From Pyrinomonadaceae bacterium (GTDB taxonomy: Bacteria > Acidobacteriota > Blastocatellia > Pyrinomonadales > Pyrinomonadaceae), in NCBI GenBank assembly GCA_030841085.1, contig JAVEDP010000023.1:1-64000 (forward strand): a stretch of 64,000 nucleotides of DNA, given 5' to 3'. Under the pieces are notes generated by a model. That model ran no database searches. It had not been told where the DNA came from and worked only from the letters and a program-made list of their open reading frames with translations. Below, one piece after another: positions 1-64,000 of this stretch. Numbering within the stretch: the stretch's first letter is position 1; each line of letters starts with the position of its first letter. Made by a program: the position numbers and the translations under genes.

Positions 1-121
1 AGACTCAAGACTCAAGACTCAAGACTCAAGACTCAAGACTCAAGACTCAAGACTCAAGACTCAAGACTCAAGACTCAAGACTCAAGACTCAAGACTCAAG
101 ACTCAAGACTCAAGACTTAAG
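1..121. repeat. Heptamer tandem array (GACTCAA)n, about 17 copies, truncated by the window edge
   Basis: Direct reading: agactca repeated without interruption from base 1, decaying to aagacttaagactgaag. Confidence 0.97.
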
Positions 122-131
122 ACTGAAGAGT

Positions 132-1307
132 ATGAACGTTAATAGTCGCTTAAATCGATCTTTATTGATCGGAATCCTGGGAGCCGTCTGCTGCTCGTCG
201 ATCGCCTTCGCGCAGACGGCCAAGCGAGTCAACACAAAGACGCCCGCCGAGATCATCGCGGAATTGCAGCAGGCGCTTTCCGCCGAAGTGGCCGGGACGC
301 CAAGTTTGCCGGGCGAGCTGTTGCACGTTCATGCGCCGAGGCAGGGAATCAATGTCAGTCTCGCTGCCGGCGTCTTTGATCGTGAATCGAAACAGCCGCT
401 CGATCCGCATCATGTATTTCGCGTCGCCAGTGTCACCAAGACTTTTGTTGCTGCTGCGATTCTGCGTCTTTATGAGGACGGCAAGATCAAGCTCGACGAT
501 CCGATCAATCGTTACCTGCCGCAGGAATACAACACGATTCTCGATAAAGGCGGCTATCCGACAAATGTCATTACCGTGCGGCAGCTTCTGACTCATACCA
601 GCGGAATGTTTGACTATGCGAGGGCCAAACAGTACTACGAGATAATTAGCGCAAACCCGAAACATCGCTGGACGCGCCGCGAGCAGGTGGAGGACGCCAT
701 CATCTGGGGTACGCCTCGAGCCGCGCCGGGCAAGGAATACAGCTACTCCGACACCGGTTACATTTTGCTTGGCGAGATGCTAGAGCGCGTGACTGGCAAG
801 ACGTTAGGCGCGGCGTTGCGTTCGCTGCTGAACTTCAAACAGCTAAAACTTGATGAGACTTATCTCGAGACGTTGGAACCGGCGCCGGCCGGCATCAAGT
901 CTCTGGCCCATCCATATTTTGGTGAGATAGACGCCGCCGATTTCGATCCATCAATAGATTTGTATGGCGGCGGCGGCCTGGTTTCGTCGGTTGAGGATTT
1001 GGCGCGTTTCTATCGCGCGCTGGTCCAGGGAAAAATCTTTCATCGCGCTTCAACGTTGCAGATGATGTTGACAGTACCGCCGACAAATAATGATGCGGCC
1101 GGTGGTCCATATGCGATGGGCATTCAGCGTCGACACATTGCCGGAAATGTTTGTTGGGGGCATAACGGATTTTGGGGAACGTCAGTCTACCATTGCCCGA
1201 AGATCGACGTGACGATTGTGCGGCATTACAACCAGGCGCGGCCGGACGGTCTCACATTTAAAACGCTGTACGAGCAGATTGCGAGAAGTCTGGGAATCAC
1301 CAATTAG
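132..1307 (+). CDS. Serine hydrolase, class C beta-lactamase / D-alanyl-D-alanine carboxypeptidase family, secreted
   Basis: N-terminal signal peptide; SVTK (SxxK), YSYSDTGY (Y-x-S/N-like) and HNG motifs. Confidence 0.9.
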   Translation: MNVNSRLNRSLLIGILGAVCCSSIAFAQTAKRVNTKTPAEIIAELQQALSAEVAGTPSLPGELLHVHAPRQGINVSLAAGVFDRESKQPLDPHHVFRVASVTKTFVAAAILRLYEDGKIKLDDPINRYLPQEYNTILDKGGYPTNVITVRQLLTHTSGMFDYARAKQYYEIISANPKHRWTRREQVEDAIIWGTPRAAPGKEYSYSDTGYILLGEMLERVTGKTLGAALRSLLNFKQLKLDETYLETLEPAPAGIKSLAHPYFGEIDAADFDPSIDLYGGGGLVSSVEDLARFYRALVQGKIFHRASTLQMMLTVPPTNNDAAGGPYAMGIQRRHIAGNVCWGHNGFWGTSVYHCPKIDVTIVRHYNQARPDGLTFKTLYEQIARSLGITN

Positions 1308-1435
1308 CCGCGGATGGTTAATTTGGACTGCGCGACGAGCGGGGTCCCCGGCGTGGCAGCCGCGCTGGGGTGCACTTGACGCCGCTTTTGAGTTAGCCCG
1401 GCGATCTCATTAAGGAAACTCTCGACTCTTCGCAT

Positions 1436-1512
1436 TCGTGAAAGCGGCGTCAAGCCGCCGCGTTGCAAAGCGCTGTCGAGCCAGCGCACTCCACAAGCGG
1501 CTAAGCCGCTGG
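1436..1512. repeat. Palindromic intergenic repeat of the 'agcggcgtcaagccgc...gctgtcgagccagcgc' family
   Basis: gcggcgtcaagccgccgc and gcgctgtcgagccagcgc hairpins; same words recur at 2262-2480. Confidence 0.8.
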
Positions 1513-1783
1513 AGCGATCGGATTTTCCCAGCATCGTGACCGAAAAATGGGGAGCCCTTTCGCACGGAAGGCGCCGGACACCCCTGTGCCGCGAATTCAA
1601 AAGTGTATTCGGCGTAGAGCTTTTTAATTGGGCTTCAAATTGTTCAAAGGTTAGCGGGGGCAAGCCACCCTTCCCGACCTGAAAATCTTCCGACTTGAAA
1701 AGTTAAAAATTTGAGACCTGAGTGCGTAGGTGAGCAGGAAACGAAGGTCTTGTTCTGACTATTAACGATTTACGATTCACGCG

Positions 1784-2143
1784 TCAGTGGGCGCCGGCGG
1801 TGGCGCCGGTGTCGATCAGCTGGTCGGGCCGGAAATTCGAAACTTGCTTCAGACCGACCAAGCTTCCTGAAGTGGCGACTTCGTAATCAGGCTGGCCGTG
1901 GAAGGCCCATTCGTAGCGGCCAAAAAGAAAGTAAGACAACCTGCCCAACCGCGACCGAATCGGTTTGCCATCCGCAGTTGTTGTTCGCTCTCGACTCGCC
2001 ACAAAGCTCTCGCCATTGGGCGCCAAATAAATTCCGCGTTCGCGAAGGTACTTCATGACATTCCCCATCGCATTCGCCGTGCCATAACGACCGTGAATCG
2101 TGAATCGTAAATCGTGAGTAGTTAGGGCAAACAAAAGCACCAA
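1784..2143 (-). CDS. Hypothetical protein; real start probably internal (MGNVMKYLRERGIYLAPNGESF...)
   Basis: Open frame with plausible globular sequence after residue ~25; upstream part is translated heptamer repeat. Confidence 0.4.
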   Translation of the reverse strand: MVLLFALTTHDLRFTIHGRYGTANAMGNVMKYLRERGIYLAPNGESFVASRERTTTADGKPIRSRLGRLSYFLFGRYEWAFHGQPDYEVATSGSLVGLKQVSNFRPDQLIDTGATAGAH

Positions 2144-2261
2144 ACGGAGGCGCGGAATTGCCGGTGAGCGGTCGCAAGTGAACGAAGAGGTTTATCGGGT
2201 GCGCGAAAGCGTTGATAAAATTTGCGGCGGAAGAGTGAGTACTCTTGGCTTGCGGCGCCGC

Positions 2262-2480
2262 TTATGGAGTGCGCTGGCTCGACAGCGGTTTTGTAACGCA
2301 GCGGCTTGACGCCGCTTTCGGTTACGCTGCGATCTGCTTTAAGGAGGAGAAACGCCCGCGTCGTTGAAGCGGCGTCAAGCCGCCGCGCCGCAAAGCGCTG
2401 TCAAGCCAGCGCAGTCCGAGAGCGCTGTCGAGCCAGCGCAGTCCGAAAGCGCTGTCGAGCCAGCGCAGTCCAAAAGCACG
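2262..2480. repeat. Palindrome cluster plus ~27-bp tandem repeat (agcgctgtcgagccagcgcagtccgaa, 3 copies)
   Basis: Direct reading; inverted arms gcgctggctcgacagcg ... cgctgtcgagccagcgc and agcggcttgacgccgct / agcggcgtcaagccgc. Confidence 0.88.
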
Positions 2481-2584
2481 GTCAAGCGTGTCCTGCTCTG
2501 TGCTTTCATGTGTGCTATATACATTTGGCGCGTTTGAAGCCATTCTTTCCCCAGGCAAATATTTCTAATTAGTACGAGGGCCTG

Positions 2585-2654
2585 GTACTCAGTACTCAGT
2601 ACTCAGCACTCAGCACTCAGTACTCAGCATTCAGTACTCAGTACTCAGCACTCT
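2585..2654. repeat. Heptamer array (ACTCAGT/ACTCAGC)n, about 10 copies
   Basis: Direct reading. Confidence 0.95.
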
Positions 2655-2670
2655 TCCTTTGTAGGACGTC

Positions 2671-3813
2671 ATGAAAACAAGAGCGGCCGTTCTTTATGAA
2701 ATGGGGCAGGCGCGGCCTTACGCCGAAAGCTTGCCGTTCGTGATTGATGAGGTAACGCTCGCGCCGCCGGGGCCTGGAGAAGTGTTGGTTGAGATTCGCG
2801 CTGCCGGCTTGTGTCATTCAGATCTTTCCGTAGTCGATGGTTCGCGCCCTCGTGTTATGCCGATGGTGTTGGGCCATGAAGCGAGCGGCATTGTCCGCGA
2901 AGTTGGACCAGCCGCTGCTGTGTCGGAGCTTGCTCCCGGCGATCATGTGGTTTTTAGTTGGGTGCCGGCCTGCGGCCGTTGTCAATTTTGCGTGAGTGGT
3001 CGCGGAGCGCTTTGCGCACCCGGCGGAGAGGCAAACATTGCCGGAACGCTGCTCAACGGCGCGCGTCGTTTTACTGACTCACGCTCAACACCGCCGCAAG
3101 CCTGCAACCATCACCTCGGCGTGTCCGCCTTTTCTCAGTTCACAGTCGCCGCGCAGGAGTCGCTCGTAAAAATTGATCTCAAGCTGCCTTTCGATGTCGC
3201 CGCGCTCTTTGGCTGCGCGGTGATGACCGGCGTAGGCGCAGTGCTCAACACCGCGTCGGTGCAAGCAGGATCGTCGGTGGCGGTGTTCGGGATGGGCGGC
3301 GTAGGTTTGAGCGCGGTGATGGGCGCACGCGCAGCCGGCGCTTTTCCGATCATTGCTGTTGACCGCGTGGCGGACAAACTAGAACTCGCAAGCGAGCTGG
3401 GCGCGACGCATACCATCGACGCGACGCAAGACGATCCGGTCGCTGCCATAAGAGAAATTGGTCGCGGCGGTGCGGACTATGTTTTTGAAAGTGTGGGCAG
3501 CGAAACGGTCTTGATTCAAGCTTACGAATCCACACGTCGCGGCGGCATTACAATTACCATCGGTCTGCCGGCGCCGGATAAGATGTTCGCCGTTCCCGCG
3601 CTCGGCATCGTTGCTGAAGAGCGCACGATCAAGGGTTCGTACATGGGTTCTTGCGTGCCGCGTCGCGACATTCCGCGATTCATCGATATGTACCAGGCGG
3701 GGATTCTGCCGGTAGATAAGCTGCATACACATACTTTGCAGTTGGAAGAGATCAATGCGGGATTCGATCGGCTGGCCCAGGCGCAGGCGGTGCGGCAGAT
3801 TATCCAGTTCTGA
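2671..3813 (+). CDS. Zinc-dependent alcohol dehydrogenase (MDR family)
   Basis: [12 protein letters not shown] zinc-binding motif; [15 protein letters not shown] structural zinc; GxGGVG NAD-binding site. Confidence 0.93.
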
Positions 3814-3835
3814 CGCGCGCATTTCATTGCTCAGC

Positions 3836-4183
3836 ATGATTAGTTTACCGGAATCGGATGACGACCTATTGCGTGAATGCGAAGTTGAGACCTTTCGCGC
3901 CAGCGGTCCCGGCGGCCAGCATGTTAATAAAACTGAAAGCGCGGTCAGGCTAAGGCATTTGCCTTCGGGTGTTGTCGTCAGCTCGCAACAGGAGAGAAGC
4001 CAACACCGAAACAAAGCGATTTGTTTGGCGAAGCTGCGGAAGAAGATCGCGCAGTTGAATTACAAACGTCCCAAGCGCCTCCCCACCCGCGTACCGCGCA
4101 GCGCGAAGAACCGCACGCTTGAAGGAAAAGCGCACCGGGGACAAATCAAGCGACTGCGATCAAAGCCCGCCGCGGATGAGTAA
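3836..4183 (+). CDS. Peptide chain release factor-like protein (RF-1 GGQ domain)
   Basis: [31 protein letters not shown] signature with basic C-terminus; ATG at 3836 inside ORF 3755..4183. Confidence 0.85.
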
Positions 4184-4256
4184 ACCGTTCCCTTCAAAAT
4201 TCAATCGAGTTATGGACCCTCGCCGAGCAGGCCTTGCCCTCAGTGCTAATACTGCG

Positions 4257-4452
4257 GGTTCGGCTTTGCCGCCTGATGTGCGGCGGTGGCTATGCCCCGC
4301 CGTCGAGTGCCTTCGTTTTCTTGTGGGCTATGCCCTTGTTTGGGGCTCTCGCCAATAGTTCGAAGCCTGAACAACGGGCGTAGCCCGGGAATAATCTGGC
4401 TGCGGTCGGCGGGGCGTAGCCACCGCCGCACATCAGGCGGCAAAGCCGAACC
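4257..4452. repeat. Compound palindromic element (copy 1), ~45-bp inverted ends
   Basis: ggttcggctttgccgcctgatgtgcggcggtggctatgccccgccg ... cggcggggcgtagccaccgccgcacatcaggcggcaaagccgaacc. Confidence 0.93.
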
Positions 4453-4603
4453 TAAAGTGGCCTATACATCTGAGACAAAGCTGTTCGCGGCATTCCCACC
4501 TTCCTAATTTCGAGAGCATCCCACTTATGTGCCTGACGCTAGATGGCCATGTGCCCGCGAATCCACGCCCCGGTGCTATCATTAAAAGAAAAGGGAGCAC
4601 GCA

Positions 4604-4960
4604 ATGATAACTGTCGCTAATCGTATTTACGTCAATCAGGAATATCGAGATGCGTTCGAGCAGAGATTCCGCGACCGCGCCGGCCTGGTCGACAAGATGC
4701 CGGGATTCATTTCCAACCACGTCCTACGCCCGGTCAACGAAGGCGATCCGTATGTGGTCTTCACTTTCTGGGACAGCCGTCAGGATTTTCTTAATTGGGT
4801 GCGCTCTGATGAGTTTGTAAAAGGCCACGCGCAATCGGGTACCTTGCCAAAGGAAGCGTTTTCGCAGTCGAACAAGTTGGAGGTGCACGAAGTGGTCCAG
4901 GATTCGACGCGCCCGGACCTGGCGCCAGAGCCGCCGGGTGGTCCGTTCAATATGCACTAG
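4604..4960 (+). CDS. Antibiotic biosynthesis monooxygenase (ABM)/heme-degrading-like domain protein
   Basis: ITVANRIYVNQEYRDAFEQRFRDR...MPGFISNHVLRP...YVVFTFWDSRQDFLNWVRSDEF. Confidence 0.85.
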   Translation: MITVANRIYVNQEYRDAFEQRFRDRAGLVDKMPGFISNHVLRPVNEGDPYVVFTFWDSRQDFLNWVRSDEFVKGHAQSGTLPKEAFSQSNKLEVHEVVQDSTRPDLAPEPPGGPFNMH

Positions 4961-4968
4961 ACTCAAGG

Positions 4969-5100
4969 GGAGTAGGCAGACGGCAGTAGGCAGACGGCAG
5001 TAGGCAGTAGGCAGAAAGCAGTAGGCAGAAGACAGAAACGAGATTCCAGATTCCAGATTCAACATTCAAAATACAGATTCCAGACACGAAACTACAGATT
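4969..5100. repeat. Heptamer arrays: (AGTAGGC/AGACGGC)n passing in register into (AGATTCC)n
   Basis: Direct reading: agtaggc agacggc agtaggc agacggc agtaggc agtaggc agaaagc agtaggc agaagac agaaacg agattcc agattcc agattca. Confidence 0.92.
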
Positions 5101-5104
5101 CGAC

Positions 5105-5159
5105 TTCTCAAATTCGCAATCCGAAATTCGCAATCCGAAATTCGCAGTCCGAAATTCAA
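5105..5159. repeat. 14-bp (2x7) tandem array (TTCGCAATCCGAAA)n directly upstream of ettA
   Basis: attcgcaatccgaaattcgcaatccgaaattcgcagtccgaaattc. Confidence 0.93.
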
Positions 5160-5162
5160 ACA

Positions 5163-6845
5163 ATGAGCACTGAACCAAACAAAGTTATTTATTCCATGGT
5201 CGGCGTCAGTAAGTTTTATGACAAGAAGGCCGTGCTGAAAGACATTTATCTTTCCTACTTCTATGGCGCGAAGATTGGCGTCATCGGTCTCAACGGTTCG
5301 GGCAAATCGTCGCTGCTGCGCATACTCGCCGGCGTCGACAAAGACATCAACGGCGAGACGGTCATCTCGCCGGGCTACACCGTCGGTTACCTCGAACAGG
5401 AACCTTTGATCGACGATGCGCGCACGGTGCGCGAAGTTGTCGAGGAGGCTGTTAAAGAAACCGTCGCGCTATTAAAAGAGTTTGATGAGATCAATGCGAA
5501 GTTTGGCGAAGAGATGTCCGACGAAGCGATGGACAAACTGCTGGCGCGCCAGGGCGAGGTCCAGGAAAAGTTGGACCATCAGGATGCGTGGGACCTTGAT
5601 GCGCGGCTCGAGATGGCGATGGATGCCTTGCGCTGCCCGCCCGCGGACACACCCGTAAAGGTCTTGTCGGGCGGCGAACGCCGGCGCGTTGCGTTGTGCC
5701 GCTTGCTCTTGCAAAAGCCCGACATTCTTTTGCTGGACGAACCCACCAACCACCTCGACGCGGAATCGGTGGCGTGGCTCGAGCACCATCTGCAGAGCTA
5801 TCCCGGCACAATCATCGCGGTAACTCACGACAGATATTTTCTCGACAATGTTGCCGGCTGGATTCTGGAACTGGATCGCGGCGCGGGCATTCCCTGGAAA
5901 GGAAATTACACGTCGTGGTTGGAACAGAAGCAGGAGCGCCTGCGGCGCGAAGAAAAGTCAGAGAGCGAAAGACAAAAGACGTTGCAGCGCGAGTTGGAGT
6001 GGATTCGCATGTCTCCCAAAGCGCGTCACGCGAAAGGCAAAGCGCGAATTAACTCCTACGAAGCGCTGTTGCGTGAGGACACTGAAAAACGTCGCGAAGA
6101 TTTGGAAATTCATATTCCACCCGGCCCGCGTCTGGGCAACGTGGTGATTGAAGCAGCCGGCGTAAACAAAGCCTACGGCGATAATTTGCTGGTTGAAGAC
6201 ATGACCTTTGCTTTGCCACCGGGCGGCATCGTCGGCGTCATTGGTCCAAACGGCGCCGGCAAGACCACGCTTTTTCGAATGATCACCGGACAGGAGAAAC
6301 CGGACGCAGGCACGATTCGGCTTGGCGAAACCGTTTCACTCGCCTACGTCGATCAAAGCCGCACACTCGATCCTGAGAAATCCATTTGGGAAGAAATATC
6401 AGGCGGCACGGATTTGTTGCTGCTCGGCAAGCGTGAAGTAAACTCGCGCGCTTACGTCGGCCGCTTTAATTTTTCCGGATCGGATCAGCAAAAGAAAGTG
6501 GGCATGTTATCTGGCGGCGAGCGCAATCGTGTGCACCTGGCAAAGATGCTGAAAGAAGGCGCGAATGTGTTGCTGCTGGACGAACCCACCAACGATCTTG
6601 ATGTGAACACGTTGCGCGCATTGGAAGAGGCGCTGGAAAACTTTGCCGGCTGTGCAGTAGTGATTTCGCATGACCGCTGGTTTCTCGATCGCATCGCCAC
6701 GCACATGCTCGCATTCGAAGGCGACAGCAAAGTCGTTTGGTTCGAAGGAAACTATTCCGAGTATGAGGCGGATCGCAAAGACCGTTTAGGAGCGGCGGCC
6801 GAAACTCCGCATCGGATCAAGTATCGCCAACTGACGCGCAAATAA
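5163..6845 (+). CDS. ettA: Energy-dependent translational throttle protein EttA (ABC-F ATPase)
   Basis: Two ABC cassettes ([24 protein letters not shown]), [35 protein letters not shown] linker. Confidence 0.95.
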
Positions 6846-7124
6846 TCCGCAGATTACGCAGATTTCACCCATTAACGTTAAGACGAACTCGAAGACGCAT
6901 TGGACATGATTTACATGATTGACACGATAATCAGCGGCTGACAACAGCATTGCTAGTGGGCCGCGCCAGCCGAATTACCATGCGGGCTCCTAATCGTTTA
7001 GCATCCTGTAAATCTTGTAAATCCTGTCTGTGATTCTCGTTCTTCGTGAGTTAGAAAATCCTTACCCCAAATGCTCTACAGATTTGTTTTTCTTGAATCT
7101 GTGAAATCTGCGCAATCTGCGGAT
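6845..7124. repeat. Intergenic element with inverted ends ATCCGCAGATT(N)CGCAGATT (copy 1)
   Basis: atccgcagattacgcagattt ... aatctgcgcaatctgcggat. Confidence 0.8.
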
Positions 7125-7143
7125 GAGTTCCGGCCAACTTCAG

Positions 7144-7887
7144 TTAAGGTTTTTTCACCACGATTGGTGTGTCGTCATCGACCGGCTCTTCGCCTTCATC
7201 CACCGGGACGATTTTTGCAACCTGCTGCGGTTTGCGTCTCTTCACTTCTGCCGAATAAATCCGTACATGATCGTAAACTCGCCGGACCTGGGCCACGTCG
7301 CAACGCGTTGGTCCGGTCAGTCCATCTGAAGATCTAATCAAGCCCATCACTGTCGTACCAGCGCGACACTCGAAACAGTCTCGCAAGCCAAAGTTGTGTC
7401 CCAACTCATGGGCCACCGCATTTGTCAGCGCGGTCAAATTTGGAATGACGCGATCGATTACCAGGCGCGCATACAGAATAGTCTGCTCGCCCTGGTTCAC
7501 CGTCGCCTGCAACTCGGCCGCATGTTTCTGGTTGTCATGAACTTTGCCGCGCATGATGGTCAGGCAGTTGAGACAATCCTGATGCTCGGCTGTTGGGCCC
7601 GAATAGACAAACGTGACTTGCGAACCAGTTGCTTCGGCAACTGCACTCCAGTTTCTCAACGGCGTGAGGATGGCGGCAATCTGTTCAGGGTTGAAATCAG
7701 CAGCGACGATAAAGACTTTGACTTCGGCTTTTTCAGGCCATTCGGGTAATGAATAATCCGGGGCTTTTACTTTGGCATCGCAAGCTGCGGCGACACTGTC
7801 GTTGGTCTGCGCCAAGGCGGACGCCGCCACCAGCGCGACGAAAAGTAGCAGCGTTACCGATGTTATGAGTCCAGCTCGCGTCGTCAT
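7144..7887 (-). CDS. Secreted metzincin/matrixin-like zinc metallopeptidase
   Basis: Signal peptide; VAHELGHNFGLRDCF (HExxHxxGxxD). Confidence 0.75.
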   Translation of the reverse strand: MTTRAGLITSVTLLLFVALVAASALAQTNDSVAAACDAKVKAPDYSLPEWPEKAEVKVFIVAADFNPEQIAAILTPLRNWSAVAEATGSQVTFVYSGPTAEHQDCLNCLTIMRGKVHDNQKHAAELQATVNQGEQTILYARLVIDRVIPNLTALTNAVAHELGHNFGLRDCFECRAGTTVMGLIRSSDGLTGPTRCDVAQVRRVYDHVRIYSAEVKRRKPQQVAKIVPVDEGEEPVDDDTPIVVKKP

Positions 7888-7928
7888 ATTTTTCCTTCAG
7901 CTTGAAGCGAATAATTTTGTTCGACAGT

Positions 7929-8165
7929 CCACGGCGTTGCGGTTATCGGGCGAAATACTAACCGCTACGCCGTGGTGCCCATTCCGCCGAGCACCCACTC
8001 AACTCGGCGCGAATTTCAAAACTATCTTTTTGCAATTGCTTTGTTTTATCCCGGCAGGAACCACGACGTTGCGGCTATCGGGCGAATGCTAACCGCAAGT
8101 CGAGGTATCTGCCGTTCCGCGCCAGGAATGAACTTCACCCGGCGCGAATCTCAAGAGCGTTTTAG
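7929..8165. repeat. Two ~90-bp direct repeats each beginning with a palindrome (CCACGGCGTtGCGGTTA...TAACCGCtACGCCGTGG)
   Basis: 7929-8021 and 8061-8165 align by eye; both end in cggcgcgaat(t/c)tcaa. Confidence 0.8.
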
Positions 8166-8806
8166 TCGCGACCCACCTGGGCCAGGGTTGTTTCCAAACC
8201 GTGCCGTTCCCGGTCGTAAACCTGGCGCACGACTTCGAGGTCACAACTCGAGGCTTCGAGCAAGCCGTTGTTTTTGTTAATGCCGGGAAAGCCATTCATG
8301 ATCGTTTGTTTGTTGCCGCAGGTCGTACAGTCCCACAGTCCCAATCCGTGGCCCAGCTCATGGACCATGAAACCTTTCAGCGCCTGCGGGCTGGTGGTGG
8401 CGAAGTCAAGATCGATCCAGGCGGAAAGTAACTGGCCGTCCGCGCGTTGCAGCAGAGGATGAAAGAAGGCGTAGTGTTTCTTGTCCTGTTGATAGACATC
8501 GCGCCTGGTTACCGTCAAGCAGTTTGTACAGTTGATGACGCCGCCGGTTTCTCCGGCGTAAACGAACCTGACACCGGCGCCGATTTTTTGTGCGGCTTGT
8601 GTCCAAAAGGCCATTGCGCTCAACAGCGTATTTTGTTGTTCGGGCGTGAACATGCCGCGCACAAAGTGGACTTTTACTTCGGCGTCGGGGGCCCAATACC
8701 AGTTGCTGGCGGGAGGGGAATTGCGGTTGGTGGTACACGTTCCTTCCGCGCGAGTGGCGGCCGGGACAAGAATCATTAAGACGAGTGATAGGAGGAAGAG
8801 TTTCAT
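8162..8806 (-). CDS. Secreted metzincin/matrixin-like zinc metallopeptidase (paralog of 7144..7887)
   Basis: Signal peptide; VHELGHGLGLWDCTTCG; shares ADAEVKVHFVRGMFTPEQ / KAEVKVFIVAADFNPEQ architecture with its neighbour. Confidence 0.75.
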   Translation of the reverse strand: MKLFLLSLVLMILVPAATRAEGTCTTNRNSPPASNWYWAPDAEVKVHFVRGMFTPEQQNTLLSAMAFWTQAAQKIGAGVRFVYAGETGGVINCTNCLTVTRRDVYQQDKKHYAFFHPLLQRADGQLLSAWIDLDFATTSPQALKGFMVHELGHGLGLWDCTTCGNKQTIMNGFPGINKNNGLLEASSCDLEVVRQVYDRERHGLETTLAQVGRD

Positions 8807-8845
8807 GGTATTGCTTTCGGGGTGGAGTGATTGATAGCGGAGAAA

Positions 8846-9688
8846 TTATTCGGTGGCGGGTAGGTCTATTTCGGTGATGGTGACTTTGCTCGCAAAACGT
8901 TTGTAGTCGTAGTACTTCACGTTGATGCGGTAGTGAACATCGCGAGCAGGAAAGCGGAGAGTCTCGTCGGCGGTGGTGAGATTAGGAAAGACAAGCGTTT
9001 CAGCGACCAAACTGCGGCTCGTTTCAAACGTGGGGAATCGCTGCTTGCCCTGTGGTTCAACGACGCCTTTAACTTTGATAACGCGAAAAGTGGCGGCATC
9101 GATCCATACGCGGCCAACAAAGAAACGCTCTTTCATGTTTTGCGAATCAGGAGTGGTGGCGGGCGCAACGTCGATGATGAACGCCGTGCGCAAGTCCAGG
9201 AGCGCGGTTCCTAAATAGCTAAGGCGATACTTATCGGTTTCGGCGACGTCAACACCCAGTAGTTGTGCGCCGGCGAGGTCTTGAATGTCTTCTTTGGTTA
9301 TTCGCATTTCGCGAATGGTTGAGGAGGGGTGATACAAAACCCGCTCGATGCGGTTGCCCCGATCGTCGAAGAGGAATTGCGAGTTGCGAATGTATGCGCC
9401 GGTGACCTCACCGTTTGGCCCAATCGTTTGCAGTACTACATCGCGTTTGAAGGTGTGCTGGTTTAGTTCCTCGCGCGTCGTGGCTTCAGATTTGAGAAAG
9501 GCAGCAATTATCGCCTTGGGGCTGAGCGGCATTGGCGGCGGCTCGGAATCAATTGAGACATTAATAACGCCGGCGCGCGTTTCGGCCAACGCGATTGGAC
9601 TTTGCTGAGCCATCACTAAAGGAGCAGCGAATAGTGCCAGGACGAAAAGGCCGAGTAGCGTAATCAAGAAAGAAGTCGTTCTTAACAT
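8846..9688 (-). CDS. Hypothetical secreted protein (outer-membrane lipoprotein-sorting-like fold possible)
   Basis: Signal peptide; FFVGRVWIDAATFRVIKVKGVVEP. Confidence 0.65.
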   Translation of the reverse strand: MLRTTSFLITLLGLFVLALFAAPLVMAQQSPIALAETRAGVINVSIDSEPPPMPLSPKAIIAAFLKSEATTREELNQHTFKRDVVLQTIGPNGEVTGAYIRNSQFLFDDRGNRIERVLYHPSSTIREMRITKEDIQDLAGAQLLGVDVAETDKYRLSYLGTALLDLRTAFIIDVAPATTPDSQNMKERFFVGRVWIDAATFRVIKVKGVVEPQGKQRFPTFETSRSLVAETLVFPNLTTADETLRFPARDVHYRINVKYYDYKRFASKVTITEIDLPATE

Positions 9689-9951
9689 AGGGTTTTTTTC
9701 GAGCAGGAAAAAACTTTTGCGTTTTGAAGATCCTGTGACGCGATGGAAAGAATATTTCTGAGCGCGTGGGGCAAACCGCGGAAGGAAAAGTTTTTCTGGT
9801 GTTCTTTATCGCCCCACTTGAACCACCAAGGCAGCGTTTTCAGCTGCTGTTGTGGTACTCGGCACTTACTGTGCCAACTTTGTTGAACAGTTTCCCGTAG
9901 GGTCCAATTCCTGATCACCGTCTAACGCCGCAGTGTTAAGGAGAGAGACGC

Positions 9952-10041
9952 TTGAGTTGCGAACATGCAGCAGTTGTTGCGGCGGGCTGGCTTGGTGAGA
10001 AGCAAATCGATCGGCTACTATCGAAGGGTTTTCAAGTGTGA
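9952..10041 (+). CDS. Possible 29-aa small ORF (LSCEHAAVVAAGWLGEKQIDRLLSKGFQV) translationally coupled to ytxJ
   Basis: TTG start preceded by 'aaggagaga'; stop TGA overlaps the ytxJ GTG/ATG region. Confidence 0.35.
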   Translation: MSCEHAAVVAAGWLGEKQIDRLLSKGFQV

Positions 10042-10043
10042 CA

Positions 10044-10385
10044 ATGGATAATCATTTCAAAAGGTTAAAAGACACGGAAGGGCTCGACGCTTTGATCGAA
10101 AGCTACGCGGGACGGCCGCTGGTCATCTTCAAACACAGTTTGACGTGTCCTATAAGCTCCGCCGCCTACGATCAGATGGAGCAGTACGAGGGCAGTGTGG
10201 CGCTGATTGAGATTCAGAATGCGCGCGCGCTATCCGGCGCGATCGCTAGTCGCTTTGGCGTGATGCACGAGTCGCCGCAAGTGATTGTCCTGCGCAAAGG
10301 TCAGGTGTTTTGGAATGCCTCGCACTTTACAATCACGGCCGACGCAGTCGCCAAGGCGGTACGCGAGGCGGGTGAAGCGCCATGA
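10044..10385 (+). CDS. ytxJ: Bacillithiol system redox-active protein YtxJ (thioredoxin-like)
   Basis: FKHSLTCPISSAAYDQ... and SRFGVMHESPQVIVLRKGQVFWNASHFTIT. Confidence 0.88.
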   Translation: MDNHFKRLKDTEGLDALIESYAGRPLVIFKHSLTCPISSAAYDQMEQYEGSVALIEIQNARALSGAIASRFGVMHESPQVIVLRKGQVFWNASHFTITADAVAKAVREAGEAP

Positions 10386-10705
10386 TCGAGACCGTCGAAC
10401 GACGCGGACCGGCCATTGAGCCGCGCGAGATCAAACAGGAAGGCGACGCGGGCCTGCGCATTACCTGGGCTGACGATTGCGTTTGCGTCTATACCGCCGC
10501 CGAGTTGCGCCGCCACTGTCCCTGCGCGCAGTGCGTGAACGAGTGGACTGGCCAGCGCGTGCTGCAACCGGAATCTGTTTCCGATGAATTGACGATTGCA
10601 GATCTTAATATTGTGGGGCGGTATGCGCTAAACTTTCGCTGGAGCGACGGACATGAAACGGGGATTTACAGTTTTCGGTATCTGCGGGAATTAGGCGAAC
10701 GGTAA
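10382..10705 (+). CDS. DUF971 domain-containing protein
   Basis: LRITWADDCVCVYTAAELRRHCPCAQCVNEWTGQR...DGHETGIYSFRYLREL; ATGA overlap with ytxJ. Confidence 0.85.
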   Translation: MIETVERRGPAIEPREIKQEGDAGLRITWADDCVCVYTAAELRRHCPCAQCVNEWTGQRVLQPESVSDELTIADLNIVGRYALNFRWSDGHETGIYSFRYLRELGER

Positions 10706-10710
10706 CGAAA

Positions 10711-10767
10711 GTGGCATAGACTTCAGTCTGTGGCTGCGATGGAAGCACAGACTAAAGTCTATGACAC
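10711..10767. repeat. REP-like hairpin GTGGCATAGACTTYAGTCTGTG...CACAGACTAAAGTCTATGCCAC (copy 1)
   Basis: 22-bp inverted arms. Confidence 0.92.
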
Positions 10768-10769
10768 AA

Positions 10770-10833
10770 CGATACGCAGAGACTTCAGGTAGCGGCTGCG
10801 TCGGATAGCACAGACTAAAGTCTATGCTACTAA
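10770..10833. repeat. REP-like hairpin, degenerate left arm (copy 2)
   Basis: gagacttcaggta ... cacagactaaagtctatgctac. Confidence 0.75.
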
Positions 10834-10843
10834 TGAGAACAAA

Positions 10844-11110
10844 ATGAACGAACAAGATTTTTTTAACGAAAAGCAGGAACTGAAAAAGGCTACCTTCAGT
10901 TGTCCTCACTGTCGCGAACGCACCGAGTATGAAGTGCGCTGGCTCAGGCGAACCAAAAAACAGCAAGCCCCGCGCGGCGCCAACGAACAGGATCGCGCGC
11001 GTTATCAAAAGTCTCGCGACTACATGGTGCGCATCGACGACATGCTGGCGTGCAAGAGCTGTCGCCGCCGATTTGATATTCCCAGTTCGCAATCAGTAGT
11101 TTTCATCTAA
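10844..11110 (+). CDS. Small zinc-ribbon hypothetical protein
   Basis: SCPHC ... CKSC cysteine pairs. Confidence 0.7.
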   Translation: MNEQDFFNEKQELKKATFSCPHCRERTEYEVRWLRRTKKQQAPRGANEQDRARYQKSRDYMVRIDDMLACKSCRRRFDIPSSQSVVFI

Positions 11111-11291
11111 GCGCAACGCTCTGCCGCAAAAATCCGTCTAAAGACGTAGCGCACAATTTGCTTCGTAATGTCGGTTGTTGAAACGCCCTGAAACCTCAAC
11201 AGAAACGCCCGAAACGTAAGTCTAAATCGCATCAGATTGTGGCCTGAGCCTTGCTCTGCCGGGGTAAGAACAATTGGGCAGAGGTGTATTT

Positions 11292-12023
11292 ATGATCGAA
11301 ACACAAGAGTTTGCCGGCGCGCATAAAACAAATAATTCATTTCTTTCGCCGCTGGAGCGGCGGCTGGCGCCGCTCGTCATACCGCGGATTCCGAGTTGGC
11401 TCGAGACACAGCACCTGACCATGCTGACGCTGATTTGGTCGCTGTTGATTCTGGTCTTCAGCGCGCTGGCAGCCCGCAACCTTCGTTGGCTTTGGCTGGT
11501 CTCGTTGATGATTTCCCTGCAATGGGTAACCGATCACTACGATGGCAAAGTCGGCAAGTATCGCAACACGGGACTGGTCCGCTGGGGTTATTACATGGAC
11601 CACCTGCTGGATTATTTTTTTCTCTGCTCGATCCTGCTCGGCTATGCCTTCATTCTGCCTGAGAGTTCGCGGTTTCAACTGTTATTGATGTTGGCGCTGT
11701 TTGCGGCTTTTGACTTCAGCACGTTTTTGGCATTCTCCGCGACGGACAAACTCAAAATCAGTTACTTGAAATTCGGACCTACGGAATTTCGGTTGGCGCT
11801 GATTGTGGTCAACGCGCTCCTGATTAAGTTTGGAACGAAACATATGATCGGCGGATTGAAGTGGGTCAACGCGGGCGCAGTCGTCGGATTGTGCGTGTTG
11901 GTTTACACGACTCAAAAGAGGATTTGGCAGCTCGATATGGAAAGTCGCCAGGGGAACGCAGCCGTCAAAAGTGAGTTGAAGTTAGATAACCCGTACGGGC
12001 CCGCTGAAGAATGTACTTTTTGA
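11292..12023 (+). CDS. CDP-alcohol phosphatidyltransferase-like membrane protein
   Basis: DHYDGKVGKYRNTGLVRWGYYMDHLLDYFF resembles D-G-x2-(A/G)-x(n)-G-x3-D-x3-D; several TM helices. Start 11292 is a guess within ORF 11274..12023. Confidence 0.7.
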   Translation: MIETQEFAGAHKTNNSFLSPLERRLAPLVIPRIPSWLETQHLTMLTLIWSLLILVFSALAARNLRWLWLVSLMISLQWVTDHYDGKVGKYRNTGLVRWGYYMDHLLDYFFLCSILLGYAFILPESSRFQLLLMLALFAAFDFSTFLAFSATDKLKISYLKFGPTEFRLALIVVNALLIKFGTKHMIGGLKWVNAGAVVGLCVLVYTTQKRIWQLDMESRQGNAAVKSELKLDNPYGPAEECTF

Positions 12024-12257
12024 ATTCGCATCGTCGGCCGGCGGATCATTCGCCGCCGGAATGCGATGCATTAAGAAGGCAGCGTTAGACTTAAAGTGGC
12101 CAATCTGCCAGAGTGTGGCTTGAGTTTTGCTAGTTGTAATGCAAACCAAAGAGGTGTTGACCGTTCCTGCAGAGGAACGAATTTTGGGAACTCTCTTGGG
12201 AAAAGATCGTTTTAAAGAAAACAGTAGTTTAAAAGGGAATATCAAAGGTTACCGGAA

Positions 12258-12473
12258 ATGTCCGAAAAAAAGACCATTCGAATAGTGAAAAAAGAAGACC
12301 GCACACGCCGTACGAAGGCGGTGCCGAGGAAGAACGTGCCGCGCGATACCGCGCGTGAAATCGTCCAGACAGTGACCAATTGGGTTAACGAAGTGCAACA
12401 GAAACGCCGTCTTGAAACTGCCCAGGCTATCAAAACGCTGCTCACGAAAGACCCGCGTCCCAGCGAAGCTTAG
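12258..12473 (+). CDS. Small basic hypothetical protein
   Basis: Open frame, basic N-terminus, helical C-terminus. Confidence 0.55.
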   Translation: MSEKKTIRIVKKEDRTRRTKAVPRKNVPRDTAREIVQTVTNWVNEVQQKRRLETAQAIKTLLTKDPRPSEA

Positions 12474-12556
12474 GCGGCAGGCCCTTCTTCAACCACATTC
12501 GCAGCGCTCATTACCTCGCCGAGTTTCGGACGTATTTCTATGTGTCTCTTCAGGGA

Positions 12557-12614
12557 GTGGCATAGACTTTAGTCTGTGCTGCCTTACGAAGCCACAGACT
12601 AAAGTCTATGCCAC
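12557..12614. repeat. REP-like hairpin (copy 3)
   Basis: gtggcatagactttagtctgtg ... cacagactaaagtctatgccac, perfect arms. Confidence 0.95.
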
Positions 12615-12696
12615 CCGCAGCATTGACAGCGTTAGGCGGCAGCGATAGCATCCGCTCCAAAGCAACAAACAATCTTCACAACGAGGAAGCGGCTCT

Positions 12697-12888
12697 ATGC
12701 CGAAGAAAACTTCTCGAAAGCGAAAGTCCCGGCAAACGGCGGGAATTATTTTTGACAGTATTAGGAAACCGGTGGCTCCACCGGGTCATCCTTTGAGTCA
12801 CGCAAAGCCGGAAGAGAAGGCGAGACCGGCCGGCAGGAAAGCAAAACACAAACAGAAACCCGAATTGATTCTTGACGACGACGCTTAG
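12697..12888 (+). CDS. Small lysine/arginine-rich hypothetical protein
   Basis: MPKKTSRKRKSRQTAG...; open frame only. Confidence 0.45.
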   Translation: MPKKTSRKRKSRQTAGIIFDSIRKPVAPPGHPLSHAKPEEKARPAGRKAKHKQKPELILDDDA

Positions 12889-12931
12889 CTCTGATGCTTC
12901 AGCCACGTGTCCGCTGCGACGCCTTTAAAGA

Positions 12932-13480
12932 ATGACAACACCGGTCAGTCAAACGGATCCAAAAGTTTCCGCCGAATTCATTTCTCAGGCGCGCTATTTT
13001 CTGTGTGAAGAGTATCTGCCGAAGATTGAACGCTGCCTTGAGCAGCTAGCGGATGAGCAGATGTGGTGGCGTGCGAATGACAATTCGAACAGTATCGGGA
13101 ATCTCATCCTTCACATCTCGGGCAACGCGCGGCAGTGGATTGTTTGCGGACTTGGTGCGGAGGCTGACGAACGCCAGCGCGACGCCGAGTTTGCGGAAAG
13201 GCGCCTTGTCCCGCGCGACGAATTGCTCGCCCACCTCAAAAAAGCTATCAGCGACATCGATCGCACACTCGAGAATTTTGCTGCTGACCGGCTGCTCGAA
13301 CAGTTTCAGATTCAGGGAACGACAACAACGGCGCTGGCGGCGATTCTTCATGTGACCGAACACTTCTCGATGCATACCGGTCAAATCATTCTGCTGGCAA
13401 AGATGCTGGCGGGCGTGGATTTCGTCTTCTACGACTTTTCGGCAGGCAAACCTGTGCACACCTGGCATGAGCCGAAATAA
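12932..13480 (+). CDS. DinB family / DUF1572 protein
   Basis: SIGNLILHISGNARQWI, HVTEHFSMHTGQIILLAKM. Confidence 0.85.
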   Translation: MTTPVSQTDPKVSAEFISQARYFLCEEYLPKIERCLEQLADEQMWWRANDNSNSIGNLILHISGNARQWIVCGLGAEADERQRDAEFAERRLVPRDELLAHLKKAISDIDRTLENFAADRLLEQFQIQGTTTTALAAILHVTEHFSMHTGQIILLAKMLAGVDFVFYDFSAGKPVHTWHEPK

Positions 13481-13562
13481 TTCGTGAATGTGAATCGTGA
13501 ATCCTAAATAGGAGGCGCTATCACGCAGTTCCGCGACTCTACTCCCGGTACTAAGAACGCTT

Positions 13563-13674
13563 GTCCGCAGATTATGCCGATTACGCAGATTGGGTAAAAC
13601 TGATTGCTATCTGGTCGTGCGTATTCTCTTGTTCGAACCCTGTGGAATCTGCGTAATCTGCGTAATCTGCGGAT
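13563..13674. repeat. Intergenic element with inverted ends (A/G)TCCGCAGATT (copy 2)
   Basis: gtccgcagattatgccgattacgcagatt ... aatctgcgtaatctgcgtaatctgcggat. Confidence 0.85.
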
Positions 13675-13747
13675 GTTTCTTTTCTCATCTTTCAAAAGTT
13701 TGGGTTTCGTGCTTAATATATTGTGCGATTCAATTGATAACGAGAGA

Positions 13748-13820
13748 CGGGAATGTCTGTAGATTAAGGGACAGACAAGAATGTCTGTAGATTAAGGGAC
13801 AGACAGGAATGTCTGTCCTA
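13748..13820. repeat. ~28-bp tandem hairpin repeat (gaatgtctgtagattaagggacagacaa) upstream of ferredoxin
   Basis: Last unit forms GGACAGACA-GGAA-TGTCTGTCC, a 9-bp perfect stem. Confidence 0.9.
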
Positions 13821-13838
13821 CCTGGAGGTCATTACTGA

Positions 13839-14129
13839 ATGACGTACGTGGTTGCTGAACCTTGCGTGAACTGTCGCTACACGGATTGCGCGCTTGTCTG
13901 TCCGGTCGAAGCTTTCCATCTCGACGACGACATGCTGCACATCAATCCCGAAACCTGCATCGACTGTGATGCTTGTGTTCCCGAATGCCCGGTCGAGGCG
14001 GTCTTTGCTGAAGCTAACGTTCCGCCCGAGTGGGCACACTTCACGCAAATGAATGCAGAAAAGTCGCTGAGTGGTCTACCCACGATTACCGCGCGTTTAG
14101 ATCCACTGTGCGAGCCGGTGTCGCATTAA
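13839..14129 (+). CDS. fdxA: 7Fe/8Fe-type ferredoxin
   Basis: CVNCRYTDCALVCPVEAF and CIDCDACVPECPVEAV cluster motifs; SD ctggaggtc. Confidence 0.92.
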   Translation: MTYVVAEPCVNCRYTDCALVCPVEAFHLDDDMLHINPETCIDCDACVPECPVEAVFAEANVPPEWAHFTQMNAEKSLSGLPTITARLDPLCEPVSH

Positions 14130-14139
14130 TCATTAATCA

Positions 14140-14439
14140 ATGAGAAAAAGTACCAAACGCGTGCTGGGTGGGTTGGCGTTGGCTGCGGGAGCAGTCGGCG
14201 CGGCCGGCGCTTATGTTGGCAGGAAGAAGAAAGTGACGCCAAAGCAACCGCGAACATCGAAGAATTCAGCAAACGTTTGGGCGCGCCCGGGAATGACAGT
14301 TACGTTTAGAGCTGAATTGATGCCGGGCCGCGATCGCGAGGCACGAACCGCGCGTGTTAAGGATCTGTTGCCCAGCGGCCGCGTAACCTTACAAGAAGTT
14401 TCGGGCGAACATGCGCGCAACGAATTTGAGGCTCTCTAG
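14140..14439 (+). CDS. Small hypothetical protein with N-terminal TM helix
   Basis: VLGGLALAAGAVGAAGAYVGRKKK. Confidence 0.6.
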   Translation: MRKSTKRVLGGLALAAGAVGAAGAYVGRKKKVTPKQPRTSKNSANVWARPGMTVTFRAELMPGRDREARTARVKDLLPSGRVTLQEVSGEHARNEFEAL

Positions 14440-14469
14440 TCTCAAACCCGCCTACCTTTTTATTTAACT

Positions 14470-15282
14470 TTACCAGTTATAGTTGCGGCCCGGCTCCATC
14501 ACGCCGAGGCCCTTGATCTTCAAAGCGTTGAGTTCGTCGATTACTGTCTGACGATATGAAGGCTTGATGTGGACGGCCAAAATGTCGAGACCGTTGTGAG
14601 TAAGTTTGCCGAGCTCTCGTCCCAATGAAGCGGGCGTGAAGTGGCGTGTGACCTCGGCGAGTTCTGCCATCGAGTCGGGAAAAGATGCTTCAATCATGAT
14701 TGCATCCATGCGCGGCGAACCATTGACGAGCCTCCAGAATTCTTCAGTCTCCGCAGTGTCGGAACTAAAAGCCACGGTGCTGGTTCCGTCTGAAATCATC
14801 AAGCCAATAGTTGGCACGATGTGATTAACCGCGACTGCCGTGACCGTCAGATGGGCCACCTTGAATTCCTTGCCCGCGGGAATGGGAACATACTCCATGA
14901 CCGGCCCATAGTCGTTTTTCAATTCTGAAAATCGCGGGTAGACATTCCAATTGAATATGTCGCGCTCCAGCAGTTCGATGACTTCCGGTGTTGCGTAAAT
15001 TCGCACCGGCTGTTTGAGCGCAGGGAACAGGTCGTCGATGAAGATCGGCAGGCTGGCAATGTGGTCCATGTGCGGATGCGTCACGATGATGTCCCGCACG
15101 TTCTCTCGTTGCTCCGCGGTTAATGCCAGCGCAATGCTGCCGGCGTCTACGGCCACACGCTCGTCGATAAGGAAACAAGTGAGACGCTGTTCGAGGGTTG
15201 CGTGGCCCTGGTCGTCAAAGGTGCTGGGTAAGAGTTGAATTTTCACGGGGGTTCTGTTGGCGGCGAAACTGCAACCGCACAC
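14470..15282 (-). CDS. MBL-fold hydrolase, class II 3',5'-cyclic-nucleotide phosphodiesterase-like
   Basis: THPHMDHIASLPIFIDDLF; FSSDTAETEEFW; IMIEASFPDS. Confidence 0.82.
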   Translation of the reverse strand: MCGCSFAANRTPVKIQLLPSTFDDQGHATLEQRLTCFLIDERVAVDAGSIALALTAEQRENVRDIIVTHPHMDHIASLPIFIDDLFPALKQPVRIYATPEVIELLERDIFNWNVYPRFSELKNDYGPVMEYVPIPAGKEFKVAHLTVTAVAVNHIVPTIGLMISDGTSTVAFSSDTAETEEFWRLVNGSPRMDAIMIEASFPDSMAELAEVTRHFTPASLGRELGKLTHNGLDILAVHIKPSYRQTVIDELNALKIKGLGVMEPGRNYNW

Positions 15283-15372
15283 TTAGTATCTAGCTAGTAT
15301 AAGGCAACGACCGCAAAAACGAATGTCCTTTGTGTATCCGAGGCCCGCGGGGAGAACCCGCGTGGGGTTGAT

Positions 15373-16614
15373 TCATTTGCCGCCGCCGCGCAATTGTTTT
15401 AGCAAATCTTCCATAGCCATGCGATAGGCGGTTTCGCGTTCGGCGGCATCCCTGATGGCTATGCCGCGCGCCAAACGAGCCCGGTGGAAAGCAAGCTCGC
15501 TCGCCGTTTGGTTTAGATGACGACATGCTTGCCAACCGCGAACTCCACCGCGAGAAAAGGCGCCGTACGTTGCTCCCATGCGGCCAAAAATTGAGCCGAG
15601 CTGGTTATATTCCTGTTGGTTAATCAAGCCACTTTGAAAATCGGGAGTAAGAAACTCGCGCACGACTTTACCTTCGCGCCAGAGTGCGAGCCCGATGACC
15701 ACGAACATGATGAAAAAAGCCGGCACCATGATCAGGAGGTAGGCCAGTATGAAACCGCCGGGACCAAAGATGACTGCAGAACCATTCCAAATACTATGCA
15801 TGCAGATCGCAGCCGCCAATCCGAAGAGAGGCGTAATGATCTTGACGATCGTATTTCGCGACAGCCGCGCCAGGCCCAGACCGATGCCAGTCAGGCTGGT
15901 GAACATAGGATGTGAAAAAGGCGCCAGCGCGCCGCGAATGATAAAAACGATTGTCAGTCCGCCACCGCCCGCCTGCATCACCGCGCGACCGTAGTACTGG
16001 ATGTTTTCGGTCATCGCAAAACCAAGACCAACCATGGCGGCGTAAACAATGCCGTCGATCACGCCGTCAAATTCATCCTTCTTCGCAAAGAAAAAGATGA
16101 AAAGAATTAAAGCCTTCGCGCTTTCTTCGACAATAGGCGCGGAAATCACCGCGCCAAACGATGCACCGGCGCGCACGTCGTTGGTTAGACTGGTGACTAC
16201 GAGCGCGGATGCGGTGTTTATTAAATAAGCAAAGAACACCGCCACAAACGCGCCCCAGAAAAATGCCGTAGCCAGCATCCAAACCGGCTCGGCCTCGTAG
16301 CGATCAATCCACAGAACCAGCATCAAATAGAGCGGCACCGGCAAGGTTGCCGAAATCAAACCAATCAACAAAGGCACCAGACCAGTCTCGACACCGATTA
16401 AGAGCAGGACGATCAACCCGAGCAGCAAAGCCGCGAGCGCCGCCGTGATCCCAAAAATTATCTTGAAAATGCTTTTGCTCGCGTTAGGCTTTAAGCGCAT
16501 AGGCGCGACTGGACTGGCGGCAGCTACGGCGCGGGGATCATTCATCATTAGAATATTCCTTCCTGAAATTCGATTCAGACTGCAAGCCGGTGAAGGCGGG
16601 TGGCCGTCTTCCAA
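15373..16614 (-). CDS. PrsW family intramembrane metalloprotease
   Basis: EESAKALILFIFFF, DGIVYAAMVGLGFAMTENIQY, HPMFTSLTGIGLG. Confidence 0.88.
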   Translation of the reverse strand: MEDGHPPSPACSLNRISGRNILMMNDPRAVAAASPVAPMRLKPNASKSIFKIIFGITAALAALLLGLIVLLLIGVETGLVPLLIGLISATLPVPLYLMLVLWIDRYEAEPVWMLATAFFWGAFVAVFFAYLINTASALVVTSLTNDVRAGASFGAVISAPIVEESAKALILFIFFFAKKDEFDGVIDGIVYAAMVGLGFAMTENIQYYGRAVMQAGGGGLTIVFIIRGALAPFSHPMFTSLTGIGLGLARLSRNTIVKIITPLFGLAAAICMHSIWNGSAVIFGPGGFILAYLLIMVPAFFIMFVVIGLALWREGKVVREFLTPDFQSGLINQQEYNQLGSIFGRMGATYGAFSRGGVRGWQACRHLNQTASELAFHRARLARGIAIRDAAERETAYRMAMEDLLKQLRGGGK

Positions 16615-16721
16615 AAAAGACTCTTGTCAGTCCAGGTGCACTGACCTAACGACGAATTAATTTCGGCAGAGTATATACAGACAGGGTTTTTAGCGCGAGC
16701 TTTTTGGTTGCGCCCGGCAAT

Positions 16722-17495
16722 TCATCGGGCACAGGTTTGGGCACGGCCGCCATCGATCGAGTAGGTGGCGCCGGTGATCCAGGACGCGCGGTCCGATGCC
16801 AGGAAGGCAATCAGGTCGGCAATTTCCTCCGGCTTACCGACTCTTCCCAGCGGGTGTGTGCTTTTCGAGTGTTCGAGAAAAGCCGCATATTGCTCGTTGT
16901 TCATGCCGCCGCGTTTATGTATTTCGGTTATCACCACGCCGGGATTTACCGCATTTACGCGAACTCCCTTAGCGGCCAGCTCAAGCGCGGCGCAACGCGT
17001 TAACTGGTCCAGACCTGCCTTGGAAACGCAGTACGCCAGGACGCCGGGAAACGCGCGCAGGCCAGTGACGCTGGAAACATTGACGATGTTGCCGCGGCGC
17101 TCGATGAGACTGGGCAGCGCTTTTTGCATCAGAAGAAAGACGGATCGCAAGTTAATATTGAGCATCGCGTCCCACGCTTCTGCGGTGGTGTGTTCAATCG
17201 TGCCGTTAGAAATATGTCCCGCGGCATTCACTAAAATGTCTACGCCGCCGAACGCATCGATGGCCTGGGCCAATGCGAGTTCCGCCGAATCATCGCGGGC
17301 CAGATCGGCCGAGATGGTCACACAGCGAACATCCAAACCAAGCAGTTCTTGCTCGAGACTTTTTAACTCGGTTTCATTACGGCCAACGGCTGCGACGTTT
17401 GCGCCCGCGTGCGCAAAACGCAACGCGGTCGCTTTGCCGATTCCCGAGGTGGCTCCGGTAATGAACAAATTCTTTTCCGCAAATTCTCGCTGCAT
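16722..17495 (-). CDS. SDR family oxidoreductase
   Basis: TGATSGIGKATAL, NAAGH, YCVSKAGLDQL, SIDGG; start at MQREFAEKN likely. Confidence 0.92.
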   Translation of the reverse strand: MQREFAEKNLFITGATSGIGKATALRFAHAGANVAAVGRNETELKSLEQELLGLDVRCVTISADLARDDSAELALAQAIDAFGGVDILVNAAGHISNGTIEHTTAEAWDAMLNINLRSVFLLMQKALPSLIERRGNIVNVSSVTGLRAFPGVLAYCVSKAGLDQLTRCAALELAAKGVRVNAVNPGVVITEIHKRGGMNNEQYAAFLEHSKSTHPLGRVGKPEEIADLIAFLASDRASWITGATYSIDGGRAQTCAR

Positions 17496-17562
17496 AAGTT
17501 TTTCCACTCTGCTCTCTTGATTAAAGAAGCGGCCTTTTTGTTTGCCCGTCAATTACTAAATG

Positions 17563-17640
17563 CAGTTTAGAGTACAAGCTTTAGCTTGGGTTTTCGGTTG
17601 AGAGCCAAAACCAGCAGCCTAAAGGCTGGACTCTGAACTG
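17563..17640. repeat. Cloverleaf-like palindromic element
   Basis: Outer arms cagtttagagt/actctgaactg enclosing caagctttagcttg, ggtttt...aaaacc and cagcctaaaggctg hairpins. Confidence 0.85.
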
Positions 17641-17837
17641 CTAGCCTCAAACCGCATCAGCATTGGCAGTCATCATATATTGACAGCGTGTTAGTAAAAA
17701 GTTGATTATGCTTTGTTCAGCATGGGCTTGCGGCCCCGACTGCCCTCCCGACCAATGATCGTCGTACTGATCGCCCGAATGATCGCTGTTAAGTATGTGA
17801 TAACAGATTAATCGCATCTCCTGAAGAGTAACGAATT

Positions 17838-18833
17838 TTGAGCAACAACTCAGCGGACGATTTCTTTGCGAAAGCTCCGCGCTCCCATGCGCAAGGCGCG
17901 ACTGAAAACTCTCGGCGTCGTCCGTCACGAGCGCGCATGCCGTCCAGTGTCGGGTATCTTGCGGGTGCGTTTGTCGCAGCCCTCGCGTTGTTCTTTGGAT
18001 TGTGGTGGATGCTGATCAGCGGCGGTGACGAAGCACCCTGGATTCCGGCGGGACTCGCTGCCAGTGTGGTTCTGTTGGTGGCCTTGTCCGCGCGCGAGGT
18101 AGTGATGCGGCGCGCCTGGACCAAGTACTTGCTCGAACAGGGTAGCGATCCAGCGCTGCGTTCCAGCGGCGAACACAATCGGTCTTCATCCAGCAAAAGC
18201 CGATCTTCGTCAGTATTGTCAGCGGCGGCGCGTGCTATTCAACACCGATCTGAAGAAGCCGATGGCGGATCGAGTGCCGAGTCTCACTTCGAGGTGTTTC
18301 AACTTTGCCAGGAATACCTGGCAACAAGTGACGAAGCGCTCAAGTCAAATAATTTTTCGGGCGACAAGCGTATTGCGGTTAAGGCAGGACAGGAACGCGT
18401 GCGAACACTGCAAAAGCATCACCTGCTGACCTGGGCCAGGAATTCTTCGCGATCGCTTACCTACGAAGCGCAACAACGTTCGCGCACCTCGGATAAAATT
18501 GAGGCTGCAAATCGCGCCTTGCATTGTCTGGAATCCGCTCAGAAATTCTATCCTGAAGAAGCAGACCTCAACCAGTCAAGCGTGGCGATTCGCGAGTTTA
18601 TTGCGTCGGTAAAGGTTGCTCATTGGGTTGAACTGGCGGAACGCTCCGCGTTCAAAGGCCATTATCGCCGCGCCATTGAAAGATACAAAGATGCGCTTTT
18701 TTACTTGAACCGGGAAACTGTCAAGGATGAAATTCGTATCCCAGGCGCCGAACGCATCGCACGTGAAATCGAGTCGCTTCAGTCCCAGCTTAGCGCTCGG
18801 AAAAACGGAAGCAACGAAGGATCGACCAGGTAA
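17838..18833 (+). CDS. Hypothetical membrane protein with C-terminal helical/TPR-like region
   Basis: Two TM helices then long helical domain (AERSAFKGHYRRAIERYKDALFYL). Confidence 0.7.
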   Translation: MSNNSADDFFAKAPRSHAQGATENSRRRPSRARMPSSVGYLAGAFVAALALFFGLWWMLISGGDEAPWIPAGLAASVVLLVALSAREVVMRRAWTKYLLEQGSDPALRSSGEHNRSSSSKSRSSSVLSAAARAIQHRSEEADGGSSAESHFEVFQLCQEYLATSDEALKSNNFSGDKRIAVKAGQERVRTLQKHHLLTWARNSSRSLTYEAQQRSRTSDKIEAANRALHCLESAQKFYPEEADLNQSSVAIREFIASVKVAHWVELAERSAFKGHYRRAIERYKDALFYLNRETVKDEIRIPGAERIAREIESLQSQLSARKNGSNEGSTR

Positions 18834-18857
18834 TATCGGTTAAGGAGCTTAGGGGAA

Positions 18858-19052
18858 ATGATCTCTCAGAGGTGTCCAAAATGTCGCAGTTCGCGAATTA
18901 GGAAGGGATACAAACCCACTCCTTTGCTTCTGCGGCTGGTTGGCATCCATTATCTTTTGTGCAATCATTGCAACTTGCTTTTCACTGGTTTCGCCGTTCC
19001 CGGAACAGTAAACCGGCCCAGTAAAAAAGGCCCTAAAAAGGCCGGCGTCTAG
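18858..19052 (+). CDS. Small zinc-ribbon hypothetical protein
   Basis: CPKC ... CNHC. Confidence 0.65.
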   Translation: MISQRCPKCRSSRIRKGYKPTPLLLRLVGIHYLLCNHCNLLFTGFAVPGTVNRPSKKGPKKAGV

Positions 19053-19177
19053 CAGGAATGACAAAGAGGCTCAGGTTTCCGGGCCGAGGATCGCCGAAGT
19101 TTTTGAGGGCATCGTTCAAGGCCGATTTAACATCCTGATAAGGTCCTTCACACAGCATTAGTAAATTAGAGGTTCTT

Positions 19178-20236
19178 ATGAAAAGAAGTTTGGTATTAGT
19201 CGCAATCGCAGTCAGCCTCACGTTTCCCGGTTTGGTCCGAACGCAGGAGCCGCAAAGTGCTCCCAGCCAGGACGGGCCTTCACGTGCCTCGACGTCGGAC
19301 CAGTCTGGCGTGGACACTCAGGGCATTCGAAACTACCTTTTGGGTCCTGGCGACACGTTGGACGTGAGAGTCTTTGCCCAACCTGATCTCAACGCGATTG
19401 TCGAAGTCGATAGTGACGGAAACATCAGTTCGTTGCCGTTCCTTGAATCTCCAATTCCCGCAAAGTGCCGGACCGACAAGGCCGTGCAGGCGGACATTAT
19501 CAAAGCTTACGCAAAGTACCTCAAGAACCCGCAGGTCAGTGTTCGTATCTCTGAGAGAAAGAGCCGGCAACCCGCGACAGTCTTTGGCGCAGTTAGACAA
19601 CCGACGCGCGTAACAATGCAGCGCAAGATTAGGTTGAACGAACTGGTCGTTGTTTCGGGCGGATTCACCGAGCGCGCCTCGGGCACCATCCAGATTCTCC
19701 ACACAGAACCGTTGATGTGTCCGCAGCCCGGCGAAGAAGCGTTGGCGGCGCCCATCGACGGCACTAAGGTTCCTTTTGAACTGATCAAAATCTCTGAATT
19801 GAGGACAGGAAAAGTTGCGGCGAATCCGGTAATCCGGCCGGGCGATTATGTGCTGGTCACAGAAGCTGAGCCTGTCTACGTCACGGGAAGCGTGACCTCT
19901 CCGCAAGGCATTTTCCTGCGCGACCAGCTTACGCTGAGCCGCGCCTTGGCGATGGTTGGTGGTGCGAAAAAAGAAGCGAAGCTCAGCGATGTGCGGATCT
20001 ACCGGCAGAAACCCGGTGCTACGGACCAGGAGTTGATCCGGGTGGATTATGCGGCGATCAAAAAAAATCAGAAGCCCGACTTTTTCCTCCAGGCATTCGA
20101 CATCATTGAAGTGCCCGAAGCAGGAATGTTTTCAAGCGGCAGAATTGGGCAAACGCTGATGGGTGCAGTGTCCGGAAGCTTGGGCAATATCATAAGCTCA
20201 GGGGGCACCGGGATCACAAACAGGGTAATTTATTAG
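19178..20236 (+). CDS. Polysaccharide biosynthesis/export protein (Wza-like, SLBB)
   Basis: YLLGPGDTLDVRVFAQPDLN, VTGSVTSPQGIFLRDQLTLSRALAMVGG. Confidence 0.9.
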   Translation: MKRSLVLVAIAVSLTFPGLVRTQEPQSAPSQDGPSRASTSDQSGVDTQGIRNYLLGPGDTLDVRVFAQPDLNAIVEVDSDGNISSLPFLESPIPAKCRTDKAVQADIIKAYAKYLKNPQVSVRISERKSRQPATVFGAVRQPTRVTMQRKIRLNELVVVSGGFTERASGTIQILHTEPLMCPQPGEEALAAPIDGTKVPFELIKISELRTGKVAANPVIRPGDYVLVTEAEPVYVTGSVTSPQGIFLRDQLTLSRALAMVGGAKKEAKLSDVRIYRQKPGATDQELIRVDYAAIKKNQKPDFFLQAFDIIEVPEAGMFSSGRIGQTLMGAVSGSLGNIISSGGTGITNRVIY

Positions 20237-20294
20237 CCGACCGCAAGTCGAATTGTTAGAGCGTAAAGAAAAACGCTTTGCTTAGGAGTAAGAA

Positions 20295-20570
20295 ATGAAA
20301 CGCAGAAACGCGGCCGGCGATCGTCGCCGGCGAAAGACCTTTACAATTGTTTGGACCGCGGTGCTGGCTATCGGCGTAATAACTTTGATGTATTACGAGA
20401 TGTCGGCTTTGCTTTACATACTGGCTACTCTCGGTGTCACTGCTTTGCTGGTCGTCGTTGCGCTTGCCGACTTGCGCCACGGTGAAAAACAGTCGAGTGA
20501 GGTTCCTCGCATGGACGACTCTGCCGCAATCGGTAGCGGCATAACACCCCAACTCAGCAAGTCAAAATAG
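20295..20570 (+). CDS. Small hypothetical membrane protein
   Basis: Two predicted TM segments. Confidence 0.6.
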   Translation: MKRRNAAGDRRRRKTFTIVWTAVLAIGVITLMYYEMSALLYILATLGVTALLVVVALADLRHGEKQSSEVPRMDDSAAIGSGITPQLSKSK

Positions 20571-20652
20571 CCGGCGATCACCATCCTCATAACCAAATTA
20601 AATCACGGTTTTCACCTCGTCTAATTTCTTGTTTTTTGAATCTGAGATTCGG

Positions 20653-20681
20653 TTGAAACTTTAATCGGACTGTTGCATAAT
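20653..20681 (+). promoter_or_regulatory. Sigma70-like promoter TTGAAA-N17-CATAAT of candidate small RNA/leader
   Basis: TTGAAA 20653-20658, 17-nt spacer, CATAAT 20676-20681. Confidence 0.6.
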
Positions 20682-20687
20682 CCGGCT

Positions 20688-20779
20688 GCGTTCACCTCCC
20701 CGGTGAACGAAGCGGTCGCGTGGGGTGAGGACACGTGACCTTAGGGTGGGGACTGTGGGAGGTCCCCGCCCGCTTTTTT
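20688..20779 (+). ncRNA. Candidate ~90-nt structured RNA (three consecutive hairpins, last one an intrinsic terminator)
   Basis: GTTCACC-TCCCC-GGTGAAC; GGTCGCGT-N11-ACGTGACC; GGGTGGGGAC-N8-GTCCCCGCCC-gcTTTTTT. Confidence 0.55.
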
Positions 20780-20888
20780 GTCCGATAAACTTTGAGTTTC
20801 TCGCTGTGTTAGAAAGTGCAAGCGAAAGCTCATCGGGTCAAACGTCAAGCTAAAAGCTTATCGAACTCTTAAATGTACTTGACGCCGG

Positions 20889-20916
20889 ATCGAATCAGCG
20901 TAGAATTCCGCGAGTT
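20889..20916 (+). promoter_or_regulatory. Putative promoter TTGACG-N16-TAGAAT of the APC permease gene
   Basis: cttgacgccggatcgaatcagcgtagaattcc. Confidence 0.5.
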
Positions 20917-20972
20917 TCCAACTGCGGCTGGAGAAGTCGAAAGCACGATGCGTATTGTGCTTGACGATTAGG

Positions 20973-22964
20973 ATGCCTCTTCTCGATCGAACACGGCGAA
21001 ATTTTAAGCTCTGGTTATATAAGGGCGGCAGACAGTCGGCCTCAAACGACGATCAGCCCGGCTCTCATAAACAACATCCCTGGTGGAAAGTGATGTGTTT
21101 GACCGGTGTCGATTACTTTTCGACGCTCGGTTATCAACCCGGAATTGCCTTTCTCGCAGCCGGCGCGCTCTCACCAATCGCGACGCTCATTCTTATTCTC
21201 CTCACGCTACTCGGCGCCTTACCAATTTACAGTCGAGTAGCGCAGGAAAGTCCGCACGGCGAAGGTTCCATCTCAATGTTGGAGCATTTGTTGTCGCGCT
21301 GGAAAGGTAAACTCTTTGTCCTGGTCCTGCTTGGCTTCGTTGCCACAGATTTCATTATCACCATCACACTCTCCGCGGCTGACGCTACTGCTCATATTAT
21401 TGAGAATCCATTTACACCTGAGCTGATGAAACATCAGGTCGGGGTTACGCTGGTTTTGGTTGCGCTGCTCGGTGGAATTTTTCTGCGAGGCTTTAAGGAA
21501 GCTATTGGTATCGCGGTCATTCTGGTAGGCGTATACCTGCTGTTGAATCTCGTCGTAATCGGTTTTGGCTTGTTTCAACTGGTGACGCATCCTCACTACT
21601 TTCCGGAATGGAAGCAGGCTCTAATTCACCACCCTGCGGTGCACGGAAATGTTTGGCTCGTTGTCGGGATTTCACTGATTCTTTTCCCCAAACTTGCACT
21701 GGGCCTATCGGGTTTTGAGACTGGCGTGGCTGTCATGCCATTGGTCAAGGGCGATGAAGATCTGACCGAAGCTGATTGGGAAGACATTCACGTAACGCGC
21801 GCTGGCCGCCCGCCGCAACCCCGCACGCACGAACTGCTCGAGGGGCGAATTAGGAACACACGTCGCCTGCTGCGCTCCGCAGCACTAATCATGAGCGTGT
21901 TTCTCATCACCAGCAGTTTGGTGACGACGATGATGATTCCGCCTGACAAGTTCCAGATCGGCGGCGAGGCGAATGGGCGTGCTCTCGCATACCTTGCCCA
22001 TCATTTCTTCGGCGACATATTCGGCAGCGCCTATGACCTAAGCACGATCGCGATTTTGTGGTTTGCGGGCGCCTCGGCAATGGCGGGATTACTGAACATA
22101 GTGCCGCGTTATTTGCCACGCTATGGCATGGCGCCTCAATGGGCCCAGGCGACTCGACCGCTGGCGCTCGTCTTCACTCTAATCGCCATTGCAGTGACGT
22201 TGATCTTCAACGCCGACGTCGACGCGCAAGGTGGCGCTTATGCTACGGGCGTTCTGGTCTTGATGACTTCGGCTGCCGTCGCGGTAACCCTGGCAATGCG
22301 GCGCAGAGGACAAAACTGGATTCCGTTTCTGCTGATCGCCATTGTCTTCGCTTATACGACGATACAAAACATCCATGAGCGACCCGAGGGAATTAAGATC
22401 GCTTCGTTCTTTATTCTCGCGATAATCACGGCTTCGCTTTTTTCCCGGGTATGGCGTTCGACGGAGCTTAGAGTCGAGCGCATAGAATTGGATGACCTGG
22501 CGCGCGAGTTTGTGCGCAAAGCTGCGGCCGGCACTGTGCGCATCATCGCCAATCGGCTCGACACGGGCGACGCGCAGGAATATGAAATCAAGGAACGCGA
22601 GAAACGAACTGACAACCACATCCCTCCCGGCGAACCGATTCTGTTTTTTGAAGTGACACCAGGCGATGCTTCAGAATTCTCGGGCATCCTACGCATTCGC
22701 GGTGAAAAGGTTGACGGCCACCGTGTCTTGCGCGCAGTTTCGCCGGCAGTGCCGAATGCGATTGCTGCCTTTCTTCTTTTTCTGCGCGATGAAACCGGCA
22801 AGCTGCCGCACGTCTATTTTGGTTGGAGCGAAGGCAATCCCTTGTCCTACCTGCTGAAATACATTGCTTTTGGTGAGGGCGACACCGCTCCGGTCACGCA
22901 CGAAGTTTTGCGGCAGGCGGAAAAGAACCCTGAACGGCGGCCCATCGTTCACGTTGGCGGCTAA
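20973..22964 (+). CDS. APC superfamily permease (KimA/amino-acid transporter-like) with cytoplasmic C-terminal domain
   Basis: [17 protein letters not shown]..., ~12 TM segments, soluble C-terminus; ATG at 20973. Confidence 0.82.
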
Positions 22965-23039
22965 ACTTAAAGGTGCAACAGCCGCCGACGGCCACCCACG
23001 AATTATCCCTCCGCATAGTGCCGGCCTTACAATCTCTTC

Positions 23040-24221
23040 GTGTGGAAATCACTGATCAGTAAACCGCGTCTCGGATACATCGTGGCCGTGGTAGTGATCG
23101 CTGCCGCGACCGCGGTCCTGAGAGTGTTCGGCGGCCACGTCAATCCGACCACCGCCGCGCTGGCATTGCTGCTCATCGTGCTTTTTGTGGCCACGGCTTG
23201 GGGACCAAAGCCCGCAATCCTGGCCTCGTTGCTGGGCGTTGCCTGCTTTAATTTTTTCTTCCTCCCGCCCGTTGGCACCTTCAACGTTGCTGAACCAGAA
23301 AACTGGATCGCACTTCTTGGCTTTCTCGTAACCGCAATCACGGTGGGCCAACTTTCGGCCCGCGCCCGGCTGCGAGCTGCGGAGGCTGACAGCGCTCGCC
23401 GGGAAGTTGAGCGTCTTTACCGCGAGTTGCAGGAATCCTTTGAGCAAGCAAGTCAGGCGAAAGCAATCAAACAGAGCGAGCGGTTGAAGTCTGCTTTACT
23501 TGACGCAGTCACGCATGACCTGCGTACTCCCTTAACCTCGATCAAGGCATCAGTAACCACTCTTCTCGACGATCAACCATTGCCTAACGACACTCAAGCA
23601 ACCCGACTGGGCGTTGAAGGGCGACAAGAGATGCTGGAAGTTATCGATGAGGAAGCCGATCGTCTGGACAGGTTTATTGAAGGACTAATGGAACTGGCGC
23701 GCATTGAAGCGGGTGAATTGCACTTGAGAAGACACCAAGCTTCGCTGAATGAAATACTTTCTGCCGCAATCAAACGATCTGAGCCGCGCACACGCTTTCA
23801 TCACATCGAATTAAAGTTAGACGACGAATTACCTTCGGTAAACGTGGATGAGCGGGCGCTGGTCGAGGTTATCTATGTTCTGCTCGATAACGCGGCCAAG
23901 TATTCCCCCGCCGGATCTCTTATCACAGTGTCCGCGACAAACGGTAAAAACAGAGAGGTGCGTCTTGTCGTTGAAGATCATGGGCCGGGAATTTCTTCTG
24001 AGCTTCGCCAACGCGTGTTCACAAAGTTTTTCCGCGCCACGGATGACGGCGATAAAGGCAAACCGTCGGGAACAGGAATGGGTCTGGCGATAGCTCAAGG
24101 TATTGTAGAGGCGCACGGAGGACTCATCTGGAATGAAGACGCTGCTACGGGTCGCGGCACGAGGTTTATCGTGAGCTTACCGACGGATCCTGACCGTCCG
24201 CTCGTCGATGAGAAATCTTAG
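23040..24221 (+). CDS. Sensor histidine kinase with DUF4118 (KdpD-like TM) domain, lacking the KdpD N-terminal sensor
   Basis: DUF4118-like TM region; DAVTHDLRTPLTSIKASV H-box; VLLDNAAKYSP N-box; GTGMGLAIAQGIVEAHGG. Confidence 0.9.
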   Translation: MWKSLISKPRLGYIVAVVVIAAATAVLRVFGGHVNPTTAALALLLIVLFVATAWGPKPAILASLLGVACFNFFFLPPVGTFNVAEPENWIALLGFLVTAITVGQLSARARLRAAEADSARREVERLYRELQESFEQASQAKAIKQSERLKSALLDAVTHDLRTPLTSIKASVTTLLDDQPLPNDTQATRLGVEGRQEMLEVIDEEADRLDRFIEGLMELARIEAGELHLRRHQASLNEILSAAIKRSEPRTRFHHIELKLDDELPSVNVDERALVEVIYVLLDNAAKYSPAGSLITVSATNGKNREVRLVVEDHGPGISSELRQRVFTKFFRATDDGDKGKPSGTGMGLAIAQGIVEAHGGLIWNEDAATGRGTRFIVSLPTDPDRPLVDEKS

Positions 24222-24248
24222 CGCATCGTTTACATTTGCAGGAGACCC

Positions 24249-24944
24249 ATGAGTGAGAAGCAACGAATACTCGTAGTAGATGACGAACGGCAAATAACAC
24301 GTGTTCTAAGCCGCGGACTCACCACGAAAGGTTATGAGGTCCACATCGCTGCTGACGGAGAGGCGGCGTTGCAGACCTTTGTCGATTGGCATCCGGACTT
24401 GGTGATAACTGATTTGTCGATGCCGAATTTGAATGGTCTCGAACTCTGCCGGAGGCTCCGCGCTTTTTCCGAAGTTCCGATTATCGTCTTGTCGGTAAAG
24501 GGAGAAGAGCGAACAAAAATCGAAGCACTGGATGCCGGAGCTGATGATTATGTAACGAAGCCTTTCGGTATTGACGAGTTGCTTGCGCGCATACGGGCGA
24601 CGCTGCGGCGGGCGCCGGCAGGCCAGGACAATGGAAGAAATGTTCTGGAGGCCGGTGATTTTCGCATCGCACTTGAAGAACGCAATGTCACCATGCGAGA
24701 TAAAGAAGTACGGCTTACTCCCAAGGAATATGACCTGATGGTTTACCTCGTGCGCCATCCGGGAAAAGTTCTTACCCATCACGTTTTGCTCGGTGCGGTT
24801 TGGGGCGGCAATTACACCGAGCAAACGGAGTATCTTCGTGTATTTATCGGCCAGCTAAGAAAAAAAATCGAAACTGATCCGGCAAACCCGAAATACATTC
24901 TCACCGAACCATGGATCGGTTACCGATTCAATCCTGGGACCTAG
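24249..24944 (+). CDS. kdpE: KdpE-like OmpR-family response regulator
   Basis: REC (VDDERQI...DLVITDLSMP...DAGADDYVTKPF) plus winged helix (RLTPKEYDLMVYLVRHPGKVLTH). Confidence 0.88.
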   Translation: MSEKQRILVVDDERQITRVLSRGLTTKGYEVHIAADGEAALQTFVDWHPDLVITDLSMPNLNGLELCRRLRAFSEVPIIVLSVKGEERTKIEALDAGADDYVTKPFGIDELLARIRATLRRAPAGQDNGRNVLEAGDFRIALEERNVTMRDKEVRLTPKEYDLMVYLVRHPGKVLTHHVLLGAVWGGNYTEQTEYLRVFIGQLRKKIETDPANPKYILTEPWIGYRFNPGT

Positions 24945-24966
24945 AGATCAAATCAAAAAACTCCAA

Positions 24967-25122
24967 GCGGCTTTGCCGCAGACTGTGCGGTAAGGCTCTG
25001 CCTTACCGTTAAAGCGTTCTCGATTTCTGGAGGCTATGCCTCCGATTCGTAGGCGCAGCCTAATTAAATGCGCAACTGTCGGAAAGGCGAAGCCTTTCCG
25101 CACTGAACGCGGGGAAGCCGCG
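24967..25122. repeat. Compound palindromic element (copy 2, divergent)
   Basis: gcggctttgccgcagactgtgcggtaaggctctgccttaccg ... ggaaaggcgaagcctttccgcactgaacgcggggaagccgc. Confidence 0.8.
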
Positions 25123-25219
25123 AACACTCCCGCTCTCAGCGTTTCAGCTCACCCCGCCTTTACGAACTTTTTATTAATCACTTACTCCATCTTTACACGC
25201 ACAGGCGCAAGTTTGCCTT

Positions 25220-25492
25220 ATGCAGCAAGGCAGAAGAAAAGACCGGCCGGGAAGATGGGAAGCATTTGCCGCCGCCGTGTGTTTCTTTGGAGGCATCCTG
25301 GCAGCCTTAGTTGGCAGTCTGCTAACTGCTGCCACATGGGCGTTAGGTGCGGATCTCCATCCCGGGCTGAGAGCTGTGGGCACCATTCTCTTAGTGATAA
25401 CCATTCCCCTCCTCATTTTCGCAGGCTATTGCCTTGATTGGATGGAACGAAAAGTCAAAAGCCATTCCACAAAAAAATTCGAGGGGAAATAA
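25220..25492 (+). CDS. Small hypothetical membrane protein
   Basis: Two hydrophobic segments. Confidence 0.6.
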   Translation: MQQGRRKDRPGRWEAFAAAVCFFGGILAALVGSLLTAATWALGADLHPGLRAVGTILLVITIPLLIFAGYCLDWMERKVKSHSTKKFEGK

Positions 25493-25577
25493 CAATCACA
25501 CTTATGAGTGGCGAACAGGTGTTTACCTCAATGGCGGATTTTTAGAGCGGTGAATACATCCGGGAGGAACATGAATC

Positions 25578-27602
25578 TTGGCAGCAGAACTCAAACGTTT
25601 CATTATCGGCCGCGCCCTTAGGACCGAACAAGCGGCTCACGAGCGGCTTACGAAGAAAACGGCGCTGGCGGTTTTTTCTTCAGACGCGCTTTCTTCTACG
25701 GCCTATGCCACTGAGGAAATCCTGCTGGTGCTGGCCGCGGCCGCGGCTTACGGCCAGGCAGGCGCGTTTAAGTATGTGGTCCCGATTTCTATCGGCATCG
25801 GTGTGCTGCTCGTTATCGTCGCAACCAGCTACCGGCAAACGATTCACGCCTACCCATCGGGCGGTGGCGCTTATATCGTTGCCAAAGAAAACCTCGGCAC
25901 AAATGCCGGACTGGTCGCCGGCGCATCACTACTGGTTGACTATGTTTTGACGGTTGCAGTTTCAATTGCTGCCGGAGTTGCCGCTATTACTTCGATGGTC
26001 CAGGGAACACGCTACGCCTGGCTGGACCACCACAAAGTTGTACTGTGTTTGATTTTCATAACCTTCATCGCCATTGCCAACCTTCGTGGCGTGCGTGAGT
26101 CAGGGAGTCTTTTCGCCGCGCCGACCTATGCGTTCCTGATTAGCTTTCTTTTTATGATTGGTTATGGGCTCTTCAGCTATTACAACTACGGCGGCGCTGC
26201 GCCCATCCCAGGCCCTGAAGAGATCAAGATTGCGGAAGGATACAAGCTCCAGCCGATCACGCTGTTTTTGATTCTCGGAGCTTTCTCAAACGGTTGCGCT
26301 GCGCTCACAGGAATCGAAGCGATCTCGAACGGTGTTCCTGCATTCAAAAAACCGGAAGCGAAAAATGCTGCGGCCACACTCGTCTGGATGGCCTTATTGC
26401 TGACGGTGATGTTCCTGGGCACGAGCGTCCTGGCTTATCTCTATGGAGTTCACCCGCACGCGAGTGAAACCGTGATTTCGCAGTTTGCACGAATCATGTT
26501 CACGGGGCCGCTGGCCTGGTTCTACTACGTCGTGCAAATTACGACCGCGTTGATTCTGGTACTAGCCGCTAATACATCATTCGCCGATTTTCCGCGGCTG
26601 GGTAGTTTATTGGCGCGTGACCGGTTTCTGCCGCGCCAGTTTGCGACACGCGGCGATAAGCTGGTTTTCTCAAACGGGATTGTGATGTTGGCGATCTTTG
26701 CCAGCGTGCTTGTCATCGCGTTTGGTGGCGACACAAGCCGCCTGATTCCTCTCTATGCCGTGGGCGTTTTCCTTTCTTTCACTCTCTCGCAGTCGGGGAT
26801 GGTCCGCCACTGGCTTAAAGTGCGGGCGCAGTCGCCAAAGAAAAAGAAGCCGCGGCGACGGCCCGAGGATGACATCCACTTCACTCAAAGCACCGTCGAT
26901 AGAGAAACGTTGCCCGATGCAGAACTAGAAGCGTCTGAGCAACGCGGATCCACTTTCGTCACGGACGAAGTAACCAACAGCACACACTGGAAAAAATCCA
27001 TCGTAATTAATGCAGTAGGCGCCGTCGCCACATTCATCGTGCTCTGCGTCTTCATTGCCACCAAGTTCATACACGGCGCTTGGATAATTGTGCTGGTCGT
27101 TCCGCTACTCGTCCTCATGTTTCGCGCTATTCACAAACACTATACGATCGTAGCCAAACAACTCTCGACGGAAGGACTGGGGGAGATTCGTCCCATCAAT
27201 CACACAGTAATCGTGCCCATCTCCGGGATACATCGGGGCGTCGTCGGCGCGCTTCAATATGCCAAATCCATTGCTCCCGATCATGTTCAGGCCGTCTATG
27301 TGGACTTCGATGAGGAGGCCACGGCGAAGTTACGCGAGAAGTGGGAGCGTTGGGGGGCGGGAGTGAAACTGGTGGTGCTGCCATCGCCCTATCGCGAACT
27401 TACGCGTCCTTTGCTGCGTTACATCGCTCGGCTCGAACGAAAGCATGACAATGATATGGTGACAGTAGTGCTGCCTGAATTCGTTCCCGCTAAGTGGTGG
27501 CAACATTTGCTGCATAATCAAAGTTCGCTCATGCTCAAAGGCGCGCTGCTCTTTAAGAAAGGTGTGATCGTGACAAGCGTGCCTTATCATTTGGAAAAAT
27601 AG
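25578..27602 (+). CDS. APC superfamily permease, KimA (YdaO)-like potassium transporter candidate
   Basis: LKRFIIGRALRTEQAAHERLTKKTALAVFSSDALSSTAYATEEILLVL ... LLVDYVLTVAVSIAAGVAAITS ... C-terminal LHNQSSLMLKGALLFKKGVIVTSVPYHLEK match recalled KimA architecture. Confidence 0.85.
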   Translation: MAAELKRFIIGRALRTEQAAHERLTKKTALAVFSSDALSSTAYATEEILLVLAAAAAYGQAGAFKYVVPISIGIGVLLVIVATSYRQTIHAYPSGGGAYIVAKENLGTNAGLVAGASLLVDYVLTVAVSIAAGVAAITSMVQGTRYAWLDHHKVVLCLIFITFIAIANLRGVRESGSLFAAPTYAFLISFLFMIGYGLFSYYNYGGAAPIPGPEEIKIAEGYKLQPITLFLILGAFSNGCAALTGIEAISNGVPAFKKPEAKNAAATLVWMALLLTVMFLGTSVLAYLYGVHPHASETVISQFARIMFTGPLAWFYYVVQITTALILVLAANTSFADFPRLGSLLARDRFLPRQFATRGDKLVFSNGIVMLAIFASVLVIAFGGDTSRLIPLYAVGVFLSFTLSQSGMVRHWLKVRAQSPKKKKPRRRPEDDIHFTQSTVDRETLPDAELEASEQRGSTFVTDEVTNSTHWKKSIVINAVGAVATFIVLCVFIATKFIHGAWIIVLVVPLLVLMFRAIHKHYTIVAKQLSTEGLGEIRPINHTVIVPISGIHRGVVGALQYAKSIAPDHVQAVYVDFDEEATAKLREKWERWGAGVKLVVLPSPYRELTRPLLRYIARLERKHDNDMVTVVLPEFVPAKWWQHLLHNQSSLMLKGALLFKKGVIVTSVPYHLEK

Positions 27603-27680
27603 ATTTGAGGGACTTGCGAACGTAGGCCGAGTTGACGAAATTCAGTTGCCGTGTGGAAGATGAGTGCCGGGCTTCAACTT

Positions 27681-28085
27681 CTAATTGGTGGCCGCATCAG
27701 CATCACCGGTTCGGCCGGCAAGAAAACATGAGCGGCAATAGACCGGGCGGCCTTGAGAAGGATAAAAGGGAACAGTAGTCTGCTGACCGCATTGTGCGCA
27801 TTGGACTGAAACTTCGATGCGTTGTCTCACACCGGACGTTTGCGCTGCGGTGATGGCGGCCAGTCTTTCATTCTTCGCTTGCTTGCATGGCTTGCAACGC
27901 TTGGGTTCGTTCTGTAAACCTTTGTCATGGAAGAAAGCTTGCTCGCCTGAAGTCCAAATGAAGTTCTCGCCGCAATCTACGCATTTGATGCTGCGATCGG
28001 GATGTTCGGCTTCGGAGCTGGATTTCAAACTACCGACTTGATCTTGTTCTTGCATGTTCGCTCTCCCGGGGTCGTTCGTTCCCAC
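27681..28085 (-). CDS. Zinc-ribbon domain-containing protein (two CxxC/CxxC units)
   Basis: CVDCGENFIWTSGEQAFFHDKGLQNEPKRCKPC; CAQCGQQTTVPFYPSQGRPVYCRSC. Confidence 0.85.
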   Translation of the reverse strand: MGTNDPGRANMQEQDQVGSLKSSSEAEHPDRSIKCVDCGENFIWTSGEQAFFHDKGLQNEPKRCKPCKQAKNERLAAITAAQTSGVRQRIEVSVQCAQCGQQTTVPFYPSQGRPVYCRSCFLAGRTGDADAATN

Positions 28086-28293
28086 TATTGAAAGGCCACT
28101 TGGAAGCGGTGGTACTCGTTGTCTTGAAGGAGCCGCTGTTCTTTCCTGGCGAGTATCGGGGTGAGCGTCGGCTACCTCGAACAGGCAAGCAGTTGGAAAA
28201 AAGTATAACTATGGCGAAAATGTGTCAAGGTAAAAAACAAGCGGCCTTTGAGAGCAATACCTGGCCGCAGACTAACCGGGCCATAATTAAGCA

Positions 28294-29610
28294 ATGAAAA
28301 TCCTGGTGATAGGTTCCGGCGGCCGCGAGCATGCGCTGATTTGGGCGCTAAAACAGAATTCTGCGTCGCCGCTGAAGATTTATTGCGCGCCCGGAAATGC
28401 GGGAATTGCGCAACTAGGTGAATGCGTCAATATCGCCGCCGACAAACATTTCGAGTTGATTGAGTTTGCGCGAGCGAATGCGATCGACCTCACGATTGTT
28501 GGTCCGGAAGTCCCACTGGCTAACGGCATCGTTGATGAATTTCAAAACAGCGGGTTGAAAATTGTCGGACCGTCGCAAGCAGCAGCGCGCTTGGAATCGA
28601 GTAAAGCGTTTGCAAAAGATTTCATGCAACGTCATGCGATTCCGACCGCTGACTACGTCGTTGCGCATTCAAGTGACGAAGCCTTGAGCGCCGTGCGAAG
28701 CGATAGGTTTGGCGACACGAATGCGGCGGTGGTCGTCAAGGCGGATGGCCTCGCCGCGGGCAAAGGCGTGATCGTCGCGCGTTCGCGAGCTGAAGCTGAA
28801 TCCGCGATCGCTGAACTGTTAAGCGGAAGTGTAGTTGCGCAGGAAGCAGCGAATCAGATTTTGATCGAAGAAGCACTCGAGGGAAGAGAAGTGTCGGTTC
28901 TCCTTTTCGCCGATGGCCATGATTACGCGCTGATGCCCGCCGCCCGCGATCATAAACGCATTGGGGAAAACGACACGGGCCCAAACACCGGAGGCATGGG
29001 CGCGATAACCGATGCATCCATCATAGACCCGGAAGTACTTGACCAAATTGTACGCGAAGTTGTTGAGCCAACTCTCAAGGGCGCAGTCATGGAAGGCTTC
29101 CCGTTTCGCGGCGTTTTGTTTATCGGCTTGATGTTGACTGCGGCCGGGCCAAAGGTGTTGGAGTACAACGTGCGCTTCGGCGATCCGGAAACGCAGGCAA
29201 TTCTAATCAGGCTCGAATCTGATTTGGCCGAAATTTTCCAGGCGCTGGTGGCTGGTCGCCTGCGAGAGGTCGACATTCGTTGGCGCGAAGGCTCGTCCGC
29301 TTGCGTGGTGATTGCAAGTGAAGGTTATCCCGGCGCGTACCCCACGGGCGCGCCAATCACAGGGTTGGATCGCGTCATTGTCGGCCCGGCGTTGCAGGTC
29401 TTCCATGCGGGAACGTCCTGGTCGGAAGGGGGCGAGTTGGTCACCGCTGGAGGCCGAGTCCTCGGTATCACGGCGTGGCAGCCGACTTTGGATGCCGCCC
29501 TGGCCCGGTGCTACGAAGCCGTAGACCAGATTGACTGGTCAGGTAAACAATTCCGGCGCGACATTGGCCGGTTTGGGCAAGGCGAGAAAGCCAGCGGGTT
29601 CAGAATCTAA
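28294..29610 (+). CDS. purD: Phosphoribosylamine--glycine ligase
   Basis: MKILVIGSGGREHALIWAL; KADGLAAGKGVIVA; NTGGMGA; EYNVRFGDPETQ. Confidence 0.97.
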   Translation: MKILVIGSGGREHALIWALKQNSASPLKIYCAPGNAGIAQLGECVNIAADKHFELIEFARANAIDLTIVGPEVPLANGIVDEFQNSGLKIVGPSQAAARLESSKAFAKDFMQRHAIPTADYVVAHSSDEALSAVRSDRFGDTNAAVVVKADGLAAGKGVIVARSRAEAESAIAELLSGSVVAQEAANQILIEEALEGREVSVLLFADGHDYALMPAARDHKRIGENDTGPNTGGMGAITDASIIDPEVLDQIVREVVEPTLKGAVMEGFPFRGVLFIGLMLTAAGPKVLEYNVRFGDPETQAILIRLESDLAEIFQALVAGRLREVDIRWREGSSACVVIASEGYPGAYPTGAPITGLDRVIVGPALQVFHAGTSWSEGGELVTAGGRVLGITAWQPTLDAALARCYEAVDQIDWSGKQFRRDIGRFGQGEKASGFRI

Positions 29611-29916
29611 GCTGTAAGTAAGAAGATTGGCCGCGCCCCCGCCCTCACGGACGGGCTACTAACTGCCGGTCCTTCGGACCTACGAATTAAACTAGCTCCA
29701 TTACCAAGGTTTGGTTTGCCGGTTCTGGAAGGCAACGCGTCTCAACTGTTATACTCCACCTTCGTTTGGCAGTCGTATTTTGAACCCTTCGCAATTATTC
29801 ATCGTACAAACATATGCGGACGGCCAGAAGTTAAGGTGGGCGGGTTCGGCCTGCCGTCGCGCGGGGATTTTTGGCATAAACGATCTAACATCCAATCGCT
29901 AGAGGATCGGTGAAAA

Positions 29917-30654
29917 ATGGGACTCCTTAGCAGAATCAAACGTTCGGTGCGCGCGCTGTTCGGCGGCATCATCGAATCAACCGAGAATCCCGAGCTCATA
30001 CTGCAGCAAACCATTCGCGACATGCGCGACCGCGTGCCGGAACTAAATAATTCCGTGGCGCAGGTGATGGCCACCGAAAAGCTGCTGGCGAAAAACAAGG
30101 AACGGCTGGAAACCCAGGTCGTCGATCTGGATTCAAAAATAAAAGCCTCGGTAAAACTGGGACGCGACGATATCGCCACCGCGTACATCGGCCAGTTGGG
30201 TCAGGCGCAAATGGATCTGCAAAAAACCGGCCAGCAACTCGAGCATGCGACGCTGGCGTCGGTACAGGCGTTGAAAGCACGCGACAATTATGTGTTGCAG
30301 ATGCAGCGACGCACGGCCGAAGCGATGCAGTTGATCAATCAATCCAAGCAGGCGCGGCTTCAGGAACAGTTGGCCGCGACCATGGAATCGTTCCAGATTG
30401 GCGACGATGCCTCGACGTTCAATGAAATGCGCGACAAGATCGATCGCCGCGCCGCGGCTGCCGAGGCAAAGTTGCAGCTCGGTTCCGCATCTGTAGACAA
30501 TCAGATGCAGGACATCGAACGCGAAGCAATGGACATGCAACTGCAGGACAAGCTGCTTGCTTACAAACGCGAGATGGGGCTTTTGCCGGCGGCGTCTGGC
30601 GGCGCTCCTCAGGCGCTCCCCGCCGAAGGCGAGAGCGGGGCGAGCAGGAATTAG
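29917..30654 (+). CDS. PspA/IM30 family protein
   Basis: MGLLSRIKRSVRALFGGIIESTENPELILQQTIRDMRDRVPELNNSVAQVMA. Confidence 0.93.
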   Translation: MGLLSRIKRSVRALFGGIIESTENPELILQQTIRDMRDRVPELNNSVAQVMATEKLLAKNKERLETQVVDLDSKIKASVKLGRDDIATAYIGQLGQAQMDLQKTGQQLEHATLASVQALKARDNYVLQMQRRTAEAMQLINQSKQARLQEQLAATMESFQIGDDASTFNEMRDKIDRRAAAAEAKLQLGSASVDNQMQDIEREAMDMQLQDKLLAYKREMGLLPAASGGAPQALPAEGESGASRN

Positions 30655-30726
30655 ATTGGAACTCGGTAAAGCTGTTGCGTCGGATTAATGCACTGAAGAA
30701 GCGTCGTACTCGATAGTTCAAGTTTT

Positions 30727-31563
30727 ATGGCCGAGTTCCCCAAGTTTGATTACAAGTATTTGAAAGAGGCATTCAAGGAGCCTCTGAATTTCTGGGGTCT
30801 GGCGAGCTTTGCGGCAGTTGCCGCTTTTGCTCAGGACGTGACAGTTCTCGCCGGGGCCCTGGTCGCTGAAACAGCCTACTTAGCAACCGTGCCAGCCAGC
30901 TCATTTTATCGCCGTCTCGTCGACCGCCGCGAGAAGCAACGCCTGCTCAAACAGCGCGACCAGCAACGCGAAGCCTCGATCAAGCTTTTCGATCCGCGCG
31001 AGCGTGAAGCCGTCGAATATTTGCGCTGGATGAAGAACCAGATCTACTCGAACTACAAAAAGTTCACCGGCACCAAACAAGTCCCGCAAAACATTCAGAG
31101 CCTCGATCAACGTTGGGAAGATTTTGTCGATCTGCTTGATGTTTACCGTCGCAGGAAACACCATCTTCGATCCATAAATCGCCAGGCGGTTCAGAATCAA
31201 CTCGTACAAGCCGAGCGTGCGGTCCAGGTTTCCCGGGACGATCGCGAGCGGCGCATTCAACAGTCGAATGTCGAGATTCTCAGAAGGCGAGTAGCGGCTT
31301 TTCAGGATATCGAGCGCTCGGTGAAATTGGTTGAAGGCCAGTTACAGTCCATCGAAAACTTTTTTGGTTTGGTCAACGACCAAGTTGTAACTCTACCAAC
31401 GCCTGAACGCGTCTCTTCGCTCGACTTTGAACAGCTCAGCGACTCGATTGCCATGACCAAGCAGATGCTGGAAGAAACGTCAGACACCTTTGCCGCCCTC
31501 GATACTCACAATCGCACCATCGGCAACTACGAACTGCTGCTCAACAGCGGCTCCTCGAAATAA
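30727..31563 (+). CDS. Hypothetical coiled-coil protein
   Basis: Long helical, charged sequence; downstream of pspA-like gene. Confidence 0.75.
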   Translation: MAEFPKFDYKYLKEAFKEPLNFWGLASFAAVAAFAQDVTVLAGALVAETAYLATVPASSFYRRLVDRREKQRLLKQRDQQREASIKLFDPREREAVEYLRWMKNQIYSNYKKFTGTKQVPQNIQSLDQRWEDFVDLLDVYRRRKHHLRSINRQAVQNQLVQAERAVQVSRDDRERRIQQSNVEILRRRVAAFQDIERSVKLVEGQLQSIENFFGLVNDQVVTLPTPERVSSLDFEQLSDSIAMTKQMLEETSDTFAALDTHNRTIGNYELLLNSGSSK

Positions 31564-31572
31564 CTAGCATAA

Positions 31573-31717
31573 CCATCCGCAGATTCCGCAGATTTCACAG
31601 ATTAAATAAGAGAGTCAGACAATAGATAAACAGTCGGAAATAATGCCGGGTGTTTAATGGCTGGTGCCCTGGTTTCCTATTTTTATAATCGGTGTAATCT
31701 GCGAAATCTGCGGATAG
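31573..31717. repeat. Intergenic element with inverted ends ATCCGCAGATT (copy 3)
   Basis: atccgcagattccgcagatttcacagatt ... aatctgcgaaatctgcggat. Confidence 0.88.
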
Positions 31718-31918
31718 CGCCCGGTCATGATTACTGACACGCATCCCGCGAAATATTTTTCTAGTATCGCTGCGATTGGAGTGTGGTAGCGTCGCAAATC
31801 CGCCCCATTCCCCGCGCGCTGAGTGCCTCAAAACGACCGCTAATCAGTAGTTTAGAACTTAACGTAGTGCCTCAATAAATACACTATAATGCATTGAAAA
31901 AAAAGATGACCACTACAT

Positions 31919-31947
31919 ATTGACATCCGACTTTCAAAGGAGTATAT
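31919..31947 (+). promoter_or_regulatory. Strong sigma70-like promoter TTGACA-N17-TATATT upstream of nrdJ
   Basis: ttgacatccgactttcaaaggagtatatt. Confidence 0.7.
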
Positions 31948-32168
31948 TCCGCTGCGCTTGAGGACGAGGCGGGTTGACTTGGAGCAGCGGCAGGCCCCTG
32001 AACTGCTCTCCAGCTGAATTTTTCGCTTCGAAATAAAGCCAACCGAAGTATCCGCTACACATGATAAGCGAACGCACGTCTACTATAATGTAGTCGTAGA
32101 ACCGTCTTTGAAACTCCCGATAATGGCTCGTGCTGGTATTACCCCGAGCACGAGAAAGGCAGATTAGA

Positions 32169-34850
32169 ATGAGCGCAGCCATCGGCAAAACCACCCCCGC
32201 AGCAAACGCATCTCCAGCCACCACTCCGGCTCCGACCACACGGCGGAAAACTCAGCCGCTGGGACTGAACGCCAAGCGTGTAATCAGCAAGCGCTACTCG
32301 CTGAAGGATGCGAAGGGACGCGCGCTGGAAGAATGGCCGGATATTGTTCGCCGCGTGGTGGGGCATGTTTCGGCTGCGGAAAAAGACGGGCAAAAGCGCG
32401 ATGAGTTTTTCGCTGCGATGAGTGACGTTATGCTGGCGCGCGAGTTTGTTCCCAACACGCCTTGCCTGGTTAACGCCGGCAAAACAAATGGTCAACTTGC
32501 TGCCTGTTTTGTGCTGGATGTGCCCGACTCGATAACCGGCATTATGGATCACGCCAAGGCTGCGGCGACGATTCATCAAACCGGCGGCGGTACCGGCATG
32601 ACTTACGAATTTCTGCGTCCCTCAGGCGCGCTCGTTGGATCAACTCGCGGCGTTGCTTCCGGTCCAGTGTCGTTCATGAACATCGTCAATCAGGTTACTG
32701 ACGTCGTGAAGCAGGGCGGCGTACGTCGCGGCGCCAACATGGGCATGATGCGCGTTACGCACCCGGACGTGCTGCGCTTCATTCACGCGAAGAACGATCA
32801 GCATTCGCTGACGAACTTCAACATCTCGGTCAACGTTACCGACAAGTTTCTGAAGGCCGTTGACGAAAACGAATGGTTCCAACTCGAGTTTGACGGCGAG
32901 CCCTGGAATGATTCCATCAAGGATCCGGTGCGCGATTTCGAAGACTATGTGCTTTACCGTCGTTCCGATGGAACAACGGTAACTTTCCCGGACAAGCTGG
33001 CTTTCGAGACCGCGGACCTCAGCAGCTGCGCCATTGAGGAAGCGCCGCGGCCGGGCATGGTTTACGCGCCCGACATTTGGAACCGCATCGTGGCCAGCGC
33101 GCACAAGTATGCTGAGCCTGGCATCGCCTTCATCGACGAAGTAAATCGTCACAATCACATGATGAAGTCGATGGGCCCGATCTATTCGTGCAACCCGTGC
33201 GGCGAGCAGTTTCTGCATTTCTCAAACTCGTGCAACCTCGGTTCAATCGATCTTGCGAAGTTTTACGATCCGGAAAAACGCGTCGATTGGGATCGGCTGC
33301 GCGAAGTGACGCATCTCTGCACGCGCTTTCTCGACAACGTCATCGACACTTGCGCCTGGCCGCTGCCGGAAATTCAGGACGTCGTGTCGCGCACGCGGCC
33401 GGTAGGCCTGGGCGTGATGGGCTTTGCCGATCTCTGTTTGAATTTGAAAGTTACTTACGGCACGCCCGAGTCAATCGACTTGATGGAAGAGATGATGGGC
33501 TTCATTCGGCGCGAGTCTTGGAACGCCAGCATCAAGTTGGGCGCCGAGAAGGGCGTGTTTCCGGAATTTGAACCGAACCGCGAAGCTTACGAAGATTTTC
33601 TTTACAACCAGATCGGCATTTCGCGCGATGTGAAACTGACGCCGCGCAACTATGAAGTGACCACGATTGCTCCGACCGGCACCATCTCGCTCGTTGCGGA
33701 AACGTCGAGCGGGATCGAGCCAAACTTCTCCTGGGCCTATGTGCGCAAGGATACGTTGGGCACGCGGACCTATGTGCATACCCTCGCGGCCCAGGCGTTG
33801 GGCATTGAAGTCGATCAGACTGAGAAGGAGTCTATCGACAAAGCAGCCGATTACGTTTGCGAACACGAAAGCGAGTTGCCGCCGCATTTCATCTCGGCAA
33901 TGAACATCAGCGCCGAGCAACACGTGCATGTGCTGGCCGCAGCACAGCGCAACGTCGACAACAGTGTTTCGAAGACTTGCAACGGCGCGGTCAACGACAG
34001 CGTTGAGTCGGTCGATAGACTTTATCGATTGGGACGACAGCTCGGTTGCAAAGCTGTTAGTTATTACCGCGACGGCTCGCGCGACAATCAAGTGCTGACT
34101 TCGATGAAGGCGTCGGACTTGCCGGGCGCGCCGAACTTAACAGTGAGCAGCGAGTTGGCTTGCAACCCCGAAGCGATCGTAGAAGTTTTGGATGAGCCGC
34201 CGGCCACTCATGCTGATGCCGCGATCATTGCGCCAATAGGCGCCGACGCCGAGGTCGCCGCGCGACAACAGATCCAAGCGGACACGGCAGCTTCAAATCA
34301 GCCGGTGGGCAGCGGCCCAACGCCGCGCCTTCAGACACAAGCTCAGATCGAGGCCATTCGTATCGAGCGGCCGCGCGAGTTGAGCGGCGCCACCTGGCAG
34401 ATTCCGTTTGACGGGCAGAACCTCTACGTCACCGTCAATCACGATGGCAAGATGATTCAGGAAGTGTTTGCCACTGGCCCAATCTCGGGCGGCGTGGGTC
34501 TGCTTGCTTCAAAGATGCTGCGTGGTGGTTTCGATGCGGCCGAAGTTGCTTACAGTTTGAACAAAGTGACCGGCACGCACGCGGTCTGGTTCAACGAGCG
34601 CTTGTTGACTTCGCCTGAACAGGCCGTAGCCGAATGCATCATGATCACCAACCGCCGCGTGCAGCAGTTGCCCGACTCCGCGCGCGCGCTTGGTAAAACT
34701 CAGCACTCAGTACTCAGCACTCAGCACTCTTCTCCGGTCGGCGCCATCATGTCCAACATGATCGGCATCTGCCCCGAATGCCACGGTCAATTGGAACACG
34801 CGTCGGGCTGCGACTTCTGTCGCGATTGTGGTTATTCGAAATGCAAGTAG
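32169..34850 (+). CDS. nrdJ: Adenosylcobalamin-dependent (class II) ribonucleoside-diphosphate reductase
   Basis: [40 protein letters not shown]-terminal CPECHGQL...[15 protein letters not shown] at 32169 (ORF track extends to 32130). Confidence 0.95.
34698..34732 (+). repeat. Heptamer array (ACTCAGC/ACTCAGT)x5 inside nrdJ
   Basis: actcagcactcagtactcagcactcagcactcttc, encoding [12 protein letters not shown] in frame. Confidence 0.95.
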
Positions 34851-35295
34851 TGGGGAATGTTAGTATTCGGGCGTGTCGGGATAGCGGGTGGATTAGTGTT
34901 GGAACCGCTGAAGTGTGGTCGGCAATGGCGATCGGTGCACAACTCACCAGTTAGAAGCGTTACCAGGCATCACCCAAGTCGGCGGGTGGGTTATAGAAGC
35001 TGGGTTGATATTCAGTTACGAAGCTCAGATAGAATTTCGTTTATCGGGCAACGGATAGTTTGTTTTCTGCACCTCCATAGTTTCGAGTAGCCGGGAACTC
35101 ATCTCCCGCGTCAATCGCCCCATTAGTTTCTCGGAGTTCACTCGCTAACGGCCTAAAAGTTCTAAACCTTGAGCCCTTCGAATGGTATCGTTCTTAAAGA
35201 TTTCTTCAGTTAACTCGTGCTCTGATTACATACATCAACGGAGTCTTTCATTCCGATTTCTACCCGCTTGAACTATTGCGGGAGCCGGGGCGGTA

Positions 35296-36318
35296 ATGAC
35301 TATCAAAGACGAGTCTTTAGTCAAGCGAATCGCAACGGTAATCGGTCTGAGCGAATCGGATTTCAAATTGGTCTGCAATCACGCAAATACTTCCTGTGTT
35401 ATTTATAAGTTGACCGACAAGCACACAGGACAAATGTTTGCGTTGAAGATGGATAAGCGTCGGGGGAAAAAAGTCCGTGCCGAAGTGGAATATCTAAGAG
35501 CGAATAATGACCTGGTTTTCTTGCCGCACGTTTATCAAGCAGGCACAGTTGATTTCCGTGATTTCTATCTAATGGAGTATCTCGAGGGCTATCGTAGTTT
35601 CACAGACTTGTATCAGCACAACTGCCTTACTCCGGGTCACATCCAACAGGTGGTTGAAGTCTTGGGGAATATCCAAACGACAATAGAGAGCAAGTCAGTC
35701 GTGCACAAAATTTATGAGGAACATTACGTGGGTCGATTGAACAAAAGACTTCAAACGCTAAGGGAATCGTTCCTTCATCAATATTTGGAGTCACAGAGCC
35801 TTCGGATTAATGCGTCCGTATTCGAGAATCTGACCTTTTTTTGGGAACGCCGTCTTCAGGGACATCGAGATTCCTTTTTCACGGAAACGGGCCCATATCC
35901 GGGTGACACGCACTTTGAAAACGTGTTAATAAACAACAATCAGCAACTGAAGATTATTGATCCCAACGGAGCGATGTTCTTACCTTTAGCCTATGATATT
36001 GGCAAGTTGTTACACTCGTTGCACGGAGGCTATGACGTGTTCCACGCGGCGAGTTTCCGCGTGCGTCAACGCGCCGCAAGAACGTTTGCGTTTTCTTATC
36101 AGTTTCCGGAACGTCGTGACGAGCTGTTGCGGGTTTTGATCAAATCCATTCTTCAAAGATGGGGCGCCAAAGTATTACAAGTCTCATACCTTTCCGAAAT
36201 CTTTCATTTCTCGTCTCTGATTTCACATCATCTTTGCAATAAGAAAGAGGCCCTCGGGTTTTACCTGCGAACCCTTGAGCTAATTGACGAATACAAAAAA
36301 GCGTACTCGGATGCGTAA
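35296..36318 (+). CDS. Aminoglycoside phosphotransferase/choline kinase-like (APH fold) kinase
   Basis: PYPGDTHFENVLINNNQQLKIIDPNGAM (Brenner-like catalytic loop plus IDPN). Confidence 0.75.
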   Translation: MTIKDESLVKRIATVIGLSESDFKLVCNHANTSCVIYKLTDKHTGQMFALKMDKRRGKKVRAEVEYLRANNDLVFLPHVYQAGTVDFRDFYLMEYLEGYRSFTDLYQHNCLTPGHIQQVVEVLGNIQTTIESKSVVHKIYEEHYVGRLNKRLQTLRESFLHQYLESQSLRINASVFENLTFFWERRLQGHRDSFFTETGPYPGDTHFENVLINNNQQLKIIDPNGAMFLPLAYDIGKLLHSLHGGYDVFHAASFRVRQRAARTFAFSYQFPERRDELLRVLIKSILQRWGAKVLQVSYLSEIFHFSSLISHHLCNKKEALGFYLRTLELIDEYKKAYSDA

Positions 36319-37606
36319 GAAAGCGTTATTTACTTTTTGGGATGGGGCCGATGGCCACTTTTTCCGAATCTCGGCCGTAGCCACGATTGTGTCTCGTGCC
36401 GGCTTTGAACTAGCGTTCATTACGGCGAAGAGTCATAAGGACAAAGTCAGGGACAGGTTCCCGCAGGCGAAAATTTACCAGATTGAAAATAGGAAGTCCG
36501 TGATTCATGCTCCGCCTTATCAGTTGCCTTTGTTCTCTCACGCTTTTCGACACTCGCAACGATTGTGTGGGTTGGAGTTTAATGATGTCGATTTTCTAAT
36601 ACTCACCATCGAATTAGAGTTGGAAGCGATTCGGTCATTTGCTCCTAACATTATTTTCAACGATTATCGCGATACAATCAGAACGGCGGCTGAAATCACC
36701 GGCACGCCGATCATCGGGACCACCATTACGAGCGGAAACACCGCGGGATTCCCCTTGGGTTGGTGGATCCCGGTTCCAACGGACTTGAAGTTGCCTGACT
36801 GTGTCCCCAGCTTCAATGCAGCGCGTTCACATTTCGGCCTTGAGCCGATTGATGACGAGCGCCACAATTTTGAAGGCGACTTCAATTTGATTCCGTCCTG
36901 CGAAATTATCGACCCCTTAAAAGTTGATCGGAACAAAGACGTTTACGTGGGAGTTCCAGACAGTCCCGTAACAACCACTAACGACAAGGGCGCCCGACAC
37001 CCTCGTTTGAAAGCCGGCACCAAAGTGATCTTCTGCAATTTAGGGGATGATAATAATGGATCAGGTTGGCGGTTCGATCCGATACTTTGTCAGCTGTGCA
37101 ATTCTTTCAAGGCTACTTTTGTCATCGCAGGGAAGCCGGAGCACTATCCTCAAACCTATGATCTGGCGAGGACGTCGCGCAACATCTTAATTGACGAGAC
37201 GTGGAAAGGTACCGACTATCAATGGATAACTCGCAATGCCGATGCTATGATCTCGCATGGTGGCACTGGCGCGCTAGTAGCTTTACAAAACGGCATCCCC
37301 ATTATTTTCATCCCTCGTAACACAGAGTCGAGCACTGCCTATCGGTCCAGTGAATATGGCGCAGGAATATATGTGCAACACTCCAGTGAACCATTGGCAA
37401 GAAAAGCGGCTCCCGATCTTGGCCCAGGTGTCGAGATACTTGGCCATTGGAAGTCCGGTATTCGAGCGGCCGATCTGAGGACCCATTTGGAAACAGTCTT
37501 AGAGAGTTCCAGTTACCGATACAGAGCTCAGGAGATAGCGATCACGTTGAACAAATACAGCTTGGAGTCAGAGAGTCTCGCAATTCTTGATTCCAGTGGA
37601 GCTTGA
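36311..37606 (+). CDS. UDP-glycosyltransferase-like (MGT/GT-B) protein
   Basis: ISHGGTGALVALQNGIPIIFIPRN donor-binding region; overlaps upstream stop. Confidence 0.75.
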   Translation: MRKKALFTFWDGADGHFFRISAVATIVSRAGFELAFITAKSHKDKVRDRFPQAKIYQIENRKSVIHAPPYQLPLFSHAFRHSQRLCGLEFNDVDFLILTIELELEAIRSFAPNIIFNDYRDTIRTAAEITGTPIIGTTITSGNTAGFPLGWWIPVPTDLKLPDCVPSFNAARSHFGLEPIDDERHNFEGDFNLIPSCEIIDPLKVDRNKDVYVGVPDSPVTTTNDKGARHPRLKAGTKVIFCNLGDDNNGSGWRFDPILCQLCNSFKATFVIAGKPEHYPQTYDLARTSRNILIDETWKGTDYQWITRNADAMISHGGTGALVALQNGIPIIFIPRNTESSTAYRSSEYGAGIYVQHSSEPLARKAAPDLGPGVEILGHWKSGIRAADLRTHLETVLESSSYRYRAQEIAITLNKYSLESESLAILDSSGA

Positions 37607-37665
37607 TCAGCTACGAGGCGCCTTTCCGCCGCGCAGCTATACTTCCTTGCCGCGGAGATTCCACC

Positions 37666-38472
37666 ATGCCCCGCAAGATTCCTTTCCCGATTATTGCGTT
37701 CAATTTTAACGATCAATTCGATCTTCAAGGAATTGTCTTGGCTCTAAATAATGGCTCGAGGCCGGGCGTCTTGATGTTAAGCATGGGGGCAATAGAGTTT
37801 TCGGGGCTCGAGTATCTAGTTGCTATGTTCCAGGCCGCAAAAAGCGTGAGCGAGCAGGAGCTTTACCTGGAGCTGGATCATTGTCATGACCTCGCCATGA
37901 TTAGGCGCTGCGCGGATTTAGGTTTCGATTTGATCATGGCTGACTTTTCCAGCGCTGACTTCAAAAGAAATGTTGAGTTCACCCGCGAGGCCGCTGACAT
38001 AGCTCACGCCAAAGGGGCGTTGCTGGAAGGCGAACTCGGCGTTATTCCAGTACTCACCAGCACTACTGGAATAAGCACGACCTTCACAGACGTGGATCAG
38101 GCTCAGGAGTTCATTGCCGCGACTCAAATTGACCTCTTCGCCCCATCAGTCGGTAACTTCCACGGTGTACTTCAGTCGAAGCCATCTCCCAACATCGATC
38201 ACATCAGGACGTTGGCAGATCGACTGGCTACTCCAATGGTGCTTCACGGTAGCGATTTCCTGACTAATGAGACGCTCGGGGAAGCGATCGACGCCGGTAT
38301 GGCAAAAATAAATTTTGGGCCGGAACTGCGCGCCGCTTATGTAGAGTCACTCGCATCTTCGTGTGAGACCACAAGTTCATTCACTGATCACCGCCCCATC
38401 TTGCGTAGCGCCATCAAAACGGTTGCCGCGAGGGTAACCTCGAGGCTCGAGATTCTGGGAGTCGAGCCCTAG
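37666..38472 (+). CDS. Class II fructose-bisphosphate/ketose-bisphosphate aldolase-like protein
   Basis: LELDHCHDLAMIRRCADLGFDLIMADFS; EGELGVI; VGNFHGV; PMVLHGSDFLTNETLGEAIDAGMAKINFGPELR; ORF track start 37603. Confidence 0.82.
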   Translation: MPRKIPFPIIAFNFNDQFDLQGIVLALNNGSRPGVLMLSMGAIEFSGLEYLVAMFQAAKSVSEQELYLELDHCHDLAMIRRCADLGFDLIMADFSSADFKRNVEFTREAADIAHAKGALLEGELGVIPVLTSTTGISTTFTDVDQAQEFIAATQIDLFAPSVGNFHGVLQSKPSPNIDHIRTLADRLATPMVLHGSDFLTNETLGEAIDAGMAKINFGPELRAAYVESLASSCETTSSFTDHRPILRSAIKTVAARVTSRLEILGVEP

Positions 38473-38511
38473 CTGCTCGGCGCATGGCTGGTCGCTGATG
38501 TTAATCTGATA

Positions 38512-39438
38512 TCAAAAACCTGGGTTTGTACTGGGGTCGGAATCTGGCGGCACGCCGCCCCCGGAGCCGATAAAATTGGTCTCGGTCGTTGCCGAGAGTT
38601 TGACTAACGAATCCAGAGTGCCAATATCATGCCACCCGAAATCGCCCGGAACGACAACCGCATTCTCAGTCGTTTGCAGCACCGTGTGTTCAATACTAAA
38701 CGGCTGAAGATCGTAGAAAGCATTGAGGCCACCTGTTTCAAGGAGTCGAACGGTTTTTGGAACGACTCTCCTTAGTTCCTGGAGCAGCACATCCACTCGG
38801 GATATGAGAATTCCACTATTCCAATAATAATCACCGCTGTTGACTAGTTGGTTGGCTAATTGCAGCATCGGTTTTTCTATATACGCTTGAACGCGATGCG
38901 CCTCTATTTCCTTTGATGAGGTTACGATCTCGGCCTTTTTTATGTAGCCATATTCGGTTGAAGCATAAGTTGGTGCTACTCCGATCAGGATAATCTGTTT
39001 TGTTTGAGCGGCGAGCTCTATTGCCGAAGATACAACTCCGTGAAATGCGTTTTCATTTTCTATCCAGTGATCTGACGGAGTGAATAACATAACCTGGCTC
39101 ATTGGGTGGCCCTCAGCAACCTCCAGGGTTGCCCATACAATCGAAGGGCCGGTGCCTCTGCCGACCGGTTCAAGAATCAGATTTGTGGGCGGGAGCTGCG
39201 GCAGTTGTCGCTTCACCTCATCGCGAAACCTTTCTCCGCTAACTATCCAGAGTGACCGAACGTTTGGAATCTCTGAAACCCTTTTCGCAGTTGCTTGAAG
39301 CAAACTCTGGTCTTTCAGTATCAGGTTGAGGAATTGCTTTGGACGCTCATCACGAGTAACAGGCCGCATTCGTTGCCCCATGCCTCCGGCGAGAATTAAT
39401 GCTATGGCGGCTCTATCTGAGCGGTGTGCGACTCCCAT
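38512..39438 (-). CDS. Mannose-1-phosphate guanylyltransferase-like nucleotidyltransferase
   Basis: ALILAGGMGQRMRPVTRDERPKQFL; FTPSDHWI; AYIEKP; YYWNSGILISRVDVLL. Confidence 0.88.
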   Translation of the reverse strand: MGVAHRSDRAAIALILAGGMGQRMRPVTRDERPKQFLNLILKDQSLLQATAKRVSEIPNVRSLWIVSGERFRDEVKRQLPQLPPTNLILEPVGRGTGPSIVWATLEVAEGHPMSQVMLFTPSDHWIENENAFHGVVSSAIELAAQTKQIILIGVAPTYASTEYGYIKKAEIVTSSKEIEAHRVQAYIEKPMLQLANQLVNSGDYYWNSGILISRVDVLLQELRRVVPKTVRLLETGGLNAFYDLQPFSIEHTVLQTTENAVVVPGDFGWHDIGTLDSLVKLSATTETNFIGSGGGVPPDSDPSTNPGF

Positions 39439-39688
39439 AAAGGACTGAATTCATTCGGTCGAGGAGAAAAAATTCAATAAAGGTCCGGGGGACACAACAT
39501 GCAATTCAATCTAGATCACTCATCTAATCTGTGCAACCAGAGCCCGTCGGATTGGAAGCAAAGAAGTTATCGAACGCTTTCAGAGTACAGCTCTCCCAGC
39601 CACGTTACGTCCTGCGACATCCGATTTATGGTCGCCGTTCGTAATTACATCGACCAAGCTCTAAAATAGATTTGACGAGGTTGAAGTT

Positions 39689-40276
39689 ATGAACAGACGT
39701 TATTTTCTTTCAACGGTAGGCGCGGTGGCCGGGTTTGCTGCGTTTTCGAAATTTACCGGTCTGGCGGGAGCGTTGCTGCCGGCGGGCAATCATGATGCGA
39801 ATGGAATTCCGGCCGTGGCGGGAAATGTTTCGACTGGAAATGCGGTTGCGAATGCTAATGACGGAACGGCCAAAGCTAAAGGAATCAAAAAAGTGATCAA
39901 GACAGATGCGGAGTGGAAACAGATTCTTACTCCTGACCAGTACAGCGTGGCGCGGGAGAAGGGAACGGAGAGACCTTTCTCAAGTCCGCTCAATGACATT
40001 CATGACAACGGCATCTTCGAATGCGTGGCGTGTGGGTTGCCGGTGTTTAGTTCCAAAGCAAAGTTTGATTCCGGCACTGGCTGGCCGAGTTTCTACGAGC
40101 CGATTGATAAAGAGAGCGTGACGGAAGTGGTTGATAAGAGTCTGTTCGAAACGCGCACCGAAGTTTTGTGCGCGCGTTGCGACTCGCACCTCGGGCATGT
40201 GTTCGAAGATGGGCCAATGCCGACTGGGTTGCGGTATTGCATGAACGGTGTGGCGCTGAAGTTCGTGAAATCGTGA
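39689..40276 (+). CDS. msrB: Exported peptide-methionine (R)-S-oxide reductase
   Basis: N-terminal signal/Tat-like segment; CVACGLPVFSSKAKFDSGTGWPSFYEPI; CDSHLGHVFEDGPMPTGLRYCMNGVAL. Confidence 0.95.
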   Translation: MNRRYFLSTVGAVAGFAAFSKFTGLAGALLPAGNHDANGIPAVAGNVSTGNAVANANDGTAKAKGIKKVIKTDAEWKQILTPDQYSVAREKGTERPFSSPLNDIHDNGIFECVACGLPVFSSKAKFDSGTGWPSFYEPIDKESVTEVVDKSLFETRTEVLCARCDSHLGHVFEDGPMPTGLRYCMNGVALKFVKS

Positions 40277-40292
40277 ATCGTGAATGGGTTGA

Positions 40293-40349
40293 GTGGCATA
40301 GACTTTAGTCTGTGGCTGTCGGGGTGACACAGACTGAAGTCTATGCCAC
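40293..40349. repeat. REP-like hairpin (copy 4), preceded by GAATCGT heptamers
   Basis: gtggcatagactttagtctgtg ... cacagactgaagtctatgccac. Confidence 0.95.
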
Positions 40350-40356
40350 TTGCGGA

Positions 40357-40508
40357 AACGGCTGTGCCGTCTGATGTGCGGAAGGGCTGTGCCCTTCCGT
40401 ACCGACTCTCGCAAATTGGGCTGCGCCCTAAACTGGGCGTAGCCCAAATTCATTTTAGAAGTTACCGGAAGGCCATAGGCCTTCCGCACATCAGGCGGCA
40501 TAGCCGTG
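40357..40508. repeat. Compound palindromic element (copy 3)
   Basis: acggctgtgccgtctgatgtgcggaagggctgtgcccttccg ... cggaaggccataggccttccgcacatcaggcggcatagccgt. Confidence 0.93.
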
Positions 40509-40585
40509 GGAGGCACGGTCAGAGACACGACGAGTCGCGTCTAACGGCGCGAGTCTTTGTTAACATTCTGATCCTCCGGAACGAA

Positions 40586-40720
40586 GAGCGGGGGCAAGCC
40601 CATCTTCCCAACCCGCAAATTAACCAGTCTTGAATGTTGAATTTGAGGGGTTCGAATATGAAGATTGCGAAGAGCGGGGGCAAGCCCGCCTTCCCAACCT
40701 GCAATTTAGTCTGTCTTGAA
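40586..40720. repeat. Two copies of 'gcgggggcaagcccNccttcccaaccYgcaa' element
   Basis: 40586-40636 and 40673-40720; related copies at 1650-1694 and 41870-41900. Confidence 0.85.
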
Positions 40721-40904
40721 TTCTAAATGCTTGGGCGATTCGGACAATTGCGATAACTTTCGACGGCTGCGCTGCGGCAAACCCACGCGCACCGACCGGA
40801 TCCGCACATCGCTATGCATTTTTTGAATGAACAACTGAACGCGGATTGTCGTAGTTGAACAACGACCGTTGATGAACGACAATTACGCTTTGACGTACTC
40901 GCTA

Positions 40905-40950
40905 CTGACAACTGACAACTGACAACTGACAACTGACTACTTACCACTGA
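40905..40950. repeat. Heptamer array (ACTGACA)n
   Basis: actgaca actgaca actgaca actgaca actgact acttacc actgacc. Confidence 0.93.
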
Positions 40951-40962
40951 CCAGCGCAAACT

Positions 40963-41610
40963 ATGTTCTGTCCCCAATGCGGCACTGAATCATCCTCGGA
41001 CCTGCAGTATTGCCGATCCTGTGGCGCCAATCTGAAGGTGATTGGCAAAGCCGTTTCGCTTAGCGAGGCCATCGCGCGCAGCGATCGCGGGCCATTGCCG
41101 AAAATCAAAGAGATGATGAAGAGCCTGAAGATGGAACAGGTGTCCGATGAAATTTCAGGCGCGCTCGAGCAAATGAAACAAGAGATGATGAGGGACTCGG
41201 GTTCACTTGCGAAAATAAAAACCTGGGGTAGCGAGCGACTTGAAAAAAAAGAGAAGACCGCGCGCCAACGCCGGGAGGGGCATATTGTTCACGGAGTGGT
41301 TTCGCTCTTCAGCGGAGTTGGCCTGATGATCTTCCTCTACTTTCTTTCGGCCGCTCTCGTTTTGAAACTACCGCCAGATATTGTCGCCCAGGCCCCTTTT
41401 GAGATTCCTTCGGTCGTTCACGTCATTTGGCTGGTGGGGTTGATTCCGGCACTCACGGGCATTGGCCGCATCCTCGCAGGACTAACGATCCGGTCTGAAG
41501 CAATAGCGCCGATTGAGATTCCCAAATCGCCAGAAACAAACGAGCTTCCTCCTAGTTATGGACATGCGAGCGTGACTGAACGCACCACGAACCTGCTGTC
41601 GAAATCGTAA
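40963..41610 (+). CDS. Zinc-ribbon domain-containing membrane protein
   Basis: MFCPQCGTESSSDLQYCRSCGANL plus two TM segments. Confidence 0.8.
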   Translation: MFCPQCGTESSSDLQYCRSCGANLKVIGKAVSLSEAIARSDRGPLPKIKEMMKSLKMEQVSDEISGALEQMKQEMMRDSGSLAKIKTWGSERLEKKEKTARQRREGHIVHGVVSLFSGVGLMIFLYFLSAALVLKLPPDIVAQAPFEIPSVVHVIWLVGLIPALTGIGRILAGLTIRSEAIAPIEIPKSPETNELPPSYGHASVTERTTNLLSKS

Positions 41611-41752
41611 ATCGTGAATCGTAAATAGAAGTGGCATAGACTTCAGTCTGTGTCAGCCTGGCTGGCATGAACATCGGGCTGAAACCTTTACCGCTGCAGC
41701 CACCGACTAAAGTCCATGCCACTCCGACCTCTGAATCGTAAATCGTGAATAG
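41604..41752. repeat. GAATCGT heptamers flanking a REP-like hairpin (copy 5)
   Basis: gaaatcgtaaatcgtgaatcgtaaat; gtggcatagacttcagtctgtg ... ccgactaaagtccatgccac; gaatcgtaaatcgtgaat. Confidence 0.85.
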
Positions 41753-41984
41753 ATGAAGAAGCGGCCTCGGTAAGAGCCGGATGTTTATAAAACAGGATGA
41801 CGATCAAGAGTTTCGCGAGTTTTTGTTCGTAGCCACAAGCTACAACGTTTGTTTCTCCGGAACGACGGCGGGGGCAAGCCGCCCTTCCCGACCTGAAAAA
41901 TATTGAACCTTCATTCTTGCTATCTGGCATTCTTTTTAAATGACGGATGCGTTCGTTCTCCAACGTTACGTGTATCCCATCCAA

Positions 41985-42100
41985 AATATATCCTGCATTT
42001 GACATATACGGGACAGCCGCGTAACGTGGTGGCGAACCGAGTCCAGCTTACTCCCTTCTCAGCACCAATCTGGATCTTCCAGATCAACTGATAATCCACA
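41985..42100 (+). promoter_or_regulatory. Conserved promoter-leader element, copy 1 (upstream of groES)
   Basis: TTGACA 41999-42004, N17, TAACGT 42022-42027; cgaaccgagtccagcttactcccttctcagc; ATCTGGA-TCT-TCCAGAT hairpin 42068-42084. Confidence 0.75.
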
Positions 42101-42149
42101 GCTCACTTACAAAGAAGTTCAGGGCGTCGTGCGTCGCCACCTCAGTCGG

Positions 42150-42180
42150 CAGATAGCAGTCGGCAGACGGCAGGCAGCAA
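42150..42180. repeat. Heptamer array (AGTCGGC/AGATAGC/AGACGGC)
   Basis: agtcggcagatagcagtcggcagacggcaggcagc. Confidence 0.85.
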
Positions 42181-42204
42181 AGCCGAAGGAAAAACAATCA
42201 GATT

Positions 42205-42534
42205 ATGACAACGAACATTACACCTCTACATGACCGCGTGATCGTGAAGCGCATTGACGAAGGCGAACAAATCCGCGGCGGCATCATCATCCCCGACAGC
42301 GCGAAAGAAAAGCCTCAGGAGGGCGAAGTAATCGCGGCCGGCGAAGGGAAATATAAGGAAGACGGAACGCGCCAGCCCCTCGATGTTAAAAAAGGCGACC
42401 GCGTCCTGTTTGGCAAATACAGCAGCTCGGAAATCAAGATCGACGGTGAAGAGCTTTTGATCATGCGCGAGGACGAGATTCTGGGAATCATCGCACGCGC
42501 TGGTGCGGCTGCCGGCGGGAAAAAAGGCAAGTAG
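42205..42534 (+). CDS. groES: Co-chaperonin GroES
   Basis: [42 protein letters not shown]. Confidence 0.97.
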
Positions 42535-42545
42535 GTTCTGAGTAA

Positions 42546-44339
<1,794 letters not shown>

Positions 44340-44377
44340 TTCCCCCAACTTCCTTTGCAGCATTGGGAAGTAATAAG

Positions 44378-44413
44378 AGCCTCCGGCGGAAATTTCGCCG
44401 GGGGCTTTTTTTG
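44378..44413 (+). terminator. Rho-independent terminator of groEL
   Basis: gcctccggcggaaatttcgccgggggcttttttt. Confidence 0.92.
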
Positions 44414-44491
44414 TTGCGGCCCCCAATGCCATAAACGTCGAACTCTATTAGGAGTCAAAGTCTCTTAGAACAATTTCCCATTGCCTGCAAC

Positions 44492-44646
44492 GTTACGGCT
44501 ATGCCGCCTGATGTGCGGAAGGGCTCGGCCCTTCCGATCGGCCTTAAAAAATTTGGGCTACGCCCTCTATTGGGGCGTAGCCCCGAAGTCATCTTGCCGG
44601 CACCGGAAGGGCCGAGCCCTTCCGCACATCAGACGGCATAGCCGGG
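44492..44646. repeat. Compound palindromic element (copy 4)
   Basis: acggctatgccgcctgatgtgcggaagggctcggcccttccg ... cggaagggccgagcccttccgcacatcagacggcatagccg. Confidence 0.95.
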
Positions 44647-44817
44647 GACGTAGAGCAGAGAGGCCGCTCTTGATGCGCTCTTGGCAGGAGGGAGGAGCTA
44701 CCAAAATGCAACAGCGCCGCAAACTGATCGCACTTCTTTATTCACCTTCCGGCATCAACGTCGCAACAAATCATGATGTCAAAGCTACTAAGATCTGAGG
44801 TGTTCAGGAGGTTAACT

Positions 44818-45117
44818 ATGAACCCGAACCTGTTTCGCAAAATCGTGGGATTGATTCTGGCGGCATTACTTTTGACGAGTATTCTTTTATTGGCGGGGAC
44901 AACAGCGGCGGCCCAGCGACGCTCACGGCCGCATCATCGACGGAGCGCCTTCATAGTGCGACCGGTCGCTTTCGAACCGACTCGTACCGTTCAACCGATT
45001 CGTCCGTTCTCAACCTTTGGTCCATTCGGCCGACCTTACCATCCGTATTTCGATCCTTACGGCAGTTATGATCACCACACCTTCTATCGCCATTCGTTCG
45101 GCAAGCGGAAGAGGTAA
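44818..45117 (+). CDS. Small secreted hypothetical protein
   Basis: SD 'aggaggttaact' before ATG 44818; signal peptide; His/Arg/Pro-rich tail. Confidence 0.6.
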   Translation: MNPNLFRKIVGLILAALLLTSILLLAGTTAAAQRRSRPHHRRSAFIVRPVAFEPTRTVQPIRPFSTFGPFGRPYHPYFDPYGSYDHHTFYRHSFGKRKR

Positions 45118-45154
45118 CTTCTACACCTGAGCGACGCTTCGGCGTATCTCTCGG

Positions 45155-45454
45155 TTAATTCCGGCGACTTTTCCAGGCATCGGGATGCCGATGTTGGTGA
45201 AGTACGGCGACTACTGTAATCACGTTGTCATCGTTGAGAAAATAAACTGAGTACGGAAAGCTCTTCAGGAGTGCGCGGCGGATTGATTCATCCCCCGAAG
45301 GAAATCGAAGAGGACTACTCCGTATGTGCTGCAGTGATGTTCGAACCTCGCCAATGAACCGAAGACCAAGCCCAGGCTCACGGCTGTCATACCAAAGCGC
45401 CGCATCTCTGACATCGGTTTGCGCATTCGGCCCGACGAAGGTGCGCGGCTTCAT
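45155..45454 (-). CDS. RelE/ParE family toxin (TA pair 1)
   Basis: DVRDAALWYDSREPGLGLRFIGEVRTSLQHI...SFPYSVYFLNDDNVITVVAVLHQHRHPDAWKSR. Confidence 0.88.
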   Translation of the reverse strand: MKPRTFVGPNAQTDVRDAALWYDSREPGLGLRFIGEVRTSLQHIRSSPLRFPSGDESIRRALLKSFPYSVYFLNDDNVITVVAVLHQHRHPDAWKSRRN

Positions 45455-45699
45455 TATTCTTTCGGGCGTAGTAATTCTTCGGTAAGATTCTGTTCAAACT
45501 CGTCCCACGACTTTGCTTCATCGGGGTTGGCATGGTAGGACGCCAATCGTTCGCGCAAGATCCTCTTATGCCAGTCAGGGACGGGTACCTGTTCCGGCTG
45601 TGCCGCAATGTGGTCCCAAAGAGATTGCACGTAATCAATCTGCTCTTCGACTGTGAGACTTTCAAATCCGGGCGGCGGCACTGGCAACAATTGAGACAT
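45454..45699 (-). CDS. Addiction-module antitoxin (TA pair 1)
   Basis: LTVEEQIDYVQSLWDHIAAQPEQVPVPDWHKRILRERLASYHANPDEAKSWDEF. Confidence 0.85.
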   Translation of the reverse strand: MSQLLPVPPPGFESLTVEEQIDYVQSLWDHIAAQPEQVPVPDWHKRILRERLASYHANPDEAKSWDEFEQNLTEELLRPKE

Positions 45700-45741
45700 A
45701 TAAACTCCTTGCGAAGCGAATTATATCATGCAGTCTGAGGC

Positions 45742-46398
45742 TCAGTGACCTCGCAGCAATTGGTAATAGCCTGTAATGCCGTTGAGCACGTATTGCACGG
45801 CGAGCGCCGCGAGCACGATTCCCATCACCCGCGTGGCGATGTGAACGCCGCCTTCACCGACCAAACCAATCAAGCGCGCGCCCAGGTAAAGCACCACGAA
45901 TGAAACCAGGAAAACGATGCCGATGGCCACGCCGATCGCAATCAACTTTTGCGTGTCGCCGCCGGCCTGCGAAGTCAGCAGCAGGATGGTGGCAATCGTG
46001 CCGGGGCCGGACAGCATCGGCATCGCCAAAGGGAAGACAGAAATATCTTCGCCTACCGATCCCTGTTCTTTTGGTTCAGGCGATTGCAAGCCGCCGCGAT
46101 GTCCAAACAACATCGGCATCGCCGCGACGAAGAGAAGTATTCCACCGCTAATCGAAAACGCATGGACCGTCACGCCGAGATACGCAAGCACGGCGCGGCC
46201 GGCTATCAGAAAAAATATCGCCACGCCAAACGCGATGAGAACGGCGCGTATTAAGATTTTCCGCCGTCGCGCGGGCTGCTCGCTGCTCGTCAGCGCGACG
46301 TAGATCGGCACCACGCCCGGGGGGTCGACGACAACCAGCAGCGTCACAAAAGCCGCCAGACCGAACCTCATGAGATCCTGATCCATAGATGACAGCAT
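45742..46398 (-). CDS. MarC family membrane protein
   Basis: VDPPGVVPIYVALTS; ISGGILLFVAAMPMLFG; PLAMPMLSGPGTIATILLL. Confidence 0.9.
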   Translation of the reverse strand: MLSSMDQDLMRFGLAAFVTLLVVVDPPGVVPIYVALTSSEQPARRRKILIRAVLIAFGVAIFFLIAGRAVLAYLGVTVHAFSISGGILLFVAAMPMLFGHRGGLQSPEPKEQGSVGEDISVFPLAMPMLSGPGTIATILLLTSQAGGDTQKLIAIGVAIGIVFLVSFVVLYLGARLIGLVGEGGVHIATRVMGIVLAALAVQYVLNGITGYYQLLRGH

Positions 46399-46508
46399 AG
46401 TACAGAACCGCGCTCGGCCCTGGAAGTGCCTCCATTAAGAGCTGAATGTTTATAGAATTAAGCTGGTACGGCGAATCTTTACTTTAGATGTCATGGACGA
46501 CGTCGGTT

Positions 46509-46650
46509 TCGGCTTTGCCGCCTGATGTGCGGCGGTGGCTATGCCCCGCCGACAGCAGCCAGATTAATTCCGAGGGCTGTGCCCCTCGTCCGGGCTTGGC
46601 CCTTCGGATTGACTACGCCAAAGCCCGCACCAAGGGCGTAGCCCAAAATG
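46509..46650. repeat. Compound palindromic element (copy 5, only one outer arm intact)
   Basis: tttcggctttgccgcctgatgtgcggcggtggctatgccccgccgacagcagccagattaattcc. Confidence 0.82.
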
Positions 46651-46713
46651 TAAAAGGCAGCCCGCAGACTCTTCGCGATACGCTTTGTAAGGCGTTATGC
46701 TTTGTCTTCCAGA

Positions 46714-47100
46714 ATGAAAAAACTCGACTCGCGACAATGGTTGGTGGTCCTGGCGTTTGCGCTGGTTGTATCGTTCACCGGCTTCTTTGCGGTGCGCACG
46801 GTGCGGCGCGCCATCTACTGGCATTATCACCAGGACGAACCAATTCGACCCTGGATGAATCTTGGTTACATTGCGCATTCGTACAGCGTGCCGCCTTGGG
46901 TTTTGCATCAGGCGCTCGGCTTGCCTCTCCAACCTGATCGCCGGCCAATCAGAGAAATTGCGCGCGCGCAGAACCGCTCAGTTGATGAAGTGATTGACAA
47001 GCTGCAAGACGCCATTGTTCATTCGCGTCCGCCTTACCCACCTCCTGGTCCGCCGCCGCCTTCTTTCGATAAGGGCCCAAACCTGGGGCGGTCGCCATGA
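46714..47100 (+). CDS. Hypothetical membrane-anchored protein
   Basis: N-terminal TM; conserved-looking WMNLGYIAHSYSVPPWVLHQALGLP; ATGA overlap with DedA gene. Confidence 0.7.
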   Translation: MKKLDSRQWLVVLAFALVVSFTGFFAVRTVRRAIYWHYHQDEPIRPWMNLGYIAHSYSVPPWVLHQALGLPLQPDRRPIREIARAQNRSVDEVIDKLQDAIVHSRPPYPPPGPPPPSFDKGPNLGRSP

Positions 47101-47711
47101 ACTTAACCGATCAAGTGCTGGCGGCGCTGTTGACGCACGGCCTGCCGGTTCTCTTTGGCGTGATCTTAATTTGCTCAGTCGGCATTCCTTTCCCCATTAG
47201 TTTAATGCTGGTGGCGGCGGGTTCGTTTGTCGAACAGGGCGAGATGAAACTGTGGCAGGTGATTGCGGCCGCGAGTCTGGGCGCGGTGTTAGGCGATCAA
47301 ATTGGTTATGGCCTGTCCCGTTGGGGTGGCCGTCGTTTCGTCGATCGAATGGGTCGCCGAATCGGGGCCCAAAACAAAATCAAAGAAGCTGAGGCGCTAA
47401 CTAAACGATGGAGCGGCGCTGGAATTTTTCTAAGCCGCTGGTTAATCACCGCGCTTGGTCCATGGGTAAATGTTGCCAGCGGAATTGCGCGCTATCCGTG
47501 GCGACGCTTTCTGTTTTGGGATGTGCTCGGTGAAGTGCTTTGGGTCGCCCTCTACGTCGGGCTCGGATACGTGTTCAGTAACCGCGTGCAGTACCTGGCT
47601 GAAATATTAGGAAACCTTGGCTGGGTGATTGTTGGTCTGATTCTGGCGGTTATTCTCGGTTGGCAGTTAGTACGATATGTTCGTCCAAAGGCAGAAGCTG
47701 CGCAGGGCTAA
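47097..47711 (+). CDS. DedA family membrane protein
   Basis: GIPFPISLMLVAAGSFVEQGEMKLWQVIAAASLGAVLGDQIGYGLSRWGGRRFVDRMG. Confidence 0.9.
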   Translation: MNLTDQVLAALLTHGLPVLFGVILICSVGIPFPISLMLVAAGSFVEQGEMKLWQVIAAASLGAVLGDQIGYGLSRWGGRRFVDRMGRRIGAQNKIKEAEALTKRWSGAGIFLSRWLITALGPWVNVASGIARYPWRRFLFWDVLGEVLWVALYVGLGYVFSNRVQYLAEILGNLGWVIVGLILAVILGWQLVRYVRPKAEAAQG

Positions 47712-47787
47712 ATGACCACAAGTGCAGCGCTCGGTGGTGGAGAAAACTTTATTGGTTAGCACGCCTTCTGCTATCCTTCTCATCATC

Positions 47788-48021
47788 ATGAGCAACAACT
47801 TAGACGAACTCACGGCCGATGCGATGAAACTCCCGCTGAGAGATCGTGTGCAACTTGCGCAGCGGCTGGTTTCAAGCATTGACGACGAGGTCGAAACTGA
47901 TACGGAAGCATTGTGGTTTGCAGAAGCTGAGCGACGGCTCGAAGAACTGCGCAGTGGAAGTGTTGAAGGTATTGACTCGGATGAAGCATTTCGAACCGCG
48001 CGCGAGTTCCTCAAGGGATGA
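47788..48021 (+). CDS. Addiction-module antitoxin (TA pair 2)
   Basis: MSNNLDELTADAMKLPLRDRVQLAQRLVSSIDDE...LWFAEAERRLEELRSGSVEGIDSDEAF. Confidence 0.87.
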   Translation: MSNNLDELTADAMKLPLRDRVQLAQRLVSSIDDEVETDTEALWFAEAERRLEELRSGSVEGIDSDEAFRTAREFLKG

Positions 48022-48311
48022 AGGCAATTTTTCATCCAGAAGCGCATCAGGAAATGATCGAGTCGGCGCGTTTCTACGAGGAAAAATCTAGAGGTCTGGG
48101 CGCCGACTTTCTCACAGTAGTGGAAAACACAACCCGCCGGATCGAGCAAAATCCTGAAGCAGGAACAATCGAGCGAGCGAGTATTCGCAAGCGGCTTGTG
48201 CCCGGTTTCCCGTTCACAATTCTTTACGAAATACAGCTCGATCGAATTTTCCTCGCTGCCGTTATGCACCAACAACGACGGCCTGGTTATTGGAAGACGC
48301 GCTTGGAATAG
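48018..48311 (+). CDS. RelE/ParE family toxin (TA pair 2)
   Basis: FHPEAHQEMIESARFYEEKSRGLGADFLTVVENTTRRIEQNPEAGT...GFPFTILYEIQLDRIFLAAVMHQQRRPGYWKTR. Confidence 0.9.
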   Translation: MKAIFHPEAHQEMIESARFYEEKSRGLGADFLTVVENTTRRIEQNPEAGTIERASIRKRLVPGFPFTILYEIQLDRIFLAAVMHQQRRPGYWKTRLE

Positions 48312-48339
48312 AGCGCTTTTCAAAAGTATTCCCGATCCA

Positions 48340-48460
48340 AACTATATCCTGCATTTGACATATGGGGAGGCTTCGCGTAGGGTGGGTGTCGAACCGAGTT
48401 CAGCTTACTCCGCTCTCAGCTCCTCTGGCACTTTCCAGATCACCTGATAAATTCAACAAG
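48340..48460 (+). promoter_or_regulatory. Conserved promoter-leader element, copy 2 (upstream of RRM protein)
   Basis: TTGACA 48355-48360, N17, TAGGGT 48378-48383; cgaaccgagttcagcttactccgctctcagc; TCTGG...CCAGA hairpin 48424-48439. Confidence 0.75.
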
Positions 48461-48639
48461 CTCAAGTTCAAGAAGTTCCAAAGTGTCTATCTATCAGTCT
48501 GAGGCGGTCCCACGCCAGAGATGAGCACAGTGCTTGCCGCGATCGGCAATGCAACCCTCAAATCTGACGGGCCTCCAATGAAAATGCATCGGCTGGATTC
48601 CGTGGCTTCTGTTCCCAAAGGGGAAAGGTAAAAGAAAAA

Positions 48640-48936
48640 ATGTCTACAAAACTTTATGTTGGTAACCTCTCGTTTGAAACGTCGAGCAACGACCTCGAAA
48701 CTCTGTTCGCGAAAGCGGGCACGGTGCAAAGCGTCTCTTTGATCGAAGATCGCGAAACCGGTCGCTCACGCGGCTTTGGCTTCGTCGAAATGCAGACCAA
48801 AGAAGAAGGCGACGCAGCGATTGCGCAGTTTAACGGCACAGAATTGGCCGGGCGCACGTTGAAGGTCAACGAGGCCAAACCCCGCGAAAATCGCAACGGC
48901 GGTGGCGGTGGCGGCTTCGGCGGTTCGCGCTACTAA
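48640..48936 (+). CDS. RNA-binding protein, single RRM plus Gly-rich tail
   Basis: [20 protein letters not shown] (RNP2), RGFGFVEM (RNP1), [12 protein letters not shown]. Confidence 0.95.
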
Positions 48937-48959
48937 AACGCGAGTTACAAGTTCTAACG

Positions 48960-48993
48960 GCCTCCGGCGAATTATTGCCGGGGGCTTTTTTTT
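48960..48993 (+). terminator. Rho-independent terminator of RRM gene
   Basis: gcctccggcgaattattgccgggggcttttttttg. Confidence 0.9.
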
Positions 48994-49134
48994 GCTACAC
49001 AGCCTGGTCCGCGCTGACCTTTAAGCATACGTAAGGACAAAAGATTGCAACAAAAAGCGCATTGGTTTGACGCTTTCCATGGGCACGCTGCTTGCTCCAC
49101 TTAACAGCGAATCGAGATTCGAAAGGGGAATTGA

Positions 49135-49470
49135 ATGAGTACGAATATTGGATTTCAAAAGATGAAGCGGTCGCTGGCAATAGTTGCGATGTTGCTGACT
49201 TTGGTTTTCGCGATGGAGCCGATTTTGTCGATACAGCCGACCGTCTCAGCTCAAACAGTAACAAGACGCCGCGTTCGCGTTCGCCGGCATCGTAGTTTCT
49301 GGCAGAAGCACCGTGACAAGCTTACGGTTGCCGGAACGACTGTGGCAGGCGCAGGCATCGGCGGAATTGTTGGTGGCAAGAAAGGCGCGCTCATTGGAGC
49401 TGGCGCGGGTGCAGGCAGCGGCGCCCTCTACACCTACAAACTACGTAGACGACATCGCCGCCGTTATTAA
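49135..49470 (+). CDS. Glycine-zipper secreted hypothetical protein
   Basis: GTTVAGAGIGGIVGGKKGALIGAGAGAGSGALYTYK; SD gaaagggga. Confidence 0.7.
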   Translation: MSTNIGFQKMKRSLAIVAMLLTLVFAMEPILSIQPTVSAQTVTRRRVRVRRHRSFWQKHRDKLTVAGTTVAGAGIGGIVGGKKGALIGAGAGAGSGALYTYKLRRRHRRRY

Positions 49471-49490
49471 TTGCGACATTGGTTTTGATA

Positions 49491-49525
49491 AAAGGCGTTT
49501 GCGCTCGCGCAGACGCCTTTTTTTT
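49491..49525 (+). terminator. Rho-independent terminator
   Basis: aaaggcgtttgcgctcgcgcagacgcctttttttt. Confidence 0.9.
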
Positions 49526-49601
49526 CGTCAAATGACGCAAAGCACGAGTCGTGCAGTACCGTGTTGCGCGCGGGCGCGACCAATCAAGGCGCGTAGAATT
49601 C

Positions 49602-49723
49602 AGAACCGCGAGCGGTAGCGACCGGATGCTAGCGCAGCTTTGACCGTAAAGAAACGTGCGCGACCACCACCGTTCTCTTGAGGGCGTTGATGCACACATC
49701 CGGTCGCTGCCGCTCGCGGTTCT
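49602..49723. repeat. 26-bp near-perfect inverted repeat (agaaccgcgagcggtagcgaccggat / atccggtcgctgccgctcgcggttct)
   Basis: Arms 49602-49627 and 49698-49723. Confidence 0.88.
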
Positions 49724-49988
49724 GCAACGGGATCCTGGTCACGTCGGGCCGAGGGAACTCCGCGACCAATCCTTGCAACTTGATGACTTTTTGACTTCTT
49801 TTGCTTGAAGCCCGCCGATTTCCATAAAGCCTTAACCCGCCTCAAGTCTGACTCAAGAATTTCTCAAGCCCCATCCATAAAGTGTGCAGCGTGGATTATC
49901 GCTTAGCACTGACTAATCTTTGTGGCACGGCCGTCCGGCGCGTCCGTGACATCTTTTTTTTCGCCGCTCCAAAGGAGTTGCTCAACAA

Positions 49989-52900
49989 ATGAAACCGACT
50001 GCAAAACGGAACCGGCGCTTTAACGCCATGAACAGAGTTAACCAGAAGCCCGCGGCTTCGCAATTCTCCAAATTTATTTCTTGTCGCGCGCTTAATTCTT
50101 TTGGCGTGTTGATTACTTTGGTTTGTGTTCTGGCCTTATTGGGCGTCGCGTTTGTCGCGTTGCCGAGCGTACACGCTTCAAACCCGAATGCGGGCTCAAT
50201 CGGATTAACTTCCAGCCCCGTCACCTGGCAGGGAACAGCAACAGCGGGGGGCGCTATTGGCGATCCGCTCCTGGGACTCGTGACGTCGGAAGATATGTGC
50301 ATTGAAGGTACGTCGTGCGACACGTTCACACTGACTATTAGCGGCACACCAGCCGACTGGATTAATGCTAAGAAAATAGTCCACGTGCATCTTGGCTGGA
50401 CAATACCGGTGCAGGATTTTGATCTTTACATTCACAAGGGCGACTTGAATGGCCCCATCGTGGCCGACTCAGGAAACGGCGCGACTAATGGAATTTTGGG
50501 AAGTGAAGATGCTGATCTCGATCCCAGCAGTCCCTCTGTTGGCACCGGCACGTTTGCAGTTCACGTTGTTTACTGGACCGCGACGGCGGCGGAACAATAT
50601 ACGGCAACTGCAAGTGTTGCGAACGCAGCGGCGCCACCGCCTCCGGGACCGACGCCAACGCCTGCAACTGAACCCGCGGGTACTCCGCGTTTCTTCAATT
50701 ACCTTGCTCCTGTTGGCGTCGCAGACGATGCCGGTGAGCCTTCGATTGGCGTGAACTGGAAATCCGAAAGAGTCAATGGCGGCATTCCGGATGGCGGAAC
50801 AGTCAATTACTTTGGCGGCTTCCTGCCCTACATGTTGCGCGTACATTTCAACGATACGTTCACGCCCGCAAAAGCTTCCTGGGAAAAGAAAGCTTTGACG
50901 GTGGCCACTGCGCCACGCCTGGCCGGCGATCCAATCATGTTCACCGATCACCAGACCGGTCGGACTTTCGTTTCGCAGGAGTACGGTCTTACGCCGGTCG
51001 GTTCGACGATGGAATACACTGACAATGATGGCGATACCTTCACGCCCAGTCAGGGTTCTGGCGCGCCTTCAGGTATAGACCATCAGACGGTTGGCGGTGG
51101 TCCATACCATGCTCCGGTTCCAACCGGGGCCAATCCGCTTTATCCAAATGGCGTCTGGTACTGTTCGCAGTCGATAGCGGACGCAGTTTGTTCGCTCAGT
51201 CTCGACGGCGGCACGACGTTTGGTCCAGCAGTTCCCATGTACACGTTGGCGGACTGCGGCGGCATTCACGGCCACATTAAGATTGGCCCTGACGGCACGG
51301 CTTATGTACCGAATGTCGGTTGCGGTGACAACCAGGCGCTGGTTATTTCGGAAGATAACGGCGTGACCTGGGCTGTTCGCAAGGTGCCAACATCAGCAGC
51401 GTCCGATCGCGATCCATCTGTTGCGGTGGGCTCGGACAGCACCGTTTACTTTTCTTATCAGAACTCTGATGGCCATTCCCACGTTGCCGTTTCGCGCGAC
51501 AAGGGATTGAACTGGGAAAACGACACCGACCTCGGCGCCCAGCTTGGAATCAAGAACAGCTTGTTTCATGCGGCGGTTGCCGGCGATGGCGATCGGGCAG
51601 CGGTGGCGTTCTTTGGCACGACGACCGGCGGGTCAGACTACGATCAGCCGGCGTTTACAGGTATCTGGTATCTCTATATCGCTACTACCTACGACCGAGG
51701 CAAAACCTGGTGGACGCAGAACGCAACGCCGAATGATCCGATCCAACGTGGCGGCATCTGCACCACCGGTGCTTGTCGCAATCTGCTCGATTTCTTTGGC
51801 GCAGATATCGACAAAGAAGGCCGTGTGCTGATTGGCTACGAAGATGGTTGTATTAGTCGCGCGTGTATTACTAATCAGAAGTCTTACGGCCTGCCGGCCA
51901 TAAACGACTTCATTGCCAAAGGAGCGATCTCGCGGCAAATGGGTGGCAAGCGAATGTTTGCTGCTTACGATCCGCCCGCTGGTCCGGTGGCTCAGCCGCC
52001 CGTTGTGCCATTGCCGCCGGGAGCTGGAATTTCCTGCGAGAGTTTGGTAGCGCAGGACCCAACCGGCGACGCGAATAATCCGGAAGCACCGTTGACGGGT
52101 AGTCCCGACAATTACGACATCACCGCTGTAAATTTCAATTTGAGCGATGACAAGCAGTCGTTGGTAACCACCATCACGCTGAAGAATTATTCGGCAGCAA
52201 CGCCGGCGCCGGCGACGCTTGGTGGCTATTACCGTGTCGTATGGGCCACTGGACAAAAGACCGCGGCGGGTACTCCGAAGTACTACGCGACGGATGTAAC
52301 GACCGATCCAACTGGTTCGTTTTACACCTATGGCGAATACAACGCCGGCGACAATGCGTTCGTTGGTTCGGCTACCACCACAACCGGCACAACGACGGAA
52401 GGCGCAAATGGGACTTTGTCAGTCAACGTCCCGCTCAGCGCGCTCGGCAACCCTGCCATTCCCGTAAAGACGACGACCGACTTGCCGGCGGTAATTGAAC
52501 CTTACGCGATCGTGTTCGCGCATCTGGAAGTGGTCAGCTTTCTCGCCGCGGTTGAGCGCGCGCCGGATTATGGCTTCTTCGGTAATAGTTGGGCCGTTTG
52601 CGTGCCGCCGCCGCCGCCGACGACTGAGTGTCTCGACGACAGCGATTCGCGCATCAGTTATTCCGACGGTTGGCATTTGGTAAATGCGACCAACGCCAGC
52701 GGCGGACACTTCCGCTTCCACACAGGCAAATCTCCTGACCATTCGGCGAGTTTGACTTTCAACGTGGCGGCAGGGAAGACCGGCAAGCTGACCTACTACT
52801 ACGGCACCAGCACCAAGGGCGGCACCGCCGACGTCGTGCTTGACGGAGCAACGCGTTCCGTCAGTTACAGCGGATCATCGGGTGGCATCAAGGATCCGAT

Positions 52901-53339
52901 ATTTGGATCGAAGATTGAATTTGCCAACCTGGCGGCAGGAACGCACACGCTGGTAATTAGGAATATGAGCGACGCGGTCTATGTAGATGGCTTCTGTTTG
53001 GAGAGTTCCAGTTCAAACAGCCGGCCGGCATCGGGCCCGGGCGCAACAACCAGCAGTAACAACAACCTGAGCGCAGGCCAGCAACTGCTGAACAACCTGC
53101 CTATAGCAACGAACGCAACGGCAATTTCGCTGGTCGCAGTGTCCAGCAACAATCTGCCGATCAAACTGGCGCTGATCAGCCCAACAGGAGCAGTGCTGCA
53201 GATGGCAGACAGTGTCAACGGCGTGGCAGTAATCAATGCGCCGGTAACTCAATCCGGGACCTACATCGTCAAGACCGTTAACTTAAGTCTTGGCCCAGTG
53301 CAGGTCTGGACCGCAGCGACGCCTACGGTCAAGCGGTAA
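49989..53339 (+). CDS. Large secreted protein with Asp-box/BNR sialidase-like beta-propeller repeats
   Basis: Signal peptide; SEDNGVTWAVRK, SRDKGLNWEND, YDRGKTWWTQ Asp-box motifs. Confidence 0.75.
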   Translation: MKPTAKRNRRFNAMNRVNQKPAASQFSKFISCRALNSFGVLITLVCVLALLGVAFVALPSVHASNPNAGSIGLTSSPVTWQGTATAGGAIGDPLLGLVTSEDMCIEGTSCDTFTLTISGTPADWINAKKIVHVHLGWTIPVQDFDLYIHKGDLNGPIVADSGNGATNGILGSEDADLDPSSPSVGTGTFAVHVVYWTATAAEQYTATASVANAAAPPPPGPTPTPATEPAGTPRFFNYLAPVGVADDAGEPSIGVNWKSERVNGGIPDGGTVNYFGGFLPYMLRVHFNDTFTPAKASWEKKALTVATAPRLAGDPIMFTDHQTGRTFVSQEYGLTPVGSTMEYTDNDGDTFTPSQGSGAPSGIDHQTVGGGPYHAPVPTGANPLYPNGVWYCSQSIADAVCSLSLDGGTTFGPAVPMYTLADCGGIHGHIKIGPDGTAYVPNVGCGDNQALVISEDNGVTWAVRKVPTSAASDRDPSVAVGSDSTVYFSYQNSDGHSHVAVSRDKGLNWENDTDLGAQLGIKNSLFHAAVAGDGDRAAVAFFGTTTGGSDYDQPAFTGIWYLYIATTYDRGKTWWTQNATPNDPIQRGGICTTGACRNLLDFFGADIDKEGRVLIGYEDGCISRACITNQKSYGLPAINDFIAKGAISRQMGGKRMFAAYDPPAGPVAQPPVVPLPPGAGISCESLVAQDPTGDANNPEAPLTGSPDNYDITAVNFNLSDDKQSLVTTITLKNYSAATPAPATLGGYYRVVWATGQKTAAGTPKYYATDVTTDPTGSFYTYGEYNAGDNAFVGSATTTTGTTTEGANGTLSVNVPLSALGNPAIPVKTTTDLPAVIEPYAIVFAHLEVVSFLAAVERAPDYGFFGNSWAVCVPPPPPTTECLDDSDSRISYSDGWHLVNATNASGGHFRFHTGKSPDHSASLTFNVAAGKTGKLTYYYGTSTKGGTADVVLDGATRSVSYSGSSGGIKDPIFGSKIEFANLAAGTHTLVIRNMSDAVYVDGFCLESSSSNSRPASGPGATTSSNNNLSAGQQLLNNLPIATNATAISLVAVSSNNLPIKLALISPTGAVLQMADSVNGVAVINAPVTQSGTYIVKTVNLSLGPVQVWTAATPTVKR

Positions 53340-53381
53340 CGGGAAAGCGGCAGGCGGCTTTGTCGGGAGCCGCAAGCTGCG

Positions 53382-53439
53382 AAAGGATTCAGCGCAGTCA
53401 GTGACGAGCGATCGTCATCGATTGCGCTGAATCCTTTTT
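53382..53439 (+). terminator. Strong long-stem terminator
   Basis: aaaggattcagcgca-gtca-gtgacga-gcga-tcgtcat-cga-ttgcgctgaatccttttt. Confidence 0.92.
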
Positions 53440-53496
53440 GTTGTGCGGGAATTCGGAAGTTGAGCAGCTTTGCTTAAGAGTGATGGGCCATTTGAA

Positions 53497-53676
53497 GTTC
53501 GGCTTTGCCGTCTGAGTTGACTTCGTCGGTGGTGGCTCTGCTCCGCCGCGCAGATGCCCTTTATGTTTTTGGGCTATGCCCTTGGCCTAGCCGAAACCAG
53601 GGGCATAGCCCCGAAAAAAATTTGCGGCTGTCGGCGGGGCAGAGCCACCGCCGCACATCAGACGGCGTAGCCGAAT
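53497..53676. repeat. Compound palindromic element (copy 6)
   Basis: gttcggctttgccgtctgagttg ... cggcggggcagagccaccgccgcacatcagacggcgtagccgaa. Confidence 0.9.
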
Positions 53677-53715
53677 TCCTCGAAGCACCTTAGTGTATGG
53701 CTAAATTGAAACTGG

Positions 53716-55674
53716 TTAGAGGGTGTCTACTTCACGCTCGGCGAGATTAGCGACTGCTGTAACCAGCTCCTCAGGTTGAACTGGTTTTGGAACAAAAATA
53801 TTGAAGCCCGCAGACAGCGCTCGGGTCCTATCTTCAACGCGAACGTACGAGGTGAGCGCAACCGCAGGTATCTGGCGCGCGCTATCTTTCTCAGCTTGCC
53901 GTAGTTTGCTGATAAGTGAATAGCCATCTTCATCAGGCATTGCTAGATCGGAAACCAACACATCAGGCGTGTACCACTCGAGCACCTCGAGTGCTTCGCG
54001 CACTGATCCTGCAGGTTGAACTGATGCGTTCGATTCCTCCAGCATCACGCTGAGTATCAGAAGGGTGTCGGGATCATCATCAACCAGGAGCACGCGCACG
54101 CCGTCGAGCCGCGGCACAACTGAAACGCTGGTCGCTTCACTCCTGGATGCGAGACCTCCGCTGACGCCTTCGCGCGGTGAGCTGCGTTTATGCGACGGTG
54201 CCAGCGGCAACTTGATAATGAAAGTCGCGCCTTTGCCTGCACCTTCGCTCGCGGCTTTTATGGTGCCGCCGTGAAGCTCAACCAGCTGGCGCACAATCGA
54301 CAGTCCTAAACCAAGCCCGCCGTGTTCGCGCGTGCTGGTGCCGTCGGCCTGGCGGAAACGATCAAATATGAATGGCAAAAACTCCGGACTGATGCCTTGT
54401 CCCGAATCGCTCACGCAAAGCCGGGCAAAACGTTCCGCCCGTTCGACGTGGACGTCAATGTGTCCACCTTCAGGGGTGAACTTGATCGCGTTTGCCAGCA
54501 AGTTCCAAACGACTTGCTGCAGGCGGTTGGAATCACCAATCGTGTGCCGCGCTGATGGATCGAGCGTCACTGCCAGGTGAATGTCTTTTGCGTCCGCAGC
54601 TAACTGCACTGAATCGATCGCGGCGTTGATTACCGCCGACAGATCCACGGGTTCGTTATTCAACTTGAGCTTGCCGGTAATCATACGCGAAACGTCGAGA
54701 ATGTCTTCAATCAGCTGGGCCTGTGATTTGGCGTTGCGCTCGATGGTTTTCACGGCGCGGGCGATAGTGGCTTCATCAAGCCGGCCGCTAAGAAGCAGGT
54801 GCGACCAGCCGATAATCGCGTTGAGCGGAGTTCGTAGTTCGTGCGAGACCGTCGCCAGAAACTCATCCTTCATACGATTAGCGACCTGTGCTTCAGAGCG
54901 GGCCATCTGCTCTCGCACCAGGGCCGCGCGCAACGCCTCTTCGGCGCGGACGCGTTCCTGGATTTCTTTTTCCAGGGATTTTGCTTTCTGTTGGAGCTGA
55001 ACGATCGCGCGCAAACGCGCATCAGGATCCGATACTCCGGGATAGCTCTCTGTTGGGATCACGCGCGAGTGGGCCGTGCACACCTCACCATGCGAACTGA
55101 CGAATTGCTCGCCGGCAAATCCGTTCATTGGATAAGCGCAGAAAAGCGAGAATGAGTGTGCATTCTGTAATTCGTTCCAGAGCTCCTCGAGCCGGATCGC
55201 TCCCGAATAATTACCTTCCGCCCAAAGCAACGCGACCATCTCGCCAAATGCGCGCACGCGCGCGCGCCCATCGGTCACGCTGGCAATGATGTCGCCGATT
55301 ACTTTTTTGAAGCGTGTCGGTTCTGGCGACCCGTCCACCATGAACTGCGACAGCGTGTCGGATGCGTCGAGCGAAAGATACTGGCCGGTGCTTCGGGCCG
55401 CCGTCAGGTCGAGTCCATTTGCTTTAAGTAATTCGTCGAGGCCGGTGCGATGTCCCTCGGTGGCAATAACGATTGCGGCATCGTTCGACTTGATTGCGGA
55501 ACCGATGAAGCCGCTCAATGAATTCAACAGGAAGCCGTCTGTGTCGTAAAACTGAACGAAGTGGTCCGTGTCGCTCATGGCGGACCAATGCGAATCAGGA
55601 GCGAAGTTGAGTTTCGCAATATCCAGACGACTCATCTCGATAACTTCGTCAACGGGTTTTTCCGTATCGTTCAT
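53716..55674 (-). CDS. Hybrid sensor histidine kinase: MEDS sensory domain, HisKA, HATPase_c, REC
   Basis: FVQFYDTDGFLLNSLSGFIGSAIKSNDAAIVIATEGH (MEDS); TVSHELRTPLNAIIGW; FDRFRQADGTSTREHGGLGLGL; LLVDDDPDT...VSDLAMPDEDGY. ORF track extends to 55791; start MNDTEKPVDE (about 55674) is plausible. Confidence 0.9.
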   Translation of the reverse strand: MNDTEKPVDEVIEMSRLDIAKLNFAPDSHWSAMSDTDHFVQFYDTDGFLLNSLSGFIGSAIKSNDAAIVIATEGHRTGLDELLKANGLDLTAARSTGQYLSLDASDTLSQFMVDGSPEPTRFKKVIGDIIASVTDGRARVRAFGEMVALLWAEGNYSGAIRLEELWNELQNAHSFSLFCAYPMNGFAGEQFVSSHGEVCTAHSRVIPTESYPGVSDPDARLRAIVQLQQKAKSLEKEIQERVRAEEALRAALVREQMARSEAQVANRMKDEFLATVSHELRTPLNAIIGWSHLLLSGRLDEATIARAVKTIERNAKSQAQLIEDILDVSRMITGKLKLNNEPVDLSAVINAAIDSVQLAADAKDIHLAVTLDPSARHTIGDSNRLQQVVWNLLANAIKFTPEGGHIDVHVERAERFARLCVSDSGQGISPEFLPFIFDRFRQADGTSTREHGGLGLGLSIVRQLVELHGGTIKAASEGAGKGATFIIKLPLAPSHKRSSPREGVSGGLASRSEATSVSVVPRLDGVRVLLVDDDPDTLLILSVMLEESNASVQPAGSVREALEVLEWYTPDVLVSDLAMPDEDGYSLISKLRQAEKDSARQIPAVALTSYVRVEDRTRALSAGFNIFVPKPVQPEELVTAVANLAEREVDTL

Positions 55675-55943
55675 CCAAACCCTCCGCACGCTTTGCCGCT
55701 TAACCTCTAATGGGCAACTTTGCATTGCCCGATCAGGCGCTGTGATTCTACCAATCGGACGCTCTTTTGCCTTCATTCGCGGCGCAGGCAAATTATGGAA
55801 TTTGTGTGTTCGAAACGCGCGCCGAGTGTTCCGATTTAAATTGTTACGTAACTATTACCTCCGTCCTTCGCCTTTGGGACTACGATGCAGCTTCCCCTTC
55901 AACGACAAAAAGTGGTCAACGCGGTTTGCCTCGGAGGTCAAAC

Positions 55944-57422
55944 GTGAAGGTTCTATTAGTTAATCCGGAGTTTCCTGATACCTACTGGAGTTTTCGACAT
56001 GCGCTGCCGTTTGAGCGCAAGCGGTGCGCATTTCCGCCACTCGGGCTGCTGACTGTGTCGGCGTTATTGCCGAAACAATGGGAGCGCCGATTGGTGGATT
56101 TGAATGTGCGCGCGCTGCAAACGTCGGACATTCAGTGGGCCGACATGGTTTTTGTTACCGGCATGCTGGTGCAAAAAGAATCGGTGCACGCCGTTGTCCA
56201 GCGTTGTAAAGCGCTGGGTAAACGAGTTGCGCTCGGTGGTCCATACGTGACGACCACGATCGAAAACTTGCCGGAGGTGGACCATGTCTTTCTGGGCGAA
56301 GCTGAAACGACTCTGCCTCAGTTCATTGAGGACCTGGAGAAGGGAACTCCGCAGTGTTCCTACAAAGCAGTTGAGCGGCCGCCACTTGCGCTGACGCCCG
56401 TTGCTGACTTTCATCTCGCCGAGCTCAAGCATTACAGCTCGATGTCGGTGCAATACTCGCGCGGTTGTCCTTTCAACTGCGAGTTCTGCGACATCATCGA
56501 AATTTATGGCCGCGTGCCGCGCACAAAAAGTAATCAACAGATCCTTTCCGAGCTGGATGCGCTCTTGCAGCTTGGCTGGCGCGGCACGGTCTTCATCGTT
56601 GACGACAACTTTATCGGTAACAAGAAAAATGTGCGGCGGCTCCTGCCGGACCTGGCGGCGTGGCAGGAAAAGCATGACCATCCTTTTTCGCTATTGACGG
56701 AAGCAAGCGTGAATCTCGCCGACGACACTGAACTGCTGCGCGATATGCAGCGCGCCGGGTTCACGCGCGTGTTTCTGGGCATTGAAACTCCGGCGGAAGA
56801 GAGTCTGAAGGAAGCCCAAAAATCGCAGAATCGCGGCAACTTACTCGAGTCAGTCAAGAAGATTCAGACGCACGGGATGGAAGTCATGGCCGGCTTCATC
56901 GTTGGTTTTGATAACGATCCGGACGACATCTTTGAACGGCAAATCAACTTCATCCGCGAGAGCGCAATTCCACTGGCGATGGTCGGATTGCTAACCGCGC
57001 TACCCGATACACAGCTGTGGCGCCGACTGGAAAAAGAAGGACGCTTGCTGGGTGAGAGCAGCGGCAACAATACGAATTGCTCGCTAAACTTTGTTCCAAA
57101 AATGGACGCCGCTCTCCTGGTTGCCGGTTATCAATCTATCATGCGAACGATTTACAATCCGAAGGAGTATTACCAGCGCGCACTCGATTCCTTGAAACGT
57201 ACGCCCGTCCCGAAATGGGATCCTAAAGAGATTCGTTTGTTCCGAGACCTCGCCTCGTTTGTGCGGTTGCTCCTCAAGCTGGGCGTACTTGATCGCGAGC
57301 GCCGAGAGTTCTGGCGCTTCTTTGCGAGGGCCGCGAAACATCGCGACCAATTTGCCGCTTCGATGCGATTGGCGGCAATGGGCTATCACTTCCGCAAGTT
57401 GAATGAGGCGTACACGGAATAA
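55944..57422 (+). CDS. B12-binding domain radical SAM protein
   Basis: [40 protein letters not shown] (CxxxCxxC); GTG start at 55944 within ORF 55767..57422. Confidence 0.9.
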
Positions 57423-57516
57423 GGCAAAATTTCGGCGCCGGCTCCATTTTGCCTGATATATTCCCCGCTCTCGCCAAGGCATACCAGTTGCTCATCGACG
57501 AGCATAGGAGAAATTT

Positions 57517-58290
57517 ATGAAAACAAATCGTACACAGAGATGGATAGGCGCGGGAATGTTTGGGTTCCTGATGCTATTTGCCGGCGCCGGTCTTAGCCTG
57601 ACGGCCCAGGCTCAATATCCGCAGGATGACCGCTACCGAAATCAAAATCGACGCGGGCGTAACTGGGATAACTATGGCAACTATGGCGGCTCGTTTGATT
57701 TGCGCCAGACGGCGCTCAACGCCGGCTACAACGAAGGTCTGAGGGACGGAACCGCAGCGCGACAGCGGAATAGGAATACCGACTTTCAAAGCCAAAGCGC
57801 TTACCGGAGAGCCACGAAAGACTACAGTTCACGTCTTGGAGATCGTGGATTGTATCAACGGTATTTTCGTGAGGCTTACCAAACCGGATTCAACGATGGC
57901 TTTAACCCGCAAGGCGTCGGCTACGATCCCTACAACAACAATGATCCCTACAACAACAACAATCGCAATCGCAACCGCGATTGGAACCGCAACAACAATG
58001 GAGATTGGAACAATAATCCGAATCGCCACGGACGCAATTGGGGTCAATACGAGAATTACGGCGGTAATAATGACCTGCGGCAGACGGCGCTGAATGCCGG
58101 CTACAACGAAGGCATCAAGCAAGGCCGCAACGATCGCAACCGCAATCGCAATAGCGACTTCCGCAACAATAGCGCGTACCAGAACGCCACGACTGACTAC
58201 AGCTCAAGGCTGGGAGATCGTGGACTCTATCAACGGTACTACCGTGCGGGCTATGAGAACGGTTATTACGATGGGTTGAACGGGAACTAA
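57517..58290 (+). CDS. Secreted hypothetical protein with internal ~85-aa duplication and Asn/Arg-rich linker
   Basis: DLRQTALNAGYNEG...DYSSRLGDRGLYQRY(F/Y)R repeated; NNNRNRNRDWNRNNNGDWNNNPNRHG linker. Confidence 0.8.
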   Translation: MKTNRTQRWIGAGMFGFLMLFAGAGLSLTAQAQYPQDDRYRNQNRRGRNWDNYGNYGGSFDLRQTALNAGYNEGLRDGTAARQRNRNTDFQSQSAYRRATKDYSSRLGDRGLYQRYFREAYQTGFNDGFNPQGVGYDPYNNNDPYNNNNRNRNRDWNRNNNGDWNNNPNRHGRNWGQYENYGGNNDLRQTALNAGYNEGIKQGRNDRNRNRNSDFRNNSAYQNATTDYSSRLGDRGLYQRYYRAGYENGYYDGLNGN

Positions 58291-58398
58291 GCCTGTAAGA
58301 GGAATAGAAACACAAGCACGGATCTGCGCGGGACAATTGCCTGGTAGTCAGGCGGTTGGTTTTGCGGGATCCGTGTTCTTCTTTAGCTAGGTCTGATT

Positions 58399-58686
58399 TT
58401 AGAGCGGGGCGTGTTCGCGGGCAGCCATCTGCTTAACTTTCTTCAGCTCCGGTCCCTTGATTCCAAAGTACGTGGCCATCTGCATAATCTGTCTCGGATC
58501 AACGAAGTCCTTCCGGTCCGAGCAGAACTTTTCCAGCGCCGGACCAAACTCGCGACAGGTCATCGTCTTCGGTAGTGGCAACCCGAGCAGACAAGTTCCG
58601 TCTTCACGGAACTGCACGCAGAATTCACAAACTCTCAATAGGGCTTCTTTCTTGAAGGATGATTGAGCGGTTAAACCCAGCGTCAA
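58399..58686 (-). CDS. Small Cys-containing hypothetical protein
   Basis: VCEFCVQFREDGTCLLGLPLPKTMTCREFGPALEKFC. Confidence 0.65.
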   Translation of the reverse strand: MTLGLTAQSSFKKEALLRVCEFCVQFREDGTCLLGLPLPKTMTCREFGPALEKFCSDRKDFVDPRQIMQMATYFGIKGPELKKVKQMAAREHAPL

Positions 58687-58692
58687 TCTGCA

Positions 58693-59073
58693 TCAGTGAC
58701 CGACTGGTATTCTTTGAAAGCGGGCCTTGCCTTCCGTGTCCTGCCAGGAAATGTCCAGAACATAAGGCCTGACCGCGCCGGCTACAACTCTCAGCCGCTG
58801 CAATTGATCGTGCGCGGCGGGAACTATTTTTCCATTTATCCAGGTCTTGTGAGAGAGCACAACGTTCTCTTTGGCGCGTACCTGGGTGAGCGCCTCGAAT
58901 TTAATATGCGCTTGCGAAGGACCGCCACCTGGAGTTTCTTCGTCTTTCAAGAATACTGTCAACACTTCAACGCCTTTAAGTGCATGATCAGTTGCGTTGG
59001 TCAATTCCAAATGCAAATCCGACTCAGTCTCTAGAAATTTAATCGTAAAAGGTTTTTCAGCAGTACCGATCAT
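58693..59073 (-). CDS. Hypothetical protein
   Basis: Open frame overlapping the upstream XRE gene by ATGA. Confidence 0.65.
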   Translation of the reverse strand: MIGTAEKPFTIKFLETESDLHLELTNATDHALKGVEVLTVFLKDEETPGGGPSQAHIKFEALTQVRAKENVVLSHKTWINGKIVPAAHDQLQRLRVVAGAVRPYVLDISWQDTEGKARFQRIPVGH

Positions 59074-59306
59074 TTTTTCTTCTTTCTGGTTTGTCGACTC
59101 TTTTTATCATTCGCCAGCGCGAGGATTTCTCCGGTTTCACATTTAAGCGCTTCACAAAGTTTTTCCAGCGTGTCGAAATTGATCCCCAGCGCTTTCCCCT
59201 TTTTTAGACGCCAAAGCGTGGTATGGCTAATACCCGTTTCCTTGGCGAGCCAATAGAAGGACTTGCCGTGACCACCAAGCAACTCGTTCACTCTAATCTC
59301 AATCAT
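59070..59306 (-). CDS. XRE/Cro-C1 family HTH transcriptional regulator
   Basis: KSFYWLAKETGISHTTLWRLKKGKALGINFDTLEKLCEALKCETGEIL. Confidence 0.9.
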   Translation of the reverse strand: MIEIRVNELLGGHGKSFYWLAKETGISHTTLWRLKKGKALGINFDTLEKLCEALKCETGEILALANDKKSRQTRKKKK

Positions 59307-59364
59307 GATGTTGTCCCTCGCATGAGCCCACCATATTTACCACATGTGAAAGATATTGTCCATG

Positions 59365-59475
59365 CGAGATATATTCCATAATTGACACATATCGCTTAGT
59401 GCCGTAAACTTTACACGAATCGAGTCTGCTTACTCCTTTCTCAGCTTATCTGGAATTCTCCAGACCACCTGAAGT
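59365..59475 (+). promoter_or_regulatory. Conserved promoter-leader element, copy 3 (upstream of STAS protein)
   Basis: TTGACA 59382-59387, N17, TAAACT 59405-59410; cgaatcgagtctgcttactcctttctcagc; TCTGGA-ATTC-TCCAGA hairpin 59449-59464. Confidence 0.75.
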
Positions 59476-59500
59476 ACACAGCCCAACAATTCGAGGACCG

Positions 59501-59890
59501 GTGATCAATCTCTATATCAAAGAGCGCCAGGTCGGAGACGTAACTGTTCTCGATCTGAAAGGCCGGGTACGTGTCGGTGGCGCAACGGTGTCTTTGCACC
59601 GGGCGTTCCGCTCGTTGGTGCAGGAAGAGAAGCTCCTTATTCTTTTGAACCTGGCCGGCGTGACGCACATCGATTCGAGCGGGCTCGGCGAACTCATTTC
59701 CAGCCATATCACGGTTTTCAATAAAGGCGGCGAGATCAAGCTCGTGCAATTGACGGAAACGCTTCGTGAACTGATGACGGTCACGAAACTGTTGACGATC
59801 TTCGATGTTTACGAGAACGAAGCAGACGCCCTTGTCAGCTTTGAAAACCACGTCCTGAGGGTCAAAGAGTCAAAGCTCTTTTTCGTTTAA
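59501..59890 (+). CDS. STAS-domain anti-sigma factor antagonist
   Basis: VTVLDLKGRVRVGG...ILLNLAGVTHIDSSGLGELISSHITVFNKGGEIKLVQL; GTG start. Confidence 0.92.
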   Translation: MINLYIKERQVGDVTVLDLKGRVRVGGATVSLHRAFRSLVQEEKLLILLNLAGVTHIDSSGLGELISSHITVFNKGGEIKLVQLTETLRELMTVTKLLTIFDVYENEADALVSFENHVLRVKESKLFFV

Positions 59891-59912
59891 GACGAGTGCC
59901 GGAGTCTTACGT

Positions 59913-60257
59913 ATGAAAATTGCTTTGCTCATCACCCTGCTTGAAAGTTTGGCGATCGCTTCATGGCTGATTCTTCGGCGCTTCAGAAATGGATACCCCA
60001 AAACACAGTCGACGGAAATAATGATTCCAGTCTACGCGAATGCCACCGACTTCTCCGCGCCCGGAGTCTTTTCGTCCGTGGAAGTGTCACACGGGAACTT
60101 CATCAATAACTGGCAGGTAGAGGACCAGGCTAATGACCGAGGGCTGACGCGTGGCGCAGTTGCAGCGCGGGCCGGGTCCGGTCCCGAGCAACGCTCGTTT
60201 GCACGCCGGTCGCATCAGCGGAGTTTCAAAACCTGGTCGCAAGCGAGGCATGACTAA
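59913..60257 (+). CDS. Hypothetical protein
   Basis: Open frame with N-terminal hydrophobic segment. Confidence 0.45.
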   Translation: MKIALLITLLESLAIASWLILRRFRNGYPKTQSTEIMIPVYANATDFSAPGVFSSVEVSHGNFINNWQVEDQANDRGLTRGAVAARAGSGPEQRSFARRSHQRSFKTWSQARHD

Positions 60258-60296
60258 AACAGATTTTCAAAACATCCAGAGGTCGAGTTAAGCAAA

Positions 60297-60596
60297 ATGA
60301 GTTACGCAACAAAGAATCTTAAAAATGTAGTGGCGTCGATAGCCGGTCTGCTAGTGGTTGCCGCAATCGGGATTTGGCAATTTTACGCATACGTCACCTT
60401 CAAAGATGCCAACGCGCTTGCGAATGCAGACGGCGGAGGAATGCATCTGTTGTTGGCGATTGTGATGGCAGTGTTTGCCTGCTTCATAGGCTTCCTGGTG
60501 TTTTCCGTTTTCCTGCGGCACGACGCTGATGACGATTTGCACATTACGTTTGCGCCTGTCGCTGATCATTTATCCCCCAAGGCGAAACTGCAATGA
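60297..60596 (+). CDS. Small hypothetical membrane protein
   Basis: Two TM segments; ATGA overlap with next ORF. Confidence 0.7.
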   Translation: MSYATKNLKNVVASIAGLLVVAAIGIWQFYAYVTFKDANALANADGGGMHLLLAIVMAVFACFIGFLVFSVFLRHDADDDLHITFAPVADHLSPKAKLQ

Positions 60597-60904
60597 CCAG
60601 CTTGTTTGCAATGCGACGCGCCAACGGCGACTGGTTTGCGCTCGACGATAACGGAAATTTTCGCGTGCCGGTGTTTCGCAACAGCGCCGCTGCCATGGTA
60701 GCGCGGTCGCGTGAGACGGGAATGGAATGTTTCAGGCCGGTGTTACTCGACGAGTTGGCCTTTAAGAATTTGACGACGACGGATGGCGGCAAAGCCTGTT
60801 TTTGGCTGGTTGAGGATCCGTTAATGAAACTGAACCGCGGCCGCGCCCTGGATCACCAGGAGTTGGCGGGCGTCATGCGGAACAGTAATACGACTGCCAG
60901 GTAA
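60593..60904 (+). CDS. Hypothetical protein
   Basis: Overlapping start with previous gene. Confidence 0.65.
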   Translation: MTSLFAMRRANGDWFALDDNGNFRVPVFRNSAAAMVARSRETGMECFRPVLLDELAFKNLTTTDGGKACFWLVEDPLMKLNRGRALDHQELAGVMRNSNTTAR

Positions 60905-60917
60905 AGAGACTGCTTTA

Positions 60918-61073
60918 ATGATTTCTTCGTGTGAACACTGCGGGCGAATTTTGCCGCTCTGGAAATTACGTTGTTCGAACTGCAAAAAATCGGCAATGAA
61001 TTGGCTGCAACTCGGAGTGCTGGCCGTGTTCGCGCTCGGCACACTTTTTATCGGCGCTAAATTCCTGCTCTAA
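60918..61073 (+). CDS. 51-aa zinc-ribbon plus TM microprotein (MISSCEHCGRILPLWKLRCSNCKKSAMNWLQLGVLAVFALGTLFIGAKFLL)
   Basis: Hand-translated; CxxC-x9-CxxC followed by one TM helix; below the ORF-track length cutoff. Confidence 0.6.
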   Translation: MISSCEHCGRILPLWKLRCSNCKKSAMNWLQLGVLAVFALGTLFIGAKFLL

Positions 61074-61125
61074 CTTAGAGATGTCAAAATTGATAACGAT
61101 CCGAAAGCTCGAGAAAGAAAACTAA

Positions 61126-61455
61126 ATGGCTGGTACTAATAAAACCGATGGTAAACCTTTAACCGGCGTCGCAAACGAGGGCACCTGGCCCGGCATAGAT
61201 TCACGGTTTCGTCTGATTATTGTGGCTGGCTTGCGAGCCAAACAACTCTTGCATGGTTCAAAGCCGCGCATTGAGACCGACAAGAAAAGGCACCGCCACA
61301 CAAGCATCGCGCTTGAAGAAGTGAAACGTGGGTTGGTGCCTTTCACTCGAGTTAACAGCGACGGGACGGAATTACTCGACGACGGCGCTGCTGAACTGCC
61401 GGGAAGCATTCACAACATCGGCCACAAGGATCATCGAGCGATTGTCGATTTTTAG
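61126..61455 (+). CDS. rpoZ: DNA-directed RNA polymerase omega subunit-like protein
   Basis: GIDSRFRLIIVAGLRAKQLLHGSKPRIETDKKRHRHTSIALEEVKRGLVPF. Confidence 0.75.
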   Translation: MAGTNKTDGKPLTGVANEGTWPGIDSRFRLIIVAGLRAKQLLHGSKPRIETDKKRHRHTSIALEEVKRGLVPFTRVNSDGTELLDDGAAELPGSIHNIGHKDHRAIVDF

Positions 61456-61520
61456 TTTCACTTATTACGAGCGAAGGCAAACCAAAAGTTTGCTTGACTT
61501 CAGGTAGCGCCGGGAAAAAT

Positions 61521-61769
61521 ATGGCTGCAACGAATGGAATCCGCGTTTACACGCAACTGGTAGACAAAGCCGCGCATGATGTCGAGCTCTTTTACAGCCG
61601 GCGCGGCAATGGACCAATTTATCGCTGGAGTTATGAAGCGGCAAAACAGCATTGGCGCGTGCTGCGCATGCACTTGTCGGATTTCGCCGCGAATGATCTC
61701 TGCCTGGCCAGTTGGAAGTCGGTGCCGGATCAACTGCAAACGCAACTAGCCCAGCATTACGTCGAATAG
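61521..61769 (+). CDS. Hypothetical protein
   Basis: Open frame; likely ATG at 61521 in ORF 61494..61769. Confidence 0.55.
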   Translation: MAATNGIRVYTQLVDKAAHDVELFYSRRGNGPIYRWSYEAAKQHWRVLRMHLSDFAANDLCLASWKSVPDQLQTQLAQHYVE

Positions 61770-61964
61770 ATTTGCGCGCGCGCCGTCAAACTGTAACCTT
61801 GCGTGCTGTGACCGCGCCTGATTCTGATTTACTTCCGACCAACTCCCCGCTTAACAAAAACTCTCAAATCGTCTCTTCAGACTTTTGCCGGCATCGGATT
61901 GTCCGTGGCGGCAACCGTTGCCGTTAAAATAAGACTCTGCTTAACTGTGAAGTTCCGATAGAGC

Positions 61965-62399
61965 ATGACTGAAAACTGGGAAGCCCAAGAGACAAACACG
62001 CATCAGGACCATGTGATTGCGCACGTGATCGGCGCGACTGTGATTGGTTACTTTATCTTCGATGAGACGCTGCATGTCCTGCTTGACATCGGATTTGTCT
62101 GGAACGTGTTCGTCGATGGTGAGATGGGGTTGCTGCCTCATCCAGTCGCGACCGCAGAGCTTGCGGTCAGCGAACAAACGCGCGGCGAGATTGCGGCTGA
62201 CATCGACAACTTGCTGGCGCACAAACTGCACGCTGAACAGCTGCGACACTTAACTCAGCCGCAGGTCGAATGTGTGATTACGGAGGTAAACTTTTTTGCC
62301 AGCGGCGATCGGCGACGGCTGGTCGTGACAGGCGAAGATGCAAATCTTACAATCGAAACTTCAATCGAAACAGCGGAGATTCGAGTTTATGAATTCTAA
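61965..62399 (+). CDS. Hypothetical protein
   Basis: Open frame, acidic globular composition. Confidence 0.6.
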   Translation: MTENWEAQETNTHQDHVIAHVIGATVIGYFIFDETLHVLLDIGFVWNVFVDGEMGLLPHPVATAELAVSEQTRGEIAADIDNLLAHKLHAEQLRHLTQPQVECVITEVNFFASGDRRRLVVTGEDANLTIETSIETAEIRVYEF

Positions 62400-62553
62400 A
62401 GACGAGTCGACGGACAAAGAATCTAACGGGCTTAGCGATGCCGCGCGCGCCGAGCATGAGTTTCTGCACGAGCGTTTGCGCCAGGACTTAGGTCGCGAGC
62501 CTACAGAGGAAGAGCTTGACGAATGGCTGCGACAGCGTACGGAGGGGTACTAA
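62389..62553 (+). CDS. Small acidic hypothetical protein (MNSKDESTDKESNGLSDAARAEHEFLHERLRQDLGREPTEEELDEWLRQRTEGY)
   Basis: ATG inside ORF 62338..62553. Confidence 0.55.
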   Translation: MNSKDESTDKESNGLSDAARAEHEFLHERLRQDLGREPTEEELDEWLRQRTEGY

Positions 62554-62554
62554 A

Positions 62555-62710
62555 AAAAGTGCTGAGTGCTGAGTGCTGAGTACTGAGTACTGAGTGTTGA
62601 GTGCTAGTACGGAGTGACTCCTTTATAGGAATGAAAGCGCCGCATCCCGAGAAGGAATGCGGCGCTCTTTGTTTTTGCTCAGTACTCAGCACTCAGCACT
62701 CAGCACTTTT
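62555..62710. repeat. 33-bp perfect inverted repeat made of heptamers flanking a terminator
   Basis: aaaagtgctgagtgctgagtgctgagtactgag (62555-62587) / ctcagtactcagcactcagcactcagcactttt (62678-62710). Confidence 0.95.
62637..62676 (+). terminator. Rho-independent terminator nested in heptamer inverted repeat
   Basis: gcgccgcatcccgagaaggaatgcggcgctctttgttttt. Confidence 0.88.
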
Positions 62711-62737
62711 CCCTACCAGTACTCAGCACTTGGTTTC

Positions 62738-63331
62738 TCAGCTCATCACTATGATCTGATTATCGACCTGCTTCACGCCTTTGATTGCGCGCAGCATTCT
62801 ATCGACCTGAGACTTGAGAGCCTCACTCTTTACGGTTCCCGTTACCGTGACCTTCCCATCGAGCACAGTGGCAGTAATTCCTAAACTCGAGAGATTAGGA
62901 TCGTCGCTAATCTTTTTGTCGATAGCCGTCTGGATAGGACCGTCGTTGGATGTATTAACCGGTGCTGAAGCGCCGGCTGGCGCGGGTTGATTAATGATCA
63001 CCGGAGGCTGATTGCCCGCTGGCGCTGGTTGTTGAATGATGACCGGCGGTTGTTGCTGTTGCGCTGGTTGCTGCACGATCACCGGTTGTTGTGCCACCGG
63101 CTGTTGCTCGGCCAGGTTCGCATTGGTCGTATCAGTCTGTTGTCCGTTCATCAGAAACAGAACGACGATCGTTATCAGCGCGATTGCTACCACCACGATT
63201 ATTCCTACCGTTGCTCCGGATATGCCGCCGCGATCGCTGCGAACGGTGTCCGTCTGTGTAACTTCGCGTTTGGAAGTTGGGGTTTCCACAACTACCCTGC
63301 TTCGCCGCGCTTGCTCATCGTCGTATGCCAT
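62738..63331 (-). CDS. BON-domain membrane protein with Q/P/A-rich linker
   Basis: TM VGIIVVVAIALITIVVLFLM; BON: IQTAIDKKISDDPNLSSLGITATVLDGKVTVTGTVKSEALKSQVDRMLRAIKGVKQVDNQIIV; ATG at 63331 (MAYDDEQ). Confidence 0.87.
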   Translation of the reverse strand: MAYDDEQARRSRVVVETPTSKREVTQTDTVRSDRGGISGATVGIIVVVAIALITIVVLFLMNGQQTDTTNANLAEQQPVAQQPVIVQQPAQQQQPPVIIQQPAPAGNQPPVIINQPAPAGASAPVNTSNDGPIQTAIDKKISDDPNLSSLGITATVLDGKVTVTGTVKSEALKSQVDRMLRAIKGVKQVDNQIIVMS

Positions 63332-63588
63332 TTGAATTTCTCCTGTTTTTTTCGTGTTCGTTTGCCGGATGATTCGAAACCAAGCCGATGAAAGCGATAG
63401 GAGCAATCTGCATTCCCCACCTTGGTGGTCCGCAGGTCATCTTGAAGGGGTCGAAAGATTGAGGAAATACTGCGTTTTCAAAGGCGATTTTCAATTCCGC
63501 AGAAGCTGGGAGGAAACGAACGCGTATGCTTTTCAGTCTTAGGCCGCTACTGGTTGCTGAGATTCAAGACACAGCGGCGAAGAGTCAA

Positions 63589-63803
63589 TCGTGAATCGTA
63601 AATCGTGAATCGTAAGAACAAATTGCAGTCACCTCCATTAAGCCCAGCCTGTTTTACTATTCACGACTTACCATTTACGATTCAACGGTTGGAGTGGCAT
63701 AGACTTTAGTCTGTGTTTGTCGAGGCAGCACAGACTGAAGTCTATGCCACTCACGCGCGAGTGCCTCGCGATTCACGATTCACGATTCACGATTTACGAT
63801 TCA
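63589..63803. repeat. GAATCGT/ACGATTC heptamer arrays in inverted orientation flanking a REP-like hairpin (copy 6)
   Basis: gtgaatcgtaaatcgtgaatcgt; gtggcatagactttagtctgtg ... cacagactgaagtctatgccac (63693-63750); cgattcacgattcacgattcacgatttacgattc. Confidence 0.93.
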
Positions 63804-64000
63804 ATGACCACCGCAATTGTCCATCATCCGCTGTTCCACGAGCATGACACCGGACCAGCGCATCCTGAATCCCCTTCGCGTTACAGCGTCGTCATGAACG
63901 CGCTTCGCGAGGATGCGCAGTTGTGGCCCACGCTGCTCGAAGTCGAGGCCCGCAAGGCGCCGAAGGGCGACGTTCAGGCGTGTCATACGCCGCAGCTTTA
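63804..64000 (+). CDS. Histone deacetylase/acetoin utilization (AcuC-like) family protein, 3'-truncated by window edge
   Basis: Hand translation MTTAIVHHPLFHEHDTGPAHPESPSRYSVVMNALREDAQLWPTLLEVEARKAPKGDVQACHTPQL; not in ORF track because no stop in window. Confidence 0.8.
   Translation, partial: MTTAIVHHPLFHEHDTGPAHPESPSRYSVVMNALREDAQLWPTLLEVEARKAPKGDVQACHTPQL

Follow-up and report, generated by a model that had tools for sequence, protein, structure and literature searches.

In many bacteria, groES is controlled by HrcA through CIRCE. Heat-shock genes can also be controlled from their 5′ UTR by RNA thermometers of the ROSE and FourU types, in which a helix occludes the Shine–Dalgarno (SD) sequence. 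In E. coli, the mRNAs of the cspA family share a cold box, a common 5′ UTR sequence at their extreme 5′ end that acts at the RNA level. The Pseudomon-groES RNA motif (RF01721) is a conserved predicted structure in the 5′ UTR of groES (PMC2864571).

The groES gene studied here lies in a 64-kb stretch of acidobacterial DNA (hereafter the window). As in HrcA/CIRCE systems, HrcA is encoded in the source genome (on contig C18), but CIRCE (TTAGCACTC-N9-GAGTGCTAA) had no match in the window with up to three mismatches, in line with the original prediction that groES lacks it; none was found near hrcA either. What precedes groES is a promoter followed by a conserved leader, and the same arrangement recurs before the genes for an RRM protein and a STAS protein. 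For searches, an alignment of thirty sequences from the source genome and fifty-eight relatives was made into a covariance model (R1), and a rebuilt model is called R2. The features of the three loci are as follows.

41986–41997, + strand: AT-rich upstream block ATATATCCTGCA of the groES copy; moderate conservation, solely in TTGACATATA-type promoters
41999–42004, + strand: −35 element TTGACA, groES copy
42022–42027, + strand: −10 element TAACGT after a 17-nt spacer, groES copy
42034–42111, + strand: leader element (76-nt type), groES copy; first base is the predicted +1 (R1 E = 1.4e-18; R2 E = 1.3e-13)
42045–42103, + strand: outer helix P1, groES copy, AGCT (42045–42048) with AGCT (42100–42103)
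42059–42091, + strand: helix P2, groES copy, TCAG (42059–42062) with CTGA (42088–42091); near-invariant
42069–42083, + strand: hairpin P3, groES copy, TCTGG (42069–42073) with CCAGA (42079–42083); covariation
42205–42534, + strand: groES; groEL follows from about 42696
48355–48360, + strand: −35 element TTGACA, RRM copy
48378–48383, + strand: −10 element TAGGGT, RRM copy
48391–48470, + strand: leader element, RRM copy (R1 E = 2.3e-17)
48640–48936, + strand: RRM RNA-binding protein gene (Pfam RRM_1, 2.1e-22)
59382–59387, + strand: −35 element TTGACA, STAS copy
59405–59410, + strand: −10 element TAAACT, STAS copy
59417–59491, + strand: leader element, STAS copy; the start codon lies 9 nt past its end (R1 E = 1.4e-19)
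59501–59890, + strand: STAS gene (anti-anti-sigma type), GTG start, SD GAGG (Pfam STAS, 3.5e-12)

The layout originally described for these three regions was borne out in its coordinates, in TTGACA, in the spacer of exactly 17 nt and in the −10 hexamers, which are weak. The transcribed block begins 6 nt after the −10 in the groES and STAS copies and 7 nt after it in the RRM copy. All three copies then run in the order GAAYCGAG...GCTTACTCCNYTCTCAGC...TCTGG..CCAGA...CTGA...AGCYC, and both the small hairpin and the CACCTGA-like segment of the original description were found in them. The conserved unit, at 76 nt, is longer than first stated and extends to ACAGCTCA. Without mismatches, the core pattern matches three times in the window, where chance would give 0.19 matches even with up to three mismatches allowed, and the exact core has no other copies across the 4.69-Mb genome.

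Several neighboring sequences were also recorded. Short near-repeats of cagtcggcag occupy the gap between leader and groES (42112–42200), and the inserts found there in relatives vary in length and are alike only in part. Near the STAS gene, on the − strand (58399–58686), is a gene for a small CEFC...CREF protein, relatives of which bear the leader in other genomes. An ORF at 61126–61455 resembles, as judged by eye, a divergent RNA polymerase omega subunit (RHTSIALEEVKRGLVPF); its relatives also lie near leader copies.

Model R1 identified four leader copies in the source genome. The fourth (G000:C2:109745–109819, or L266:601–675; E = 9.4e-10) is diverged and precedes a gene for a secreted protein with no Pfam match; its promoter (CTATACAG..TATAGT) differs from those of the window trio. 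Among 162 genomes of Blastocatellia-type Acidobacteriota, R1 matched fifty-five and R2 fifty-nine, and R2 yielded about 115 copies in all, with one to six per positive genome; these counts of genomes and copies are minimum values, since scoring is confined to the best first-look candidates of each genome. The positive genomes belong to families f1, f2 and f6. Many close relatives have no leader, so the element is dispensable rather than essential. Across the whole phylum, the sole genome outside the class with a copy was G331 (L281:1500–1575, before an ABM-like gene), and contamination or horizontal transfer could be its source. None of twenty-five genomes from outside the phylum had a match at E up to 1. 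The presence and conservation of the leader family are well supported, and a covariance-model search of relatives, as the original prediction had proposed, finds the leader conserved before orthologous genes with covariation in the hairpin.

We analysed 111 copies, comprising the three from the window and 108 from 100 fetched regions. By our own grouping of promoter types, eighty-seven copies follow a TTGACA-N17/18-TANNNT promoter (type A), with a gap to the leader of 6–7 nt in eighty-five of them; nine follow TTAGGTAA...TGATAGRGT, six follow CTATACAG...TATAGT, and nine are unclassified. Positions −6 to −1 carry about 0.1 bit of information per base, and positions +1 to +3 carry 1.3–1.7 bits. 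As the block opens on the predicted +1 and persists after promoters of at least three types, selection appears to act on the RNA and not on the promoter. The conserved unit is therefore best explained as the transcript, with transcription probably starting at the leader's first base. This amends the original picture of a conserved promoter plus leader: unrelated genes do have the leader in common, but they do not all share the promoter, since about 15–24 of the 111 copies use other promoter types.

The leader also shows the covariation expected of a folded RNA. Hairpin P3 (UCUGG/CCAGA) has double changes in 5/5 pairs, with much worse results for slid controls, and the covariation that the original prediction anticipated there exceeds a phylogeny-aware null in which substitutions are redistributed on the tree (P = 0.002), though the alignment (A3) had been fitted to a structure with P2 and P3, which gives P3 some advantage. 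Helix P1 (AGCU/AGCU), outside that fit, has double changes in 4/4 pairs, in few cells (P = 0.004 against the same null; double compensation taken alone is weak, P = 0.09). The structure as a whole gives P = 0.002. Helix P2 (UCAG/CUGA) is nearly invariant, and covariation is therefore unable to test it. Folding stability is modestly above that of shuffled sequences (mean z = −1.3). The outer helix of our first model, GAGU/GCUC, showed no excess covariation (P = 0.69) and AGCU/AGCU was put in its place; a 5′ GAG/CUC hairpin did not clearly exceed controls. The leader combines a covarying structure with a sense-strand site between promoter and gene start, orthologs included, as is generally asked of a cis-regulatory RNA.

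We consider it probable that the leader is a new family of cis-acting RNA at the 5′ terminus of mRNAs in Blastocatellia-type Acidobacteriota, through which a trans-acting factor would control a small set of stress-related mRNAs together. Each copy would start at the predicted transcription start and fold as one irregular hairpin, with AGCU/AGCU at its base, then a large internal loop that holds a conserved ACUC..UUC, the UCAG/CUGA helix, a CUYC/YCAY internal loop and the UCUGG/CCAGA tip. The near-invariant GAAYCGAG at the 5′ end would stay single-stranded. The leader would act after initiation, whichever promoter had produced the RNA, and the factor would most likely bind the 5′ end and the loops and jointly set mRNA stability or translation. 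The candidate factor is an RNA-binding protein, with a small RNA or a ligand less likely as the recogniser. RRM proteins are candidate partners because their genes often bear the leader, and the factor could be an RRM protein with the leader on its own mRNA. Such proteins occur in fifty-nine of sixty genomes of the family whether the leader is present or not, so co-occurrence cannot test them as partners. A genome-wide search of both strands for a long antisense RNA turned up no sequence close to the 18-nt core other than the leaders themselves, and matches with three mismatches equal the control; pairing through short seeds may still occur.

The compact irregular hairpin and its conserved internal loops, together with diverse targets that include one NusG-like gene, might also suit a ligand-binding riboswitch (for an alarmone or an ion) or a signal for processive antitermination. 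We regard this as unlikely, given that neither a terminator nor an alternative SD-occluding fold was identified, that targets are mostly short genes and that Rfam has no match. About equally unlikely is that the block is a DNA operator just past the start site, shaping promoter escape or bound by a transcription factor at an HspR/HAIR-like GAGT-N7-ACTC core. Such a core does stand at +6 of the groES copy, and its distance to the −10 is fixed, but variants like GAGA..ACTC are common, and the GAG/CUC pairing (columns 6–9 with 19–22), present in 87.5 per cent of cells, is not in clear excess over shuffles. Full HAIR sites (CTTGAGT-N7-ACTCAAG) are no commoner in the window than chance, with two matches at three mismatches against 2.1 expected and none at the leaders. 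Hairpin covariation and conservation of one strand over 76 nt indicate RNA.

For an RNA thermometer, in which the leader would mask the SD when cold and melt when heated, the targeted chaperonin and HSP20 genes would be fitting, and some leaders contain a GCUCCU able to pair with AGGAGC. Pairing of the SD is nevertheless lower with native leaders than with dinucleotide-shuffled ones (0.48 versus 0.63, P = 0.0003) and no better than with leaders swapped in from other copies (P = 0.65), and the groES and RRM start codons of the window lie 93 and 169 nt past the leader. We hold this reading to be very improbable. With the SD apparently open by default, a stabiliser, an enhancer or a factor-binding site is a better fit than a thermometer.

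The genes downstream are diverse when each copy is assigned the closest gene family no more than 320 nt away. Across the 111 copies they include groES (18), STAS (15), ABM (14), RRM (12), a small membrane protein (6), LysM (3) and others, among them HSP20, CarD-type and secreted proteins; eighteen copies precede single genes, and four, some of them at contig ends, have no gene. Pfam confirms the STAS, RRM, CarD, LysM, HSP20, NusG and fasciclin targets, with ABM slightly under the cut-off. In the ABM group, the start codon follows the leader end by 10–15 nt, in most cases with an AAGGAGC-type SD between, and an additional stretch of roughly 50–230 nt follows the leader at most groES and several RRM genes. 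A strict test for gene starts (a start codon with SD and sixty or more open codons, within 24 nt) was passed by 22/111 copies in sense and 0/111 in antisense, compared with 1.0 per cent of random positions. In one region (L178:2201–2463), head-to-head leaders about 110 bp apart, one per promoter type, serve a diverging ABM gene and unknown gene.

The regulon is small, with its four copies in the source genome, and its membership varies. It is from gene names alone that we infer a stress regulon: groES, HSP20, LysM, STAS and CarD fit the original suggestion, but the targets also include fasciclin, NusG-like and secreted proteins. Recognition by a factor and control under stress are also inferred. 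Compared between genomes, the nearest leader to a given copy belongs to the same gene family in forty-one of sixty-five cases (12 per cent expected), and the copies lie in sense before genes, so the original view that this is not a scattered repeat held. A mobile or locally duplicated promoter–leader cassette, spreading without a common regulatory role, is largely refuted and very improbable: copies do cluster (the three in the window fall inside 17.5 kb, and head-to-head pairs occur in L178 and L195) and identity between the groES and RRM copies reaches 81 per cent across about 125 nt, promoter included, but leaders of the same gene across genomes average 87 per cent identity against 73 per cent for the best other-gene leader within a genome, the leader stays while promoters differ, and the copies, strictly in sense to genes, have no matches in plasmids, phages, or viral collections and contigs.

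In soil, Acidobacteriota rank among the most abundant bacteria, yet to our knowledge the coordination of their stress genes is poorly understood. A constant leader behind changing promoters and changing downstream genes would amount to a clear post-transcriptional regulon. By analogy, the leader might be a bacterial counterpart of the eukaryotic 5′ TOP tag, with one factor reading the leader mRNAs as a group and the RRM protein regulating itself, a parallel we offer tentatively and think somewhat doubtful. The 76-nt unit, its approximately 115 natural variants and covariance models R1 and R2 provide a handle for pulling down a partner.

In Rfam 15, no family matched when the whole window was searched at the gathering threshold, and permissive searches likewise left the leader unmatched, with E allowed up to 10 in the window and up to 1 at six other loci. 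We found no description of the leader among open-licence papers, which, with the Rfam result, is consistent with the novelty originally suspected. The nearest known system in kind is Pseudomon-groES, which is likewise a predicted conserved RNA structure upstream of groES; it belongs to Pseudomonas and has no Rfam match to the leader, and the acidobacterial leader is common to many other genes. ROSE and FourU elements also sit in the 5′ UTR of heat-shock genes, but the leader has no SD-sequestering helix, and native copies favour an open SD. Like the cold box of cspA mRNAs, it is a common 5′-end sequence on several stress mRNAs; the cold box serves one cold-shock family, with no sequence similarity noted, whereas the leader serves unrelated genes behind several promoter types. 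What is unusual is a leader family that is tied to the predicted start of the transcript and recurs across several promoter types, and this folded 76-nt leader has the appearance of a tag, not described before, through which these messages are controlled jointly.
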